In this document: positions 1-64,000 of the stretch, piece after piece | How the letters are laid out: each line of letters begins with the position of its first letter | Position numbering within the stretch: position 1 is the stretch's first letter | Assembly (NCBI GenBank): GCA_002734065.2 | Contig: NVXU02000039.1 | Coordinates: 62,001 to 126,000, forward strand | DNA length: 64,000 nt | Source of the DNA: Fluviicola sp. | GTDB lineage: Bacteria > Bacteroidota > Bacteroidia > Flavobacteriales_D > Crocinitomicaceae | Direction of reading: 5' to 3' | Notes under the pieces: generated by a model | What the model was told of the DNA's origin: nothing | Database searches by the model: none | The model's input: only the letters and a program-made list of their open reading frames with translations | Translations under genes and position numbers: made by a program

Positions 1-482
1 AAGTTCTGAAGAAAAACACTTCAGCAAGCGAAGCAAAAGCTGTGTTTCTGTTTATTTCGGGAGAAGATCCGCTGAAGATTAGAAAAATGGCGAAAGAGAA
101 AGGAATCAATGAGGATGATATCATCGTGAAGTCTGTTCTCCATTCTGAAGTTCCCTTGCACATTTCTATCTTCGATACTTCCATCTTTTTTATTCGTTCT
201 ACCTACTCTAAAAAAGCATCTTCTCCAACCAAGCAAGGAGAAATAATGGCAATGGGAATCCCTTTAGTTTGCAACGCAGGAGTTGGTGACACTGATGCTA
301 TCGTTCATAAATACCATGCTGGCAAAGTCATCGAAGAATTCACGGATGAAACTTACTTGTTGGCAATCAATGATTCATCTTCGTTCAAGCAGAAAGATAC
401 CATTGCAGGAGCAAAAGACTATTTCTCTTTGGAAGAAGGAGTAAAACGTTATCTTAGCGTTTATAAAGCAGTTCATGAGTAA
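1..482 (+). CDS. Glycosyltransferase, C-terminal part (5' end outside window)
   Basis: The reading frame is open to the left edge, so about 159 residues of the C-terminal half of a protein are visible. They look like the nucleotide-sugar-binding lobe of a GT-B glycosyltransferase: a beta strand with FLFISGE, then the stretch TKQGEIMAMGIPLVC followed by a D-A-I and a glycine-rich turn, the usual place where GT4/GT1 enzymes hold the donor diphosphate. The stop overlaps the start of the next glycosyltransferase by 8 bp, so the two are probably translated together and belong to a polysaccharide or glycan-assembly cluster extending to the left. Donor and acceptor cannot be told from this fragment. 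Confidence 0.75.
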   Translation, partial: VLKKNTSASEAKAVFLFISGEDPLKIRKMAKEKGINEDDIIVKSVLHSEVPLHISIFDTSIFFIRSTYSKKASSPTKQGEIMAMGIPLVCNAGVGDTDAIVHKYHAGKVIEEFTDETYLLAINDSSSFKQKDTIAGAKDYFSLEEGVKRYLSVYKAVHE

Positions 483-1545
483 AAGAATTCTCTTTCTTGC
501 CCCATACCCGCATGCCGAAGCACCGTCGCAACGCTTTCGATTTGAGCAATATTTTGATTTTCTCAAAGAGCAAGGCTACGAAATAGAAATGCACTCTTTT
601 CTCAATGAAAGAACATGGAGCACCATCTATAATCACGGTTCATTCTTTGCTAAAGCAATCGGGATTTTAGGTAGTTTTTGGAGAAGAAAGCTTTTGCTGT
701 TTAAAATTCGAAAATTCGATTACATTTTCATTCACAGAGAAGCATCCATGATTGGACCTCCAATTTTTGAGTGGGTAATTGCAAAGGTTTTCAAAAGAAA
801 ATACATCTATGATTATGACGATGCAATTTGGTTGCCTAATTTCAGTCAACAGAATGCAAAGTTTCAAAAACTGAAAGCTTACGGCAAGGTAAAAAAGATC
901 ATCAAATGGGCAGATGTTGTGACAACAGGCAATTCTTTCTTGCAAGAATACGCTAAGCAGTACAATGATAATGTGGTAGTCATTCCAACGACAATTGACC
1001 TTAAAAACAGTCATAACCAATCGAGTAAGCAATCAAATTCTCTCGTAAATATTGGTTGGACAGGTTCACACACTACGATGTCTTACCTTGACGCATTAAT
1101 TCCTGTGCTGCAAGAATTAGAGAAAGAACTAGCCTTCACTTTCACCATAATTTCCAATGAAGAACCGAACTATGATTTACAATCTTTGCGTTTTGTAAAA
1201 TGGAAAAAAGCAACTGAAATAAACGACCTAGCAAGCATCAACATTGGTGTTATGCCACTGACCGATAGTGAATGGGCAAAAGGTAAGTGTGGATTCAAAG
1301 CATTGCAATACATGGCATTGAAAATTCCAGCGGTTATTTCGCCTGTTGGAGTCAATACGGAGATTGTTGAAAACGGAAAGAATGGTTACCTTTGCACCAC
1401 CAATGAAGAATGGAAAGAGTGTTTAAGCATTCTCATAAAAGACCAACAATTGCGCGAACAAATTGGAGAAAAAGGTTATAAAACCGTTCGCACTAAATAT
1501 TCAGTTGAAGCCAATCGCGACAACTATTTAAACTTATTTCAATGA
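475..1545 (+). CDS. Glycosyltransferase, GT4-like
   Basis: A 356-residue protein with no signal peptide. The N-terminus (ILFLAPYPHAEAPSQRFRFE) is the first Rossmann strand and loop of a GT-B enzyme that takes a whole-chain acceptor. The second lobe carries a glycine/threonine turn (NIGWTGSHTT) and the donor-binding helix KCGFKALQYMALKIPAV, followed by a V-N-T-E-I-V stretch typical of GT4 enzymes. Length fits the family. It overlaps the upstream glycosyltransferase by 8 bp and rdgB by 4 bp, so it sits in a tightly packed operon. It probably adds a sugar to a surface glycan at the cytoplasmic face of the inner membrane. The sugar is unknown. Confidence 0.8.
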   Translation: MSKRILFLAPYPHAEAPSQRFRFEQYFDFLKEQGYEIEMHSFLNERTWSTIYNHGSFFAKAIGILGSFWRRKLLLFKIRKFDYIFIHREASMIGPPIFEWVIAKVFKRKYIYDYDDAIWLPNFSQQNAKFQKLKAYGKVKKIIKWADVVTTGNSFLQEYAKQYNDNVVVIPTTIDLKNSHNQSSKQSNSLVNIGWTGSHTTMSYLDALIPVLQELEKELAFTFTIISNEEPNYDLQSLRFVKWKKATEINDLASINIGVMPLTDSEWAKGKCGFKALQYMALKIPAVISPVGVNTEIVENGKNGYLCTTNEEWKECLSILIKDQQLREQIGEKGYKTVRTKYSVEANRDNYLNLFQ

Positions 1546-2126
1546 TCAAATTAGTATTTGCAACAGCCAACCAGAATAAGGTAATCGAAATTGATAACCT
1601 CTTGCCGGAAACCATACTACTTACTTCTTTAAAAGAGTTAGGACAAAAAAAAGACATTCCAGAAACGTCTAAAACGATTGAGGGGAATGCCGTTCAGAAA
1701 GCAAATTTCATCACGGATAAATTCAATGTCAACTGTTTTGCGGATGACACAGGATTAGAAATAAATGCACTCAAAGGAGAACCTGGAGTGAATTCTGCAA
1801 GATATGCCGGCAGCGAAAAAGATGCTGACCTGAACATTAAAAAAGTTCTCCAAAACATGGACGGCATCACAAAACGAGGTGCGCAATTTAAAACGGTCAT
1901 TGCGTTGAACTTAAACGGAGAACAGCATTTATTCTTCGGTGTTGTAAAAGGAACTATCAGAAAACAGCGTATCGGACAGAACGGTTTTGGCTACGATCCG
2001 ATATTTGAACCTGAAAATTGCGGAAGAACCTTCGCTGAAATGACTTTGGAAGAGAAAAACAAGTATTCGCACAGAGCAAGAGCGTTTAATAAGATGATTC
2101 GGTTTTTGAGTTCGAAAGCGAACTAA
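1542..2126 (+). CDS. rdgB: XTP/dITP diphosphatase (RdgB/HAM1 family)
   Basis: A 194-residue HAM1-family enzyme that hydrolyses non-canonical purine triphosphates (dITP, XTP) to the monophosphate and pyrophosphate, clearing the nucleotide pool. Visible family marks are the N-terminal substrate motif ATANQNKVIEI, the catalytic stretch CFADDTGLEINALKGEPGV with its acidic pair, and the C-terminal GFGYDPIFEP and SHRARAF segments. Length is normal. The ATG overlaps the stop of the upstream glycosyltransferase by 4 bp. It is followed directly by a repeat island, so it is the last gene of this operon. Confidence 0.95.
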   Translation: MIKLVFATANQNKVIEIDNLLPETILLTSLKELGQKKDIPETSKTIEGNAVQKANFITDKFNVNCFADDTGLEINALKGEPGVNSARYAGSEKDADLNIKKVLQNMDGITKRGAQFKTVIALNLNGEQHLFFGVVKGTIRKQRIGQNGFGYDPIFEPENCGRTFAEMTLEEKNKYSHRARAFNKMIRFLSSKAN

Positions 2127-4715
<2,589 letters not shown>

Positions 4716-4788
4716 CTCGAAGAGTCAATCCTTTTCTAATGATTAATCCCTTCTTAAAATTTAGACACTTCCCAATTTAAGACACAAA

Positions 4789-4818
4789 AAAACCGCTAAT
4801 AAAAATATTAGCGGTTTT
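4789..4818. terminator. Bidirectional terminator between icd and lipoprotein gene
   Basis: A perfect 13-bp stem, AAAACCGCTAATA at 4789-4801 pairing with TATTAGCGGTTTT at 4806-4818 around a 4-nt loop, with A and T runs on the outer sides. It lies between two converging genes and can end transcripts from both. Confidence 0.85.
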
Positions 4819-4839
4819 AAAAGTTGATTCTTTTTAAAA

Positions 4840-5271
4840 TTAAGCCCCAGTGTAGGTTACAACTGTTGTTATAGATGTTGTTATAAATGTTTCAACTTGC
4901 TTTAATTTCAAGTCTTTATTTTTTAACATAACAATTGTAAATGTTTCAACATTTCCACTAGAGTCAATAACGATAAGTTCTTCTTTGTTACTGCTAAATG
5001 CCCAAGTACCTACTTCACTTGATGAAAATCCTCCAGAAGACCAAGTTGAGACATATTTACCGTCTTTAGAAAGCTCCATTGTACTTGTTACTGCGCCTAA
5101 AGCTTGCGAAATGTCATTGACAGTGTATGACGATAAAGTCCATGTGTTTACCATTCTTGCTTTTTTAGTTAAAACTGTAAACTTTGAGCCTTCTTCGTAT
5201 TTGCTACACGCTGTAATTGTTAAAGCTAATAGTGCAAATGCAAATAATTTAATTCCGATTGATTTTTTCAT
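4840..5271 (-). CDS. Lipocalin-like lipoprotein
   Basis: A 143-residue protein with a lipoprotein signal peptide (MKKSIGIKLFAFALLALTIT, then AC with Cys at about 22). The rest is predicted beta-rich, with MVNTWTLSSYTV, a K-D-G-K-Y strand and WAFSSNKEELIVID. This pattern is typical of the small Bacteroidota lipocalin-like lipoproteins that start with a 'K.W.L' strand and carry a D-G-T/K hairpin. It would be anchored in a membrane facing the periplasm or surface. The ligand is unknown. A TATATTTG box on the minus strand (5295-5288) lies 17 bp before the start. Identification rests on pattern only. Confidence 0.65.
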   Translation of the reverse strand: MKKSIGIKLFAFALLALTITACSKYEEGSKFTVLTKKARMVNTWTLSSYTVNDISQALGAVTSTMELSKDGKYVSTWSSGGFSSSEVGTWAFSSNKEELIVIDSSGNVETFTIVMLKNKDLKLKQVETFITTSITTVVTYTGA

Positions 5272-5287
5272 AATAATTTATTTTTTG

Positions 5288-5295
5288 CAAATATA
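5288..5295 (-). promoter_or_regulatory. -7 box for the lipocalin-like gene
   Basis: TATATTTG on the minus strand matches the Bacteroidota TAnnTTTG element 17 bp upstream of the start codon. No clear -33 TTG was found at the right distance. Confidence 0.4.
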
Positions 5296-5300
5296 AGGAA

Positions 5301-5918
5301 TTATTCTATGCTTATCTCTAGCTCATCCAACGCAACAACACCGAAAGAATCGTTACTCCACTTTTTAAGCGGCTCGTTATTGTTTACTAATACAAAGGTT
5401 GGGAAAACACCTTCGGCTAATTTTGACATTGCCTCAACATTCTCAGCTACACTTATATCAAATGCATTATTAGCTTCATCAGAATACCATTTTAAATAAG
5501 AAGGATTATTGATAGAATCATTACTACAAAGCAGGTATTCAATCTCAAGGGATGGTACACGCTCCTTTAGTTTCTTCATTCTCCCAATTGCTGCAAAACA
5601 ATATTGACAACCTGGAATAGACAAAACAACTAACTTTTTCCCTTGCAACTCTTTGTTTTCGTCAGAACGATTAATCTCAATAGAATTGTTCGAAAAGTCT
5701 CCTTCATAAATTGGGGTAGAGATAAAATAAATAATAAAAGGTAATATAAAGAATAGTAGTTGAATAATGATTTTGACAGGTTTATTTTTCAATTTCAAAA
5801 TTCGTTTTAATAGAACAACTAAAATGATTCCAATTAAAATCATTAAGAGGTAAGGGATAACCTTACTACTGGTCCATGAAAGGCCACTATTCAAAAGGAA
5901 TGATTCAAAAGAGTTCAT
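5301..5918 (-). CDS. Membrane-anchored thioredoxin-fold protein
   Basis: A 205-residue protein with two hydrophobic segments near the N-terminus (about residues 20-40 and 48-66) followed by a soluble domain of about 120 residues. The domain starts with KKLVVLSIPGCQYCFAAI, a thioredoxin-like strand and CxxC (C-Q-Y-C), and ends with GVFPTFVLVNNN, which carries the cis-proline loop of the fold. The predicted role is a periplasm-facing thiol-disulphide oxidoreductase tethered to the inner membrane. It lies on the minus strand between two small lipoprotein genes. No DsbA/ResA partner or cytochrome-biogenesis gene is adjacent, so the substrate is unknown. Confidence 0.65.
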   Translation of the reverse strand: MNSFESFLLNSGLSWTSSKVIPYLLMILIGIILVVLLKRILKLKNKPVKIIIQLLFFILPFIIYFISTPIYEGDFSNNSIEINRSDENKELQGKKLVVLSIPGCQYCFAAIGRMKKLKERVPSLEIEYLLCSNDSINNPSYLKWYSDEANNAFDISVAENVEAMSKLAEGVFPTFVLVNNNEPLKKWSNDSFGVVALDELEISIE

Positions 5919-6018
5919 GGATTATTAATTTAATGTGTAAACTTTACTCCTAACACAGAAGTCATATTTGTACAAGCACAAACAAATTTTTTACAAGTGT
6001 GCTTACTTAAAACAAAAA

Positions 6019-6038
6019 AAGGAAGCCGAAGCTTCCTT
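6019..6038 (-). terminator. Terminator of the small lipoprotein gene
   Basis: On the minus strand AAGGAAGC and GCTTCCTT pair around TTCG, giving a UUCG tetraloop closed by C-G, followed by a run of seven T. It lies 19 bp after the stop codon of the 64-residue lipoprotein gene. Confidence 0.8.
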
Positions 6039-6056
6039 CTAAAAATATAATCCGTC

Positions 6057-6251
6057 TTAGATAGAACATGTTGCTCCACCTGTAGCATAAACTGCACATG
6101 CAGATTCTGCTGTAGATTTCTTGACATTGTTAATATCAATTGTAATTGTAGAACCAGCGTCTGTACAAGTACAAACATAATCTTTCTTACAAGAACTTAA
6201 TGCAACCATTCCTAATACTGCAAAAGCAGCTACTCCAATAATTTTTTTCAT
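6057..6251 (-). CDS. Small cysteine-containing lipoprotein
   Basis: A 64-residue protein. The start is placed at the ATG at 6251 because it gives a clean lipoprotein signal peptide (MKKIIGVAAFAVLGMVALSS followed by the lipobox Cys). The upstream GTG/TTG-type starts would add a basic stretch of 12 residues. The mature part has only about 43 residues with four further cysteines (VCTCTD, SACAVY, ATCSI), suggesting two disulphides. A strong terminator follows. Function is unknown. Short lipoproteins with paired cysteines of this kind are common in Flavobacteriales. Confidence 0.6.
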   Translation of the reverse strand: MKKIIGVAAFAVLGMVALSSCKKDYVCTCTDAGSTITIDINNVKKSTAESACAVYATGGATCSI

Positions 6252-6310
6252 AATAATTAAGTTTGTTTTGTTAAAATTCAAGCGCAATATAATAATTTAA
6301 TTTGCATTTA

Positions 6311-6318
6311 TACCTTTG
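6311..6318 (+). promoter_or_regulatory. -7 box for the DUF4403 gene
   Basis: TACCTTTG matches TAnnTTTG and lies 31 bp before the chosen ATG at 6350, giving a leader of about 27 nt. A -33 element is not clear. Confidence 0.4.
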
Positions 6319-6349
6319 TGCTAATAAAAATACTGTATATGACCTACTT

Positions 6350-7756
6350 ATGCTCTTAAATAAATACACTTTGATAAATCCTTTTATAATTACGGCAACT
6401 TTAATATTGGTCTTTGGCTGTTCAACAATATCACCAGATTCTCCAATAATTACAACCAACAAATTAATCATTCCTACTCAATCAATTTCATCCATTGAAA
6501 TTCCCATTAAAATTAATTTGAAACCTTATTTTGACGAAACGAATCAGTCTATTCCTTACAGATTTGAAGGAGAAGAGCAAGTCTGTGAAGGTGTGAGCTA
6601 TTCTTATAAGTTTGTCCGAGGTCCAATTACATTTAAAGGTGTTGGCTCTCAACTTTTATTTGATGTTAACGGAAAATATGCCCTGAAATTGAACTATTGC
6701 CCAAAGTGCACCGAACTTTTCACCTCTAAAGGCAATTGCATTGTTCCTCGAATTTTTTCTTCCTGTGGAGTGGGTGAAGAAATGAGAAAAATAGAAGTTG
6801 GCTATATAACGGAAATTGGTCTGTCTGATGATTACAAATTGAATTCTACCACCAAGTTGCGCAGAATAAAAACAGTAACTCCTTGCTTGGTATCTGTCTT
6901 TAATTATGACGCTAGCTCAACTTTGAAGGAAGAAATTACAGTTGCTTTGCAAGATTTGGAGAAAGACATTGATACAGAAATTTCTACTGTTGATTTACGA
7001 CCTGAAATGGAAGAAACATGGCAAATTCTCAGTGAATCTATCGATTTAGAAGGATATGGATTTCTCAATATGAATCCTAAATCAGTCGCGATAAGCAAAA
7101 TTTTATTCAAGGGAGATACCGCTTATTTTAACGCCATTATTGAAGCAAAACCAACTATTTTATCGAATTCAACCACAAGCGACAGCACTTTCTTACCAAA
7201 CCTTTCATCTTATAAAAAACAAGAAGGCTTTGACATCACCATGGATGTTTTTGCCGACTATGATTCTCTCAGTTCTATCATCACACAAAATATCAAAGGA
7301 ACTTCTGTAGAATTAAAGGGTAAAAGTATTACGTTTAATGAGGTTGCGATTTTTGGAGCTTCTAATAATGGTGTGCATCTTCAGGTGAAATTCTCCGGAG
7401 ATAAAAAAGGAACGATGTTCTTCACAGGAACACCAGTTTTTGACACAACAATACAGAAAATTGCTTTTCCCGACTTGACTTTTGATTTAAAAACCAAAGA
7501 TGCGCTACTGAAATCTGCCAAATGGATGTTCAATAAAAAAATAACCAACGCTCTGAGAGATGCCGCAGAAATGGATCTAAAACCTTACTTGGATTCATTG
7601 AAAATGAGTATCAATGTAGGATTAAATTCTGAAATAACAGAAGGTGTTTTCATGTCCGGAAAAGTGAGTAACATTTTCATTCAATACATTCAACCAGTTG
7701 ACAAACAACTATTTATACGACTTAAAAGTAGAGGTCGTCTTGAATTGAGTTTGTGA
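6350..7756 (+). CDS. DUF4403 family lipoprotein
   Basis: A 468-residue predicted lipoprotein. The chosen ATG gives a signal peptide ending LILVFGC with the lipobox Cys at about residue 24. A TTG 48 bp upstream is in frame but lies before the promoter box. The mature protein starts with paired strands (SISSIEIPIKINLKPYFDE) and repeats such strands twice. This is the layout of DUF4403, a family seen mainly in Bacteroidota and related to tubular lipid-binding folds. Several cysteines (CPKCTELF, SSCGVG) sit in the middle. It may bind or carry a lipid in the periplasm, which is inference. A hairpin just after the stop probably ends the transcript. Confidence 0.75.
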   Translation: MLLNKYTLINPFIITATLILVFGCSTISPDSPIITTNKLIIPTQSISSIEIPIKINLKPYFDETNQSIPYRFEGEEQVCEGVSYSYKFVRGPITFKGVGSQLLFDVNGKYALKLNYCPKCTELFTSKGNCIVPRIFSSCGVGEEMRKIEVGYITEIGLSDDYKLNSTTKLRRIKTVTPCLVSVFNYDASSTLKEEITVALQDLEKDIDTEISTVDLRPEMEETWQILSESIDLEGYGFLNMNPKSVAISKILFKGDTAYFNAIIEAKPTILSNSTTSDSTFLPNLSSYKKQEGFDITMDVFADYDSLSSIITQNIKGTSVELKGKSITFNEVAIFGASNNGVHLQVKFSGDKKGTMFFTGTPVFDTTIQKIAFPDLTFDLKTKDALLKSAKWMFNKKITNALRDAAEMDLKPYLDSLKMSINVGLNSEITEGVFMSGKVSNIFIQYIQPVDKQLFIRLKSRGRLELSL

Positions 7757-7787
7757 AAAAGCTATTAGCTGTTAGCCGCTAGCTTTT
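7757..7787 (+). terminator. Probable terminator after the DUF4403 gene
   Basis: AAAAGCTA at 7757-7764 pairs with TAGCTTTT at 7780-7787 directly after the stop codon. The loop is itself repetitive (TTAGCTGTTAGC). The T run is short. Confidence 0.5.
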
Positions 7788-7903
7788 GGCTTGGCGCTAG
7801 GTTAAATAGAACATTTGGAACTAATAAGGGTTTATCTTAAAGGTGGGGAATAATCACTTCTCACAACCAAGTGTAAGGATAAGGCCCAAGATTCACAGTT
7901 AAT

Positions 7904-8269
7904 CTACCGATTCACCATGTGCGTTGCGACTTGCGGAAAACAATTGTAAAGTGCATCGCCCAATCCCTCTTCAAAATTCATAGAGTCAATGGATTCTCGC
8001 ATGCAGCGCAACCATTCATCCTTAGCTTCTGTTGTTATCGCATGAGGCAGGTGTCGCAACTTCATTTTGGGGTGCCCATATTCTTCAGCATACAATTGCG
8101 GTCCTCCTAAAAATTGCGACAAAAACATAAATTGTTTCTTCTTTATCAATTCATGTTGGTCTTCTGCAAAAAGATGTTGAATGCTAGAATCAAAAAAAAC
8201 TTTGGTGTAAAAACGGTCTAATAAATCCTGTAATCTTTCAGGGCGAATTCTCTCGTATAAGGTCTCCAT
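7904..8269 (-). CDS. Truncated haemoglobin, group II-like
   Basis: A 121-residue haem protein of the 2-over-2 globin fold. The N-terminal helices (VFFDSSIQHLF) lead to FLGGPQLYAEEYGHPKMK. The proximal histidine region is RHLPHAI, and the G-helix tryptophan is in EWLRCM. This set of motifs fits group II truncated globins of the YjbI/TrHbO kind. Such proteins bind O2 or NO and are usually linked to handling reactive nitrogen or oxygen, but no redox partner is adjacent. It is divergent from the OmpA gene at 8336, with 66 bp between them. Confidence 0.85.
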   Translation of the reverse strand: METLYERIRPERLQDLLDRFYTKVFFDSSIQHLFAEDQHELIKKKQFMFLSQFLGGPQLYAEEYGHPKMKLRHLPHAITTEAKDEWLRCMRESIDSMNFEEGLGDALYNCFPQVATHMVNR

Positions 8270-8294
8270 ATCAGGGGGAAATTAGTTGGCATAA

Positions 8295-8322
8295 TTTGTG
8301 TGCAAAAAAATCCGTATCTTTG
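8295..8322 (+). promoter_or_regulatory. Promoter of the OmpA-domain gene
   Basis: TTTG at 8295-8298 and TATCTTTG at 8315-8322 are 16 bp apart. The -7 box is exact, and the spacer is a little short for the family consensus. The ATG at 8336 would follow a leader of under 10 nt. Confidence 0.5.
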
Positions 8323-8335
8323 TACAGCTAGCAAA

Positions 8336-9508
8336 ATGATAAAATTACTGTTTTTCCTTGTTCTCTCCATTTATTCCTTTGGAATATTTGCGCAAAAATC
8401 CAAAAGAATTACTTCTGATGGAATCAATACGTGCGTAGGTGCTGTCAATATTTTTGAGGATGGCGATTTTACCTTACAATTCACCGGAAAAAAGACAGAA
8501 AGTCCAATTACGAGGTATTTTTCATTAGAAACGGTAGAGGTTGACAACCAACTTTGGGTGGCATTTATTGCTCCGTCTAATGGAGAATTAACATTCAGTG
8601 CTGATAAACATTCAGGCTTTCTTCAGATGGTTGTCTTTGAGCAAGACAGAAAAGAAATTTGCACAGAAATCAATGCTGGGATTGCGGAAATTGCCAGAAT
8701 GTATATCAAAAAAGAATCGCACCACATTGGTCTTGATTTCAAAACGGGCAATGGTTTTTTATACACCTTAAAAATGCAAAAAGGTAAAAAAATCAACATT
8801 CTTTTTGCTACGGAAGAAAAGAACACAGACAAGATGCACCTAAAATGGCATTTTGAACCAGAAGTTGTTTCCATTTCAGAATCAAAAACCTTGGATAGGC
8901 GTTTTGATGATTTTGCTCCAACTTTTAGCGTGAAAGTACGTGATTCTAAGACCCAAGAACCGCTTGTTGCTTCTATTTCTATTGAAGAATCTCGTGGCGT
9001 TGATGGTTTGTATGTTGCCTCTGATTTATTTCTGAACATTGACAGGAAAGCTAAAATGAAGCTAAAATGCGATGTCGAAGGGTACTTTTTCAAAGACAGT
9101 ATCATCGAAACCAATCCTTTTGAAGATCAAGCGATTTTGATCACCCTCAATAGAGTCAAGAAAGGTGCTAGCATAAAGATTGAGGATATCGAATTCAAAG
9201 CTGGTTCTAGTCTTATTACAGACGCATCCATTCCAAAATTAAAACGCTTGAAGGATTTCTTACTGCTTAATTCGCAAATTAACATTGAAATTCAAGGACA
9301 TGTTTTTGCCATCGGTGACAACTCAATGATGGGGCAAAAAATCTCTGAAGCAAGAGCAAAAAGAGTGCGCAAATACCTCATTGAGAATGGGATTGACAAA
9401 GATCGCTTAAAAGCAAAAGGTTACGGAAATACAATGCCTATTTTCGAAGAACCAAAATTCTCTTACGAAGAACAGGCGAATAGAAGGGTGGAGATTTTGG
9501 TGCTATAG
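8336..9508 (+). CDS. OmpA-family exported protein
   Basis: A 390-residue protein with a signal peptide (MIKLLFFLVLSIYSFGIFAQ) that fixes the start at the ATG at 8336. The upstream in-frame GTG at 8300 precedes the promoter box. About 230 residues of beta-rich sequence are followed by a carboxypeptidase-regulatory-like stretch (SVKVRDSKTQEPLVASISIE) at about residues 200-255. The C-terminal OmpA/MotB-like peptidoglycan-binding domain covers about 270-390: IEIQGHV, then SEARAKRVRKYLIENGI, DRLKAKGYG and NRRVEIL. It probably links the outer membrane to the cell wall. It stands alone and is followed by a terminator shared with frr. Confidence 0.8.
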   Translation: MIKLLFFLVLSIYSFGIFAQKSKRITSDGINTCVGAVNIFEDGDFTLQFTGKKTESPITRYFSLETVEVDNQLWVAFIAPSNGELTFSADKHSGFLQMVVFEQDRKEICTEINAGIAEIARMYIKKESHHIGLDFKTGNGFLYTLKMQKGKKINILFATEEKNTDKMHLKWHFEPEVVSISESKTLDRRFDDFAPTFSVKVRDSKTQEPLVASISIEESRGVDGLYVASDLFLNIDRKAKMKLKCDVEGYFFKDSIIETNPFEDQAILITLNRVKKGASIKIEDIEFKAGSSLITDASIPKLKRLKDFLLLNSQINIEIQGHVFAIGDNSMMGQKISEARAKRVRKYLIENGIDKDRLKAKGYGNTMPIFEEPKFSYEEQANRRVEILVL

Positions 9509-9536
9509 TGACTTTTTTACTAGCTATATAAATAAA

Positions 9537-9563
9537 AAAGCCTTTCAACAACTGAAAGACTCT
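9537..9563. terminator. Terminator between OmpA gene and frr
   Basis: AGCCTTTCA and TGAAAGACT form a 9-bp stem with one mismatch around a short loop, with A/T runs on both sides, between two converging genes. Confidence 0.65.
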
Positions 9564-9590
9564 TTGTGAATTTTTATTTAATGTGCCCGA

Positions 9591-10154
9591 TTAAATCGTC
9601 ATAATATCCTTCTCTTTCACGTCAAAAACATCTTCTACTCTCTTAGATGAAGTATTGGTAATACTCTGAATTTCACTTTCACCATCTTTCATCATATCCT
9701 CAGAAAGTCCATCGTCTTTGAGTAATTTCAACATATCGATAGCATCTTTTCGGTTATTTCTAAATCCGACCTTTGCATTTTCCATTTCTACTTTTGCCTG
9801 CTTCACCAAGTCGCGTCTTCTCTCTTCTGTAAGAGGTGGAACTGAAATCAATAAACTCTCGCCATTACTTTGAGGTGCAAAACCTAAGTTCGCATTGATG
9901 ATTCCTTTCATTATTTCTTCCAGCATTGATTTTTCCCAAGGTTGCACCGATATTGTTCGAGCATCCATGGTGTTCACATTAGCAACTTGTTGCAATGGTG
10001 TTGGACTTCCATAATAATCAACGACAACTGTCTGCAACATCGCTGGAGATGCTTTTCCAGCACGTATTTTTGAAAGTTCAATTTCATAATGAGAAACAGT
10101 GCTCGCATTTGAACTTTTCAACTCATCGTATATCATATTTAATTCTTCAGTCAT
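9591..10154 (-). CDS. frr: Ribosome recycling factor
   Basis: A 187-residue protein that, with EF-G, splits post-termination ribosomes. The three-helix-bundle sequence is recognisable throughout: RAGKASPAMLQTVVVDYYGS (the A-K-A-S-P segment), PLQQVANV, ISVPPLTEERRRDLVKQAK and FRNNRKDAIDMLK. Length matches the family (185-187). It follows pyrH by 15 bp, the usual order in Bacteroidota, so the two are probably co-transcribed. Confidence 0.97.
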   Translation of the reverse strand: MTEELNMIYDELKSSNASTVSHYEIELSKIRAGKASPAMLQTVVVDYYGSPTPLQQVANVNTMDARTISVQPWEKSMLEEIMKGIINANLGFAPQSNGESLLISVPPLTEERRRDLVKQAKVEMENAKVGFRNNRKDAIDMLKLLKDDGLSEDMMKDGESEIQSITNTSSKRVEDVFDVKEKDIMTI

Positions 10155-10169
10155 GGTCTAATTTTTAGT

Positions 10170-10877
10170 TTAATTACGAACAATTGTGCCAACTTGTTCA
10201 CCTTTTACAACCTTCAATAAATTCCCTGGTGTGTCCATGTCGAAAACAATGATTGGTAGATTATTCTCTTTGCATAAAGTGAATGCAGTCATGTCCATAA
10301 TATTGAGTCCCTTTGCATACACATCGTCAAAGCTAATCATGTCATATTTAGTTGCGTTTGGATCTTTTTCTGGATCGGCAGAATAGATACCATCCACTCT
10401 TGTTCCTTTCAAAATAACGTCTGCATTGATTTCAATTGCTCTCAATGATGCCGCTGAATCCGTTGTGAAATAAGGGTTTCCTGTTCCTGCACCAAAAACA
10501 ACTACTCTTCCTTTTTCTAAATGGCGCACTGCTTTTCTTCTAATAAATGGTTCTGCAATGGCTTTCATTTCTATTGCAGATTGTAGTCGAGAATGCATTC
10601 CTGCCGACTCTAAAGCCGCTTGTAATGCCATCGAGTTGATCATTGTTGCCAACATTCCCATATAATCGCCGTGCGTTCTATCCATACCGCCTTCTTCCGC
10701 TTGCACACCTCTGAAAATATTCCCTCCACCAATCACAATAGCAACTTCTACTCCTGCATCGTGGATTTCCTTGATTTGCTGAGCGTATGATTTTAAACGG
10801 TTGTTATCAATTCCGAAAGCTTTATCTCCCATCAAAGATTCACCGCTTAATTTTAAAAGAATTCTTTTGTATTTCAT
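10170..10877 (-). CDS. pyrH: UMP kinase
   Basis: A 235-residue hexameric UMP kinase of the amino-acid-kinase fold that phosphorylates UMP to UDP with ATP. Visible marks are the first strand [14 protein letters not shown], the nucleotide loop [13 protein letters not shown], the D-Y-M-G-M-L segment, [16 protein letters not shown] and [18 protein letters not shown]. It is first in a pyrH-frr pair on the minus strand and has its own promoter-like sequence upstream, so it can be made apart from tsf. Confidence 0.97.
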
Positions 10878-10896
10878 GTTGAAATTTTCAGTTGAG

Positions 10897-10929
10897 CAAA
10901 TATAGGAAATTAATGTTTTAATGTTTCAA
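10897..10929 (-). promoter_or_regulatory. Promoter of pyrH-frr
   Basis: On the minus strand TTG (10929-10927), 22 bp, then TATATTTG (10904-10897). The box ends 20 bp before the pyrH ATG. Spacing is within the range reported for Bacteroidota promoters. Confidence 0.55.
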
Positions 10930-11027
10930 TGATTTAATGGAAGTTGGTTCATGTTTAAATAAAAAATGAAGAATGAAGAATGAAGTGGACTCCGATTAAA
11001 TTCTGAGATTAAAAAGTCTAACGCACA

Positions 11028-11077
11028 AAAAAGCCGTTTTGGTCATCGAGCGAAGTCGAGATGCAAAACGGCTTTTT
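11028..11077 (-). terminator. Terminator after tsf with a repeat in its loop
   Basis: AAAAAGCCGTTTT (11028-11040) pairs with AAAACGGCTTTTT (11065-11077), a 13-bp perfect stem. The 24-nt loop is much longer than needed and contains the 20-bp hairpin repeat CATCGAGCGAAGTCGAGATG (11044-11063), which also occurs in island C. Confidence 0.85.
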
Positions 11078-11096
11078 AAAATAATTAAAATGTCAA

Positions 11097-11927
11097 TTAA
11101 GACAATGCAACTCTTTTAAAATCAACAATTGTTAACCCTGCTTCTGCTGCAGCTAACATTTGCTCAACTGATTGTTTGTTATCTCTAACATTCATTTGGC
11201 TCAGTAAAGTATTTTCTTTGAAGAATTTATTCAAACGACCTTGGGCAATTTTCTCTGCCATTTCAGCGGGTTTCCCTTCTTGAATAGCTAAGTCTTTACC
11301 AACTTCTAACTCTCTTGCGATTGTTGCTTCGTCGATTCCTTCTTTGCTCAATGCCATTGGATTCATTGCCGCAACTTGCATTGCAACTTGTTTTCCTGCA
11401 TCCAAAGCTGCTTCGCTGTTTTTGTTCAATGCAACTAAGGTTGCCAATTGATTTCCTGGGTGATTGTATGCAACAACTGCGTCAGCACTAATGATTTCAA
11501 GGTTAGAAAGAGCTAGCTTTTCACCAACAACACCAACTTGCTCAATAATTTTCTCAGCAACAGTCAACCTGTCGTTATAAGCTTCTGACATCATTGCTTC
11601 CAAAGAAGTTGGTCGTTTTTCCATTGCGATAGTCATCAACGACTCAACAAAAGCCATATAATCACTGTTCATTGCAACGAAATCAGTTTCACAGTTCAAA
11701 GATAAAACAATTCCTGTTTTTCCACCATCTGTTAATCTAGCGAGAACTAAACCTTCTTTTGCGTCATTGTCACCTCTTTTGGCTGCTACTTTTTGACCTT
11801 TCTTACGAAGAACATCGATAGCTGCTTCAAAATCACCGTTTGTTTCAACAAGTGCATTTTTGCAATCCATCATTCCTGCACCTGTTTGTTTTCTTAATTT
11901 ATTTACATCTTGAGCTGTAATTGTCAT
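11097..11927 (-). CDS. tsf: Translation elongation factor Ts
   Basis: A 276-residue guanine-nucleotide exchange factor for EF-Tu. The N-terminal UBA-like domain reads VNKLRKQTGAGMMDCKNALV, the family signature, followed by AIDVLRKKGQKVAAKRGD. The core carries LSLNCETDFVAMN, including the T-D-F-V motif that contacts EF-Tu. It follows rpsB by 78 bp on the minus strand, with a hairpin in the gap, and ends at a strong terminator. Confidence 0.97.
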   Translation of the reverse strand: MTITAQDVNKLRKQTGAGMMDCKNALVETNGDFEAAIDVLRKKGQKVAAKRGDNDAKEGLVLARLTDGGKTGIVLSLNCETDFVAMNSDYMAFVESLMTIAMEKRPTSLEAMMSEAYNDRLTVAEKIIEQVGVVGEKLALSNLEIISADAVVAYNHPGNQLATLVALNKNSEAALDAGKQVAMQVAAMNPMALSKEGIDEATIARELEVGKDLAIQEGKPAEMAEKIAQGRLNKFFKENTLLSQMNVRDNKQSVEQMLAAAEAGLTIVDFKRVALS

Positions 11928-11961
11928 GATATACGATTTTAAATGTTTGTTATTTACTAAC

Positions 11962-11985
11962 AGGGTCCAGTCGTGACTGAACCCT
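11962..11985 (-). promoter_or_regulatory. Hairpin in the rpsB-tsf gap
   Basis: AGGGT-c-CAGTC and GACTG-a-ACCCT pair around a 2-nt turn, a 10-bp stem with one internal mismatch, in the 78-bp gap between rpsB and tsf. There is no T run, so it looks like an RNA-processing or regulatory hairpin rather than a terminator. Confidence 0.5.
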
Positions 11986-12005
11986 ACTAATATAATTTTG
12001 TTTTC

Positions 12006-13022
12006 TTATTTACTTAAAGCTTCAATCAAGTCCGCTTTCTTCATTGTAGAGATTCCTTTCACTCCAGCAGTTTTTGCTAATGCTTTTAATTCAGCAACAC
12101 TGTTAGAAGATAAATCTTTTACTTCAGCTTTTTCAGGAGCTTCAACTTTCTCAGTGGTTGCTGAGCTTGTCGAAGCATCAGCTTTTGCCTCAACCTTAAC
12201 TTCCTCTTTTTTTGGAACTTCTACTTTTTCAGCGGTTGCTGAGCTTGTCGAAGCATCTGTTTTTACTTCGGTTGCTGAGCCTGTCGAAGCATCTTTTTTC
12301 GCTTTTGCATCTTTGTCAGCAGCATCTTTTGCATTTCTTCTTTCTTCTAATCCTTCTTTGATTGCTCCGCAAACAGTATCAAGAATTAAAGTAATAGATT
12401 TCGTTGCATCATCGTTTGATGGAATTGGAAAATCAACCAATTTAGGATTTGAATTCGTATCTACCATTGCAAATACTGGAATATTCAAACGCTTTGCTTC
12501 TTTCAGTGCAATGTGTTCTTTGATAATGTCAACAATAAATATAGCTGCTGGTTGGCGAGTCATATCTGCGATAGAACCAAAATTCTTTTGTAATTTCTCA
12601 CGTTGACGAGTTTTGAATAAACGTTCTCTCTTGTTCAACGTTGACCAAGTTCCGTCCGTTTGCATCTTGTCGATAGAAGACATTTTACGAATAGACTTAC
12701 GTGTCGTCGCAAAGTTTGTCAACATTCCACCAGACCAACGTTCCGTAACGTAAGGCATGTTTAATTCTTTTACTCTTTCAGAAATAATATCTTTTGCTTG
12801 TTTTTTTGTTGCTACGAAAAGAATTTTCTTACCCGATTTTGCAATTTGCTTTAAAGCTGCGCTCGAATTTTCGAGGTGTGCAATTGTCTTATTTAGGTCA
12901 ATAATGTGGATACCTTTTTTTTCCTCAAAGATATACGGCGCCATTGCCGGGTTCCATTTTCTTTTCAAGTGTCCAAAGTGTACACCTGCATTCAATAAGT
13001 CTTCAAATTTTAATTTTGACAT
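12006..13022 (-). CDS. rpsB: 30S ribosomal protein S2 with long repeat-bearing tail
   Basis: A 338-residue S2 protein. Residues 1 to about 230 are the normal fold: MSKLKFEDLLNAGVHFGHLK, KRKWNPAMAPYIF, GGMLTNFATTRKS, PVFAMVDTNSNP and IPSNDDATKSI. S2 is usually about 230-270 residues. Here an extra tail of about 100 follows. Its first part is lysine/glutamate/alanine-rich and holds three copies of ASTSSAT or ASTGSAT, each encoded by a DNA hairpin repeat (see separate entries). The last 35 residues (NSVAELKALAKTAGVKGI, then KADLIEALSK) look like a Rho N-terminal/SAP-type helical RNA-binding motif. It lies between rpsI and tsf. Confidence 0.95.
   Translation of the reverse strand: MSKLKFEDLLNAGVHFGHLKRKWNPAMAPYIFEEKKGIHIIDLNKTIAHLENSSAALKQIAKSGKKILFVATKKQAKDIISERVKELNMPYVTERWSGGMLTNFATTRKSIRKMSSIDKMQTDGTWSTLNKRERLFKTRQREKLQKNFGSIADMTRQPAAIFIVDIIKEHIALKEAKRLNIPVFAMVDTNSNPKLVDFPIPSNDDATKSITLILDTVCGAIKEGLEERRNAKDAADKDAKAKKDASTGSATEVKTDASTSSATAEKVEVPKKEEVKVEAKADASTSSATTEKVEAPEKAEVKDLSSNSVAELKALAKTAGVKGISTMKKADLIEALSK
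12159..12177. repeat. Hairpin repeat inside rpsB, copy 1
   Basis: TGCT-GAGCTTGTCGA-AGCA in frame within the S2 tail. The 4-bp stem differs from that of the intergenic copies, but the loop is the same. The longer conserved block runs from 12156 to 12179. Confidence 0.8.
12237..12255. repeat. Hairpin repeat inside rpsB, copy 2
   Basis: A second identical copy of TGCT-GAGCTTGTCGA-AGCA, 78 bp from copy 1 and therefore in the same reading phase (ASTSSAT on the coding strand). Confidence 0.8.
12273..12291. repeat. Hairpin repeat inside rpsB, copy 3
   Basis: TGCT-GAGCCTGTCGA-AGCA, one loop base different from the other two copies. It is 36 bp from copy 2, again in the same phase (ASTGSAT). Confidence 0.8.
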
Positions 13023-13127
13023 TTTCTTTTTATTTAATTGTTCACGTTCCTTTAGTAATCAGTTTCAGGAGGGGCTTTTCAGCAATACTCAAGAACTTGG
13101 ATACTAAACAACTTGCAAAATATTTTT

Positions 13128-13514
13128 TTAACGTTTCGAGAATTGAAATTTCTTTCTCGCTTTCGGTTGACCTGGCTTCTTTCTTTCCACCATTCTTGGA
13201 TCACGCGTCATCAAACCTTCTGCTTTAAGCAGCGTTTTGTTGTCTTCGCTCACTACAACTAAAGCTCTTGAGATTCCCAATCTGATTGCCTCTACTTGCC
13301 CATTGATTCCTCCACCAGCAACATTTACATTCAGGTCATATTTACCTTCTGTGTCTGTCAACTGAAATGGTTGAAGAATTTTAGCTTGTAAAACAGCTGT
13401 TGGAAAAAACTCTTTAAAGTCTCTCTTATTGATTGTAAACTTACCTTTACCCTTTGACATATAGACACGAGCAACTGCAGTTTTTCTTCTTCCTAATGTG
13501 TTAATTATTTCCAT
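13128..13514 (-). CDS. rpsI: 30S ribosomal protein S9
   Basis: A 128-residue protein of the small subunit whose C-terminal tail reaches the P-site tRNA. It carries [15 protein letters not shown] at the start, [19 protein letters not shown] in the middle and the basic end [17 protein letters not shown], all diagnostic. It starts 3 bp after rplM and is followed by a 105-bp leader before rpsB, long enough to hold an extra control site for rpsB, though no consensus promoter box was seen there. Confidence 0.97.
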
Positions 13515-13517
13515 AAT

Positions 13518-13973
13518 TTATTTGAATGTATCTAAATTTAGTACTTCTGGCTTTTGAGCTTCTAAATTGTGCTCTGGACCAACAAATACTTTTAGGTTTC
13601 TAAATAATTGACGACCAAGTGTGTTTTTTGGGAGCATTCCCTTCACAGCTTTTTCTACCAATCTTCCTGGATTCTTAGCCAACATTTGTTCGACTGTCGT
13701 TTGACGTTGTCCACCTGGGTAACCCGTGTGACGGACATACTTCTTATCCACTAATTTTGTACCTGAAAAAGATACTTTCTCTGCATTTAGAACAATAACA
13801 TTGTCCCCGCAGTCAGCGTGAGGCGTGTAATTCGTTTTATGTTTTCCACGAATTAATTTCGCCACCTTGCTTGCTAATCGGCCTAAAGTTTGGCCTTCTG
13901 CATCCACCACAATCCACTTCTTTTCAGCAGTTTCTTTGTTGGCGGAAACGGTTTTGTAACTTAATGTATCCAC
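13518..13973 (-). CDS. rplM: 50S ribosomal protein L13
   Basis: A 151-residue large-subunit protein. Family marks are WIVVDAEGQTLGRLASKVAK, the H-K-T-N-Y-T-P-H-A-D-C-G-D stretch, YVRHTGYPGGQR and MLPKNTLGRQLFRNLKVF. It is the first gene of rplM-rpsI-rpsB-tsf on the minus strand. A near-consensus promoter and a GC hairpin at the expected 5' end of the mRNA lie just upstream. Confidence 0.97.
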   Translation of the reverse strand: MDTLSYKTVSANKETAEKKWIVVDAEGQTLGRLASKVAKLIRGKHKTNYTPHADCGDNVIVLNAEKVSFSGTKLVDKKYVRHTGYPGGQRQTTVEQMLAKNPGRLVEKAVKGMLPKNTLGRQLFRNLKVFVGPEHNLEAQKPEVLNLDTFK

Positions 13974-14002
13974 AATTTTTATTTTAATTAATTAAGACAA
14001 TT

Positions 14003-14018
14003 CCCCCAAATTAGGGGG
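14003..14018 (-). promoter_or_regulatory. Hairpin at the start of the rplM leader
   Basis: CCCCC (14003-14007) and GGGGG (14014-14018) pair around a 6-nt loop. Placed from the promoter box, transcription would start at or within a few bases of this hairpin, about 45 nt before the rplM start codon. Confidence 0.5.
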
Positions 14019-14020
14019 TG

Positions 14021-14051
14021 CAAAGATATGATTTCTAGGCTTATTAACAAA
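14021..14051 (-). promoter_or_regulatory. Promoter of the rplM-rpsI-rpsB-tsf operon
   Basis: On the minus strand TTTG (14051-14048), exactly 19 bp, then TATCTTTG (14028-14021). Both elements match the Bacteroidota -33/-7 consensus. This is one of the two best promoter matches in the window. Confidence 0.75.
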
Positions 14052-14089
14052 CCTTATTGGAAAATAATTTAGATTTATTTTATTCTCCT

Positions 14090-14123
14090 CTTTACTTTTT
14101 TGCAGAAGCAGAAAAAAGTAAAG
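14090..14123. repeat. Poly-T/poly-A hairpin, copy 1
   Basis: CTTTACTTTTTT (14090-14101) pairs perfectly with AAAAAAGTAAAG (14112-14123), with TGC-AGAA-GCA at the tip. It lies between the rplM promoter and the acyl-CoA hydratase-like gene. A closely similar hairpin is at 54128-54158. Confidence 0.65.
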
Positions 14124-14184
14124 TAAAACTGCTTTGTCGTCGAGGACTAAAGCTCTTGTTCCATACTCAGAACTCTTGCTAGTC

Positions 14185-14958
14185 TTACTTCTTCTTAAAT
14201 TGATTAATCGCGTTCACCGTAAATTCAGAAAGAACGAGCTGTCCACTTAATTCGGCACGATCTTTCAATAACTCATCCCAGTGATCTGTTCCTTCCCAAA
14301 AGACATTCTTTAACAGAACCATTGCTTCGGGATTTGATCTGGAAAGCGTCGTAGAAAGTTCTTCAATTTTTGCATCCATTTCTTCTACGGTGTCAAAAAC
14401 CTCAGCGTATAAGCCTTGCTCTTGTGCCCAAGATGCCGTTCTCCATTCTGTAGCATTAATTGCTAGTTGACTCATTGCAGAAACGCCTATCTTTCTTTCT
14501 ACCGATGGACCGACGACAAAAGGACCGATTCCAACTGCTAATTCTGATAATTTCACTGCCGAAAATTTGGTTGCAAAACAATAATCCACAGCGGATGCAA
14601 CGCCCACTCCGCCGCCTACAGCCTTACCGTGCACACGACCTATGATTAATTTCGGACTCTTTCTGCAAGCATTAATTACATTGGCAAAACCGGAGAAGAA
14701 TTTCTTTCCTGTTTCAAAATCTTTGATAGAAATTAGTTCATCAAAACTTGCTCCAGCGCAGAATGCTCTTTCTCCAGAAGACTTCAAAATAACGACTTTT
14801 ACCTCATCATTCTGACCTAATTCTGTGATTGTTTGCGCTAATTTTTCTAAAACTTTTCCTGGTAGAGAATTACTTAACGGATGCCCAAATTCTATGGTTG
14901 CAATTCCTTTGCTATCAATGGTTGTGTTAACGTGACCTTGATCTACAGCTACTGACAT
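14185..14958 (-). CDS. Enoyl-CoA hydratase/isomerase family protein
   Basis: A 257-residue crotonase-fold protein. The oxyanion-hole segments are present: ERAFCAGASFDEL (about 63-75) and GRVHGKAVGGGVGVA (about 107-121). The glutamate of LSELAVGIGPFVVGP (about residue 139) matches one catalytic acid of hydratases. The other, in the usual GGGCEL context, is replaced by glycine (GGGVGVAS). It is therefore more likely an isomerase, hydrolase or other crotonase activity than a classical hydratase. It is last of three closely spaced minus-strand genes, 7 bp after the RRM gene. Confidence 0.8.
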   Translation of the reverse strand: MSVAVDQGHVNTTIDSKGIATIEFGHPLSNSLPGKVLEKLAQTITELGQNDEVKVVILKSSGERAFCAGASFDELISIKDFETGKKFFSGFANVINACRKSPKLIIGRVHGKAVGGGVGVASAVDYCFATKFSAVKLSELAVGIGPFVVGPSVERKIGVSAMSQLAINATEWRTASWAQEQGLYAEVFDTVEEMDAKIEELSTTLSRSNPEAMVLLKNVFWEGTDHWDELLKDRAELSGQLVLSEFTVNAINQFKKK

Positions 14959-14965
14959 AATTGTG

Positions 14966-15238
14966 TTATTTCTTAGGTTTCTTTACTCGATTCTCTTTTG
15001 AGGATGCGATTTTAACGTCAATTTTCCTGTCGTTAATTTCCATACCGTTTAACGCTTGAATGGCATTGATTGCCTCTTCAGGACTCTCCATTTCAACATA
15101 AGCGAATCCTTTTGATCGTTTTGTGTCTTTTTCATACACAACATGCGCGTACTTTACCGTTCCAAATGTGGAGAAAGTAGCTTTAATATCTTCTGAAGTA
15201 ATACTCCAGTCTAAGTTGGCGATAAATATATTTACCAT
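14966..15238 (-). CDS. RNA-binding protein with one RRM
   Basis: A 90-residue protein that is essentially a single RNA-recognition motif. RNP2 is NIFIANLD at residues 3-10. RNP1 is KGFAYVEM at about 44-51, with the aromatic residues that stack on RNA. A short basic tail (VKKPKK) follows. Small single-RRM proteins of this kind in bacteria are often cold-induced RNA chaperones, which is family knowledge. It lies 15 bp after the coiled-coil protein gene. A TAAATTTG box on the minus strand (15256-15249) could give it its own promoter. Confidence 0.85.
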   Translation of the reverse strand: MVNIFIANLDWSITSEDIKATFSTFGTVKYAHVVYEKDTKRSKGFAYVEMESPEEAINAIQALNGMEINDRKIDVKIASSKENRVKKPKK

Positions 15239-15253
15239 TTTAATTGTTCAAAT

Positions 15254-16210
15254 TTATTTTAACGTGAAGCTGTCTATTCCTATTAATTGTCCTTGACAGT
15301 ACACTTTTACTTTGTAATTTCCTTTTGTAGCTGTTTGAGCTCCTAATTTATAGAAAATCGCCATGTCTATTCGTTGATTGTTATAATTAACGTCTTTGTA
15401 ATCTGAGAATGCAATTTTCCCTGACTCTGTATCTATGACATTGGCAGAACTTGCTTGCAGAATTTTACCATTAGGATCGACGATCTGTAAATAAACCGTT
15501 TTTTTGCCTGCTGGTGCAATAGGATTCTCTGAAATAGTAAACGAAGACTTAATCTGCACCGTATTTTTTGCGCGAGAAGTCTCTGTCATAGAACTATTCA
15601 TTTTCTGCTTCAAACCAACCGTACTAAAATTGTAAGCTTGTAACTTGGAGCCTTTCTTAACCTGCTCAGCACTTAATTCTGCTTGATTTCTAAAGTCATC
15701 TCGCTCTCCTTGTGTACTAACCAAAACAGTTTTCGTTGAATCAAGGTTATTCGTCAATTGTAAATTCTTCGTGTTTAAAGCATCAATTTGTTCAATGTAA
15801 CCTCTCATGATGCTCTTCATAGTTTCAATTTCCTTTCTTGCTTTGAACAATTGATAAGCTGACATTTTTCCACGCTTGACTTCATCTTGCAGGTTTTCTA
15901 TTCTCATTTGCTTTGCAGATAAAGAGTCTTGATTTATAGAACCTTCATCTTTTAGCGCGTCAATTGTTTCTAAAATAGAAGTGAAATCAGTTTTGATATC
16001 ATTGGTCATGGTCCCTAAATAACTCGACATCATCTGATTCATTCCCTCCATATCAGCCTGCAACCTTTTATTATCATTCTGGCTGGCATTCAGTTCCTTA
16101 TTCTTTGCAGACAAGAAATAGGCCATCACAGCAAGACCTAACAGTAGTAGGATTATTATTCCAACAAATGCGCCGTTGCTCTTCTTTTTTGGTTCTTCAA
16201 TTTCTGACAT
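15254..16210 (-). CDS. Membrane-anchored coiled-coil protein of unknown function
   Basis: A 318-residue protein not assigned to a named family. A short charged N-terminus (EIEEPKKKSNG) leads to one transmembrane segment at about residues 14-32. Then comes a long heptad-rich coiled coil (about 35-175; K-N-K-E-L-N, R-I-E-N-L-Q-D-E-V, A-R-K-E-I-E-T-M). A beta-rich C-terminal domain of about 110 residues (FTISENPIAPAGKKTVYLQI and GNYKVKVYCQG) looks like an immunoglobulin-type fold. The bulk should lie in the periplasm. It may act as a spacer or envelope scaffold, which is inference. It heads the group with the RRM and crotonase genes. Confidence 0.6.
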   Translation of the reverse strand: MSEIEEPKKKSNGAFVGIIILLLLGLAVMAYFLSAKNKELNASQNDNKRLQADMEGMNQMMSSYLGTMTNDIKTDFTSILETIDALKDEGSINQDSLSAKQMRIENLQDEVKRGKMSAYQLFKARKEIETMKSIMRGYIEQIDALNTKNLQLTNNLDSTKTVLVSTQGERDDFRNQAELSAEQVKKGSKLQAYNFSTVGLKQKMNSSMTETSRAKNTVQIKSSFTISENPIAPAGKKTVYLQIVDPNGKILQASSANVIDTESGKIAFSDYKDVNYNNQRIDMAIFYKLGAQTATKGNYKVKVYCQGQLIGIDSFTLK

Positions 16211-16315
16211 AATGAATGATTTAAGTACAGCTGAAACTTGTACAGCATAATTCTACCCTTAATGATACGAAAAATATTACTTATCTACAATTAATTAAGG
16301 ATGTAAAACGGAAAT

Positions 16316-16567
16316 TTAGACTTGCTCAACTTGAAATGTATAGCTTTCCATGATTTGATTTGCAAGTAATTTTTTGCAAGCATCTTCGACCATCGCTTCT
16401 GCTGAAGATGAAGAATCAGCTTCAACAAATAGGCGTACATGTCTTCCAATTCTTACACCATCGATAGCATTCAGTCCAATATTAGCCATACTGCTTGTAA
16501 CTGCCTTTCCTTGTGGGTCAAGTAATGCGTCTAATGGCATTACATCGATTTCTGCTTTAAATCTCAT
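16316..16567 (-). CDS. purS: Phosphoribosylformylglycinamidine synthase subunit PurS
   Basis: An 83-residue small subunit of the three-part FGAM synthase (PurS-PurQ-PurL), which channels ammonia in step 4 of purine synthesis. The sequence has the usual beginning (MRFKAEIDVMPLDALLDPQG) and the V-R-I-G-R-H-V-R-L-F-V-E core. The ATG overlaps the end of pssA by 11 bp on the minus strand, an unusual pairing for a purine gene. PurQ and PurL are not in the window. Confidence 0.9.
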   Translation of the reverse strand: MRFKAEIDVMPLDALLDPQGKAVTSSMANIGLNAIDGVRIGRHVRLFVEADSSSSAEAMVEDACKKLLANQIMESYTFQVEQV

Positions 16568-17348
16568 TGTTTTCTTTCTTTTTTATAAACGTATTCTCTA
16601 TAAATGACATAATCAAGTACAAAATTACAATTAATGCAATTGACCAAAGCCAAAAAACGCAAATTATTGCCAAACTTATTAACAAAAAAGGAAACCGAAT
16701 TTGGTTGTCTTTCCATTTTAGATTTTTTACTTTAAGAGAGAATAAAGGGATTTCTGACACCATTAATAAACTCATTACGACGATGAGAGAGAGAATTACA
16801 TAAGGGTTGAACATGAATTGACTAAAAGGACTTGCAGAAACATCTCCGTAAATCAACACCAAGGGAAAGGTTGTGAAAAACAGGGTGTTGGCTGGAGTTG
16901 GCAGTCCTATAAAAGAAGTCGTCTGTCGAGTATCGAGGTTGAATTTTGCCAATCGAAAAATAGAAAAGAAAGGGATAATTAAACCTGCAAAGGGTAAAAA
17001 AGAAAGGTCATTTTTTAAATTTACAAGGCTATTCATCCAGTTTGCGAATGACTGTTGAACTTCAACTTCTGTTACTTGAAAATTGATAAAATCAATCGTC
17101 AAGACAACCATCATCAAAATACCAGGAGCAACACCAAACGTGACCATGTCTGCCAAAGAATCGAGTTGTTTTCCTAATTCTCCAGAAGTTTTGAGCAAAC
17201 GTGCGGCAAAACCATCTAAAAAATCAAAAATAGCTCCTGCGAAAATGGCAAAAACAGCCAGTTCAAGATTGCCAGACACCGCAAAAAGTATGGAGAATAT
17301 TCCAGACATCAAGTTCGCAGAAGTCAAGATATTTGCTAAATTAAACAC
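16557..17348 (-). CDS. pssA: CDP-diacylglycerol-serine O-phosphatidyltransferase
   Basis: A 263-residue integral membrane enzyme making phosphatidylserine, the precursor of phosphatidylethanolamine. The CDP-alcohol phosphotransferase motif D-x2-D-G-x2-A-R-x8-G-x3-D-x3-D is complete: DFLDGFAARLLK, then G, D and D at the right spacing (about residues 42-67). Six to eight hydrophobic segments follow. The N-terminus MFNLANILTSANLMSGI is typical of the bacterial PssA subclass II. purS overlaps its 3' end. It is divergent from porV2. Confidence 0.9.
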   Translation of the reverse strand: MFNLANILTSANLMSGIFSILFAVSGNLELAVFAIFAGAIFDFLDGFAARLLKTSGELGKQLDSLADMVTFGVAPGILMMVVLTIDFINFQVTEVEVQQSFANWMNSLVNLKNDLSFLPFAGLIIPFFSIFRLAKFNLDTRQTTSFIGLPTPANTLFFTTFPLVLIYGDVSASPFSQFMFNPYVILSLIVVMSLLMVSEIPLFSLKVKNLKWKDNQIRFPFLLISLAIICVFWLWSIALIVILYLIMSFIENTFIKKKENNEI

Positions 17349-17479
17349 GTTTTACAAAATTATTTAAAAAAAAGTCAACGAAATGCGTTAACTTTACGTC
17401 TTATACATATAAATAACATTACAAAGAACACAATTTTTTGCAGAATAGACAGTTTATGGAGTACAAAAAACTATTTTCT

Positions 17480-18607
17480 ATGAAAACAGGATTGAAAACG
17501 ATTCTATTTGCTGTGTTTGGTGTTATTTCAAGCGCTTATTCTCAAGAAACAACAGACCCGTCCTCTACGGTTGCTCCAAAATACTCCAATGAGTTCTTGC
17601 AAATTGGCGTGGGCGCTGATGCATTAGGAATGGCAAATGCTGTCGTTGCTCAGACCAATAACGTTAATTCTGCTTATTGGAATCCTGCAGGATTGGTGCA
17701 TGTAGATAAATGGCTTGAGGTTAGTTTAATGCATTCAGAATATTTTGCCGGTATCGCAAAATACGACTACCTTGGTCTTGCTCATTCTATTGATGAGAAA
17801 AGCACTTTGGCATTCTCCGCAATTCGATTTGCGGTAGATGACATCCCTAACACCACTCAATTAATTGACAATAACGGAAACATTGATTACGATAGAATTA
17901 CCACTTTTACCGCTGCTGATTATGCTTTTTTACTTTCTTACGCTAGAAAGACAAAAATAGAAGGTCTTAGCATTGGCGGAAGCTTTAAAGTAATTTATCG
18001 TAAGATTGGGAGCTTTGCGAAATCATGGGGATTTGGTTTGGATGCAGGCGCACAGTACCAGACAAAAAACAATTGGAAATTTGGTTTAATGGCAAGGGAT
18101 GTCACCTCTACTTTCAATGCGTGGGTGTTTACTTTAGACCAAGAAACACAAGAAGTTTTTTTAGCAACTGGAAACTCACTGCCTCAGAACGGCCTAGAAT
18201 TAACCCTTCCGAGATTAATTTTGGCAGGTTACAAAAAATTTGACATTGGAAAAAAAGGATTTCATGCTTCTGGAGAATTAAACCTGGAAGTCACAACAGA
18301 CGGACGAAGAAATACTATTTTAAAATCAAATGTTGTGTCTGCGGATCCTCGTTTTGGAATTCAAATTGGATTTAAAACCTTTGTTGCATTGCGAGCTGGG
18401 ATTTCAAATTTACAGTACGTCAAGAATTTTGACGATACCCAAAAATTGAACATTCAACCGAATATTGGGATTGGATTGAATTTCAAAAACTTCTATTTAG
18501 ATTATGCTTTCACCGATATTGGTGATGCATCGGTTGCTCTTTATTCTCACGTTATTTCTCTCCGAATCAAGCTAAACAAACCTCAACCCCCTGTCGCAAG
18601 TGAATAA
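17480..18607 (+). CDS. porV2: PorV/PorQ family outer-membrane protein (PorV2-type)
   Basis: A protein of 375 residues from the ATG at 17480, chosen because it gives a standard signal peptide (MKTGLKTILFAVFGVISSAY then SQ). ATG 17456 and TTG 17438 are possible upstream starts. The mature part opens with the PorV-family text FLQIGVGADALGMANAVVA and NSAYWNPAGL and continues as alternating beta strands of a FadL-like barrel. In the type IX secretion system PorV shuttles cargo from the translocon to the attachment complex with PorU. The gene overlaps the gingipain-type gene by 8 bp, which supports this role. The '2' marks the paralogous pair rather than the canonical one. Confidence 0.75.
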   Translation: MKTGLKTILFAVFGVISSAYSQETTDPSSTVAPKYSNEFLQIGVGADALGMANAVVAQTNNVNSAYWNPAGLVHVDKWLEVSLMHSEYFAGIAKYDYLGLAHSIDEKSTLAFSAIRFAVDDIPNTTQLIDNNGNIDYDRITTFTAADYAFLLSYARKTKIEGLSIGGSFKVIYRKIGSFAKSWGFGLDAGAQYQTKNNWKFGLMARDVTSTFNAWVFTLDQETQEVFLATGNSLPQNGLELTLPRLILAGYKKFDIGKKGFHASGELNLEVTTDGRRNTILKSNVVSADPRFGIQIGFKTFVALRAGISNLQYVKNFDDTQKLNIQPNIGIGLNFKNFYLDYAFTDIGDASVALYSHVISLRIKLNKPQPPVASE

Positions 18608-21600
18608 GTTTTACAGTTATATCGCTTTCACCTTTTCATTGCTATTCTTTAGTAACGGATATTCGCAAACATACGGAAACGAATGGATTCAATACAATCA
18701 GGAATACTACTCATTTAAAATTTCACCAGACATTGCCGTTCCCTACTCTTTTAGTGACGAGTCAGGAATAGAAACAGGAATTTACAAAATTGATTACACA
18801 ACGCTTGTTAATTCTGGAATAGATCCTACTCAGTTTGCCAGTGAGAACATTCAAATATTTGGTAAAGAAAAAGAAATCCCCTTGTACATCGTGGATGGTG
18901 GCGATTCCAGCATTGACCCTCTAGATTACATCTTATTCTACACAGAAAGAAATGACGGCTGGTTAGATTCTACGATTTATGTAAACCCTGAAGACATTGG
19001 AAACCCATATTACAGTATTTACAGCGATACGATGGAATATTTCTTTACGTGGAATAATTCTACCAATAATTTACGTTTCGCAGAAGAAAATAGTGCTGGA
19101 TTTGCATCTTTCACTCCTTCTGATTACATCTTTTATGATAAATGGCAAAGTTACCATTATCAATACCAAGAAGGAGCAAGAATAAGCAAAGGTTCTAGCT
19201 CTTTTTACAATCTAGGAGAAGGTTGGTCTAGTGCTAAATACGATGGTGCATCGGGTTATACATTTAATTTAGGAACGGTCCAAGTTAGATACCCTTATCA
19301 AGGAGCAGGAGCACCAAATATTTTGTTTGATGCCATGCAAACGGGAGAATCAAATGCCACTTATACCGCTTTAGGAAACCACCATGTCTTATGGACTATT
19401 GGAGCGTTTAATGACACCATCAGTGATTCTATTTGGATAGGCTACAAAGGCATTAAGATAGAAAAACAGTTTCCCATAAGTCTTTTACCAAGCTCTGGGG
19501 GCTCTAATTTAAGATGCCAAATTATAGGTGATCAAGGTGCTGCTACAGATTTTCAATCTATTTCTTTTTTTAAGTTAAAGTATCCTCGCATGCCCATCTT
19601 TGATGGAGAAAATCAAATCGAATTTGATGTAGAGAATAATCCTTCGGAAGCTAATATTCGATTAGACATAACGAACTTGAGTTTTAATAATCCAATAGCA
19701 TTTGTTCTAGGAGATGTTCCAAAGAAAATTAATTTCACATTAAACGGAGGCGCATACACAACGCTTATTTCTAACTCCGCCAATGGAGCTGAACAACATG
19801 TTGTTTACCAAGATTCTGCTACTATAAGATTGGTGAATTCACTTCGCCCAGTTAATTTTAACAGTCCAACACCTGGTTTTTTTACTGATTTTGCTGCTAT
19901 TGCAAATAAAGAAAGTGCATTGTTGATGATAACACATACTAAGTTGCAAAACGCATCCAACAATTACATTGCTTATAGAAATTCAATGGCAGGAGGCAAC
20001 TACAATGTCATTAGTGCTGATATTGATGAACTATACCAACAGTTTGGTGCTGGAATACCTCAGCATATTAATAGTATTCGTCGTTTTGCTCATTTTATTT
20101 ATAACCAAGCAACTGAAAAGCCTGTTGGTCTTTATATGATGGGGAAAGGCATTAAGCAAGCGTCTATTGGCAATATCAATGGTGGACTTTGGGGGACAAG
20201 AAACAATCCTGCTTACACGCAAGAGTCATTGATTCCTTCGTTTGGAGAACCTGGTTCTGATATTTGCATCACCACTGGACTTGAAGGGACTTACAGGTGG
20301 AGTCCATTAATTCCGACAGGGAGAATTTCTGCTAGAACAGACACTGAGCTGCAAGAATATTTAGATAAGGTTATGCAGCATGAGACAGAGCAGGACTCCA
20401 ATTCTGTGTATAACAGTTCAACTAAAGATTGGCAAAAACAAGTTCTGCATTTCGTTGGCGGTAGTACTGGTCCTCAACAAACACAGTTTAAATACTACAT
20501 GGACAATATGGGTGACATTCTCGAAGACAGTCTCTTTGGTGGCAATGTTACAAGTATCTACAAGACCAATAGCAACCCATTAACGCCAACTACCTTAACA
20601 GCCATTACGGATAGGATAGCAAACGGCGTAAGTCTAATGACCTATTTTGGTCACGCGACAGCAAGTACGAGTGGTTTTGAGATTAACCTCGACGAGCCGA
20701 GCAACTGGAATAACTCTTCCAAATTCCCTATTATGCTCGTAAATGCGTGTTATAATGGTAACATTTATAAATACGTTAACTCTTATTCCGAAGATTTTGT
20801 TCAGGTTCCTAATTATGGTGCTATTGCTTATTTGGCTTCCGTAAATGTTGGGTATGATATTTTTCTTGACTACTATTCTAAGAGGTTGTATCGTCAGTTT
20901 TCAAACTACAATTATGGAGCAACGATTGCTCAGCAAATGAAAAGCAATATTGAAACCATTGATATTTCTGGCAATAGTGGCCTTTATTTAGAAACAACTT
21001 GTACGCAAATGATTCTTAATGGTGACCCAATGGTTCGTTTAAATTACCACGTAAAACCAGAGATAGAATTATTGGCAGAGAATGTTTGGTTTACACCTGA
21101 AAATCCTGATTTAACCGTTGACAGTATCGAAATGCACATCTTATTGAAAAATTTAGGACGATCAATCGTTGATTCATTCTCAATTGAGATTAGACGCAAC
21201 TTTCCTTCTACATCTACTGATTCTGTTTATGTTTTTAAATTAGGCAACCTCCATTACACGCAAGAATTTACCTTTAAATTTCCCTTGCAACCAAATATTA
21301 GCTTAGGTTTAAATTCCTTTGATGTTATGGTTGATTTACCAACGGTTATTGAAGAAGTTTACGACGAGGTTAATAACAACAGAATAACAACCACACTCTT
21401 TTTGGACATTGACGGTATCATTCCTGTTTCACCGTATAAATTTGCAGTCGTGCCAATTGACAGTGTCACCGTTCATGCCTCGACCAATAACCCCATTGCG
21501 GATTATAATACTTATCGTTTTGAAATGGACACCATAGATTTTGTGGGGACAGCAAGTCCTGCCCATAGATTCGCTATTATTTCTGGTTTTGGAGGTGTAA

Positions 21601-23822
21601 AGAGTGTGAATCCTTCAGAATGGACCTTAACTTCTTCTGGAATAAGCAATACACTCGTTTGTGAAGACAGTGTTGTCTATTTTTGGCGTGTTTCAATTGT
21701 TGGAGATACAACATGGAGAGAGAGTTCCTTTCAATACATTCCTAACAAGGAAGGTTGGGGACAAGATCATTTTTTCCAATTTAAGGATAATGGATTTAAT
21801 GGTCTTACTTTTAACAGAGTTGCCAGAACGAAAGAATTTATCCCAAAACTTTCTGAATTAAATTGCTACGTCGTTAATTCTCTTGCGAACATTAACTCAA
21901 GTGAGTATGAAATCAATGCGGAGTTGCAAGACTACGGTGCATGTACAGTCGGTCCAACGCTTCACGTTGCCATAATCGACCCTATCACGCATCAATCTTG
22001 GGGAACAAGATATGGAACGGAGAACCCCGGTAATAATTTTGGAAATGCAAATGACAATGGAGCTTGCCGAGCTCGTGTAGAGAAATTCTTCTTGTTTAGA
22101 GAGTATGATCCTGCGCAAATTGCATCTTTTCAGAATTTAGTGAATAATATTGTACCTAACGGTCATTATATCTTGATTTACTCTCCTTTATACACGCGTT
22201 ACGACTTATGGAACTCCATTGACTCTGTAGGAATGTATTCTACTTTTGCCAACCTTGGTTCGGATAGCATCTTCCCTGGCCGTCCGAATCTCCCTTTTGC
22301 ATTCTTTGTAAGAAAAGGTGATCCTTCTTCGGTTGTAGAGTATGTTTCTCAAAATTCTTCCGATGATTTTAGCATTACTGCGAATCTTGTAGGGCCAATT
22401 GATAGAGGTTCAGAAACAGCTCCGCTAATTGGTCCGACAACAAACTGGGGAACTTTGCATTGGAAGCAAGACCCATTAGAAGTGACTTCTAGTGATTCTA
22501 CACAACTAATTATTAAAACTTATGACCTCGCAGGTAATTATCAGACACAAATTGATACTTCATTTACTTTAGACGATTCTATACTCAATTTAGGCAGTTT
22601 AATAGATGCAAATCAGTACCCGTTCATTAGTTTAGAAGCTTATTATAAGGACACGGTAGCATTGACTCCTGCCCAAATCGATAGATGGCATGTCTTGTAT
22701 TCTCCCGTTCCAGAAGCTGCTATTGATGGTACATCACAATATTTCTGGTCTGCCATTGGTGATACGGTAACAGAAGGAGAAATGATGAGTTTTGCTGTTG
22801 ATGTGAAGAATATTTATTCTGTTGATATGGATTCTTTACTCATCAATTACTGGATAGAAGATGTCAATAATGTAAAACAATACATCAGTTATTCTCGACA
22901 AGATTCTTTGCGAGTTGGAGCAACCTTGCGTGATACAATTACTTTCCCCACCATTGGGCTTGGCGGAACAAACATTCTGTGGATGGAGGTTAATCCTTAT
23001 GTGAATGGCAGTGTTTTTATTACTGACCAACCGGAGCAAGAACATTTTAACAACCTCTTGCAGCTACCGTTTAGTGTTCGCCCAGATGATGAAAACCCAC
23101 TTCTTGATGTGACCTTTAATGGAAACCATATTCTCAATGGTGACATTGTTGACCCAAACAGTGAAATTTACATCACACTCAAAGACGACAATGAATTCTT
23201 AATCATGGATAATGTTGCAGACACTGCTCGATTTGGAATTTATTTAACAGATCCAAACGGCTTGCAAACGAGAATTCCTTTTGAAGATGGTACAGGTAAT
23301 ATGGTGATGCAATGGATTCCAGCAAATTCTTCTAACAAGCGTTTTAAAATTATTTGGCCAGCAGGCTTTGAAAAAGACGGGACTTACACTTTGTTTGTGC
23401 AAGGTTCTGACAAGTCTGATAACCTCTCTGGAGATATTGACTACCGAGTTAGTTTTGAGGTTATTCATGAGTCAACGATTACACAAATGATGAATTATCC
23501 CAATCCGTTTAGTACAAGTACTCGTTTTGTGTTCACTTTGACTGGTTCTGAGGTTCCCGATGATATTATCATTCAGATTATGACAGTTACAGGTCGTGTG
23601 GTTAGAGAAATTACAGAAGATCAATTGGGGCCAATTCAAATAGGTCGTAACATTACAGAATATGCTTGGGACGGTACCGATGAATTTGGTGACCCATTAG
23701 CAAATGGCGTATATTTATACAATGTAAGAGCAAAAATCAACGGCGAAGACATTAAACAAAGAGAATCTGGAGCCGATCAATATTTTAAGAAGAGTTTTGG
23801 GAAGATGTATTTGTTGAGGTAG
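18600..23822 (+). CDS. porU2: Type IX secretion gingipain-like peptidase (PorU2-type)
   Basis: A 1740-residue exported protein. It starts at a GTG inside the porV2 stop region, giving a signal peptide (MNKFYSYIAFTFSLLFFSNG then YSQ). The C25 cysteine-peptidase domain spans about residues 440-820: the catalytic histidine is in YFGHATAS (His685) and the cysteine in LVNACYNG (Cys717). After this come CARDB-like and other beta-sandwich repeats. A FlgD/T9SS-type end follows (about 1630-1740; MNYPNPFSTSTRF, then W-D-G-T-D-E-F-G-D and ANGVYLYNVR). PorU is the T9SS sortase that cuts the sorting domain and joins cargo to lipid. This longer paralogue likely works with the adjacent PorV2, perhaps on a subset of substrates. 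Confidence 0.8.
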   Translation: MNKFYSYIAFTFSLLFFSNGYSQTYGNEWIQYNQEYYSFKISPDIAVPYSFSDESGIETGIYKIDYTTLVNSGIDPTQFASENIQIFGKEKEIPLYIVDGGDSSIDPLDYILFYTERNDGWLDSTIYVNPEDIGNPYYSIYSDTMEYFFTWNNSTNNLRFAEENSAGFASFTPSDYIFYDKWQSYHYQYQEGARISKGSSSFYNLGEGWSSAKYDGASGYTFNLGTVQVRYPYQGAGAPNILFDAMQTGESNATYTALGNHHVLWTIGAFNDTISDSIWIGYKGIKIEKQFPISLLPSSGGSNLRCQIIGDQGAATDFQSISFFKLKYPRMPIFDGENQIEFDVENNPSEANIRLDITNLSFNNPIAFVLGDVPKKINFTLNGGAYTTLISNSANGAEQHVVYQDSATIRLVNSLRPVNFNSPTPGFFTDFAAIANKESALLMITHTKLQNASNNYIAYRNSMAGGNYNVISADIDELYQQFGAGIPQHINSIRRFAHFIYNQATEKPVGLYMMGKGIKQASIGNINGGLWGTRNNPAYTQESLIPSFGEPGSDICITTGLEGTYRWSPLIPTGRISARTDTELQEYLDKVMQHETEQDSNSVYNSSTKDWQKQVLHFVGGSTGPQQTQFKYYMDNMGDILEDSLFGGNVTSIYKTNSNPLTPTTLTAITDRIANGVSLMTYFGHATASTSGFEINLDEPSNWNNSSKFPIMLVNACYNGNIYKYVNSYSEDFVQVPNYGAIAYLASVNVGYDIFLDYYSKRLYRQFSNYNYGATIAQQMKSNIETIDISGNSGLYLETTCTQMILNGDPMVRLNYHVKPEIELLAENVWFTPENPDLTVDSIEMHILLKNLGRSIVDSFSIEIRRNFPSTSTDSVYVFKLGNLHYTQEFTFKFPLQPNISLGLNSFDVMVDLPTVIEEVYDEVNNNRITTTLFLDIDGIIPVSPYKFAVVPIDSVTVHASTNNPIADYNTYRFEMDTIDFVGTASPAHRFAIISGFGGVKSVNPSEWTLTSSGISNTLVCEDSVVYFWRVSIVGDTTWRESSFQYIPNKEGWGQDHFFQFKDNGFNGLTFNRVARTKEFIPKLSELNCYVVNSLANINSSEYEINAELQDYGACTVGPTLHVAIIDPITHQSWGTRYGTENPGNNFGNANDNGACRARVEKFFLFREYDPAQIASFQNLVNNIVPNGHYILIYSPLYTRYDLWNSIDSVGMYSTFANLGSDSIFPGRPNLPFAFFVRKGDPSSVVEYVSQNSSDDFSITANLVGPIDRGSETAPLIGPTTNWGTLHWKQDPLEVTSSDSTQLIIKTYDLAGNYQTQIDTSFTLDDSILNLGSLIDANQYPFISLEAYYKDTVALTPAQIDRWHVLYSPVPEAAIDGTSQYFWSAIGDTVTEGEMMSFAVDVKNIYSVDMDSLLINYWIEDVNNVKQYISYSRQDSLRVGATLRDTITFPTIGLGGTNILWMEVNPYVNGSVFITDQPEQEHFNNLLQLPFSVRPDDENPLLDVTFNGNHILNGDIVDPNSEIYITLKDDNEFLIMDNVADTARFGIYLTDPNGLQTRIPFEDGTGNMVMQWIPANSSNKRFKIIWPAGFEKDGTYTLFVQGSDKSDNLSGDIDYRVSFEVIHESTITQMMNYPNPFSTSTRFVFTLTGSEVPDDIIIQIMTVTGRVVREITEDQLGPIQIGRNITEYAWDGTDEFGDPLANGVYLYNVRAKINGEDIKQRESGADQYFKKSFGKMYLLR

Positions 23823-23824
23823 AA

Positions 23825-23976
23825 TTAGACACGGTCGCAAAGCTCCCTTTGAGATGCGTCTTCGACTTTTAGAAACATTCATTCGCAAGCGAGTTCATTC
23901 TTAGACACGCTCCTGCGTCGCTCTTAGACTTAACCCTCAATTAAAATTAAATCGTTGCTTTGATTTTTTAATCAAA
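23825..23976. repeat. Mosaic repeat island B
   Basis: Intergenic stretch after porU2 made of the same module types as islands A and C. The 30-bp block at 23902-23931 is the exact reverse complement of 2307-2336 and 31211-31240. A TCGCAAGCGA palindrome with TTCATTC (23883-23900) matches island C with small changes. TTTGATT (23959-23965) and AATCAAA (23970-23976) form a final hairpin preceded by the GTTGCTTTG text seen at the centre of island C. Confidence 0.8.
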
Positions 23977-24031
23977 AAGTCATATTAATTGATTAAACTT
24001 AACAAGTTTAACTTAAATCAAGCATTTAAAA

Positions 24032-25918
24032 ATGACCGTATCTATTAAAACCTCGTTATTTTTTTACCTCCTCATTTCATTTTCAGGATTTACTCAAAAT
24101 ATTAAGGATGACTCTCTAAGGTTAAACACTTTGTTTTCATCAGCTATTGGTAATATAGAGCTGTTAGATTCATTGGAATATGATGAACTTAAAACAATTC
24201 TAAACACTAAAGACCATTACATCTTAGAGGATACCTATTGGTATAATCTTTCAAAGGCAAGGTTTCTTTCTGGTCAAATAGAGCTTGCTTTTAAAGCGGC
24301 AAATAAAGGTCTCCAATTAAATGAAACTGCAGGAACTCCTTATCGATCAGCAAAGTTTTTTAATCTTAAAGCCTCCGTTTATTCATTCAAGAAGGAGAAT
24401 GAAAAAGCAATTCAACATTTTAAAAGAGCTCTTTCACTTGTAGAAAAAAATAATGATCTGCACACTGCTGCTTTAATTCGAAATAATATTGCTAATCTTT
24501 TTATTACTTTATCAGACTACAAGTCTGCTTATAATTATAGTTCAGCTTCTTATGAACAACTTTTAGCCGAAAAAGACACCATCCACCTCCCTGGTGTTAC
24601 GGGAGTTTTTGCCATTACTGCTTTGAAGTTAAACAAACTTAAAAAAGGCAAAGAGCTTGCTGAAAAATCACTCTACCTTTCCAAAAAATACAGCAGCCCT
24701 ATAGGGTTAATTGTTAGTCATCATAGTATGGGTGAAATTCTTACTGTCGAAAAAGATTATGTCAATGCAATAATCTATTTTAAGGAATCTTTAAAATTAA
24801 GTGAGATTTATCAACAAAGTCATTTTATTATGCTAAACAAAGTTGGCTTACAACACACTACTTTGGCATACAAACAATATGCAGAATCTATAGAATATGG
24901 AGAGGAAGCCTTAAAAGAAACCTTGCAGCTAAAAAATGAAAATACCTTATATGCCATTCATAAAAATTTAGGATATGCATTTGACGGGTTAGGCAATAAA
25001 GGCAAGGCGTTTTATCACCTCTCTTTGGCTCACGACTATTATATAGAATCTGCCGGAATTGAAAATCAAAAAGCAATAAATAACATTCTCATTAAGTATG
25101 ACACAGAAAAAAAAGAGAAAGAGCTAGCATTAAGTCAGTTGGTCAATATTGAAAGCCAAAACAAACTAAGCAGAAGAGCTCAATGGATTACAATTCTTGG
25201 AGTCATCATAGCTTTCTTGCTGATTAGTTATTTTTTCTATAATCGCCTACAAAAACACCGTTTACTTCAATTAAAAAAAGACCAAGAATCAAAACGCATG
25301 ATTGCAGCTATTTCTGCCGAAGAGAATGAACGAGAACGTATTTCAAATGAATTGCACAATGGTATGGCTTCAGTCATTGCAGGAATTAAAATAAAACTAG
25401 AAGATTATTTCAAAAATGAACATCATACCTTTTTAGAGCCTGTAATTCAACAATTGAAAGGTCTTCATGACGAGACAAGAAGAATTTCACACAACCTAAT
25501 GCCGCTCGACCTCGATCATCAAAATTGGATTGAAAGAATACAGCAATATTGTAGAGAAAATTCAAGCCCTTCATTTAATCTCGTATTTATCAATAATTTA
25601 AAGACAATGCTATTGCTAAACCCTAGTGTTTCTATTATACTCTATCGTAGCGTACAGGAACTCATACACAATGCTCAGAAACATTCAGAAGGAACTGTTT
25701 GCTATGTGCAAATATCCCAATTAAACAAAGAGTTGATTCTCTCTGTGGAAGACGAAGGGCTTGGGTTCAGAAAAGAAGTAGGAGAAGACACACAAGGTCT
25801 TAAAAGTATCCGAAAATATTTAGAAAAAATTGGTGCTGAATTAGAAATCGAAAGTAAATTGGGCAAAGGAAGCTTGTTATCCATACACTTAAAGGTAATT
25901 TCAAATAAACAAGTATGA
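24032..25918 (+). CDS. TPR-domain sensor histidine kinase, NarL-type partner
   Basis: A 628-residue membrane kinase. A signal-like N-terminus (LFFYLLISFSGFTQ) leads to about 350 periplasmic residues of tetratricopeptide helices (for instance AIQHFKRALSLVEKNN, NAIIYFKESLKLSEIY). One transmembrane segment lies at about 387-405. A HisKA_3 dimerisation helix follows with the phosphorylated histidine in ERISNELHNGMAS (His442), then an HATPase domain (VQELIHNAQKHS, the N box; DEGLGF, a G box). It should sense something in the envelope through the TPRs. The regulator gene overlaps its end by 4 bp (ATGA). Confidence 0.88.
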   Translation: MTVSIKTSLFFYLLISFSGFTQNIKDDSLRLNTLFSSAIGNIELLDSLEYDELKTILNTKDHYILEDTYWYNLSKARFLSGQIELAFKAANKGLQLNETAGTPYRSAKFFNLKASVYSFKKENEKAIQHFKRALSLVEKNNDLHTAALIRNNIANLFITLSDYKSAYNYSSASYEQLLAEKDTIHLPGVTGVFAITALKLNKLKKGKELAEKSLYLSKKYSSPIGLIVSHHSMGEILTVEKDYVNAIIYFKESLKLSEIYQQSHFIMLNKVGLQHTTLAYKQYAESIEYGEEALKETLQLKNENTLYAIHKNLGYAFDGLGNKGKAFYHLSLAHDYYIESAGIENQKAINNILIKYDTEKKEKELALSQLVNIESQNKLSRRAQWITILGVIIAFLLISYFFYNRLQKHRLLQLKKDQESKRMIAAISAEENERERISNELHNGMASVIAGIKIKLEDYFKNEHHTFLEPVIQQLKGLHDETRRISHNLMPLDLDHQNWIERIQQYCRENSSPSFNLVFINNLKTMLLLNPSVSIILYRSVQELIHNAQKHSEGTVCYVQISQLNKELILSVEDEGLGFRKEVGEDTQGLKSIRKYLEKIGAELEIESKLGKGSLLSIHLKVISNKQV

Positions 25919-26529
25919 AAATAATTCTAGCTGATGACCACCAATTAATACTAGATGGGCTCCTTTCTGTTCTTAAGAAGCAATTTTCTACTTCTAAAAT
26001 TAAAGGAGTTCTCAATAAAACGGAACTTTTTCAACTTCTACGCGCAGAGCATTTTGACATTTTAATTCAAGATTTAAAATTCGGTACTGACAATGCTAAA
26101 GATTTTTTAGATGATATTCGTAAAGAATTTCCCGAATTAAAAATCATTATTTTATCTACTGTGTCAGATGGTGTAACCATAAAGCACTTAAGCAAAAAAA
26201 TAGACGGGTATATTCTCAAATCTGAATCGCTAGACGAAATAATAACTGCCGTGAATAAAGTTCGAGTAGGGCAAAAATATTACAGCCAAATGGCAGAAAA
26301 AAAAATGTCCCAATTAATTCCTGATGGTAATATTATTTTAACCAGAAGAGAGCGTGAAGTTCTAGCTGTTATTATGAAAGAAAAATCGATTAAACAAATT
26401 GCCAAAGAACTGTACATTTCTGAAAAAACAGTAGAGTTACATCGCAGTAATCTTTTTGTGAAATTTGATGTGAAAAACGTAATTGGGTTGGTTAAAAAAA
26501 CCATTGCCTTAAATATTTTAGAAGAATAA
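25915..26529 (+). CDS. Response regulator, NarL/FixJ family
   Basis: A 204-residue two-domain regulator. The receiver domain has the acidic pair D7-D8, the phosphorylated Asp53 (LIQDLKFG), a serine/threonine switch (IILSTVSD) and the conserved lysine in GYILKSES. The C-terminal GerE/LuxR helix-turn-helix is at about 140-200 (LTRREREVLAVI, SEKTVELHRSNLFVKF). It is translationally coupled to the TPR kinase. A 16-bp perfect inverted repeat 33 bp after its stop may be its binding site in front of the next lipoprotein gene. Confidence 0.9.
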   Translation: MKIILADDHQLILDGLLSVLKKQFSTSKIKGVLNKTELFQLLRAEHFDILIQDLKFGTDNAKDFLDDIRKEFPELKIIILSTVSDGVTIKHLSKKIDGYILKSESLDEIITAVNKVRVGQKYYSQMAEKKMSQLIPDGNIILTRREREVLAVIMKEKSIKQIAKELYISEKTVELHRSNLFVKFDVKNVIGLVKKTIALNILEE

Positions 26530-26561
26530 TTTCTAACGTATTTTTTTTCAAGTTCAAATTT

Positions 26562-26577
26562 ATAGGGTATTCCCTAT
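26562..26577. promoter_or_regulatory. Operator-like palindrome between regulator and lipoprotein genes
   Basis: ATAGGG-TATT-CCCTAT, a perfect inverted repeat, 100 bp downstream of the regulator's DNA-binding domain coding region and 51 bp before the lipoprotein ATG. Its centre is 37.5 bp upstream of the end of an imperfect -7 box (GACATTTG, 26600-26607). Confidence 0.5.
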
Positions 26578-26628
26578 GTTTAATTCTTCAATATCTACAG
26601 ACATTTGTTTCATAAAATTTAATTAAAA

Positions 26629-27168
26629 ATGAAACAGATATTTAAAGTACTTATTACAACCTTATTACTTATGACGTTTTGCAGTTGTAATAATAAAGAA
26701 AGTAAAACAAATGATGATACCGTTAGCAGTGATGCTATCGTTAGCAGTGATGCTATCGTTAGCGTTAGTGGCGATAGTTATTTAACAGCCAGCATAAACG
26801 GAGAATCCTTTTCAAGCACATTAGAAATAGTGATTTTCAAAGCAAATGGACAAACCCTTTTATTAACAGCAGATAATTTTGGGGAGGCAGAATACGAATT
26901 TATGTTAATCATTGAAAACAGTGATAACGACCCTGCAAAAATAAGATCCGGTTTTATAGAATTAAAAGATGCTAATGGAAACAGAAAAAAAAATCAAACT
27001 TGGATTCTACCAAATAATTTTGATTTTAATATTACCAATGAAGGTGATCGTTTTGTAGAAGGCACATTCTCATTTACTGCTAAACCACCTAGATGGGGGG
27101 GGGATGGTGATCAAAAAACCTTAGTTATTACAGGTGGTAAATTTAAAGCGAACAAGAAGAGTTATTAA
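26629..27168 (+). CDS. Lipoprotein with tandem repeat and G9 tract
   Basis: A 179-residue predicted lipoprotein (MKQIFKVLITTLLLMTFCSC, lipobox ending at Cys). After the anchor comes a short serine/aspartate linker with a duplicated SSDAIV unit, encoded by an exact 18-bp tandem repeat at 26721-26756. Then follows a beta-rich domain of about 120 residues (YLTASINGESF, FMLIIENSDND, FVEGTFSFTA) resembling the DUF6252-like lipoproteins of Flavobacteriales. Near the C-terminus a run of nine G (27095-27103) encodes W-G-G-D. It follows the TPR kinase/regulator pair and an operator-like palindrome, so it is a candidate target. Confidence 0.7.
   Translation: MKQIFKVLITTLLLMTFCSCNNKESKTNDDTVSSDAIVSSDAIVSVSGDSYLTASINGESFSSTLEIVIFKANGQTLLLTADNFGEAEYEFMLIIENSDNDPAKIRSGFIELKDANGNRKKNQTWILPNNFDFNITNEGDRFVEGTFSFTAKPPRWGGDGDQKTLVITGGKFKANKKSY
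26721..26756 (+). repeat. 18-bp tandem duplication in lipoprotein gene
   Basis: CGTTAGCAGTGATGCTAT occurs twice head to tail and a third time partly, encoding the linker after the lipid anchor. Its length is a multiple of three, so copy changes would only change linker length. Confidence 0.8.
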
Positions 27169-27189
27169 GTAATTATAATCCTATCAAAG

Positions 27190-28035
27190 ATGAGATACAA
27201 TAGAAAAACTGTTTTAATAAGTACTTTCATGGTTCTGAGTACTAGCTTATTGAACGCTCAATTTTTAAAAGATTTAGGCAAGAGAGTCGAAAAAAGTGTA
27301 GAGAATACAATCTCTAGAAAAACCGAACAAAAAGCTGAGGAAAAAACGGAAGAAGCAATGGACACTGTTTTTGATGCAGGCAAAAAGAAGAAAGAAAAGA
27401 AAGCGAAGGAAGCATCTAGTAATTCGGATGCTAGCTCATACTCAAATGCAAGCTATACTTTCAATTTTACCGCAACAATAGAAATAACGCCCCTAAAAAA
27501 AAAGAAAGCTGAAAAAATGATTACGCAGCAATCGTATGGGAAAGAAAGTCTTTTGACATCAACAAGTGGTCATGAAATAATTTTTGACTTTTTAACGGAA
27601 GATGTTTTAATGATGGATTCTGCCAATAAAACGGTACAAGTTATGTCGATGAAATGGTTTACGAAAAAAGCAAATGAAATAACCACAGAGAAAGCAGATG
27701 ATTCTGAAAATAATAATGTGACTTTTGAAAGAACAGGTCGGTCTAAAATAATGAATGGATATGCATGCCATGAGTATCTAATCACTCATGATGATGGCAA
27801 AACAATTGCTTGGCTAGCACCCAATGTTCCTTTTGGATACACCAACTATGTCAAATCATTCGCAAAATCATTCGGTAAGAATGCTCCACAAATTAACAGT
27901 AATGATGGTTATATAATGGAAATGACAACTTTCGATAAAAAAGACAAAAAAACGATGTATCTATTGGTAACAAATATTTCTAAAAAAACAAGAACAATAT
28001 CCTTAAACAACTATTCAGTTACTAGAGCATTGTAA
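27190..28035 (+). CDS. Exported DUF4412-like protein
   Basis: A 281-residue protein with a signal peptide (about residues 1-23, ending LLNAQ). A lysine/glutamate-rich linker (about 35-75) leads to a beta-rich domain. In this domain YTFNFTATIEI, DVLMMDSANKTVQVMSM and GRSKIMNGYACHEYLI follow the order seen in DUF4412 proteins, where an N-G-Y-x-C motif recurs. The function of that family is unknown. The gene is 21 bp after the lipoprotein gene and 45 bp before the barrel gene, so the three probably form one transcript. Confidence 0.65.
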   Translation: MRYNRKTVLISTFMVLSTSLLNAQFLKDLGKRVEKSVENTISRKTEQKAEEKTEEAMDTVFDAGKKKKEKKAKEASSNSDASSYSNASYTFNFTATIEITPLKKKKAEKMITQQSYGKESLLTSTSGHEIIFDFLTEDVLMMDSANKTVQVMSMKWFTKKANEITTEKADDSENNNVTFERTGRSKIMNGYACHEYLITHDDGKTIAWLAPNVPFGYTNYVKSFAKSFGKNAPQINSNDGYIMEMTTFDKKDKKTMYLLVTNISKKTRTISLNNYSVTRAL

Positions 28036-28080
28036 TTTTAATCTTCTAAAACGAGCAACAATAACTTAACAATTAATTAC

Positions 28081-28707
28081 ATGAAAAAAATTACGATATT
28101 ACTTTCTATCCTATTCTTCGTTTCCCTAAGTTTAAATTCTTTCTCTCAATCATTCTCTGGAAAAGGAAGTAAGCAGTTTCAAATTGGGATTGGCGTGACA
28201 AAACACAATGCTTGGTATCCTACGAATGGTACAGGACCGAAAGGACGCGTGAAACCTTTGGCGGGAGCTCTTTATTTTCAATTTGAACTGGGGATACATA
28301 AATACATTGGCGTTGGAATGCATCTAGGCGGAGAATTCTCAAGTAATTTAAAAAAATCAACCCTTGGAATACTTATTCCTTCACTGAACTATTCTAGTTT
28401 TTATGGTTTTGGGATTCCGATTGGTTTTCATTCTAATTTTCATTTCTTTCAACTGATTGCTGATAAATCGAGCAAAGGAAACATGTCAGAGAAACTAGAT
28501 ATTTATGCTGGACTTTCAATTGGCAGTGGAGTTGCCTTTGCAATTCCAAAAAAAGAATACAAATATTTTGGTTCAGATGTTGGCTATATGTTGTACGGAG
28601 GAATACATGCAGGTATTCGATATTATCTCAAAGAAAAACTAGGAATATATGCCGAAATCGGACATGGAAGAGCCTATATTAATGGGGGGATGGTCTTAAG
28701 TTTTTAA
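28081..28707 (+). CDS. Outer-membrane beta-barrel protein
   Basis: A 208-residue protein with a signal peptide (MKKITILLSILFFVSLSLNS then FSQ). It continues as alternating strands with aromatic girdles (KQFQIGIGVTKHNAWYP, YFQFELGIHKYIGVGMHLG, GGIHAGIRYYLKEKLGIYAE). This fits an eight-stranded OmpX/OmpW-sized barrel. It is the last gene of the run started by the TPR kinase. A hairpin at 28721-28737 separates it from the phosphatase gene on the other strand. Confidence 0.7.
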   Translation: MKKITILLSILFFVSLSLNSFSQSFSGKGSKQFQIGIGVTKHNAWYPTNGTGPKGRVKPLAGALYFQFELGIHKYIGVGMHLGGEFSSNLKKSTLGILIPSLNYSSFYGFGIPIGFHSNFHFFQLIADKSSKGNMSEKLDIYAGLSIGSGVAFAIPKKEYKYFGSDVGYMLYGGIHAGIRYYLKEKLGIYAEIGHGRAYINGGMVLSF

Positions 28708-28720
28708 GAGAAAAAATACG

Positions 28721-28737
28721 CTTTTAGAAACTAAAAG
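28721..28737 (-). terminator. Terminator between barrel and phosphatase genes
   Basis: CTTTTAG and CTAAAAG pair around a 3-nt loop. A T run follows on the minus strand (GCGTATTTTTT), so it mainly serves the lpxD-phosphatase transcript on that strand. Confidence 0.5.
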
Positions 28738-28746
28738 TGAAGTTCG

Positions 28747-29979
28747 CTAAAAAAACCTACAACTAAATATCGCCGTGTCATCTACCAAGTCTAAATCTCC
28801 TTTCCATTCGTCGAGTTTTGAAAAAATAAGACTATTCATGTCCTCCATTGAGAGAGGATAGTAACTGTTAACCAATTTCACGAGGCGCTCTGTCCCAAAA
28901 AATTCTTCTTTGTCGTTCTCCAGTTCAACAACGCCATCTGTGTAAAGAACAATGGTTGTGTTGGCTTCTAAAACTTGCTCGCCAACATTCATGAAAGGTA
29001 ATTCTTCAAGCATTCCTAAGCCGATACAGCCTTGGTCTAATTCTTTAATGGTTTTGCCGTTGGTGATAAATGGGTGATTATGCCCTGCATTGACATAGGT
29101 CAACTTGCGCGAGTTGGCATCATAATGTGACAGGAAAAAAGTAATGAACTTCTCCCCTTTCGCGTTTTTCATCACTTTTTGGTTGAGTTCTTCCATCAAT
29201 AACTTGATGTTGAATTCTTCGTGTTCAAACAAGGTTCTGATCGTTGCCTGAAAATTGGCCATCAACATTGCGGCAGAAACTCCTTTTCCAGAAACGTCTG
29301 CGATGCAAATGACATATTCGTCTTCTTTGAGTTGAATAAAGTCGTAATAATCACCGCCAACCTCATGTCTAGGCTTATATTTGGCCGATATGTCCATTTG
29401 CTTATTGGTTGGTAAGTCGTCGGGAAAGAGCATCTTCTGCATGGAGGAGGCAATTTCCAATTCTCGTCGGTAGCGTTCTTGATGCACATTGATTTTTGCC
29501 ATTCTCTTATTCTCCACAGCAACCACAATTATATTAATCAATGTTTGAATGAAACTCATGTAGTTTAACTCGTTGCTATAATGGCGTCCATCATATTCTA
29601 CACCTTTGATCAAGAAATAAGCAAGGGCTTGTTCTTTGTGAAAAACAGGTACAATGACATCAAATTCACTCAATAAATGAGATTGCGTCGATTCTATCAT
29701 CGTTATCTCCTTAAAACGACCTAATTCTGACGGAATATCGTAATCATTGACTCGTTTTTTGAATCCTTTTCGGAGAATGCAATCCCAACCGTCTTGCTTA
29801 TTGAACAACAGAAATTTATCATAACCCAGTTGCTCGTGAATGATGAATTCAAAGAGTTGCATCAACTGACCAACATTCTGATTGGTGTTGATTGCCTTCG
29901 TTATATCCAACAGAGAATTCAACTTAAAATCTTTAAGCTGCAATTGATTCTCCAATGATTTCACGAATGATTCTACCAT
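28747..29979 (-). CDS. SpoIIE/RsbU-type PP2C phosphatase with GAF-like sensor
   Basis: A 410-residue cytosolic protein. Residues 1 to about 165 look like a GAF-type sensory module (LLDITKAINTNQNVGQLMQL, DVIVPVFHKEQALAYFLIKG). A linker helix (RYRRELEIASSMQKMLFP) follows, then a SpoIIE phosphatase domain at about 190-410 with metal-binding motifs GGDYYDF, CIADVSGKGVSAAML, NAGHNHPF, LYTDGVVE and a final D-D-T-A. Such enzymes dephosphorylate anti-anti-sigma proteins in partner-switching pathways. No STAS or RsbW gene is nearby, so the target is elsewhere. Its ATG overlaps the lpxD stop (TAATG). Confidence 0.88.
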   Translation of the reverse strand: MVESFVKSLENQLQLKDFKLNSLLDITKAINTNQNVGQLMQLFEFIIHEQLGYDKFLLFNKQDGWDCILRKGFKKRVNDYDIPSELGRFKEITMIESTQSHLLSEFDVIVPVFHKEQALAYFLIKGVEYDGRHYSNELNYMSFIQTLINIIVVAVENKRMAKINVHQERYRRELEIASSMQKMLFPDDLPTNKQMDISAKYKPRHEVGGDYYDFIQLKEDEYVICIADVSGKGVSAAMLMANFQATIRTLFEHEEFNIKLLMEELNQKVMKNAKGEKFITFFLSHYDANSRKLTYVNAGHNHPFITNGKTIKELDQGCIGLGMLEELPFMNVGEQVLEANTTIVLYTDGVVELENDKEEFFGTERLVKLVNSYYPLSMEDMNSLIFSKLDEWKGDLDLVDDTAIFSCRFF

Positions 29980-30905
29980 TACATTTTCTCTATGATTTCT
30001 GGCAACTTCTTGACGGCTGCTAATTCTCTAAATTTCATTCTAAAATCACCACTTGGACTTCCAAACACTGTTTTTCCAGCTGCTACATCCTTTCCAACAC
30101 CTGACTGCGCAAGAACGGTGCAACCTTTGCCTAAGGTTATATCACTTGCCAAGCCAACCTGTCCCCAAAGTGTTACATTGTCTTCGATAATGACGCAGCC
30201 GGCAATTCCGACATTTGCTGCCATGAGGCAACCTGCACCAACAATAGTATCGTGACCGATGTGCACTTGATTATCGATTTTTGTTCCCTCGCCGACTTTT
30301 GTCGTGCCAGAAACACCTGAATCAATGCTGCAAAGTGCACCAATTTCAACGTTCTTTTTTAAATGCACATTTCCGATGGAGTGCATTCTGTCATAACCCG
30401 TTTCTTTCTTTTTATAGTAGAATGCGTAGTGTCCGATGACAGAATTTGCCCCGACGATGACGTTTTCTTCGAGGATGGAGTTATTGCCAATCACTGCTCC
30501 TGGATGCAAAATTACGTTGGCGCTAATGGTACAATTGTGACCAATAAAAACGTTGGGAAAAATAACGGCAGAAGAATCAATGGTCGTGTTTTCTCCAACA
30601 GAACTATTCTGCGGAATGAAAGGCGAAAAATGCTTTGCCAGCTGATTGTAATCGTCAAAAGGTTTCTCAGAAATAATCAATGCTTTTCCCTCGGGACAAT
30701 CTACCTTTTTATCAATGAGAATGGTTGTTGCGGCAGAATTTAATGCTTTGTCGTAGTATTTTGGATGATCGACAAACATTAAGTCGCCATTTTCTACTTT
30801 ATGAATCTCATTGAGTCCTGAAACAACGTGATTTTCATCACCAACAAAAGAACAAGCAATGATTTCTGCAATTTCTTTGACGGTATAATCTTTGTTCAGT
30901 TTCAT
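29979..30905 (-). CDS. lpxD: UDP-3-O-acylglucosamine N-acyltransferase (LpxD family)
   Basis: A 308-residue protein that adds the second acyl chain in lipid A synthesis. An N-terminal uridine-binding domain (about 1-100; LNEIHKVENGDLMFVDHPKY) is followed by a left-handed beta helix of hexapeptide repeats (IGHNCTISANVILHPGAVIG). The catalytic histidine region reads KIDNQVHIGHDTIVGAG and matches LpxD. It is somewhat shorter than the usual 335-345 residues. The C-terminal helical extension is reduced, so it may be the second of two LpxD-like paralogues often found in Bacteroidota. It shares a transcript with the phosphatase gene. Confidence 0.82.
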   Translation of the reverse strand: MKLNKDYTVKEIAEIIACSFVGDENHVVSGLNEIHKVENGDLMFVDHPKYYDKALNSAATTILIDKKVDCPEGKALIISEKPFDDYNQLAKHFSPFIPQNSSVGENTTIDSSAVIFPNVFIGHNCTISANVILHPGAVIGNNSILEENVIVGANSVIGHYAFYYKKKETGYDRMHSIGNVHLKKNVEIGALCSIDSGVSGTTKVGEGTKIDNQVHIGHDTIVGAGCLMAANVGIAGCVIIEDNVTLWGQVGLASDITLGKGCTVLAQSGVGKDVAAGKTVFGSPSGDFRMKFRELAAVKKLPEIIEKM

Positions 30906-30998
30906 ATATAACGCTTTATCTTAGTAAAAGTACATTGAAAAGCCCTCGCTTAGGTTGTTACGACAAAAATGTTATCATTGGACTAATGTTGATAGAAT

Positions 30999-31320
30999 AG
31001 ACACATTCAATCGCAAGCGAATTCATTCTTAGACCGCTTCGCTACCAGACACGCCTTCATCTCGACTTCGCTCGATGACCGCGGCTGCTAGACACAGTCG
31101 CAAGCTCCTTTTTAGACTTGATTTCGCTTCGAGGAAACTAGTTGTTGCTTTGATTGCTCGCCTTACAAAATTGAAAAACCAAAGCAACAACTAAATTTTC
31201 ATCGAGAATTAAGTCTAAGAGCGACGCAGGAGCGTGTCTAAGAATGAATTCGCTTGCGAATGGAATGTTTCTAAAAGCGAAGCGGTCTAAGAAGGAGCTT
31301 GCGACTGTGTCTAATTTGAA
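30999..31320. repeat. Mosaic inverted-repeat island C (best preserved)
   Basis: The whole gap between lpxD and the next gene is built from modules bordered by TTAGA or TCTAA. Perfect inverted pairs are 31011-31033 with 31237-31259 (23 bp), 31030-31043 with 31276-31289 (14 bp), 31089-31110 with 31292-31313 (22 bp), and the central 31139-31152 with 31180-31193 (14 bp, TAGTTGTTGCTTTG). The order of modules is not the same on the two sides, so it is not one simple hairpin. The block 31211-31240 is identical to one in island A. 31058-31078 is the reverse complement of the tsf terminator loop (11043-11063). No credible open frame exists. Confidence 0.88.
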
Positions 31321-31361
31321 CCTAACTAACGCTTAACTGTACTACTCTAAAAACAATAACT

Positions 31362-31820
31362 ATGAAAACATTAACAATTGCAATTGCACTTCTACTTTCT
31401 TCTGCCAGTTTTGCCCAAACAGACGTTATTTCTAACAAAAGTCATTCAGGTGATTTGTCAGAATTGTATTTAGAACCCGATGATTTTGGAGCTCCAGATT
31501 ATTTTTTCAAAAGAGATGTTGACTCGGTAATCTATTATAAAAAGACATGCTTTATTGAAGTAAGAAAAGAACATATATCAATAAACGTTTTTATATTTAG
31601 AAGAGACACGATCTGTTCCCTTGATGCTGTTCCAAAGAATAAAAGTGAATTAGATTCATTCAAAACTCGTTATCCAGCCAGCACCCAATTCATCGGCTTT
31701 GAAAAAATTGAAAAAAAGAAAGCTGAGCGAAAAATAAACAGCATATCATTCTTCTTTGGAATCCTCATTCTTCTGATTGCTTTGTACTCATTCTTACCTC
31801 TTTTGAGAAAAAAAGCGTAG
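31362..31820 (+). CDS. Exported protein with C-terminal membrane anchor, unknown
   Basis: A 152-residue protein of no recognised family. It has a signal peptide (MKTLTIAIALLLSSASFA then Q) and about 90 residues of mixed sequence rich in acidic and aromatic residues (LYLEPDDFGAPDYFFKRDVD). A strongly hydrophobic helix near the end (about 128-147) is followed by LLRKKA. The final helix with a basic end suggests a periplasmic domain held in the inner membrane by its C-terminus. It is 4 bp from the next gene and likely co-transcribed with it. Confidence 0.55.
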   Translation: MKTLTIAIALLLSSASFAQTDVISNKSHSGDLSELYLEPDDFGAPDYFFKRDVDSVIYYKKTCFIEVRKEHISINVFIFRRDTICSLDAVPKNKSELDSFKTRYPASTQFIGFEKIEKKKAERKINSISFFFGILILLIALYSFLPLLRKKA

Positions 31821-31824
31821 AAAA

Positions 31825-32919
31825 TTGAAGAATTCATTGAAAATAGGGATAGGAATTTGGCTGTTGATTGCAATAATTGCCATTCCCTTCCCTTTTGCTA
31901 TTTTTCCAAAATTCAGTTATACTCATTCGGATAGGCTTTTGCTTTATCAAGTCGTTGGTGCGCTATTGCCCATTGGATGGCTGCTCGGTTTGCTAAGTTT
32001 GCGAATTAAAAACAAGCAACGCTTTATCCTTGATTTTCTATATGTTTCTTTGTCATTTATTCTAGCTTTTTATCTTCTGAAATATGGCTTTGACAAGGTT
32101 TTTAAAAATCAATTTTACTTCCCCGAGCCGAATACATTGCATACGCCTTTGGGGCAACTTTCAAAAGACATTCTTTTTTGGTCGTCCATGGGGTCGTCGT
32201 ATTGGTACAATATTTTCATGGGCTTGATTGAAGTCATTCCTGCCTTGTTTTTGCTTCACCGCAGAACAAGAATGTTCGGGGCACTCATCTCTTTTGGCGT
32301 CTTGCTCAATGTCTGGGCAATCAATATAGGCTTTGATATTTCGGTGAAAGTTCTCTCGACATTGTTGGTCCTTATTGCGCTTTACATTTTGTCATTTTCT
32401 TGGAGAAAAGTGCTTGCCTTTGCCACGAATAAAAAAATGGGGTCCGTAGAGAAAAGAACTTCTTTATTGGCCGAAAAACCTGTTTTAAAACGCCTACTAA
32501 AAGGAAGTATCATTGGCTTATTCTGCATAGAAATCTTTCTCCCTTTTTTGCGACTTGGAGAATTCAATCGCGACAACTCAATAATCACAGCGCCTCACGG
32601 AAGCTATGCTGTGATTGACGCTCCTGCGGGAGCAAAGGTTAATAGCAAGATTATACGCATTCACTTTCACAGCAAGGGATGGATGATTTTAGAGGATGAC
32701 CAACAAACTTTTGAAGATTATCGAATGACGTATTCTACACTTCGGAAAAGTGTTTCTTTGGTCAATGAGAAAATTACATTCTCCCTAAAAGAAAAAGACA
32801 AAATAACGCTAATGTCATGGACAGAAAACGGGGAGGAATTTACATGCGAACTTGAGAAAATTGATTTGGATAAATTGCCGTTGGCAAAAGATGAAATTAC
32901 TTTATTTGTTGAGAGATAA
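31825..32919 (+). CDS. Multi-pass membrane protein (DoxX-like region), unknown
   Basis: A 364-residue protein with about eight hydrophobic helices in two groups (residues 5-150 and 160-245). A soluble C-terminal domain of about 110 residues (SKIIRIHFHSKGWMILEDDQ, EKITFSLKEKDKITLMSWTE) follows. The first part has the FxKhFFP/E-like and H-R-R-T-R features of DoxX-type membrane proteins, but the match is loose. No ATG exists near the N-terminus. The TTG at 31825, 4 bp after the previous stop, is the likely start (a second TTG is 12 bp later). Function unknown. Confidence 0.55.
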   Translation: MKNSLKIGIGIWLLIAIIAIPFPFAIFPKFSYTHSDRLLLYQVVGALLPIGWLLGLLSLRIKNKQRFILDFLYVSLSFILAFYLLKYGFDKVFKNQFYFPEPNTLHTPLGQLSKDILFWSSMGSSYWYNIFMGLIEVIPALFLLHRRTRMFGALISFGVLLNVWAINIGFDISVKVLSTLLVLIALYILSFSWRKVLAFATNKKMGSVEKRTSLLAEKPVLKRLLKGSIIGLFCIEIFLPFLRLGEFNRDNSIITAPHGSYAVIDAPAGAKVNSKIIRIHFHSKGWMILEDDQQTFEDYRMTYSTLRKSVSLVNEKITFSLKEKDKITLMSWTENGEEFTCELEKIDLDKLPLAKDEITLFVER

Positions 32920-32928
32920 GAAATTTAA

Positions 32929-33118
32929 AAAGTAACTTCACCCTTGGTGTTACTGACATTATTGCCTCTTTGTGCTCAAAATATTACAATTGAACCAAAC
33001 GGAACAACTTCTCTTCCTTCTCAGCAACTGAAGTCGGGCTTTTTTACAGCACAAACTAAGGCCAATTCTAATTTCAACTCGAACTCTGCATGGTACAAAA
33101 TGCTTGTGCTTAATAATT
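32929..33118 (+). pseudogene. Possible remnant of an exported-protein gene
   Basis: An open frame of about 62 codons that lacks an ATG. It reads as a hydrophobic signal-peptide core (LVLLTLLPLCAQ) followed by NITIEPNGTTSLPSQQLKSG, a beginning typical of surface proteins in this group, then stops after LNN. It looks like the 5' piece of a decayed gene left between the membrane protein and mnmH. The rest of the 258-bp gap shows nothing clear. Confidence 0.35.
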
Positions 33119-33177
33119 AAGCTGCAAAGTCTCCTTTTATGTGATAACTTTACCATTGAAAAATGGCGCAGACATAA

Positions 33178-34200
33178 ATGAAACAAATCATTAGCATAGA
33201 CTTTTACTTTCAGAATTTAGATCGCATCCCAATCATTGATGTTCGGTCACCAGGAGAGTATGCGAAAGGACATATTCCCGGTGCTCATTCTATTGATTTA
33301 TTTACAGATGAAGAAAGAGCAGTCGTTGGAACTGCCTATAAAAAAGAGTCTAAAGAAAGAGCCATTGAACTAGGGTACGGTTTTGTAAACCCCAAACTAA
33401 AGAATTTTATAAGTAAATCTATCGAAATTGCCCCCGGAAAAGAAGTTGTCATCCATTGTTGGCGAGGGGGGATGAGGAGTAATGCTTTTGCTGATCATCT
33501 TACCGAGAATGGCTTTGAAACAGTCTATGTGATTGAAAAAGGATACAAAGCCTTTAGAAATTATGTGTTGCAATCTTTTGAACTTCCATTGAATCTTAAA
33601 ATTTTAGGGGGATATACAGGAAGTGGCAAAACTGAAATACTGCACTTTTTAAAAAAGAAAGGACAGCAGGTTATTGATTTGGAAGGCATGGCTAATCACA
33701 GAGGTTCTGCCTTTGGAGGAATCGATCTTCCGCCTCAGCCAACAACCGAGCAGTTTGAAAACAATCTTTTTTCCGCTGTGCTCAATCTAAACCCCAACAC
33801 ACCTATATGGGTGGAAGATGAAAGCAGGTCAATAGGAAATGTGGCAATTCCTGATCAATTTTTTTCTAAAATGAGAGAGGTGCCGGTGTATTTCATCGTT
33901 GTTCCATTTCAAGAAAGAACAAAGCACCTCGTTGATTCATACGCGAACCTAAATCAAGATAAATTAGCCGAAGCAATTGGACGAATAACCAAAAGATTGG
34001 GGTACGATAAAGCTAAATTCGCTTTGGAGGCACTTGAGAACAAAAATTATTATAAAGTGGTAGAGATTGTCCTTTTCTATTATGATAAATACTACTTAAA
34101 AGGATTGCTTAAACGGGAAGAATCTGCAATTCTAGAATACGAAATCACTTCAATGAATCACGAAAAGACAGCAGATTTTTTAATAAACTCAATAAATTAG
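33178..34200 (+). CDS. mnmH: tRNA 2-selenouridine synthase (SelU/MnmH)
   Basis: A 340-residue enzyme that replaces sulphur by selenium at the wobble 2-thiouridine of some tRNAs, via a geranylated intermediate. The N-terminal rhodanese domain (about 1-130) has [18 protein letters not shown] and the active-site cysteine in [11 protein letters not shown]. The C-terminal P-loop domain starts with [12 protein letters not shown] (about 142-153). Length is normal (about 340-370). selD starts 4 bp after its stop, a direct functional pair, since selenophosphate from SelD is the donor. Confidence 0.93.
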
Positions 34201-34204
34201 AACA

Positions 34205-35248
34205 ATGGATGAACCAATAAAAATGACAAGCTATAGTCACGGCGCAGGTTGTGGTTGCAAAATATCACCGAAGGTTTTAACGACCATATTAGCATCTAAT
34301 TCACCGAAAATGGAAGACGAGCGTCTTTTAGTCGGAAACGAAACTAGAGATGATGCGGCGGTTTACGATATGGGAAATGGAATCGGCATCATCAGTACAA
34401 CGGATTTTTTCTTACCCATCGTAGATGACCCTTATACTTTTGGGAGAATTGCAGCGACTAACGCAATTAGCGATGTGTACGCAATGGGCGGTAAACCATT
34501 AATGGCGATTGCAATTTTAGGTTGGCCCATTGATAAAATAGCACCTGAGGTGGCTGCTCAAGTAATGGAAGGAGGCAGAAAAGCCTGTTCTGATGCAGGA
34601 ATAATACTCGCAGGAGGACATAGCATCGATAATCCAGAGCCAATTTTTGGACTTGCAGTCACTGGCTCTGTAGAAATTACTAAATTAAAATGCAACGATA
34701 AAGCTGAGCCAGGCTGCATACTATATCTAACGAAACCTTTGGGTGTTGGTGTTTTAGCCACCGCACAGAAAAAAGGAATTTTAGAAGAAAAGCACCAAAA
34801 TATTGCTGCTGATTCAATGGTCATTTTAAATGATGTTGGATTGGACCTCTCAGAAATTGAAGAAATAACAGCTTTAACTGACGTAACCGGATTTGGACTA
34901 CTCGGTCATTTACTCGAGGTATGCGAAGGAAGTGACGTATCTGCCATTATTAATTACGATAAAGTGCCTGTTTTCGAAGAAATTTACGGTTATCTCGATA
35001 AAAAATGCATCCCAGGAGGCACACTAAGAAACTGGGACAGTTATGGACATAAACTTGTTTTAGAGAATGAAAAACAACGCCATATTTTGTGCGACCCACA
35101 AACCAGCGGAGGCTTATTGATTGCTGTTAAAAAAGAAGCTTCACAAAAAGTGGAGGCAATTCTGAAAAGTAAAGGTCTATATGCTGAACCTATTGGAGAA
35201 TTAATCGAAAAATCAGAGCGAGCTGTATATATTAGTGAGAAATGCTAA
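34205..35248 (+). CDS. selD: Selenide, water dikinase (selenophosphate synthetase)
   Basis: A 347-residue enzyme making selenophosphate from selenide and ATP. The N-terminal catalytic loop is HGAGCGCKI with Cys16 and Lys19, the cysteine rather than selenocysteine form. Further marks are [48 protein letters not shown]-like text, [15 protein letters not shown] and [14 protein letters not shown]. It is coupled to mnmH. No selA, selB or tRNA-Sec is in the window, so here selenium supply seems aimed at tRNA modification (the rest of the genome is not visible). Confidence 0.95.
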
Positions 35249-35398
35249 ATTTGGAGGGAATGCAGGGTGAAAGTGCATTATGTGCTATGTGTAATTGTTA
35301 GGGGAATAATTTCTTCATCCTAAAAAGCCTTTTAAGTAGGTCTCATTTTCCAACACCTTAAAAATTCACAAAACAGCAAAAAACAGCAAAATTGAGCC

Positions 35399-35434
35399 AT
35401 TTTTCGTAAAATTCAATTGAATTTTGCGAAAAAT
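35399..35434. repeat. 36-bp palindrome
   Basis: The two 18-bp halves are reverse complements except for one T/G position, with AATT at the centre. No T run follows, so it is not a standard terminator for selD. Confidence 0.75.
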
Positions 35435-35564
35435 CGATGTTTTGGACTGAAATGGAACGTTTTTGGGAAGAGCGAAAACAGCACGAGTAAAATAGGTAGA
35501 GGAGAGTTGAGGCTCAGAATGATGACTTAATTTTGCTATATTTGAAAGAAAAACACTTGGCGGG

Positions 35565-35599
35565 TAATCGCAATTGCGATTATCATACCGTTATACGCA
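35565..35599. repeat. attC-like site: palindrome plus GTTATACGCA
   Basis: A perfect 18-bp palindrome (TAATCGCAATTGCGATTA, 35565-35582) is followed 7 bp later by GTTATACGCA (35590-35599). The decamer is exactly inverted at 37064-37073 just past the stop of the lipoprotein gene. The combination resembles the simple-site and stem of an integron cassette end, but no integrase is present and the GTTRRRY core is not matched exactly. Confidence 0.4.
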
Positions 35600-35622
35600 A
35601 TAACCCAGAGTTCAGAAACAAT

Positions 35623-37062
35623 ATGATAAAAAAAATATTCACTTTCATAGTTCTTACTACAACGTTGATAAGTTGTAGTGGTAATCAAAAAGATGCTCAA
35701 GAAAGGAAATACATCCCGATGAATGAAGTAAAGGATGTAATGACGAATTTGAAACCACTCAAGGCGACATTTGAGATTTCGGCAAACGACGAATCTGTTA
35801 TACAGGGTGAAGAAGGAACAGTAATTTATATTCCCGCAAATAGCTTTGAATTTGCAGATGGAACAAAACCAAAAGGAAAAATAAAAATTGAATTTAGGGA
35901 ATGCTACAACAATGCATCAATCATTGGGCAAGGTCTACACACTAATTCAAGAGGGAATATTTTGGCATCTGGAGGAATGGTGTACATTGCTGCAAAAGCT
36001 GATGGCAAGGATTTGGAGATAAAAGAAGGTAACGCATTACAAATAGGTTTTCCAAAACCTAATTCTACATCAGACATGGATTTGTTCTATTCCGTTAAAG
36101 CACCTAGCGGTTCGACAACTTGGATTCCTGATTACAAAATGTTTGAATTGGATCAGGTTGAGCAAAGTGAAGAATCAAATACGGACTCTGCACCTGCGCC
36201 TAAATATCCAATTGACCTGAGTGACAATGAATATAGATATGACCTATCTTTTGCTCTTGGCTCAGGGGATATTATGGATGCTAGAATTGTAGGTTATAAC
36301 GGAAATGTTTATGACTATCTAAATGATCAAAGCACAGTAAGTGATAGTTTCGCTAAACCATTCTACTTGAATGAATGGAGAGTTCACCTAGAATTCAAAT
36401 TGAATGAACAAGGTAAAATGTACGGTTATAGACCTGACAAACTGAATCCACATCTTGATGATGATGTAACAAATGACATTCCTGAAGCAGTCCAACAAAC
36501 TCAAAAGTACTTCAACTCCATTCCCCCGATTGATTTTACAACACTCGATGATGGATATAAGAAAAATAGATACTATGCTCTTGGAATTATGGGATCCCGA
36601 AGTATCGATTGGCAAAAATTTAAAGAAAAATTCAGAAGCAAATTTCAGAAATCTCTTAATGACGCTTCTGTTAAGATAAGTGGATTTGAACTAGACAATT
36701 ATGTATTTGCGGTTACCAAATTAGGTTGGATAAATTGTGATAGGTTTCTTGACATTCCTGAAGACCAGAAAATTGATTTTATTGTAACCAGCACTGAAAG
36801 CTCAGAACAAAAAATTAGGCTGATTTTTGAAAATAATGGAAGCGAACGTACTATTATGAATGGCGAAACCAAAGACGGAGAAACTATATTCAAAAATGTC
36901 CCAATTGGACAACAAATTACAGTTCTTGGAATTGGTTTGAAGAATGGGAGCCCTAAGCTTGCTAAGTCAAAAACCAAGATTACAAAATCGCCATTCACTC
37001 TTAGCAATTACAAAGAAGTGGATATCGTCGAACTAGAAAGTGAATTAAATAGAATAAATTAA
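35623..37062 (+). CDS. Lipoprotein of unknown function, cassette-like context
   Basis: A 479-residue predicted lipoprotein. The ATG at 35623 gives a clean signal (MIKKIFTFIVLTTTLISCS with lipobox Cys18). An upstream ATG-like start at 35533 would run through the palindrome. The mature part begins with a ZU5-like or carboxypeptidase-like beta domain (GEEGTVIYIPANSFEFADG, then GKIKIEFRECYNNASIIGQG), as seen in Bacteroidota surface lipoproteins, followed by about 300 residues of unassigned sequence. It stands alone, flanked by inverted GTTATACGCA decamers only 33 bp before the start and 2 bp after the stop, which suggests it may move as a unit. Confidence 0.7.
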   Translation: MIKKIFTFIVLTTTLISCSGNQKDAQERKYIPMNEVKDVMTNLKPLKATFEISANDESVIQGEEGTVIYIPANSFEFADGTKPKGKIKIEFRECYNNASIIGQGLHTNSRGNILASGGMVYIAAKADGKDLEIKEGNALQIGFPKPNSTSDMDLFYSVKAPSGSTTWIPDYKMFELDQVEQSEESNTDSAPAPKYPIDLSDNEYRYDLSFALGSGDIMDARIVGYNGNVYDYLNDQSTVSDSFAKPFYLNEWRVHLEFKLNEQGKMYGYRPDKLNPHLDDDVTNDIPEAVQQTQKYFNSIPPIDFTTLDDGYKKNRYYALGIMGSRSIDWQKFKEKFRSKFQKSLNDASVKISGFELDNYVFAVTKLGWINCDRFLDIPEDQKIDFIVTSTESSEQKIRLIFENNGSERTIMNGETKDGETIFKNVPIGQQITVLGIGLKNGSPKLAKSKTKITKSPFTLSNYKEVDIVELESELNRIN

Positions 37063-37063
37063 A

Positions 37064-37198
37064 TGCGTATAACATTAGCTAAAAAAATATAGGGGGTTCT
37101 TCTATAAATTGCTAGTTTGGTACTTCGAATATATAACGCCAAATTTTTGATTTGGTTTTTAACCATTATAATCTAAAAACAAAACACAAAATTTGGCT
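37064..37198. repeat. Inverted repeats after the lipoprotein gene
   Basis: TGCGTATAAC (37064-37073) is the inverse of 35590-35599. Further on, GCCAAATTTT (37139-37148) is the inverse of AAAATTTGGC (37189-37198), and CCAAAT-ttttg-ATTTGG forms a hairpin at 37140-37156. No gene or standard terminator is seen in this gap. Confidence 0.55.
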
Positions 37199-37258
37199 AT
37201 GAGAAACTGGAAACCGAGCACTTTTCCTCTCCCCTACATTTCTTAGCCTGAGCATTAG

Positions 37259-37267
37259 CCCCCCCCC
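37259..37267. repeat. C9 homopolymer at the end of the E1 gene
   Basis: Nine C on the plus strand, read as nine G on the minus strand, beginning with the last base of the E1 stop codon. It is the second G/C run of nine in the window. Confidence 0.7.
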
Positions 37268-39357
37268 TAAAACCCCAACAATCCTCCCAATTCCACCTCT
37301 ACTTTCTCTGCATTTGGCAACAATGCCGCTTCCAAATCAGAATTCAATGGTATTGCTGGAGTATCTACTGCGCCTACGATTGCGATTGGAGCATCCAAAA
37401 ATTTGAAGTTGTCTCGTTGTATTCTTCCTGCCAAGCCAAGCGTAAATGATGCTTCCACAGATTCTTCTGTAACCAACATCACTTTGCCGTGTCGCTGTGC
37501 AACTTCGTTCATTAGTTCGTGGTCCAAAGGGTTTAATGTTCTTAAATCAATGATTTCTACTCGACCTTCAAAGGCTTTTGCTGCTTGCAAGGACCAATAA
37601 ACGCCCATTCCGTAAGTGATAATTGCGCAAGATTCTCCTTTCTCCACTTTCTCTGCATCCGCTTCTTGCACCACCCGTCCTTTCCCAAACGGAATGACGT
37701 AATCTTCATCCGGTTCAATGGACATTGCGCCTTCCGTCCCCTTTATTTTTGACCAATACAAACCTTTGTGTTCCAAAAGAACCACAGGGTTCGGGTCGTA
37801 GAATGCCGATTTTAACAATCCTTTTAAATCTGCTCCCGTAGATGGATAAGCGATTTTCACTCCTCTTATATTTGTCAGAACGGATTCTACACTGGAAGAA
37901 TGATAAGGACCTCCAGAGCCATAAGCACCAATGGGAACACGAATAACGCAACTCACTGGCCACTTGCCGTTGGATAAATAATAAGAACGGGAGACCTCTG
38001 TGAATAATTGATTCAATCCGGGCCAAATATAATCGGCAAATTGAACCTCTACAAATGGTTTTAGTCCAACTGCGGACATTCCAACGGTTGAACCGATGAT
38101 AAACGCCTCTTGAATGGGGGTGTTGAACACTCTATTGGCTCCAAAAGTCTGTGCTAAGGTAGCAGCTTCACGAAAAACGCCTCCTAAACGTTCTCCAACA
38201 TCTTGCCCGTAGAGCAAAGATTCTGGGTGTTTTTCCATCAATTCTCTGACCGCAAATAAAGCAGAATCAACCATCACGGTTTTCTTCTTGCCTTTGGGTT
38301 CTCGCACGCCTTTCTCTTCTGTGATTGGCGTAGGAGCAAAAATAAAGTCGGTTATTGATTCTGGAGAAGGATCTTCTGCATTGACCGCTTTCTCGTAATC
38401 TGCATCCACTAATTTTTTCGTGTCTGCTTCTATATTTATAATATCTGCTTCGTCAACGCCTGCATTGCGTAGCAATTCTTTCAATTTTGGATAAGGATCA
38501 CGTGTTGCCGCTTCTTCCAAGTCGTCTCGGTACCATTCCTTGCGAACCCCAGAAGTGTGGTGTCCCAACAAGGGTACTTTTGCATGCACAATAAACGGAC
38601 GTCTTTCTTTACGAACAGTTGCAACAACCTCTTCCATTGTTTGAAATGACTCTGCAAAATCACTGCCGTCAATTGTTCTGACCTCAATTCCGTCAAAACC
38701 TTGTGCAAATTTTGTAATGTCTTGCGCTCTTATTTCTTCTGCTTTCGCTGAGATATCCCAACCGTTGTCTTGCACCAAATAAATGATTGGATATTGCTTC
38801 AATGCTGCCATTTGAAAAGCCTCTGAAACTTCTCCTTCTGTGCAAGATGCATCTCCTAAAGAACAAATAACAACCGGATTCTCTCCTTTAAAATCTTCTG
38901 CTAAACCTTCTAATTCTTTGTACTGAATTCCCATCGCGACACCCGTTGTTGGAATCGCTTGCATTCCAGTTGCAGAAGACTGATGCGGAATTTTTGGCAT
39001 GTCTTCTCTATTCAAAGAAGGGTGACAGTAATACGTTCTGCCCCCAGAAAAAGGGTCTTCTTTTTTGGCAAAAACTTGCAACATTAACTCGTAAGGCGTC
39101 ATTCCGATAGAAAGTAGAATACTGTCGTCTCGGTAGTAAGGAGAAACCCAATCTTGAGGTTTAAGCAACATTCCGCAAGCAATCTGAATCGCTTCGTGAC
39201 CTCGAGAAGTTGCGTGCACATATTTTGCCGTCACTTCTTTGTTCGCCTCATATTTCTCCGCCAAAGTTTTTGCCGTACACATGAAGTGAAACGCTTTCAA
39301 TAAGGTTTCTTTCGAAATTTTATTAGTTGAAGATTTGGATTTTGCTGCTGTAGCCAT
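37267..39357 (-). CDS. Fused 2-oxoacid dehydrogenase E1 (alpha plus beta)
   Basis: A 696-residue thiamine-diphosphate enzyme that decarboxylates a branched-chain 2-oxoacid (or pyruvate) and passes the acyl group to E2. The alpha part (about 1-340) has SRGHEAIQIACG, SPYYRDDSILLS, the ThDP motif GDASCTEGE ending at DNGWDIS, and GHHTSGVRKEWYR. The beta part (about 365-696) has LLYGQDVGERLGGVFREA, TPIQEAFIIGSTVG, the PVSCVIRVPIGAYGSGGPYH stretch and the C-terminal VMLVTEESVEASF. Separate alpha and beta genes are usual elsewhere. The fusion is common in Bacteroidota. E2 and E3 are not adjacent. Confidence 0.9.
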   Translation of the reverse strand: MATAAKSKSSTNKISKETLLKAFHFMCTAKTLAEKYEANKEVTAKYVHATSRGHEAIQIACGMLLKPQDWVSPYYRDDSILLSIGMTPYELMLQVFAKKEDPFSGGRTYYCHPSLNREDMPKIPHQSSATGMQAIPTTGVAMGIQYKELEGLAEDFKGENPVVICSLGDASCTEGEVSEAFQMAALKQYPIIYLVQDNGWDISAKAEEIRAQDITKFAQGFDGIEVRTIDGSDFAESFQTMEEVVATVRKERRPFIVHAKVPLLGHHTSGVRKEWYRDDLEEAATRDPYPKLKELLRNAGVDEADIINIEADTKKLVDADYEKAVNAEDPSPESITDFIFAPTPITEEKGVREPKGKKKTVMVDSALFAVRELMEKHPESLLYGQDVGERLGGVFREAATLAQTFGANRVFNTPIQEAFIIGSTVGMSAVGLKPFVEVQFADYIWPGLNQLFTEVSRSYYLSNGKWPVSCVIRVPIGAYGSGGPYHSSSVESVLTNIRGVKIAYPSTGADLKGLLKSAFYDPNPVVLLEHKGLYWSKIKGTEGAMSIEPDEDYVIPFGKGRVVQEADAEKVEKGESCAIITYGMGVYWSLQAAKAFEGRVEIIDLRTLNPLDHELMNEVAQRHGKVMLVTEESVEASFTLGLAGRIQRDNFKFLDAPIAIVGAVDTPAIPLNSDLEAALLPNAEKVEVELGGLLGF

Positions 39358-39405
39358 TTTCTGTTTTAATTTTTCAGTATGCGAATATACAAAATCAATG
39401 TCACA

Positions 39406-40266
39406 TTACTCGCTCACATATTCCCAATTTTTTACCTCTTCAAATCTTGCTCGCGCCTCTGCGTTAGATGGGTGTTGCAATACAGCGTTCACTGTGATTT
39501 CTGAAATTTCATCCGGCAAGAGGTCGTTGCGCAAGTAAATGAGGTTAAAACCGAGTTCATTTGCCCCCACCAAGCGGTAGCCTTTTTTCTTTGCCAACTT
39601 AGTCATAGCAACGGGAGAAGCACCGTGATACGTCGGATGTTTTCCGGGATAGAAATAATCAGGATCGTAAGGAACAATGATGTCGTTCATTCCAAATTCG
39701 TTGTGCGTTTCTATAATCACTACCTGTGGGGAAACAACTTCAATGGCTTTCCAAACCCAATAATCATTGCCGTCTATATCGATAGAAAGTAAGCCAATTT
39801 CTCCTGTAAATCCTGCTTTTTCAAAAATTTCGTTGATATTCTCCGCTGTGATAAAAGCTTGTTCAAAAACAGGTTGTTTGATCTTCTTATTGCCGTATTT
39901 TTGAAAGAAATAACGTCCTCTTTCGAGTGCTTTTTCGTTGCCGTCAATAAATAAGCCTTCAAAATCATGGTGAAAGTAGAGGTTGGCAGAATTACTGTTA
40001 ATTCCATCATCTGCACCGAATTCGATGAAGGTTTTCTTCGTCATTCCGAGCAAAGAAAAAAGGTAGAGCAATAAACCGTCTTCTTCAAATTGGGAAAAGA
40101 GTTTGAAGCCTGTTTCTGTCAGTTTTGGCAACTTTTTATCGGACAAATTCTGTTGATACAACTGAACCAATTCTTCCTGCCTTTTTCGTTCAGAATTTTG
40201 CATCCTCGATTTTACCTTATAGTATTTAAGGTACTTCTTTGCGATATGTTTCAACGTAAAACTCAT
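39406..40266 (-). CDS. FkbM-like methyltransferase
   Basis: A 286-residue protein from the ATG at 40266; a GTG at 40302 would add 12 hydrophobic residues. The N-terminal 65 residues are basic and helical. The core has a SAM-binding type strand-loop (KTFIEFGADDGINSNSANL), GLFIDGNEKALERG, and LLSIDIDGNDYWVWKAIE followed by VVIIETHNEFG. These correspond in order to the FkbM methyltransferase fold, which O-methylates sugars or polyketides. The glycine-rich motif I is atypical (GADDG), so activity is not certain. It is divergent from the SUMF1-like gene. Confidence 0.65.
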   Translation of the reverse strand: MSFTLKHIAKKYLKYYKVKSRMQNSERKRQEELVQLYQQNLSDKKLPKLTETGFKLFSQFEEDGLLLYLFSLLGMTKKTFIEFGADDGINSNSANLYFHHDFEGLFIDGNEKALERGRYFFQKYGNKKIKQPVFEQAFITAENINEIFEKAGFTGEIGLLSIDIDGNDYWVWKAIEVVSPQVVIIETHNEFGMNDIIVPYDPDYFYPGKHPTYHGASPVAMTKLAKKKGYRLVGANELGFNLIYLRNDLLPDEISEITVNAVLQHPSNAEARARFEEVKNWEYVSE

Positions 40267-40369
40267 TCTCAAAGCCAAAAGTAGGATTTTGAACAGGAAC
40301 ACCTCTCTTTTTTGGGAGAAATGTTGTAACAGAATTGAAGAATGTCGTTCTCTTTAAAAACTTCAACTG

Positions 40370-41260
40370 ATGAAAAAAATATCAAACATTCTCTTTTTAA
40401 CAGCAAGTATTTTCTTGCTTGCGTTTACATTCTCAAAAAAACCTTCTTTAAAAAAGGCAAAAAAAACATTGCAAAACTTTTGTTCTTTCATTCCTTCTGG
40501 CAACGCATTAGTTGGAAAAGATACCGTTTCTGTGCAGTCATTTTATGTTAGTAAAACGGAAATTACGAACATTCAATACCAAGAATTTCTGTACGATTTG
40601 AAAAAGAAAGGGAGAATAAAGGATTACGAAATCGCAAAAATTGACTCTGTAAAATGGCATTCTCCGTATGGATACAATGAAAAATACTCTGAATATTACC
40701 ATAAACATCCTGCCTATCACAATTATCCAGTTGTCAACATCACAAAAAAAGGAGCGGAATTGTATTGCGAATGGTTGTCTAAAAAATACGATAGTTTATC
40801 TAACGGAGAATTGAAAATCAAGTTTCGTTTGCCGAAAAAAGCAGAATGGATTCGTGCAGCTCGCGGTGATTCCCATTTTGCAAAATACACGTGGAAAAAT
40901 CCTTATTTGAGAAACTCAGATGGAATTTTTCTAGCAAATTTTGCGCGAATCGGTGTAGAATCCGTCCATTTCAACAGCGAAAAAAAGAAGTATGAAGTCA
41001 TAAATATTCCGGTAGATGGGAGCATGAATTCGCTCTTAAAAACAGTTGATGTTACGGCCCCAGCAGAATCTTACTGGCCCAATGATTTTGGACTTTACAA
41101 CATGAATGGAAACGTTGGAGAAATGCTGGATGACAAAAACGAAGTAATTGGCGGTGATTGGGCCTCTCCCGGTTATGATGTCAGAATAGAATCTGTGAAA
41201 AAATACACTGGAGCGTCTCCAAAAACTGGTTTTCGTATTGTTGCGACGGTTGTTGAGTGA
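40370..41260 (+). CDS. SUMF1/FGE-fold exported protein
   Basis: A 296-residue protein with an N-terminal signal or anchor (about 1-20, LFLTASIFLLAFTFS). A formylglycine-generating-enzyme-type fold follows: FYVSKTEITNIQYQEFL, YPVVNITKKGAELYCEWLSK, KFRLPKKAEWIRAARGD, GLYNMNGNVGEMLD and GGDWASPGYDVR ending TGFRIVATV. The two active-site cysteines of true FGE are not seen; only two cysteines exist, near residues 38 and 125. This points to a structural relative such as the T9SS gliding proteins GldJ/GldK rather than a sulphatase-maturing enzyme. Neighbouring T9SS core genes are absent. Confidence 0.75.
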   Translation: MKKISNILFLTASIFLLAFTFSKKPSLKKAKKTLQNFCSFIPSGNALVGKDTVSVQSFYVSKTEITNIQYQEFLYDLKKKGRIKDYEIAKIDSVKWHSPYGYNEKYSEYYHKHPAYHNYPVVNITKKGAELYCEWLSKKYDSLSNGELKIKFRLPKKAEWIRAARGDSHFAKYTWKNPYLRNSDGIFLANFARIGVESVHFNSEKKKYEVINIPVDGSMNSLLKTVDVTAPAESYWPNDFGLYNMNGNVGEMLDDKNEVIGGDWASPGYDVRIESVKKYTGASPKTGFRIVATVVE

Positions 41261-41326
41261 GTTTTAATAAAAGCTAACGGCAACAGCCAGAAGCTACCTC
41301 ATCGTTCATAACAATTGAAAACTTAG

Positions 41327-41358
41327 TTTGATTTTCCGAAAAGCAATCTCCATTTTTG
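41327..41358 (+). promoter_or_regulatory. Promoter of the pyrophosphohydrolase gene
   Basis: TTTG (41327-41330), 20 bp, then CATTTTTG (41351-41358), one base off TAnnTTTG. The ATG at 41368 follows at once, so the leader would be only a few bases. Confidence 0.4.
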
Positions 41359-41367
41359 TAGCAAAGA

Positions 41368-41769
41368 ATGAATATGAAACTACAAGAAACAATTGCTGCC
41401 GTCGAAACTTTTCACAAGGCATTTAAAATCGGAAACAACTACCAGCCAACGGTTGATTTATCGGAGAAAGACATTGCTTTGCGGCACCGTTTGATGCAAG
41501 AAGAGAATGAAGAATACCTCGAAGCTGCAAAAGCTGGAGATTTGGTAGAGGTTGCCGATGCGTTGGGAGATATGTTGTACATTCTCTGTGGAACGATACT
41601 AAAACATGGTTTGCAAGGCAAAATTGAAGAAGTTTTTGAAGAAATTCAACGCTCAAACATGTCAAAACTGGATGCTGACGGTCAACCAATTTATAGAGAA
41701 GATGGAAAAGTGATGAAGTCTGAACTTTACTTTAGACCGAATATTGAAGGAATTCTTGGAGAAAACTGA
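41368..41769 (+). CDS. MazG-like NTP pyrophosphohydrolase
   Basis: A 133-residue all-helical enzyme of the MazG/PRA-PH/dUTPase-2 superfamily that hydrolyses (d)NTPs to monophosphate and pyrophosphate. The metal-binding pattern E-E-N-E-E-Y (about 48-53) followed by E-V-A-D-A-L-G-D (about 62-69) is complete. The C-terminal part (ADGQPIYREDGKVMKSELYF) is typical of the phosphoribosyl-ATP pyrophosphohydrolase-like house-cleaning branch. ATG 41374 is an equally possible start. It stands alone. The exact nucleotide substrate cannot be read from the sequence. Confidence 0.82.
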   Translation: MNMKLQETIAAVETFHKAFKIGNNYQPTVDLSEKDIALRHRLMQEENEEYLEAAKAGDLVEVADALGDMLYILCGTILKHGLQGKIEEVFEEIQRSNMSKLDADGQPIYREDGKVMKSELYFRPNIEGILGEN

Positions 41770-41864
41770 AAATAAAGCCTAGTATTTGCGGTTATCGCAA
41801 CTAGACTATCTTTATTTGCTAATTTTGATTTTTTCAAAGAGCATTTACTCTGTACCTTCGTCTC

Positions 41865-43364
41865 ATGAAAACAATTCAACTACTGATTTTTTTAACAGGA
41901 ACGGCAGCATCTTTTTCGCAAGATACTATTTTCACACAGCGACATGAAAATGGTATTTATACTGAGCGCTATGAAATTGAAGGAAAGGGAGATTATTCTA
42001 TTTACTTTGTAGAGGAGCACAGAAAAAAGTTATACCTTAAAGATGAATACATTAAAAAAATAGTCAAGAAAAACGGAGAAGTTATTTTGAACCCTAACTA
42101 CAAAGAGCATGATTTCGTTATTTTTGGAACAAATTTATATACCGCTGCCATTGAAGAGACAAGTGAATTTACCTTTTCTGAAGATAGTCTTGCTTATTAT
42201 TATAACAAACTGACTAAATTATCTTTCTCAGGTGTAAATTTAAAGCAGGTAAAAGGAATTAAGAATGAATCCATAGAGTTTATTGGTGAAATCAATGTTT
42301 TCTCCTCAGAAAACAAACCGAAAGTTTATCTCAGCCTTCATCTTTCCTTTACAAAAAATAAAGTAGTAGCTCGGTTCAGTGATTTTCTGTTCATTGAGAA
42401 AGGGGCGTTAAAACAAGGGGTAACGTACAGAGATATTCTAAGTTTAGATAAGTTTCCACCTGGTATTATTAGATACGAGAGCTTGTATATTAACAGTAAC
42501 AAAAAAAGAAGACGATATTTGCTGTCCAAAGTAAGGACTGAAATTACAGGGTTAACAGATAAAATTTCCGAGAAGCAAATTCCTGACTCTACTATAAAAT
42601 ACAATGATTTAGTCATTCTAAAGTCTGGCGTTAGGCACGAAGCAAATATTCACTCTGACAATGAAGACAGTGTACACTATTTTATTTCTCATCAAGGGGT
42701 TCCTGAAAAAAGGCACATCAGAAAAAAAGATATTTACTTTTTGAAGTACGAAGATCAATTTGGGCAAATTCTTGGTCATGAATACCAAAAAAAACAAGGG
42801 AATTATATCATTTTGGACAAAAACACCCTCTATCTTGAGTTTTACGCTGGATATTCCGAGATTTCTGTAACTACTCAAGCGTATTCTATCGACCCTACCG
42901 CAACACTATCAACAATCAGAACTACAACTTCTCAATTTATTACTGGAGCAAAAATTGGCAAACGAAAATATTTCAACACCTCCATGCTGTACTACTCCCC
43001 TGGTATTCATATAGCGTTACAAGGACAATTTGAACGTGGTAGGATTTCTAGTTCAAGCTCTATGTCAATTCTTTCAGGCTATTCGAGCATTTGGAAAATA
43101 AAACCAAGTCACGGGTTGGAAATTAATTGTGATCTCGGAATTGAGCTTATGGATTGGGAAATAGCCCCGAATTCTGCTAGCCTTTTCTCCAAAGAGTCCA
43201 CTTTAGGAACATCCTATGGAGTTATCATAGCACCTTCTCTCAGATATCGATATAAAGGAGTTGCTATTGGAATCAGTTATTCTACATTCATCGATGCCTT
43301 CTCTGCAAAAAAGAACAACGTCAGAAAAGAATCCTTACTCTTATCTTTGAGTATCATTTTTTGA
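41865..43364 (+). CDS. Exported protein with predicted C-terminal barrel, unknown
   Basis: A 499-residue protein without a recognised family. It has a signal peptide (MKTIQLLIFLTGTAASFS then Q). A beta-rich first half (YSIYFVEEHRKKLYLKDEYI, EFTFSEDSLAYYYNKL) is followed by a lysine-rich middle (IRKKDIYFLKYEDQFG). The last 170 residues of alternating strands ending LLLSLSIIF, with a final aromatic residue, fit an outer-membrane barrel. A TACCTTCG box (41853-41860) lies only 4 bp before the ATG. Confidence 0.55.
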   Translation: MKTIQLLIFLTGTAASFSQDTIFTQRHENGIYTERYEIEGKGDYSIYFVEEHRKKLYLKDEYIKKIVKKNGEVILNPNYKEHDFVIFGTNLYTAAIEETSEFTFSEDSLAYYYNKLTKLSFSGVNLKQVKGIKNESIEFIGEINVFSSENKPKVYLSLHLSFTKNKVVARFSDFLFIEKGALKQGVTYRDILSLDKFPPGIIRYESLYINSNKKRRRYLLSKVRTEITGLTDKISEKQIPDSTIKYNDLVILKSGVRHEANIHSDNEDSVHYFISHQGVPEKRHIRKKDIYFLKYEDQFGQILGHEYQKKQGNYIILDKNTLYLEFYAGYSEISVTTQAYSIDPTATLSTIRTTTSQFITGAKIGKRKYFNTSMLYYSPGIHIALQGQFERGRISSSSSMSILSGYSSIWKIKPSHGLEINCDLGIELMDWEIAPNSASLFSKESTLGTSYGVIIAPSLRYRYKGVAIGISYSTFIDAFSAKKNNVRKESLLLSLSIIF

Positions 43365-43446
43365 TGAAATTTACAGAATAAAACCTCCTAACAAATCAAT
43401 GTTCATTCTTTAAATTCTGCCAAAGAAATGAAGAACACTTTCTTCG

Positions 43447-43454
43447 TATTTTTG
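43447..43454 (+). promoter_or_regulatory. -7 box for the 713-residue protein gene
   Basis: TATTTTTG matches TAnnTTTG, 16 bp before the ATG at 43471. No -33 TTG at the expected distance. Confidence 0.35.
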
Positions 43455-43470
43455 AAGTAAATATTCTCTA

Positions 43471-45612
43471 ATGTTCGGACGAATTATTCTTGCACTCACC
43501 GTTATTGCCAGCATCACATGGATCGCTTTTGTGGGTTTTGACATCCTCAACGTCAAGAGTAATTTTACGCCAGAAACGCTTTTTACAACGAGCGATGAAC
43601 AAATACTCATAATCAATCGACCTTCTGAAGTGCAACTACAGCAAGTGAATGGCTTCGTTGCATCTCCCATGTTTGATGTCACCTCATCATTCTTGACAAA
43701 AGAATTCGAGCTTGCTTACATCAGTTTTTCACAAAGCCACCTTCTCATCAAAGGGAAAAACAACTGGACGGAAGAATCAATTTCGGACTTCTTTAACAAC
43801 TCAGTAGAATCCATTGCTTTTTCAGGGAGTGATTTCTCTTTTGGAGATTACGATGGACGTTATTTCAAGGCAAGTTTATACCTTAAGAAAGGAGAAATTG
43901 ATGCCTCGTCAGAGAATATTTCAACATTTAGCTACGACAAAAAAGCGAGTGCTTCCGTTGTGAAATTTAATGACAAAACAACTGAAATTTCTGATATTTA
44001 TTTTTTAGAAAACGGACGGGTTGATTACATCACTCGCAACGAAAACATTCTGCAAGGCAAACAAATAAAAGATGAGGAGGTCTTTGCCAGTGTACTTACA
44101 TCTAAGTTTTCTACCTATCATTTTTTTGAACGAGATTATTACGCAACAGTCGATTCTATATTTAATTCTGGAGCAATGTATCAATGGTTGCAAAATGGAT
44201 TTGTTGAAATAAATTACAAAGGAAAAACAGCCATCATCACCGATTACGTCGATGGGCAAGACCCTGTGTTGATTCTCAACGACTTAAATCAATCTTTGGA
44301 CAAGCAGTCTTTTTCCAATCAACTAACAGCGACTTTTCCGACGAAAAACAGCTCCTTTTTCATCAAATACATGGAAGACTTGGTGGTTTTATCAGAATCG
44401 GAAACGACGTGCGATAACATCATTGCCGACTTTAAACTGGGAAATACCATTGTGCTGAATCAAGCGGTACATTTTAAGGTCTTTGGCAAGTTGCCGAAAA
44501 AAGTATCCGAACGATTCATTTCTAACGAATCAACCTACTCAAAAGCGGTGTACCAAGGCAAAATTTTACAAACTCAATTCGGTGCTGAGGTTCATGAGCA
44601 ATTGGCCATTGAAAAAGAGACCGTTTCAATGAATGTTGGTTTTGACATCCTCGACTTTTCCACATTAAAAGGCAATGGAAATGTGGTTGTTTTGGGCAAG
44701 AACGGGGAACTTTCTTATTATGAAAACGCCGAATTAAAATGGAATAAAGCGATAGAAGGCAGAATCACTGGGGGTCTGCAAACCATTGATTTATTTAGCA
44801 ATGGCGAGGTTTGCATCCTTTTAAACACCGAAGATAAAATTCATTTATGGAAGGAAAACGGAGAATATTCTTCCGGTTTTCCTATCCAATTAGAGGATGA
44901 AGCAAGCAATGAGGTTAAATTCTACCGATGGAGAGGGAAAAGCTACTTTTTAATTGCAAATATCGAACAACAAGTCCTGCAATTTGATGGAGAAGGCAGA
45001 GAATTAAACATCGTCAAAAGCAAAGAATTAATCTCTCAACAAATAGACGTTTGGGCAAGTCAGAGCAAATTATTTGCAGGATTCTCCAACGAGTCGTTCT
45101 TTGAAATGTACAACCTTGACAAGAACAGAAGTCATCGAACTTTTAAGCTCCCAACAAAGATGATTGCGGCTAAGATACCCAACGAACTCATTCAGTTTGG
45201 ACTGGAAAATGAAGCTTTGATAAAAATCGATCAGAAAGGAGGAAAATTGAAGTATTCATCTTACAACAATGCTGAGATAATTAAGGTAGAAAACACGAAT
45301 AAAAACCCCGTGATTATCCTTAAATCAGCCAATGAAATCATCCTGATTAACAAAGACGGAATTTCTTTTTCTCAATTAAAAATCCCCTTCAATGAGGTTG
45401 ATAACGTCGAGCTGTTCACATCCAATTCTGGAAAAACTATCCTTGCGATTGTGGATGGTTTAGAGAATAATGTATATTTGTATGGTGCTAACGGAGAAAA
45501 AGTAATAGACAAAGCACTTGAAGGACAAAACAAAGTTGAATTGAATAACTTTGGAAACCACCTACAAGTAACAACTATTGTCGATCAATTCCTTGTTCAA
45601 TATTACGAATAG
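43471..45612 (+). CDS. Membrane-anchored beta-propeller-like protein, unknown
   Basis: A 713-residue protein of no named family. A single N-terminal helix (about 4-22, IILALTVIASITWIAFVGF) acts as an anchor. The rest is beta-rich. The first 370 residues hold repeated paired strands (EQILIINRPSEVQLQ, HLLIKGKNNWTEESI) that resemble DUF3352-type proteins. The second half has repeated blocks such as GNVVVLGKNGELSYYEN, EVCILLNTEDKIHLWKENG and EIILINKDGISFSQL, looking like WD/PQQ-type propeller blades. It is 39 bp before the OmpA/TSP3 gene and may be part of the same envelope unit. Confidence 0.55.
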   Translation: MFGRIILALTVIASITWIAFVGFDILNVKSNFTPETLFTTSDEQILIINRPSEVQLQQVNGFVASPMFDVTSSFLTKEFELAYISFSQSHLLIKGKNNWTEESISDFFNNSVESIAFSGSDFSFGDYDGRYFKASLYLKKGEIDASSENISTFSYDKKASASVVKFNDKTTEISDIYFLENGRVDYITRNENILQGKQIKDEEVFASVLTSKFSTYHFFERDYYATVDSIFNSGAMYQWLQNGFVEINYKGKTAIITDYVDGQDPVLILNDLNQSLDKQSFSNQLTATFPTKNSSFFIKYMEDLVVLSESETTCDNIIADFKLGNTIVLNQAVHFKVFGKLPKKVSERFISNESTYSKAVYQGKILQTQFGAEVHEQLAIEKETVSMNVGFDILDFSTLKGNGNVVVLGKNGELSYYENAELKWNKAIEGRITGGLQTIDLFSNGEVCILLNTEDKIHLWKENGEYSSGFPIQLEDEASNEVKFYRWRGKSYFLIANIEQQVLQFDGEGRELNIVKSKELISQQIDVWASQSKLFAGFSNESFFEMYNLDKNRSHRTFKLPTKMIAAKIPNELIQFGLENEALIKIDQKGGKLKYSSYNNAEIIKVENTNKNPVIILKSANEIILINKDGISFSQLKIPFNEVDNVELFTSNSGKTILAIVDGLENNVYLYGANGEKVIDKALEGQNKVELNNFGNHLQVTTIVDQFLVQYYE

Positions 45613-45651
45613 AAGCACTTTTTTATTTTACAAACGATTAAACTACTTAGA

Positions 45652-48243
45652 ATGAATACGATTAAAAATTTATTGGCTGTTGCCATCATTTTCTTTTCTT
45701 TCAACTCAATTTCTCAAAATTATTTAGGAATACAGCAGAGTAATTATGCTGGAGTAATGGGAACAGACATTAACCCTGCAAGTTTTGTTGATGGGCGTTT
45801 TAAATTCGATTTGAATTTAGCAAGTTTCAACTTTAATTTTTATCAGAATCTTACTTCTTTCGATACCAGAGACATGCCGAAATGGTGGAGAAAATCATTC
45901 AAGCCAGACGTCAACAACTTAGGAGAGAATGTAACAGTAATTGGAGGCTCAAATCCTTACAACGATTGGTTGCTTCCAGATTCTACGTTTACAGATCGTT
46001 ATCTTGATAGTATCGATTACAATGAAACGAGGACTTATGGTATTTACAATAACATTCAGATTGATGTATTGAACTTTATGTTTCACATTAACCCTAAAAT
46101 AGCGGTCGGTCTTGCAGTAAAGTTTAGATCAATCACAAATTTAGATGATTTAGACCCTAAATTAGCTTATTTGGCGAATGAAGGTCTCGATTTTGCACCA
46201 TTATGGAACCAACAGTTCAATGAGCAATTATTAAACGTCAACTCTATGTCTTGGATGGAATACGGTGTTATATATTCTCAAGTATTAAAAGATGACGGTG
46301 AACATTTCTTTAAAGCTGGTGGTAAAGCAAAATGGCTTTCTGGTTATGCGGCAGCCTATGTGAATACGGATAATTTTAATTACAACTTATTGAATGCTGA
46401 CACTTCTCAATTTCTGCAAGGTGATTTTTCTTACGGTCACTCAACAGGAGCCCTTGAAGGTTCTAAAGAAGCACTAGGATTCTTATACACAGATCCTATT
46501 ACAGGAGAAAAAGGAACTGGACTTCCAAAATCTGCTTCTAAATTTGGATTGGGACTAGATATCGGTTTCGTTTACGAATGGAGACCTAATTGGGAGGAAT
46601 ACAAATATGACATGGATGGTGAAACAAACATCTGGAGAAGAGACAAAGAAAAATACAAATTAAGAGTAGGTGCCTCTGTTTTAGACATTGGTGGTATGAA
46701 ATTTGAAAAAGGCGGCTTAAGTCGTGATTTTTCTGTCAACACAAGCAATCTTTTTGATCTGACAACATTTGATGGTGCCGGCTCAATTGCTGCATTTGAC
46801 AGTGTTATTGATTCATTAACAACGAACAGTCCTGGTTGGACAGCAAACAATGATGCTGGAACATTTTTCATGAAAACTCCAACAGCATTAAGCTTACAAG
46901 TTGATTACCACATCTGGAAATGGTTCTACGTGAACGTTACTGGAATGTTGAACCTCAACAACCGCAAAAAACCTCACAGAGTGAGAGTTGCCAATCAATT
47001 GGCAATCATACCTAGTTTTGATTATGCTTGGTTTGGTTTGTCTGTTCCTGTTTCGATGAACAAATATTCTGGATTTAAAGCAGGTCTTGCAACACGCCTT
47101 GGACCTTTGACTCTAGGTGTTACAGATTTCAGAACATTATTTGCAACTGGTAAAGTTCGAGGAGCAGAATTTTATGCTGGACTTCGCTTACCTATTCTTT
47201 ACGTTCATCCTAGTGATATTGATGGCGATAAAGTCTCAGATAAATTAGATGAATGCTTAGTTGTTCCTGGTTTATGGGAATTCAGAGGTTGTCCTGATAC
47301 AGATAGAGATGGTATCAAAGACATTGACGATCACTGTCCAAACGAGCCAGGTTTAGCAATATTCAACGGTTGCCCAGACAGAGATAATGACAGTATTCCA
47401 GACAAAGATGATGATTGTCCTGATTTATTCGGAGAGAAAAGATACAACGGTTGTCCTGACACAGATGGTGACAGCATTGTTGATCCTAAAGATGATTGTC
47501 CAGAAATTCCTGGAATTGCGAAATTCAACGGTTGTCCTGATACGGATGGCGATGGAATTAAAGACAGCGATGATGCTTGTCCAGATGTTCCAGGTCCATT
47601 AGTGAATAATGGTTGCCCTGATACAGATGGTGATGGATTGTTTGACTTCGTTGATAACTGTCCAGAAGTATTCGGACCAAAAGAGAACAACGGTTGTCCT
47701 TGGCCAGATACTGACGGTGATGGATTGTTAGACAAAGATGATAAATGTCCGAATTTAGCAGGCCCAATCAAGAACGACGGATGTCCTTACCAAGATACAG
47801 ATAATGATGGTGTCCTTGACAAAGACGATGAATGTCCAGCAACCCCAGGTCCTGTTGAGAACAAAGGTTGTCCTGTTATTGAAGTAGAGGTTCAAGAAAT
47901 CTTGAAAACAGCTTTTGAAAACTTAGAGTTTGAAACTGGAAAAGACATCATTAAAGAGGAGTCTTTGCCGTCGCTTACTGAGTTAGCTGAGGTTCTTGTG
48001 AAGAAATCAGAGTGGAAATTGCAAATTGCAGGACACACCGATAACGTTGGTGCAGCTCAAGGTAACTTAGTCTTATCTAAGAAACGTGCAGCTTCTGTGA
48101 AACGTTTCATGGAATCTAAAGGTGTTGCTGGTGATAGATTATCTGTTCTTTACTTCGGTGAAACAGATCCAATCGCAGATAATTCAACAAAAGAAGGACG
48201 TCAGAAAAACAGACGTGTAGAAATGACAATTATTTTCGAATAA
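45652..48243 (+). CDS. DUF5723/TSP3/OmpA outer-membrane protein
   Basis: An 863-residue protein in three parts. After a signal peptide (about 1-21, ending SISQ) comes a barrel-like N-terminal region of about 500 residues starting YLGIQQSNYAGVMGTDINPA, the DUF5723 opening. Next are eight calcium-binding thrombospondin type 3 repeats (about 522-745), each with a D-x-D-x-D loop and a C-P near its end (GCPDTDGDGIKDSDDACP is one). The C-terminal OmpA domain follows (about 765-863; LQIAGHTDNVGAAQGNLVLS, KKRAASVKRFMESKGV, GRQKNRRVEM). It likely anchors a surface structure to peptidoglycan, with a calcium-stiffened spacer. A strong terminator follows. Confidence 0.85.
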   Translation: MNTIKNLLAVAIIFFSFNSISQNYLGIQQSNYAGVMGTDINPASFVDGRFKFDLNLASFNFNFYQNLTSFDTRDMPKWWRKSFKPDVNNLGENVTVIGGSNPYNDWLLPDSTFTDRYLDSIDYNETRTYGIYNNIQIDVLNFMFHINPKIAVGLAVKFRSITNLDDLDPKLAYLANEGLDFAPLWNQQFNEQLLNVNSMSWMEYGVIYSQVLKDDGEHFFKAGGKAKWLSGYAAAYVNTDNFNYNLLNADTSQFLQGDFSYGHSTGALEGSKEALGFLYTDPITGEKGTGLPKSASKFGLGLDIGFVYEWRPNWEEYKYDMDGETNIWRRDKEKYKLRVGASVLDIGGMKFEKGGLSRDFSVNTSNLFDLTTFDGAGSIAAFDSVIDSLTTNSPGWTANNDAGTFFMKTPTALSLQVDYHIWKWFYVNVTGMLNLNNRKKPHRVRVANQLAIIPSFDYAWFGLSVPVSMNKYSGFKAGLATRLGPLTLGVTDFRTLFATGKVRGAEFYAGLRLPILYVHPSDIDGDKVSDKLDECLVVPGLWEFRGCPDTDRDGIKDIDDHCPNEPGLAIFNGCPDRDNDSIPDKDDDCPDLFGEKRYNGCPDTDGDSIVDPKDDCPEIPGIAKFNGCPDTDGDGIKDSDDACPDVPGPLVNNGCPDTDGDGLFDFVDNCPEVFGPKENNGCPWPDTDGDGLLDKDDKCPNLAGPIKNDGCPYQDTDNDGVLDKDDECPATPGPVENKGCPVIEVEVQEILKTAFENLEFETGKDIIKEESLPSLTELAEVLVKKSEWKLQIAGHTDNVGAAQGNLVLSKKRAASVKRFMESKGVAGDRLSVLYFGETDPIADNSTKEGRQKNRRVEMTIIFE

Positions 48244-48262
48244 TTGAATCAATAAAAAAAGT

Positions 48263-48293
48263 AAAAGGGATGGTTAATTTAATCATCCCTTTT
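48263..48293 (+). terminator. Terminator after the TSP3/OmpA gene
   Basis: AAAAGGGATG (48263-48272) pairs with CATCCCTTTT (48284-48293), followed by more T. It starts 20 bp after the stop codon. Confidence 0.85.
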
Positions 48294-48322
48294 TTATTTA
48301 ACAATCGTAGTGTTAGAGCTTT

Positions 48323-48354
48323 GGAGCATTGGAGCATTGGAGCATTGGAGTGTT
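48323..48354. repeat. 8-bp tandem repeat
   Basis: GGAGCATT three times exactly and a fourth time as GGAGTGTT, in the gap between the TSP3/OmpA gene and lnt. Confidence 0.8.
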
Positions 48355-48397
48355 AGATGTGACTCTCCAAAACTTACGTTAATTTGCATCTTTTAGT

Positions 48398-48416
48398 CAT
48401 TGAGCTTGTCGAAATG
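48398..48416. repeat. Hairpin repeat, intergenic copy before lnt
   Basis: CATT-GAGCTTGTCGA-AATG, with the same loop as the copies inside rpsB but a different complementary stem. It lies 35 bp before the lnt start. Confidence 0.75.
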
Positions 48417-48450
48417 TCAAATCTTCAAATTTTTCTCCTACTTTTAACCT

Positions 48451-50061
48451 GTGATTAATCTTTCAAAAAAACACCGTTACCTTTTAAGTATTCTCTCGGG
48501 AATATTAATGGTTGTTTCCTATCCTTATACAGGTGGTTTGACACCTCTTGTTTTTATTGCTTGGGTACCATTGCTTTTTGTAGAAAGCTACATTGCAAAA
48601 AATAATTACCGTTCAGGGAAAGTTTTTATCCATGCCTACATCACATTCATTATTTATAACGTGGGGACAACTTGGTGGGTTTGGAATGCTGAACCCGGTG
48701 GAGCAATGCTCGCATTTATTCTGAACAGTTTATTAATGACCATCACTTTCTATGCTTTTCACTTGGCAAAGAAGTACATTGGTGAGAAAGAAGGATATTT
48801 AGCTTTACTTTTCTATTGGATCGGTTTTGAATACTTCCATTACAATTGGGAAATGTCATGGACTTGGCTCAGTCTGGGCAATACATTCAGTATTGTTCCT
48901 TCTTGGATTCAATGGTATTCTTACGGAGGTGTTCTCGGAGGTTCTTTTTGGATTTTACTAATCAATTTACTTTTCTTCAGAACAGTGCAAAACGTCTATT
49001 TAAAGAAAGAAAGCTGGAAAATACAAACGCCTATTTTCTACTCCGCTGCCTTTTTAATTATTCTCCCAATTAGTATTTCACTATACACTTATTATAATTA
49101 TACGGAGAATAAAAACCCGATAGAAGTTGTTGCCCTACAGCCTAATATTGACCCTTACAATGAGAAGTTTAATTCGGCTACTTTTTCTCACCAAATAGAA
49201 ACGCTTCTTTCTCTCGCGGATTCTTTGGTAACCGACAAAACAGACTTAATTGTTGCCCCGGAGACTGCCTTTAGTGCGAATTTTGATGAAGCAGACATCC
49301 AGCGATTAGAATTCTTTCAATATTTTATTTCTGTAAAGAAAGAAAGACTAAATGACGTTCCTTGGTACATTGGCGCATCCACTTTTCGCCATTTTTCAAA
49401 GAAAAAATCAAGAGCATCTAAGCTAATTAGTCCAGGAGTTTATGCTGAGTCTTACAACACATCTATGCTAATCAGAAAGAATAATCGAGTACGATTTATT
49501 CATAAATCAAAGCTGGTTCCAGGTCCTGAGGTTGTTCCTTTCTCTGATTATTTTCCATTTTTAGAAGAACTTTCCATTAACAATGGGGGGACTAGTGGGA
49601 CTTTAGGAGTTGAAGAAGAAGCTCAAATTTTTGAGTTAGAAAAATTCAAGTTTGCTCCTGTTATTTGCTATGAATCCATTTACGGAGAATGGGTTACTGA
49701 ACAAGTTAGAAAAGGAGCGCAGTTGATTTGTATCGCTACCAACGATGGCTGGTGGAAAGATACACCAGGTTATAAACAACACCTTAGTTTTGCCAGTTTA
49801 CGAGCGATAGAAAGCAGAAGAAGTGTTGTTCGTTCTGCCAATACCGGAACTACCTGTTTTGTAAATCAACGAGGAGATATTTCTCAAAAAACAGAATGGT
49901 GGACGAGAGATGCAATAAAAGGGACTGTCAATTTGAATTCTGAAATTACTTTTTACACAAAATATGGAAATGTAATGGGGAGAAGTTTCGCTTTCGCAGC
50001 AATATTGTTACTTTTATTCACGTTCTCTAAACGTTTTAAGAAAAAATACATTTCAAAATAA
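48451..50061 (+). CDS. lnt: Apolipoprotein N-acyltransferase
   Basis: A 536-residue inner-membrane enzyme adding the third acyl chain to lipoproteins. The N-terminal half has about seven hydrophobic helices, including a W-rich stretch (VGTTWWVWNAEPGGAML) and the M-S-W-T-W-L-S-L-G-N motif. The periplasmic nitrilase domain keeps the triad: Glu271 (VAPETAF), Lys352 (IHKSKLVPGPEVVPF) and Cys406 (PVICYESIYG). N-D-G-W-W-K-D-T-P-G and R-A-I-E-S-R-R-S-V-V-R follow as expected. It starts with GTG. The sigma-factor gene begins directly after its stop. Confidence 0.93.
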   Translation: MINLSKKHRYLLSILSGILMVVSYPYTGGLTPLVFIAWVPLLFVESYIAKNNYRSGKVFIHAYITFIIYNVGTTWWVWNAEPGGAMLAFILNSLLMTITFYAFHLAKKYIGEKEGYLALLFYWIGFEYFHYNWEMSWTWLSLGNTFSIVPSWIQWYSYGGVLGGSFWILLINLLFFRTVQNVYLKKESWKIQTPIFYSAAFLIILPISISLYTYYNYTENKNPIEVVALQPNIDPYNEKFNSATFSHQIETLLSLADSLVTDKTDLIVAPETAFSANFDEADIQRLEFFQYFISVKKERLNDVPWYIGASTFRHFSKKKSRASKLISPGVYAESYNTSMLIRKNNRVRFIHKSKLVPGPEVVPFSDYFPFLEELSINNGGTSGTLGVEEEAQIFELEKFKFAPVICYESIYGEWVTEQVRKGAQLICIATNDGWWKDTPGYKQHLSFASLRAIESRRSVVRSANTGTTCFVNQRGDISQKTEWWTRDAIKGTVNLNSEITFYTKYGNVMGRSFAFAAILLLLFTFSKRFKKKYISK

Positions 50062-50613
50062 TTGAGCAGCACTAAGAATAAAGACCAAACAGAGTTAATA
50101 GAGGATCATAGCGATTACCTATTATCTTTTGCTATGTCTAAATTAAAGGACATTGACCTCGCTAAGGATTTGGTGCAAGACACCTTGATTTCTGCTATCA
50201 CCAAACTTGACACCTTTGAGCACAGAAGTAAGTTGCGCACTTGGCTGACCAGTATTCTTAATCGTAAAATTATTGACCATTGGAGAAAGGCAGAAACGAG
50301 ATATACAGACCCGATTTCTAGCTTTTTCGACCAAGACGATAGTAAAAGACATTGGTTTCTTGAAAAACAAGGGGGCTTTGATGACGAGACTGTTGTAACA
50401 AAAATGGAAGGAGCCGAAACGATGGTTGAACTACAAGATTGTTTAGAAACGCTCCCAGAAAAATGGAAAGGAATTGTCGCTGCGAAATACCTAGAAGAAA
50501 AAGAAAGTGAACAAATTTGTAATGATTTCGATATAACCCCTTCTAACTTATGGGTAATTATACACCGTACTAAGTTATTATTGCGTGATTGCCTTAAGAA
50601 TAAATGGATTTAA
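50062..50613 (+). CDS. RNA polymerase sigma factor, ECF type
   Basis: A 183-residue sigma-70 family factor with only regions 2 and 4. Region 2 is at about 15-90 (DLVQDTLISAITKLDTFEHR, then LRTWLTSILNRKIIDHWR). Region 4 is at about 125-178 (LETLPEKWKGIVAAKYLEEK, PSNLWVIIHRTKLLLRDCL). The only start that keeps region 2 whole is the TTG immediately after the lnt stop. This is unusual and would make its translation depend on lnt. The following small zinc-binding protein overlaps its stop (TAATG) and is probably its regulator. Confidence 0.85.
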   Translation: MSSTKNKDQTELIEDHSDYLLSFAMSKLKDIDLAKDLVQDTLISAITKLDTFEHRSKLRTWLTSILNRKIIDHWRKAETRYTDPISSFFDQDDSKRHWFLEKQGGFDDETVVTKMEGAETMVELQDCLETLPEKWKGIVAAKYLEEKESEQICNDFDITPSNLWVIIHRTKLLLRDCLKNKWI

Positions 50614-50855
50614 TGAGAAATTGTGAAGAAATATCGAATGACATTGAAAGAGGACGTTACAAAAAACTTTCTGTTAAAGAATTGATTGCAATAAAGATGC
50701 ATTTACTCATTTGCAGACCTTGTGCTGATTATAAAAAAGACAGTGATTTAATAGACCTCCTTCTTCAGAAAAAATACGAGAACGGTGCTCCAAAATATGA
50801 ATTTAGTGAAGAAGAAAAGCTGAATTTAAAAAATGCTTGTAACAAAGATATCTGA
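50613..50855 (+). CDS. Small zinc-binding protein, likely anti-sigma partner
   Basis: An 80-residue cytosolic protein (from the ATG at 50613, overlapping the sigma stop; ATG 50604 is also in frame). It has the arrangement of anti-sigma zinc proteins reduced to their core: Cys near residue 4, then MHLLICRPCADY giving H-x3-C-x2-C (about 33-40), and a helical tail without a transmembrane segment. This is the common form paired with ECF sigma factors in Proteobacteria and Bacteroidota that lack a membrane anchor. It may hold the sigma factor until a redox or metal signal, by inference from family. Confidence 0.7.
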   Translation: MRNCEEISNDIERGRYKKLSVKELIAIKMHLLICRPCADYKKDSDLIDLLLQKKYENGAPKYEFSEEEKLNLKNACNKDI

Positions 50856-50869
50856 ATTTTAGTCGTCTA

Positions 50870-52441
50870 TCACTCCAATCTCAACACCCCAATCTTCTCT
50901 TTTCTACCCCAAATAGAATACAATAACATCTCGTTGGTTTGATAATTCATTTCAAAAAGTTTTGGCACAGCGAGCGCATTGATTTCTTCTCTGCCAAAAA
51001 ATGTTGTGCGCCGACTATCTCCCGTTTCTAAATCGATTTCTGCCAATGCTACCGTGTTTCTTTTCCGTGTATAATTAGCGGTATATAGATGTTCTGGATC
51101 TAAAAAGACACCTCTGTCATCATAGTTTTTTATGTGGTCATTGAAGATAAAATACACCTTGTTTTTGTCGATAAAAGTCGCATAACTGCTATAAGGACCG
51201 TCATCATTGGTTGATACTTGGTACTTTCTAACTTTCTTTACCCATGCAAACTCTCCTTCTGGGTCGATTTTAAATGCAATTATATCGTTGTAATAATAGT
51301 AATAACTCTGAGAGACGGTTCCTGTTCTCGAGTCTGTATTGGAACGAATTTGCACATAAAATTGCTCCATGCTACCGATAATGCTTCCGTCATCAAGAAT
51401 AGTAATCTCTCGCATTTTGTAATTGTACAACTGAGGTTCTCCTTTTCCTCTATTTTTTTGCCGTTCAGCTCGTTTCAATGCTCTTTCTGACCAATCTTCA
51501 GTAATAAAAGACTGCTCAAACTCTTTAAAGCCCTCATCAATTTTCTCCATAGAGAGCAAATCAATTCGTTGATGAAAAACACCTTTTACACCTGCTTCAT
51601 TCGGTTTGCCATACAAACCTGTGATTGTGAACAGGTTTTTATCGTCAGAATACATCGTCATTGCCTCCACTCTCTTTCCGCCTAAATCCAGTTGGTAATC
51701 TTGCAGGCCCTCATCTTCACTAATATGGATAATGTGTAATGCTTTATACGTATGGTAATTCTTAAAAAAATGCGATTCTTTTTTATCCTCATATTCCGTT
51801 ACCGCCATGAAATAATCGCCGTTGTTGGAAATGTGTTGAGAGTGAATTGTCGATGATTTCGGGTCAAAAGGCAAGGGATATTCACCTTCGTTAATAACTT
51901 CCAACTCATTGTTATATACCTTAAAACCATACAAATCTCGTTCCCCTTTTCGTCCTGGGACTTCCCAAACAACGCCGAAAAATTGTTTGTTAGAGGATTG
52001 TTTTATGCTGAACCATCCTTTGCCTCTTTTCTTTTCTAAAGCGTAGGATGCAATTTGTCGAGCTTGCCCTATTGGCTTAAGTTCTTCGTCGTATTCCTGC
52101 ATGTAGAAAAAATTGAATCCCGGTTGTTTGTCTGATAGAAAAACGACAAATTTATCACCAATCACTCTCGCTCCTTCAAAATTCGCAATGCTTTTGCCTG
52201 CAACTAACCTAATTTTGCCTTTTTTCGTGATTTCCAGATTCTGATGCTGCGAAACTTGGTAATTACCCAATACTCTTCCTCCAACCCATCTTAACGCAAA
52301 GAAGTCATTCTCTTTATTGGGAAGAAGATAGACCAATCGGCCCTGCTTGCTAATGGTCTCACTCCATTCTATAGAATAGGACTGTGACTTCGCAGAAAAT
52401 GCAAAAATAATTGTGAAAAATAAAAGTAACGAGCGACTCAT
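50870..52441 (-). CDS. Exported protein of unknown function
   Basis: A 523-residue protein with a signal peptide (MSRSLLLFFTIIFAFSAKSQ). The mature part is beta-rich with repeated tryptophan/aromatic strands and D-G or N-G-D turns (IEWSETISKQGRLVYLLPN, KQFFGVVWEVPGRKGERDLY, NGDYFMAVTEYEDKKESHFF). This suggests a propeller-like secreted protein of the kind found widely in Flavobacteriales. There is no T9SS sorting domain at the C-terminus (it ends KIGVLRLE). It follows purB on the minus strand by 38 bp, probably by read-through. I do not recognise a family. Confidence 0.6.
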   Translation of the reverse strand: MSRSLLLFFTIIFAFSAKSQSYSIEWSETISKQGRLVYLLPNKENDFFALRWVGGRVLGNYQVSQHQNLEITKKGKIRLVAGKSIANFEGARVIGDKFVVFLSDKQPGFNFFYMQEYDEELKPIGQARQIASYALEKKRGKGWFSIKQSSNKQFFGVVWEVPGRKGERDLYGFKVYNNELEVINEGEYPLPFDPKSSTIHSQHISNNGDYFMAVTEYEDKKESHFFKNYHTYKALHIIHISEDEGLQDYQLDLGGKRVEAMTMYSDDKNLFTITGLYGKPNEAGVKGVFHQRIDLLSMEKIDEGFKEFEQSFITEDWSERALKRAERQKNRGKGEPQLYNYKMREITILDDGSIIGSMEQFYVQIRSNTDSRTGTVSQSYYYYYNDIIAFKIDPEGEFAWVKKVRKYQVSTNDDGPYSSYATFIDKNKVYFIFNDHIKNYDDRGVFLDPEHLYTANYTRKRNTVALAEIDLETGDSRRTTFFGREEINALAVPKLFEMNYQTNEMLLYSIWGRKEKIGVLRLE

Positions 52442-52479
52442 TCTTATGGTTTACGTTACACCTTCAAAAATTAATCCAA

Positions 52480-53835
52480 TTATTGAACCAACTGAATTCC
52501 AGTGTAGTTTTGAGGAGTAATTCTCTTCAATTCTTCCTTTAAAGTTAAAGAAATATCTAAGGTATCTACAAATTGATGCACTGTTTCTTTTGTAACAGCT
52601 TCGTTTTTTCTTGTCAACCCTTTCAATGCTTCATAAGGTTTTGGAAAGCCTTCTCTACGGAGAATTGTTTGGATTGCTTCTGCAACAACTGCCCAATTTT
52701 TTTCTAAATCAGCCTCAAAAGCGGATTTGTTGAGTAGCAATTTTTCCAATCCTTTCAAGGTTGATTTAAACGCAATAAAGGTGTGTGCAAATGGCACTCC
52801 AATGGCTCTTAGCACAGTAGAATCTGTCAAATCTCTTTGCAAACGAGAAACTGGAAGTTTTAACGAAAGATGCTCAAAAAGAGCGTTTGCAATCCCAATA
52901 TTTCCTTCAGAATTCTCAAAATCAATCGGATTTACCTTGTGTGGCATTGCCGAAGAGCCGACCTCTCCTTCTTTTAATTTTTGCTTAAAATATTCCATGG
53001 AAATGTAGGTCCACATATCGCGGTCTAAGTCCAAAATAATGGTGTTAATACGCTTCATGCAATCAAAAAGAGCTGCTATATTGTCGTAATGTTCAATTTG
53101 CGTTGTCGTTTGACTTCTGCTTAATCCTAATGTTTTATTCACAAAATTATTGGCAAATTCTACCCAATTTTCTTTCTCAAAAGCAACGTGATGGGCATTC
53201 AAATTTCCAGTTGCTCCACCAAATTTCGCGGAGAATGGAATGGCAATTAATTGATTTTTCTGAATCGTTAATCGTTCTACAAAAACCTGAATTTCTTTTC
53301 CTAATCTCGTCGGTGAAGCAGGTTGTCCGTGTGTTTTCGCCAGCATCGGAATATCTTTCCATTCTTTACTGTAAGTTGTCAACTGTGCGATTAATTGCTC
53401 CAATAAAGGTAAATATTCATTCTTAACGGCATCTCTCAATGACATTGGAATTGACGTGTTGTTAATGTCTTGAGATGTCAAGCCAAAATGCACAAATTCC
53501 AGGTGTTTTTCCAAGCCTAAGTTCGTCATTCTGTCTTTCACGAAGTATTCCACGGCTTTTACATCGTGATTGGTCGTTTTTTCAATGTTTTTAATCCACA
53601 AAGCATCTTCTTCGGAGAATGATGTGCAAATTGCTCGCAAATCACCGTAACGTTCTCTCGGAAAGTCTGCCAATGCCTTAACTCCGCTTTCTACCATCGC
53701 AATGAAATATTCAACCTCTACGATCACTCTGTATTTGATCAATCCAAATTCAGAAAAATATTGCTGTAACTCTTCGGTTTTGCTTTGGTATCTTCCGTCG
53801 ATTGGAGAAATGGCTGTAAGACTGCTGAAATTCAT
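52480..53835 (-). CDS. purB: Adenylosuccinate lyase
   Basis: A 451-residue enzyme of the fumarase/aspartase superfamily acting twice in purine synthesis (SAICAR to AICAR, adenylosuccinate to AMP). Marks are the N-terminal SLTAISPIDGRYQSKTEEL, HVGFGLTSQDINNT-like text at about 110-125 (EFVHFGLTSQDINNTS), AKTHGQPASPTRLGKE and the flexible signature loop GSSAMPHKVNPIDFE. The first two carry the active-site histidines, and the loop serine is the catalytic base of the family. Length is normal for the E. coli-like branch. A TATCTTTG box lies 30 bp upstream, just before repeat region D. Confidence 0.95.
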   Translation of the reverse strand: MNFSSLTAISPIDGRYQSKTEELQQYFSEFGLIKYRVIVEVEYFIAMVESGVKALADFPRERYGDLRAICTSFSEEDALWIKNIEKTTNHDVKAVEYFVKDRMTNLGLEKHLEFVHFGLTSQDINNTSIPMSLRDAVKNEYLPLLEQLIAQLTTYSKEWKDIPMLAKTHGQPASPTRLGKEIQVFVERLTIQKNQLIAIPFSAKFGGATGNLNAHHVAFEKENWVEFANNFVNKTLGLSRSQTTTQIEHYDNIAALFDCMKRINTIILDLDRDMWTYISMEYFKQKLKEGEVGSSAMPHKVNPIDFENSEGNIGIANALFEHLSLKLPVSRLQRDLTDSTVLRAIGVPFAHTFIAFKSTLKGLEKLLLNKSAFEADLEKNWAVVAEAIQTILRREGFPKPYEALKGLTRKNEAVTKETVHQFVDTLDISLTLKEELKRITPQNYTGIQLVQ

Positions 53836-53864
53836 CTTAATTGGGTTTTTTGTTTTTTAAAGAA

Positions 53865-53872
53865 CAAAGATA
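53865..53872 (-). promoter_or_regulatory. -7 box for purB
   Basis: TATCTTTG on the minus strand, 30 bp before the purB ATG. The expected -33 position falls in repeat region D and shows no TTG. Confidence 0.45.
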
Positions 53873-53884
53873 CGAAAGTGTTGG

Positions 53885-54400
53885 AGTTTGAAGCGTTAGA
53901 ATGTTAGAGTTTTAGAAACGCTGACGCTTTTAGACAGGTTAGAGACGCTGACGTTCTTAGAAACGGACTACGTCCTTTTAGAGAGATAGATTTCTCGAAG
54001 AATGGCGATTCACTTTCTTACATTGAGCTTGTTGAAATGTTCATTTTTCAGTTATTCGGTTCGTCTGTTAATCCTTTAAAACAGAGAAAGTAGGAGATTT
54101 CGCTTCGGCGAGATTAGATGTCATCCTCTTACTTTTTTTCATTGATAAAAAAAGTAAGCAAAAAAATCTAGCGCTGCATTTTCTCCATTTCATTCCACTC
54201 TTGAAAAGCGATACTTTTGATGATACTTCTGCTAACGCTCCAGTCTTTCAAAAGTATTCGCGCTTTTCAATTCGCTGCATTCATTCTAAAAATGATGCGC
54301 GGACCTTCGGAGAAACTAGAATCCTTTTAGAAAATCGATTTTTCGAAGCGAGAACTTCAATTTTTCACTTTTCACTTTTCATTCTTCATCTTTCATTTTT
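53885..54400. repeat. Repeat region D between purB and the EI24 gene
   Basis: A 579-bp divergent gap without genes. 53897-54000 holds TTAGA-spaced modules (ACGCTGACGC twice, the palindrome GGACTACGTCC, GAGA..TCTC) like islands A-C but with different texts. 54021-54039 is a copy of the CATT..AATG hairpin repeat with one loop change. 54128-54139 and 54147-54158 form a poly-T/poly-A hairpin like that at 14090. 54201-54220 pairs with 54248-54270 (two 10-bp arms with a 3-nt bulge, TTGAAAAGCG and ATACTTTTGA). After 54370 there are TTTTCATT-type simple repeats. Confidence 0.7.
54128..54158. repeat. Poly-T/poly-A hairpin, copy 2
   Basis: CTTACTTTTTTT pairs perfectly with AAAAAAAGTAAG around a 7-nt loop. 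It closely resembles 14090-14123. Confidence 0.65.
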
Positions 54401-54414
54401 CATTACCTTTGACT

Positions 54415-55257
54415 GTGAAATTCATTAAAAGCTTTCTTTTTGGCATAAAATCATACGGCAAAGCGGTAAAATTTATTATCGCCAACAAAATGTATTGGTA
54501 TTTGGTCATCCCTGCGATATTGATGCTCGCTATTTACAAGGTTGGCGACATGATTCGTCACCATTACATTGCTCCCAAGGTTGAGAATATGAATGAAATT
54601 GTTTGGTATCTCATTTATGTAATGGTCGAAATTTCCATTGCCATTCTACTGATGAAATTCGCGAAATACTTAGTTGTTGTCATCCTTTCTCCACTAATTT
54701 CTCACCTGAGTATGAAAACGGAGAAGATTCTTACTGGGAACACTTACCCTTTTAGTTTTCGCCAGTTGGTCCACGATGTAAAAAGAGCAATGCGCATTGT
54801 TGTCCGCAACTTAATGTGGGAATATTTCTTCTTCATGATCATTTTTGTGGTGTCCCTGCTCGGTTGGGAAGATCCGAAATCATCGCCCATTTTCTACCTC
54901 ACTTTTCTGATAGGATTCTTCTATTACGGCTTTGCTTTTTTGGATTACATCAACGAAAGAAGACGATTAGACATAGACCAAAGCATTGATTTTGTTAGAA
55001 AAAACAGAGGTCTCGCAATTGCCATTGGTTGCATTTATTCCTTGCTGATTTTAGTTCCTGTAGATATTGGAGCACTTTTTAATTGGTCAAACTTCTCCGA
55101 AGATACCCTCGGAACTTTGGGTCGATTCTTTTTGCACCTTCTTTTATGGTTTTTGGCTTCAACAGCGCCTGTTTTAGCAATTGTCGCTGCAACTATTGCA
55201 ATGAACGACCTCACAGACCTAAAAAACAATCATTTTTCTAACAAAGTGGATAACTAA
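54415..55257 (+). CDS. EI24/CysZ-like membrane protein
   Basis: A 280-residue membrane protein with about five to six helices. The N-terminal FIKSFLFGIKSYGKAVKFI and the following YLVIPAILMLAIYKVG, the central FLDYINERRRLDIDQSIDFV, and GLAIAIGCIYSLLILVPV follow the EI24 (Pfam 07264) layout. That family includes the bacterial sulphate transporter CysZ. The start is uncertain: GTG 54415 is chosen, and TTG 54409 is 6 bp upstream. A TACCTTTG box at 54404-54411 would place the transcript start almost on the GTG. No cysteine-synthesis genes are near, so sulphate uptake is not supported by context. Confidence 0.7.
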   Translation: MKFIKSFLFGIKSYGKAVKFIIANKMYWYLVIPAILMLAIYKVGDMIRHHYIAPKVENMNEIVWYLIYVMVEISIAILLMKFAKYLVVVILSPLISHLSMKTEKILTGNTYPFSFRQLVHDVKRAMRIVVRNLMWEYFFFMIIFVVSLLGWEDPKSSPIFYLTFLIGFFYYGFAFLDYINERRRLDIDQSIDFVRKNRGLAIAIGCIYSLLILVPVDIGALFNWSNFSEDTLGTLGRFFLHLLLWFLASTAPVLAIVAATIAMNDLTDLKNNHFSNKVDN

Positions 55258-55346
55258 TTCTGTATATTACAGTCCGTTTCGCTAATTTTTTCTTTTTTTG
55301 CATAGCTTTTGTATAGAGTAAGAAGTAAACACTTAAAAAACCAATT

Positions 55347-56723
55347 ATGAATCAATTATTAAACATCTTTTTAACTTTCTGTATCGTTCTTGTAACGGGG
55401 CACTCATTCAGTAATTCTAGTTATACAACACCCCCAGATTCTACGACTTCGTTGGTTGATCGTTCTGCGGCTATAATTTCTGTAGAAGAAGGAAAAACAC
55501 TTTTTAGTTTGGGTAGAATTAAAGAAGCATTGATAAAATTTAGAGAAGCTGTGAACAAAGATGCAAATAGCTGGAAAGCCAATTATTATATTGGTCAATG
55601 CCATTATTATTTGAATAATTATGGTTATGCGTTGAAATATGCCAATAAAGCCGTTAAAATGAATGAAGAAAAAGTGAACAAAGAAGTTTATTTTTTATTG
55701 GGAGAATCACATCATCGATTGGGACATGTTGAAAAAGCATTGATGCATTACGAATTGGCAAAAGAACAAATGCCAAAAGCAAGATCACGTGTTCTTTTAG
55801 TTGATCACCACATTGCAGAAGCAAAATATGCGATTGAAGAATTGAAGAAAGAAGCAAAATTCTCTCGTGAAAGATTGGTTGGAGACATTAATTCTGGATA
55901 TGATGATTATGGTGCGATATTAAGAGACGGAGGCAAGACCATCTATTTCACTTCGCGTAGAAGTAACACGACAGGTGGTGGAATGAATCCTGATGATCAA
56001 CGTTATTTCGAAGACACTTACAAAGTGACTTGGGACGATGAAATGAAAGAATGGGGTGATGTGACCAACAAGTTAGGGAAAATCAATTCAGATGGTTTTG
56101 ATGCTGTAAATGTCATCTCTGCAGATGGACTCACAGGAACAATGACGCGTAACACGACGGCAACGGATGCAAAGACGACAACGAGAGGTTCTGATCTTTT
56201 TGAGCTTAAAATGAGCACAAAAGGAACATGGAATTCTCCTAGAATCATTAAAAACAAGACCATCAACACCAGTTATTTTGAAGGTTCAGCAACAGTTACA
56301 GCGGATGGAAGCACCATGTATTTTGTAACAGATAGAAAGGGGGAGAAATCTTCGACTGATATTTATGTGGTAGAGAGAAATGGTAAAAAATGGGGCACTG
56401 CTAAACCTTTACCAATGACGATTAACACAAAAGGTCGCGAAACAACACCTTACATTTCTCCAGACGGTCGTTATTTATTCTTCAGTTCTAACGGACATGT
56501 TGGTTTAGGTGGTTTCGATATTTATGTCGTTGAGAATCTTGGGGATTCTTGGGGAGAACCTAAAAACCTAGGCGTTGGAATCAATACAGTCAACAACGAT
56601 ACACATTTCTCGTACAGTCAAGAGTTGAAAAAAGCACTCGTTTCAAGTTACGAAATCATTGGAAAGAAAGCGTCTATTGACATTTACGAGATAGACATGA
56701 CCAACTTTACGTTTGGAAAGTAA
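55347..56723 (+). CDS. TPR and PD40 (WD40-like) envelope protein
   Basis: A 458-residue exported protein with a signal peptide (about 1-22). Then come about three TPR helices pairs (about 45-150; GKTLFSLGRIKEALIKFREA, VYFLLGESHHRLGHVEKALM) and a six-bladed-type propeller with PD40 blades at about 175-450 (GKTIYFTSRRSNTTGGG, GSTMYFVTDRKGEKSSTDIY, GRYLFFSSNGHVGLGGFDIY). This is the order of the T9SS protein PorE and relatives but without their C-terminal OmpA domain. A periplasmic scaffold role is likely, by inference. It stands alone. Confidence 0.75.
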   Translation: MNQLLNIFLTFCIVLVTGHSFSNSSYTTPPDSTTSLVDRSAAIISVEEGKTLFSLGRIKEALIKFREAVNKDANSWKANYYIGQCHYYLNNYGYALKYANKAVKMNEEKVNKEVYFLLGESHHRLGHVEKALMHYELAKEQMPKARSRVLLVDHHIAEAKYAIEELKKEAKFSRERLVGDINSGYDDYGAILRDGGKTIYFTSRRSNTTGGGMNPDDQRYFEDTYKVTWDDEMKEWGDVTNKLGKINSDGFDAVNVISADGLTGTMTRNTTATDAKTTTRGSDLFELKMSTKGTWNSPRIIKNKTINTSYFEGSATVTADGSTMYFVTDRKGEKSSTDIYVVERNGKKWGTAKPLPMTINTKGRETTPYISPDGRYLFFSSNGHVGLGGFDIYVVENLGDSWGEPKNLGVGINTVNNDTHFSYSQELKKALVSSYEIIGKKASIDIYEIDMTNFTFGK

Positions 56724-56798
56724 CACAGAATTAAGAAGTTCAGTAAAAAAGTTAGGGTGGCCTAAAATATTAAGTTAGAGAAGCCTAAATTAGAAAAA

Positions 56799-56877
56799 TT
56801 AGGAGTTAAGAAGTTATTGAATGGCACGAGTCAGCTTCCTTCTTAACTACTTAACTTCTATCCTACTTAACTCCTAA
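56799..56877. repeat. 12-bp inverted repeat after the PD40 gene
   Basis: TTAGGAGTTAAG (56799-56810) and CTTAACTCCTAA (56866-56877) are perfect reverse complements. The stretch between them has further TTAAGAAGTT / AACTTCT repeats. A run of A follows on the plus strand. It could work as a terminator on the minus strand only. Confidence 0.6.
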
Positions 56878-56887
56878 AAAAAACAAT

Positions 56888-57433
56888 ATGAAAGGAAAAA
56901 CGGTAAAATCTTCACAGACTACAATTACGGAGTTAATGATTCCTTCCTATGCTAATTTTGGAGGGAAGGTTCACGGCGGAATTTTACTCGGTTTGATGGA
57001 TAAAGTAGCGTATGTTGTTGCATCCAAACATTCTGGTTCCTACTGTGTTACTGTGTCTGTTGATGGTGTCGAATTTAAAGAACCGGTAGAAGTTGGCGAT
57101 TTAGTTTCCCTTTCAGCGTCAATTAATTACGTTGGGAATTCTTCAATGATTATTGGAATTCGTGTGATTTCATTGAAGCCAAAAACAGGTGAAGAAAAGC
57201 ACACCAACTCGTGCTATTTTACAATGGTGGCAAAAGATGAGCATGGAAAACTAGAAAAAGTTCCACCGTTGATTTTAGAGGAAGCCTTGGAAGTTCGACG
57301 CTTTTGTGACGCTAAAAAATTGAGAGAATTAAGGTTCAAAATACGTGAACTCTTAAACCAAGAAGTGAAAGGTCTATCGTTGCTGCAAATGAAAGAAATG
57401 TTGGCCGAGAATAGGTGCGAAATAACTTTCTAA
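56888..57433 (+). CDS. Acyl-CoA thioesterase, hotdog fold
   Basis: A 181-residue thioesterase of the YciA/BACH type. The hotdog helix and catalytic-loop segment is NFGGKVHGGILLGLMDKVAYV (about 23-43), with the asparagine and aspartate of this family. It is followed by VTVSVDGVEFKEPVEVGDLV and the strand MIIGIRVISLKPKTGE. A C-terminal helical extension (about 135-181) follows the fold. It splits acyl-CoA to free acid and CoA. The chain length preferred cannot be told. It converges with the small minus-strand gene, the two stops overlapping by 4 bp. Confidence 0.88.
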   Translation: MKGKTVKSSQTTITELMIPSYANFGGKVHGGILLGLMDKVAYVVASKHSGSYCVTVSVDGVEFKEPVEVGDLVSLSASINYVGNSSMIIGIRVISLKPKTGEEKHTNSCYFTMVAKDEHGKLEKVPPLILEEALEVRRFCDAKKLRELRFKIRELLNQEVKGLSLLQMKEMLAENRCEITF

Positions 57434-57678
57434 TACGCTCCTTTACAAGTTGAACGTTTTTTGTCTCTACAATTAAACATCGAAGATATTCTCGGAGAAA
57501 CTTCTCTACTCATCACTGAAATAGACTCAGATTTACCTTTATTAACCGGCTCAACTGATTTTTTAGACTGTGCAATCGAAATTACAAGAACAATGACAGC
57601 AAGCAATGCTACTGTTAGTATTATTGATTTTGGTAATAAATTTACCTTTTTATTTGCTTTGTTTACCTTGTTATTCAT
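57430..57678 (-). CDS. Small single-span membrane protein
   Basis: An 82-residue protein with no recognised family. A basic N-terminus (NNKVNKANKKVNLLPK) is followed by one transmembrane segment (about 18-36, IILTVALLAVIVLVISIA). A polar tail with two cysteines follows (FNCRDKKRSTCKGAY), likely outside. Reality of the gene is supported by one of the best promoter matches in the window directly upstream (57703-57734). Without it the 368-bp gap would be empty. The ATG at 57678 is chosen over the preceding GTG. Confidence 0.6.
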   Translation of the reverse strand: MNNKVNKANKKVNLLPKSIILTVALLAVIVLVISIAQSKKSVEPVNKGKSESISVMSREVSPRISSMFNCRDKKRSTCKGAY

Positions 57679-57702
57679 CACGGATCAATTTCTTTTACAT
57701 TG

Positions 57703-57734
57703 CAAATGTATGCTATTTATATACAAATAACAAA
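57703..57734 (-). promoter_or_regulatory. Promoter of the small membrane protein gene
   Basis: On the minus strand TTTG (57734-57731), 20 bp, then TACATTTG (57710-57703). Both elements are exact and the spacing is ideal for Bacteroidota. The start codon is 24 bp downstream of the box. Confidence 0.65.
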
Positions 57735-57801
57735 TATTCGTCGATAAAAAATGTAGTTTCATCGAAAATCATAAGAAACTCGCATGACTGAGAGAAGAAA
57801 A

Positions 57802-59112
57802 TTACCGAGCAACATCAATTTTCAACTTTTTGCCTTTTACTTTTTCGTTGCGAATACGTTGGAGAAGTTGCGAAACCAAATCTCGCTTAATTGCCACGAA
57901 AGACATTCTATCCTGAACAGTGATCAATCCAATCTCGTCTTTTTTCAGCATTCCTTTTTTGGAAAGAAAACCGACAAAATCAATTTTATTCACCTTGTCT
58001 TTCTTTCCTGCGGAGAAATAAATGGTGGTCCATTCTGGAACAACGGGATTGGTTTCTAAATCGTTCGTGTTGATTTTAGAAGTCGGTTCTTCGATGTATT
58101 CTGGCAACTGTGTTTCTTCACCGAAGAATAAATACGAATGACCACTTGCCGACATTCTTGCCGTTCTCCCCTTTCGATGGGTGAATGCCTCTAAGCTGTT
58201 TGGATATTGATAGTGAATGATGTGATTGATTTCTGGAATATCCAATCCGCGAGAACCCAAATCGGTGCAAACTAAAACGTTGGAGGTACCATTTCTGAAC
58301 TTAATCAGTGCACGTTCTCTATCGACTTGGTCCAATCCACCGTGATAAAAAACGGAAGTTACACCCAAATCTTCGAGACGGTAAGAAACATCTTCTGAAA
58401 CCTCCCTGTAATTACAAAAAACGATTGCTTTTTCATTCTCAAAGGACTCTATCAAGGTTGCTAATGAGCGAAGAATGTTTTTTCCAGAATGAACAAGATG
58501 CTCTGTAATTGCAATTTCATCATTGTCTTTCAAAGCATCAATTACTTGATAATCGGCATCCAAATACTCTGGAATTTCATCCATTTTAGTGGCAGAAGCG
58601 AGCATTCTTTTCTGCAAACCTCTCATTCTCTCGGCTATGAAGCCCATTTCTTCGCCAAAACCAAATTCTAGGCATTTATCAAACTCATCGATGACAATCA
58701 TCGGGCAAGAACGTAAATCGAGGTTGCGTCGGTGAATGTGATCGACAATTCTCCCTGGTGTTCCCACAACGATATTTGGAAATTGACTTAGGCTATTTTC
58801 TTCTGTTTTTACAGAATGTCCACCATAGCAAACGGTTATTTTCTTACCTGTTTTTAAAGTTCTGAATACTTCTTCAATCTGCAAAGTCAATTCTCTTGAT
58901 GGTGCTAAAATAATGGCTTCCAACTCATCAGAATCGTTCTCCATTTGCGCCAAAATAGCAAATAAAAACGCCAAGGTTTTCCCAGAACCTGTTTTAGAGT
59001 ATAAAATTAGGTTGTCAACTTTCTGAATCGCTTCGATGGCATCTTCTTGGATTTGCATCATTTCAGAATGACCTGCATTACGCAAGAAAGATTGGAGTTG
59101 TTTGTTGTTCAT
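57802..59112 (-). CDS. DEAD-box-type RNA helicase, DbpA-like
   Basis: A 436-residue helicase (ATG 59112; a TTG 9 bp upstream is possible). The first RecA domain has the Walker motif LYSKTGSGKTLAF, APSRELTLQ, VGTPGR, motif II as DEFD instead of DEAD, and SAT. The second has VFCNYREVSEDV, STNVLVCTDLGSRGLDIPEI-like text (NVLVCTDLGSRGLDIPEI) and HRKGRTAR. The last 75 residues (TTIYFSAGKKDKVNKIDFVG, then IGLITVQDRMSFVAI) are a DbpA-type RNA-binding domain, which in E. coli targets 23S rRNA hairpin 92. The role is likely in ribosome assembly. A TACTTTTG box on the minus strand (59143-59136) precedes it. Confidence 0.88.
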   Translation of the reverse strand: MNNKQLQSFLRNAGHSEMMQIQEDAIEAIQKVDNLILYSKTGSGKTLAFLFAILAQMENDSDELEAIILAPSRELTLQIEEVFRTLKTGKKITVCYGGHSVKTEENSLSQFPNIVVGTPGRIVDHIHRRNLDLRSCPMIVIDEFDKCLEFGFGEEMGFIAERMRGLQKRMLASATKMDEIPEYLDADYQVIDALKDNDEIAITEHLVHSGKNILRSLATLIESFENEKAIVFCNYREVSEDVSYRLEDLGVTSVFYHGGLDQVDRERALIKFRNGTSNVLVCTDLGSRGLDIPEINHIIHYQYPNSLEAFTHRKGRTARMSASGHSYLFFGEETQLPEYIEEPTSKINTNDLETNPVVPEWTTIYFSAGKKDKVNKIDFVGFLSKKGMLKKDEIGLITVQDRMSFVAIKRDLVSQLLQRIRNEKVKGKKLKIDVAR

Positions 59113-59149
59113 CGGTCTCAATTTGTACTTGAGAACAAAAGTAATGTAA

Positions 59150-61006
59150 TTAATTCAAGGGGACTTTTAAAATACAAAGCAATCCGTTTTCTGACTGAAA
59201 AGAAAGCGATCCTTTTAGAATCTCCGCTCGGCATTGAATACTTTGCAAACCAAAACCGTTCTTGACCTTTTCGATATTCATTCCAATTCCATCATCTTCG
59301 ATGCAAATAATGAAATTTCCTTTTCGCTCATACATTTGAATACTCACCTTCTTTGCTTGAGAATGCTTAACAATATTGGTTGATAGCTCTTGAAAAACAC
59401 GAACTACGTGCAATTTTTTCTCTGGTTCTGATTCAAATACATTCTCACTTAAGGACGCATCGTTAATGGAGAGGTCAAAATTCATTAGCATTTGCTCCGC
59501 AACATCTCGTAATAAATTTTTAAGCGAATTATGAACGATTCCTGAAGGTGTTAATTGGTGCGATAATTCTCTGGCGTCGTTGTATAATTCTTCAACAATA
59601 GCCGTGTTCAATTTTATTTTTTCTGCAACTTCTGGTGAAGTGTTCTCCAGTTCTTTTTGCAATTGTAATTGATTTAAACGAATCCCTGTAATTGTCTGAC
59701 ACAATCCATCGTGGATATCTCGACCGATAGAAATTCTCACCTCATCTTGCGCTCGAATCGTTTCACTAATGAGCTCATTCTGCATCTTAACCTTCAATTC
59801 ACTTTCTCGAAGTTGTGATTTTTTTCTTCTTGATTTCAGAATAAAATAGAATAGAATCAATCCGACAATCGCCATAAAACCAAGAGCAAGTATCCAAGTC
59901 AATCGTGTTAAATTCTCATTTTCTAATGCTAATTTGTCCTGGTTGGCAATACTTAATTCTGATTCTAAGCTCTTTGTTTTAAATTCGGTTTCATAGAACA
60001 TACTTTTGTCAGCAAGTGTCTGTGTTTGCGCTTTTTTATTCAAATCTGCCCTATTCATTTCATGCTCAAAAGCTTCTTTAAACATTGCTAATTTTTCATA
60101 CCCCCTCGCCATGAGAACATTTGCATAGGAGTTCATGTTATAATTATCTGTCTTATCGTAATAAACTGCGGCACTATCTAGCATAGAAATCCCACTAAGT
60201 ATGTCACCTTGAGCGATGATGTTTTGTCCAATATTAAGATTAACAAATGCTATATGCTCGAGGTTATTGGCTTTCTTTGCAAGAATCAAGGCTGAATCGA
60301 GCATCCAATTGGCATTGTCAAAATCATCTGCAAGAGAATTAAATGCACCGTACAAACAATACGTTCTACTTACACCTAAATCTACATTCAACTCTCTATT
60401 TTGCTTTAATGTAAGCTCATAAAATGTTTTTGCTTTTCTATAATTCTCTTGATTGCGTTTACTTTTATCTCCAGCTGAATATTTCTCATGATACAAAACA
60501 GCGATGTTAAAAGATAAATTTGCCGAAAGTAATAAATCAACATCTTTGACTTCTTCAAAAAGACTTTCATATTGGGTCAATGCTTTCTGCCGTCTCCCGA
60601 GATAATAATCGCAATTAGCAATCCCTAACACTGCCCATTTTTCAGGAACGAAATAATTGTCTTTTGCAAATTCATTCTTTGATAGGTTATATTTCAGAAT
60701 TGCTTCATCAATCTTCCCATTTAATCGATAAAAATACGCTTCGCAATAATTTTTCACTCCTATATTAATTCTCCATTGTGTCGATTGCAATTTTTCATCA
60801 ATAATTTGCTTTAACTTGTTGACTTTTTGGATGTCATTCTCTTTGCAAGTAAAATAAAAATTCTGCAATAAATAATACGCAGAATCTTTCTGTTGCTCGA
60901 TGGATATAAACGGATAATTCTTTGCGTCTTTATGTTCTGTATATAGAGAATCTTGCCCGAAACATGAGAAAGTGCTCACTAACAAGAAAAGGAAGACGAA
61001 ACGCAT
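59150..61006 (-). CDS. TPR-domain sensor histidine kinase
   Basis: A 618-residue kinase built like the one at 24032. The signal peptide (MRFVFLFLLVSTFSCFGQ) sets the start at 61006. About 330 residues of TPR-type helices follow (AILKYNLSKNEFAKDN, AKTFYELTLKQNRELN). One membrane helix lies at about 371-391. A HisKA_3 domain follows with His432 in ISIGRDIHDGLCQTITG, then an HATPase domain (FQELSTNIVKHSQAKK, CIEDDGIGM, GFGLQSIQCRAEIL). It is separated from a NarL-type regulator by the T9SS cargo gene, all on the minus strand. The regulator is its likely partner. Confidence 0.88.
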   Translation of the reverse strand: MRFVFLFLLVSTFSCFGQDSLYTEHKDAKNYPFISIEQQKDSAYYLLQNFYFTCKENDIQKVNKLKQIIDEKLQSTQWRINIGVKNYCEAYFYRLNGKIDEAILKYNLSKNEFAKDNYFVPEKWAVLGIANCDYYLGRRQKALTQYESLFEEVKDVDLLLSANLSFNIAVLYHEKYSAGDKSKRNQENYRKAKTFYELTLKQNRELNVDLGVSRTYCLYGAFNSLADDFDNANWMLDSALILAKKANNLEHIAFVNLNIGQNIIAQGDILSGISMLDSAAVYYDKTDNYNMNSYANVLMARGYEKLAMFKEAFEHEMNRADLNKKAQTQTLADKSMFYETEFKTKSLESELSIANQDKLALENENLTRLTWILALGFMAIVGLILFYFILKSRRKKSQLRESELKVKMQNELISETIRAQDEVRISIGRDIHDGLCQTITGIRLNQLQLQKELENTSPEVAEKIKLNTAIVEELYNDARELSHQLTPSGIVHNSLKNLLRDVAEQMLMNFDLSINDASLSENVFESEPEKKLHVVRVFQELSTNIVKHSQAKKVSIQMYERKGNFIICIEDDGIGMNIEKVKNGFGLQSIQCRAEILKGSLSFQSENGLLCILKVPLN

Positions 61007-61013
61007 TTTTATA

Positions 61014-61051
61014 AAAATGGAGCTATATTTCGATAAATATAACTCCATTTT
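61014..61051 (-). terminator. Terminator between the cargo and kinase genes
   Basis: AAAATGGAG (61014-61022) and TATATTT (61024-61030) pair with AAATATA (61035-61041) and CTCCATTTT (61043-61051), one mismatch, 4-nt loop. It lies 33 bp after the cargo stop and just before the kinase start, so the two genes are probably not simply co-transcribed. Confidence 0.7.
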
Positions 61052-61083
61052 ATTTGTTTTTGGTTGTTTGCTTTTAGTTAATT

Positions 61084-63264
61084 CTATTGTTTGATGAATC
61101 TCTTAGAGATTCTTTGTCCTTCTATTTCCAAAGAGAAGACGTAAATTCCACTTGATAAATTAGACACATCTATTGTGTTTCCATTAACAACAACGTTCAT
61201 TTTCATTCCTTGCAGGTTGACTAATTGAACATTGCTAAATTCTTTTTGTGACTGAATTGTTAATTTACTCGTTGCTGGATTTGGATACAACCCAAACTCA
61301 ATGTTATCAACTTCGTTAAGCGATGCCAAACCTTCATCCATTAAATACAATGAACCTCTCACAGACAACATTAATTTCCCGTTTTCCCCTTGAAAATTTG
61401 TGCTCGGAATGAAATATCTCATAATTTGTGGCGAAAAATCAGGGAATAATAAGGAATCTATTCCATCTTCGATAACTGTCTTTGTGACAAATGCATCCGT
61501 AGATTTATATATTCTCGCATCCTCTGACGCTAAATAAATCGCCTCATTTCCTTCAAAAATATTATCCTTATTTGAGTTGATAAAAGTTGATGTGGACAAA
61601 GAAGCCCCCCAAGTTTGCACGTCCGTTGAGTGAAAGAAACCATCAGGCCATGTTGCTGACCACACTCCATGTAAACCTTTGAACATATAATTAGCAGTGC
61701 TACCTGGATTTGTTCCGATTACCCATGTTACTCCTTCATCATCAGAATAAGAAGTTTCACCTGTTTCAAAAGTTGTTGCGTAAATTATTTTTGTTGTTTC
61801 ATCTTCCCAAAGATGCACTCCATTAAATGAAGTCAGTGCATTTGAGCTAATGTTAAAATTAATGCCATCTGTAGAATAAAACATATTATTTAATGCAGAA
61901 ACAATGATTGTCCCTTGACTGGTTTCTAAAATATCTTGACCATTAGGGATTTGATTTCCATTTTCAAAAACTTCAACCGTAGAATCTGTTGCGTCTTGCC
62001 TAAATAATCCGCTAGAATAATTAAGGCTTGAAATCGAATAAACTGTTCCGTTATCCAACACACATACACTCTTTGACCAACCCCCACTTCCACGAAGAGG
62101 GTTCCACGTTGTTCCATTGTCATCTGAATAATGCACCCATCCACTTAATGACGCAGCTATTCTATTTCCACTAAAACTAGCGTCGGACACCACTGACATG
62201 TCAATTCCAGAAGAAGCATTTGAAATAGAAAGATTATCGGAAGCAATTTTGACAATTGGCTCAGAGTATGTCCTATAATTACCATCGTAATACCCAAAGA
62301 ATGTCCCATCTGATTTCATAAAACTACCATTTGGGACTCTGACATCATAAAGTATTTGATTATCATCTTTTGGAAACAGCGAACTCATGTCTGTCCATGT
62401 TGTTCCTCCATCAGTTGATCCAGACATCGTTGAACCATACTGTATTGTATATAAATTATTGCCGTTTGCATAGAATGCACTTGCGCCTGGAGTTGCAGGA
62501 TTCAAAACTGGAAATGTAGCTCCTTGATCAGTTGACTTGTGAACATTAATTACACTTCCCACTCCTGATGCTAAAGCATACAAATCTCCTGAAGCGGTAA
62601 CACTAAAATGAGGAAAACCTGAACTAACAAAACTAATTCTACTCCCAGCAGCAGTAAACGTTTGTCCAAAATCAGTTGTCTTATAGACGCTGTCATTTTC
62701 TCCAACATAATAAACAACATCACTATTTCTGTGTTTGTGGAAACACGCAAGACCAAATGCTTTATTAACGGGGTTTGGTAAAGTATTTGAAATCTCTGTA
62801 AAGGTTGCCCCTTCATCCGTTGAAATGTAAGTTCTGGTTGTTTGCACCCAACTTACCGATGCTTTTTTAGTCATCAGAATCGTATTATCACTAAACGACA
62901 CCATTGATGCTGATTTCGGTACAGCCGTACTAAATGCTGCATAATTATCAATGTACTCAATCGTATTACTTGGAGTTAACCGCATAATGTACTGTCCATC
63001 CTCAAAAAGTATTTGCCCAGAAGGTGCAATTGTGAGAATTTCAATTCCAAATACATGTGAAGAACGTTCTGTCCAATTTACTCCGTTATCTATCGATTGA
63101 AAAAGTCCTTGATCACTGATCGCATAAAGATCACCATTGGGTGCTTCTTTAATGTCGTTAATTCTTGCGCCTGTAGATGGAAAGGAAACATCAGTCCATG
63201 TTTGTGCGTTTAAATTTACTTGTCCGATTAAGAACAGAATGATTAGGCTAGAAAATGTTTTCAT
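61084..63264 (-). CDS. T9SS-secreted protein with sialidase-like (BNR) repeats
   Basis: A 726-residue secreted protein. A signal peptide (about 1-20) is followed by about 620 residues of repeated blades of the BNR/sialidase or photosystem-stability type (SIDNGVNWTERS, STDEGATFTEIS, TTDFGQTFTAAG, SDDNGTTWNPL, S-D-D-E-G-V-T-W). The C-terminal type A sorting domain is at about 650-726 (FGLYPNPATSKLTI, VNLQGMKMN, LSSGIYVFSLEIEG, ISKRFIKQ). It should cross the outer membrane by the T9SS and be attached to the surface or released. It lies between a regulator gene and a kinase gene, with paired inverted repeats upstream. Confidence 0.88.
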   Translation of the reverse strand: MKTFSSLIILFLIGQVNLNAQTWTDVSFPSTGARINDIKEAPNGDLYAISDQGLFQSIDNGVNWTERSSHVFGIEILTIAPSGQILFEDGQYIMRLTPSNTIEYIDNYAAFSTAVPKSASMVSFSDNTILMTKKASVSWVQTTRTYISTDEGATFTEISNTLPNPVNKAFGLACFHKHRNSDVVYYVGENDSVYKTTDFGQTFTAAGSRISFVSSGFPHFSVTASGDLYALASGVGSVINVHKSTDQGATFPVLNPATPGASAFYANGNNLYTIQYGSTMSGSTDGGTTWTDMSSLFPKDDNQILYDVRVPNGSFMKSDGTFFGYYDGNYRTYSEPIVKIASDNLSISNASSGIDMSVVSDASFSGNRIAASLSGWVHYSDDNGTTWNPLRGSGGWSKSVCVLDNGTVYSISSLNYSSGLFRQDATDSTVEVFENGNQIPNGQDILETSQGTIIVSALNNMFYSTDGINFNISSNALTSFNGVHLWEDETTKIIYATTFETGETSYSDDEGVTWVIGTNPGSTANYMFKGLHGVWSATWPDGFFHSTDVQTWGASLSTSTFINSNKDNIFEGNEAIYLASEDARIYKSTDAFVTKTVIEDGIDSLLFPDFSPQIMRYFIPSTNFQGENGKLMLSVRGSLYLMDEGLASLNEVDNIEFGLYPNPATSKLTIQSQKEFSNVQLVNLQGMKMNVVVNGNTIDVSNLSSGIYVFSLEIEGQRISKRFIKQ

Positions 63265-63285
63265 ATCTATCGGTTTTTATTTCTG

Positions 63286-63293
63286 CAAAGATA
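63286..63293 (-). promoter_or_regulatory. -7 box for the T9SS cargo gene
   Basis: TATCTTTG on the minus strand, 21 bp before the ATG. A TTG (63311-63309) is 15 bp upstream, shorter than usual. A weak -33 would fit a promoter that needs an activator. Confidence 0.5.
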
Positions 63294-63312
63294 TGGGAGA
63301 CGTTCGGTCAAT

Positions 63313-63355
63313 AAAATACGTAAAGTAGCGTATTTTTTCTACGTGTATTAACGTA
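63313..63355. promoter_or_regulatory. Two TACG-N8-CGTA operator-like repeats
   Basis: AAAATACG-N8-CGTATTTT (63313-63336) and CTACG-N8-CGTAG (63339-63356) share the core TACG-N8-CGTA at 63317-63332 and 63340-63355. Their centres are 23 bp apart. They lie just upstream of the cargo promoter box and directly after the regulator stop. The first could also act as a terminator hairpin for the regulator gene. Confidence 0.6.
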
Positions 63356-63356
63356 G

Positions 63357-63992
63357 TTAAAGGTTATTATCAAGCGCAAACTTCACTAAAGACACCGTAG
63401 AATGGATGTCTAGCTTTCGCATTAAGTTCACGCGGTGTGTATCAACTGTTCGTTTACTAATAAATAATTGCTCGGCTATTTTAGGGTTAGAATTGCCGTC
63501 AACAATCAATTGAAGGATTTCGAGTTCTCGCTTTGTAAGTGCACTAATCAATGTTGATTTTACCTCTTCTTTTTTAGGTTCATTAGTCCGATTCATAAAA
63601 ATCCCCGTAACTTCTTGCGAAAAGTAGGTTCCATCTTGATGGACGCGTTTAATCGCTTCAATGATTTCTGCTGGGTTGGATTTTTTGAGTAAATAACCTT
63701 TTGCACCAAGGTCAAGACATCTTCTTATCATTGATTGTTCTTCATAAGCACTTAGAAAGATAATCTTGGTTGGAGAATTCTTTTTTTCAACCACCTCAAT
63801 GCCTGAAAGTTTTGGCATTTCGATATCGAGCAAAGCAATATCTGGTTGTTTATCCTCAATAATTGCTAAAGCATCTTCTCCATTATTGGCTGTTGCAATT
63901 AAATCGAAAAGTGGTTCACTCTTTAGAATTTGAGAAATTCCGTTGATAATCAGTTGATGATCATCTGCCAATAAAATTCTAATTTTCTCCAA
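63357..63992 (-). CDS. Response regulator, NarL/FixJ family (N-terminus at window edge)
   Basis: At least 211 residues. The receiver domain has D10-D11, the phosphorylated Asp56 (IALLDIEMPKLSG), IIFLSAYEE and GYLLKKSN (conserved Lys). The LuxR/GerE domain is at about 145-208 (LTKRELEILQLIVDGNSN, SKRTVDTHRVNLMRKLDI). The visible start is a TTG. The frame stays open to the right edge (E-L-E-K-I), so the true start may lie a few codons outside. It probably pairs with the TPR kinase at 59150 and may control the cargo gene between them. Confidence 0.88.
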   Translation of the reverse strand: MEKIRILLADDHQLIINGISQILKSEPLFDLIATANNGEDALAIIEDKQPDIALLDIEMPKLSGIEVVEKKNSPTKIIFLSAYEEQSMIRRCLDLGAKGYLLKKSNPAEIIEAIKRVHQDGTYFSQEVTGIFMNRTNEPKKEEVKSTLISALTKRELEILQLIVDGNSNPKIAEQLFISKRTVDTHRVNLMRKLDIHSTVSLVKFALDNNL

Positions 63993-64000
63993 CTCAGTTG

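Follow-up and report, generated by a model that had tools for sequence, protein, structure and literature searches.

The gap between lpxD and its neighbouring gene raises the question of how short sequence modules can be perfect reverse complements of each other across a centre and at the same time be arranged in a different order on the two sides. The initial annotation described the gap as a store of units that are copied and inverted individually, and suggested a folded RNA or a REP-type transposase among the possible explanations. We analyzed the gap within a window of 64,000 nucleotides, the whole stretch of DNA considered here (G000:C24:62001-126000), from a genome of 3.49 Mb in 62 contigs (G000). 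The repeat region, island C, lies in a divergent gap flanked by lpxD on the minus strand and an ORF of 152 aa on the plus strand. The best full-length match to LpxD among named records was from Crocinitomicaceae bacterium isolate SZUA-1406 (88%). The start codons of the two genes enclose 456 bases (30906-31361), and as the island covers 316 of them, the statement that the gap consists almost entirely of modules was an overstatement.

Exact inverted matches of at least 12 nt within 30998-31313 measured 24, 22, 18 and 14 nt. The lengths reported previously for the four perfect pairs were 23, 22, 14 and 14 bp. The unit order does differ between the sides, being a-b-c-d from outside to inside in the left arm and e-a'-b'-d' from inside to outside in the right arm, and the 30-bp unit said to recur in two other islands of the window is present there in exact copies (Table 1). 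The folding z-scores of island C were -8.84 as DNA (plus strand) and -9.87 and -9.48 as RNA on the two strands, with none of 100 shuffles as good in each case. When island C was searched with BLAST in the genome that contains it, at least 101 matches were obtained at E ≤ 10, with 40 of 61 candidates scored; an island was often matched several times or in both orientations. Based on the folding scores and the matches in its own genome, the inverted-repeat pattern is not a product of chance; the repeat structure described from the sequence is real and island C is a modular repeat.

Table 1. Positions of island C, its parts and related arrays in the window.
Feature	Position	Strand	Observation
Island C, whole	30998..31313	.	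Sister species G014 and G196 without island at this site
Left-arm unit a (ACACATTCAATCGCAAGCGAATTCATTC + TTAG)	31001..31032	+	24-nt exact inverted match to right arm
Left-arm unit b (ACCGCTTCGCTAC + CAG, altered junction)	31033..31048	+	Within 18-nt exact inverted match
Left-arm unit c (ACACGCC..GGC-type, second REP-like element inside)	31049..31091	+	REP-like copy at 31059
Left-arm unit d (ACACAGTCGCAAGCTCCTTT + TTAG)	31092..31115	+	22-nt exact inverted match
Asymmetric core, minus orientation of the family, TTAG in common with unit d	31112..31218	-	Model R1
Right-arm unit e' (GAGCGACGCAGGAGCGTGT + CTAA), common innermost type	31219..31241	-	30-mer 31211-31240 exact at 2307 (+, island A) and 23902 (-, island B)
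Right-arm unit a'	31242..31274	-	Exact inverted matches
Right-arm unit b' (GCGAAGC mini-hairpin)	31275..31290	-	Exact inverted matches
Right-arm unit d'	31291..31314	-	Exact inverted matches
Island A, same family as C, core 2208-2314 (-)	2127..2402	.	Orthologous G014 site has another island
Island B, left arm and decayed core (23924-24011), without right arm	23830..24011	.	Marked array, model R1
One-armed TTAG array, six TTAGA junctions in a run	53890..53985	+	No core found

Other repeats were also noted in the window. A GGTTGCTGAGCTTGTCGAAGCATC-type repeat occurs three times at 12156-12302, with spacings of 78 and 36 bases, and may represent a REP-like element within coding sequence. At 47289-47873 there are seven tandem repeats spaced by 81 and 87 bases, which resemble calcium-binding thrombospondin type 3-like repeats.

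The whole-genome search bore out the suggestion that island C has many relatives. Altogether 32 stretches were fetched, TTAG and CTAA were marked in 29 array loci, and a core was identified at 20 places. The 20 islands with a core share one layout, in which left units ending in TTAG are followed by the core and then by right units beginning after CTAA. In a complete island, a homologous, asymmetric core of about 108 nt is flanked on either side by an arm made of short, hairpin-like units, whereas loci B, D53, C24d, C24e, C32, C21, C15, C2b and C27 are one-armed, short or decayed. The core runs from TTAGAC to GTCTAA, its two ends being complementary over 6-7 bases. The alignment of 16 full-length copies contains 113 columns with a mean column identity of 78%. 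The cores occur in both orientations, 12 plus and 7 minus among the 19 that are longer than 80 nt (18 from G000 and one from G014). The core of island C scored 113 bits on the minus strand and 61.7 bits on the plus strand with the core model R1, of whose training set it was a part. The cores of C12 and C56a have their first half in common.

With model R1 and a threshold of E ≤ 0.1, the core was detected at 20 distinct places in G000, at two in G014 and weakly at one in G003, and at none in 31 of the 34 genomes of the genus; the model, trained on G000 copies with 114 candidates scored per genome, may favour G000, and the G014 assembly is 92% complete. The G014 copy at site A was recovered at E 1.5e-13. 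The core has thus been amplified in the G000 lineage relative to G014, the nearest relative that carries it.

The segment L147:1481-3961 (G000:C24:151780-154260) contains the left arm and core start of C24d and the core end and right arm of C24e, which look like one island split at the tip of the core by about 2.1 kb with four ORFs. The insert encodes an HTH_3 protein adjoining a Gp49 (DUF891) protein, presumably a HigBA-like toxin-antitoxin arrangement. A relative of the core whose surroundings have TTTAGC/GCTAAA-type junctions instead of TTAGA/TCTAA, and thus a variant linker within G000, was observed at about L340:1560-1780 (G000:C3:40604-40713).

We parsed the arms of the 20 islands with a core into 148 units (73 left and 75 right); a first parse of 110 units had missed the innermost ones, and the second shortened C6b to 1+1 and C44 to 2+3, where the marked sequences show more units. 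Most units are 16-33 nt long, and 100 of the 148 recur in nearly the same form in another island. The innermost unit in most islands is ACACGCCTTCGGCTC or ACACGCTCC-T/G-CGTCGCTC, or a variant of these. Many units end in TTTTAG, and one unit in C26a is chimeric. An apex of the type C(GNA)G was present on the outward strand of 105 of the 148 units (mean 17.9 and maximum 29 in 200 shuffles) and in the reverse sense in a single unit. The word GCGNAGC was found in 54 units (shuffles: mean 0.9, maximum 5). GCGNAGC sequences form extraordinarily stable DNA mini-hairpins, suggesting that the unit apexes are a feature of DNA rather than of RNA. The stems are short: among the 110 units of the first parse, the longest stem was 2 bp in 47 and 3 bp in 27 (46 and 40 after shuffling), at least 5 bp in 24 as compared to 3 after shuffling, and never more than 6 bp.

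The polarity of the units relative to the core is fixed. Inside contiguous arms, no TCTAA junction of opposite sense was present among the 110 units of the first parse, a count that is a bound because an inverted unit could end a parsed arm, and visual inspection of the 29 marked islands revealed no unit of opposite sense. Together with the nearly uniform sense of the apexes, this gives no support to the idea that units are inverted freely. Joining beside TTAG would keep every unit of an arm in one sense and would explain the fixed polarity, TTAG being on the top strand in the left arm and on the bottom strand in the right arm. The very small size of the C(GNA)G apexes suggests that the recognised form would be single-stranded DNA, as in HUH-type REP processing.

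A second REP-like element (ATCTCGACTTCGCTCGATGACC and variants) was observed at hairpin tips, with stems of at least 5 bp in 8 of 16 distinct copies from the fetched loci, as compared to 4.6% of 240 mismatched flank pairs that served as control. Five of the copies with stems are located in terminator-like stems and two in island units, and the element is present inside 6 of the 148 parsed units. Its sites include window positions 11042-11062 (-) and 31059, L169:1514, L170:1545, L176:1508, L179:1071, L150:1579 and L154:6017. REP dimers inside palindromes are described for other bacteria in the available text of PMC3733652. This second REP inside some units (..CTCGATGACC) may be nearer to the CGTC-tagged REPs.

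The relation between the two arms was analyzed across the islands with a core. A nested hairpin with a scrambled order was rejected, since same-level units are no more similar within an island than between islands. The similarity of same-level units within and between islands was 0.60 and 0.56 for the innermost position and 0.14 and 0.21, 0.37 and 0.32, and 0.20 and 0.19 for positions 2 to 4, respectively. Near-identical innermost pairs were slightly enriched, being observed in 7 of the 20 islands and among mismatched pairs in 76 of 380 (p 0.087). The numbers of left and right units are weakly correlated (r = 0.33). Thus, opposite arms are not mirror images. Wholly independent arms were likewise excluded by a permutation test: for 21 of the 73 left units, the right arm of the same island contains a similar unit, as compared to 11.2 after permutation, and none of 5000 permutations gave a count as high. 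Cross-arm partners were also in excess among the outer units (8 of 53, 3.7 after permutation, p 0.015). At the strict similarity threshold of this test, only one unit of island C was counted; by its long exact matches, island C itself is an instance of units shared across arms. Both arms therefore draw on one repertoire; their units are not paired level by level, and there is some copying from one arm of an island to the other.

Because similar units recur across the arms of their own island about twice as often as expected after permutation, it is likely that units are copied from one arm to the other and thereby inverted in the genome. The proposal that units are copied and inverted singly is supported as far as copying between arms is concerned, and not for free inversion. 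The flanks are duplicated in inverse outside the units at C56b (TAAAAGTAGTGATTTTAGA) and C12 (GAAGTAGCTTTTTAGATT), and no such duplication was seen by eye in 16 other islands (excluding C6b and C44, for which the parse was cut short). Template switching between inverted repeats leads to homogenisation of arms and inversion of the spacer, according to the available text of PMC8604942. It fits the flanks of C12 and C56b, the core inversions and the units shared across arms: a switch between the inverted arms would turn the core around, place copies of units in the opposite arm and carry flanking bases from one side to the other. The same observations, together with the half-shared cores of C12 and C56a and the chimeric unit in C26a, agree with an explanation by repair and replication alone, in which pieces would be duplicated, swapped and inverted through microhomology at TTAGA, through ectopic recombination between islands and through template switches at hairpins. 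Near-identical units in many unlinked islands argue against this explanation, as islands at so many unlinked sites would have to arise by repair alone, and so does the tenfold difference in core copies between G000 and G014.

The sites of 20 islands could be compared with at least one of the sister species G014 and G196 (loci D53, C6a, C6b, C24e, C56c, C21, C15, C32 and C2b are outside this comparison). Loci of G196 and G014 are identical to stretches of the named records L062 and L117, respectively. At 13 of these sites (C, C2a, C2c, C12, C26a, C26b, C41, C44, C54, C56a, C56b, C57 and C62) no array was present in the sisters seen, with G196 as the only sister at C54 and C56a and G014 as the only one at C57 and C62. 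Both flanks matched in at least one sister at twelve of these sites, and the left flank only at C26a. Arrays of other units were present at A, B, C3, C24d and C55, a remnant was observed in G196 at C31, and site C27 was not interpretable. At the island C site, G014 reads TTGATAGGGAAAAGAGAATTTGAACC by eye, and the island replaces about 10 bases between TTGATAG and ATTTGAACC; in both sisters, the two-flank script located the break on one side at a different position. No target-site duplication was seen at this site or at the readable junctions among the 13 sites, several junctions being too diverged. In one case, C56a, the empty site has a TTAG at the position of the island's first TTAG. No transposition event or intermediate was observed in the sister-site comparisons.

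The occupied sites support the view that whole units are gained, lost or exchanged at one site between close species. Site A has four left and four right units in both G000 and G014, mostly of different kinds, around a core in minus orientation in G000 and in plus orientation in G014, and a remnant in G196. At C55, the numbers of left and right units are about 1 + 1 in G196, 3 + 1 in G014 and 4-5 + 2 in G000, and G014 and G196 have the outermost left unit and the right unit in common. Here, G014 contains two whole units between CGAACTTTTAG and ACTAGATTTT, and G196 reads CGAACTTTTAA-ACTAGATTTT. The difference of two units, a gain or a loss in either direction, is placed exactly between CGAACTTTTA(G/A) and ACTAGATTTT, at a TTAG-type junction.

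The array-less sister sites, at which G000 has full layouts, also argue against the explanation by repair and replication alone, which we consider somewhat unlikely. Template switching alone does not account for new sites.

A further explanation is that the islands are selected structural elements, acting as a folded RNA, a bidirectional transcription terminator or a nucleoid or protein-binding site. The strong folding of island C and the many units ending in TTTTAG agree with such a role. However, the stem of core C is paired in 82.5% of the alignment cells, as compared to 82.8% after column shuffling and 31-49% in slid versions, and 7 core pairs were changed on both sides, with 6.7 expected (core alignment only). 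The core alignment thus displays no sign of compensatory evolution. In three island loci there was no Rfam match at the gathering score, and below this threshold island C gave only four miRNA-precursor-like matches. The folded RNA proposed by the initial annotation was therefore rejected, as there was no covariation in the core and no Rfam family in the three island loci. The gene contexts of 29 loci, based on crude ORF calls, were also mixed (10 divergent, 8 convergent and 11 tandem), and no terminator-like site was found in 30850-31420. This lack of bias speaks against a general terminator or promoter element. A terminator role at some sites is possible, because at C2c both sisters have, where G000 has the island, a terminator-like hairpin followed by a T-run that resembles an intrinsic terminator. 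Since the sisters also lack an array at 13 of the 20 compared sites, we find a selected structural element quite unlikely as a general explanation.

A phage or plasmid origin was rejected as well: island C had no match in phage and plasmid records (distant mode), and one unit pattern had no exact match in viral contigs.

The possibility that the units are classical REPs mobilised by a resident RAYT was addressed by searching for the transposase domain PF01797. The islands resemble such REPs in being dispersed between genes and hairpin-like, with a tetranucleotide at the foot and in mosaic clusters. G000 has one PF01797 match, with 23.6 bits in the genome search and 24.6 bits for the ORF at a cut-off of 23. 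The ORF, on contig C59, encodes a RAYT-like protein of 162 aa with DHVH and YIYQNP motifs (L168:4700-5331 for the gene together with its palindrome). Upstream of it there is a different, near-palindromic sequence with the centre CTGGTCGCGACCAG, which is found at five places in the genome, one with a mismatch, and is a separate small REP family. The three genomes of the genus with most array hits (G000, G161 and G003) all have PF01797. Nevertheless, among 34 genomes of the genus, arrays are present in 15, PF01797 in 13 and both in 6 (Fisher p = 1.0), an association test that is weak as draft genomes may lack genes. None of eight RAYT loci of relatives contains a unit array: six have no GCGNAGC word and only scattered TTAGA/TCTAA, the locus of G008 lies among its own palindromes without TTAGA, and the words in G156 are not in an array. 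Thus, the REP-type transposase gene that had been suggested does exist, but it adjoins another palindrome and its presence does not track the arrays.

The available text of PMC6006769 gives a GT[AG]G tetranucleotide at the hairpin foot as a feature of GTAG-type REPs, and it describes Bacteroidetes RAYTs of subclass 2.6 as flanked by atypical structures with no GT[AG]G and weaker folding, which is in favour of a RAYT. In the marked islands the GT[AG]G foot is absent and the junctions are TTAG/CTAA. A classical RAYT-REP system was rejected on the combined absence of this foot, of a unit-flanked RAYT and of an association with PF01797, and we regard mobilisation of classical REPs by the resident RAYT as very improbable. 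No enzyme tied to the units was found by the PF01797 search of G000 or in the eight RAYT loci of relatives.

Comparison with known repeats placed the islands near, and not within, described families. Dispersal over many short loci would argue against an integron attC array or a CRISPR. The BOX and RUP elements of pneumococcus are likewise intergenic and modular, and the number of their modules varies. A BOX element has few modules, in a fixed order, whereas the islands have two open-ended arms. MITEs of DDE transposons are short and dispersed and have inverted ends. The islands have these features in common with MITEs but differ in their modular arms; no target-site duplication was seen at the readable empty sites. 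The CGTC-tagged REPs, as described in the available text of PMC3733652, are found in Bacteroidetes among other phyla and are tagged hairpins with no dedicated transposase known. They have stems of 8-9 bp with loops of 4-5 nt and are mostly head-to-head dimers with rare clusters, whereas 24 of 110 units here reach 5 bp and none exceeds 6 bp. These units hence differ from CGTC/TGTC-tagged REPs, and the word TGTC is present in GTGTCTAA junctions.

The nearest kind is that of REPs, REPINs and BIMEs, for which we compared the available text of PMC3116915, PMC8266576, PMC6006769, PMC3733652 and PMC12306157. We file the islands as a variant and not as a member, since they behave like BIMEs or REPINs and lack features that define REPs. 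Like the BIMEs and REPINs described in the accessible parts of PMC3116915 and PMC6006769, they are intergenic mosaics of inverted hairpins around a spacer, present in many copies and apparently spread in trans. As in REPINs, two inverted hairpins surround a spacer within a larger hairpin (20 islands; fold of island C), and as in BIMEs, several palindromic unit types form intergenic mosaics that are shared between loci. REPs form a stable stem-loop of 20-40 nt; most units here measure 16-33 nt, and 24 of 110 have a longest stem of at least 5 bp, as compared to 3 after shuffling. The islands also differ from BIMEs and REPINs in their junctions, in having several unit families per arm with small stems, in the homologous core and in the lack of a RAYT flanked by units. 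The alternation of neighbouring units that characterizes BIMEs is not seen, as the units of one arm have the same sense. No description of TTAG-linked mosaics in this group was recognised among the papers listed from the open literature. The islands could represent a new chromosomal hairpin element, in which an enzyme that is not a classical RAYT would join hairpins of 16-33 nt with C(GNA)G apexes singly next to TTAG in single-stranded DNA, forming two polarised arms on a mobile core, seen so far in one Flavobacteriales-like family; this we judge unlikely.

The array pattern is widespread among the relatives. The pattern TCYAA-GCGNAGCG-TCYAA was present in 49 of 200 genomes of the family, representing 13 of 24 genera, with up to 66 matches in one genome (G097), as compared to 13 of 200 genomes with at most one match each for the reversed control pattern. 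At the order level, it was found in 39 of 299 genomes, of which 21 were among the 117 of the family and 18 among the 182 of other families. Since the control pattern was found in 10 of the latter 182, the pattern is near background outside the family. The search among relatives gave 34 matches in G192, and linkers of 7-8 bases were observed in the loci of several relatives among the matches listed. Two loci of family relatives (L201 and L206) display a heptad-like spacing, with words of the AGAC type on one side and, at intervals of about 7 bases, words of the GTCT type on the other, and these arrays are mixed with similar mini-hairpins.

The mosaic repeat is real, dynamic and amplified in this lineage, and its mechanism is in part established. 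We hold it, at about even confidence, that island C is a composite, non-autonomous repeat of the REP/BIME/REPIN-like kind with template switching between its arms. Such a repeat would have two layers. The first would be the dispersed polar core, usually flanked by one of the two favoured innermost units, and the second would be the outer arms, which gain, lose and swap short hairpin-like units singly or a few together at TTAG junctions. From the arrangement of this composite repeat we infer that a single-stranded form would serve as intermediate, that units would be joined next to TTAG, that templates would be switched and that some enzyme may act on the units.

The nested, shuffled inverted repeats of the initial annotation need no scrambled hairpin, as two one-way arms filled from a common repertoire give the same appearance. 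How REP-like mosaics grow is an old question, and at C55 the same site has been caught with 1, 3 and 4-5 left units across sister species, with readable unit borders. The fixed polarity suggests a simple and testable rule, namely joining beside TTAG on one strand, and the family genomes that carry the array pattern offer many replicates.
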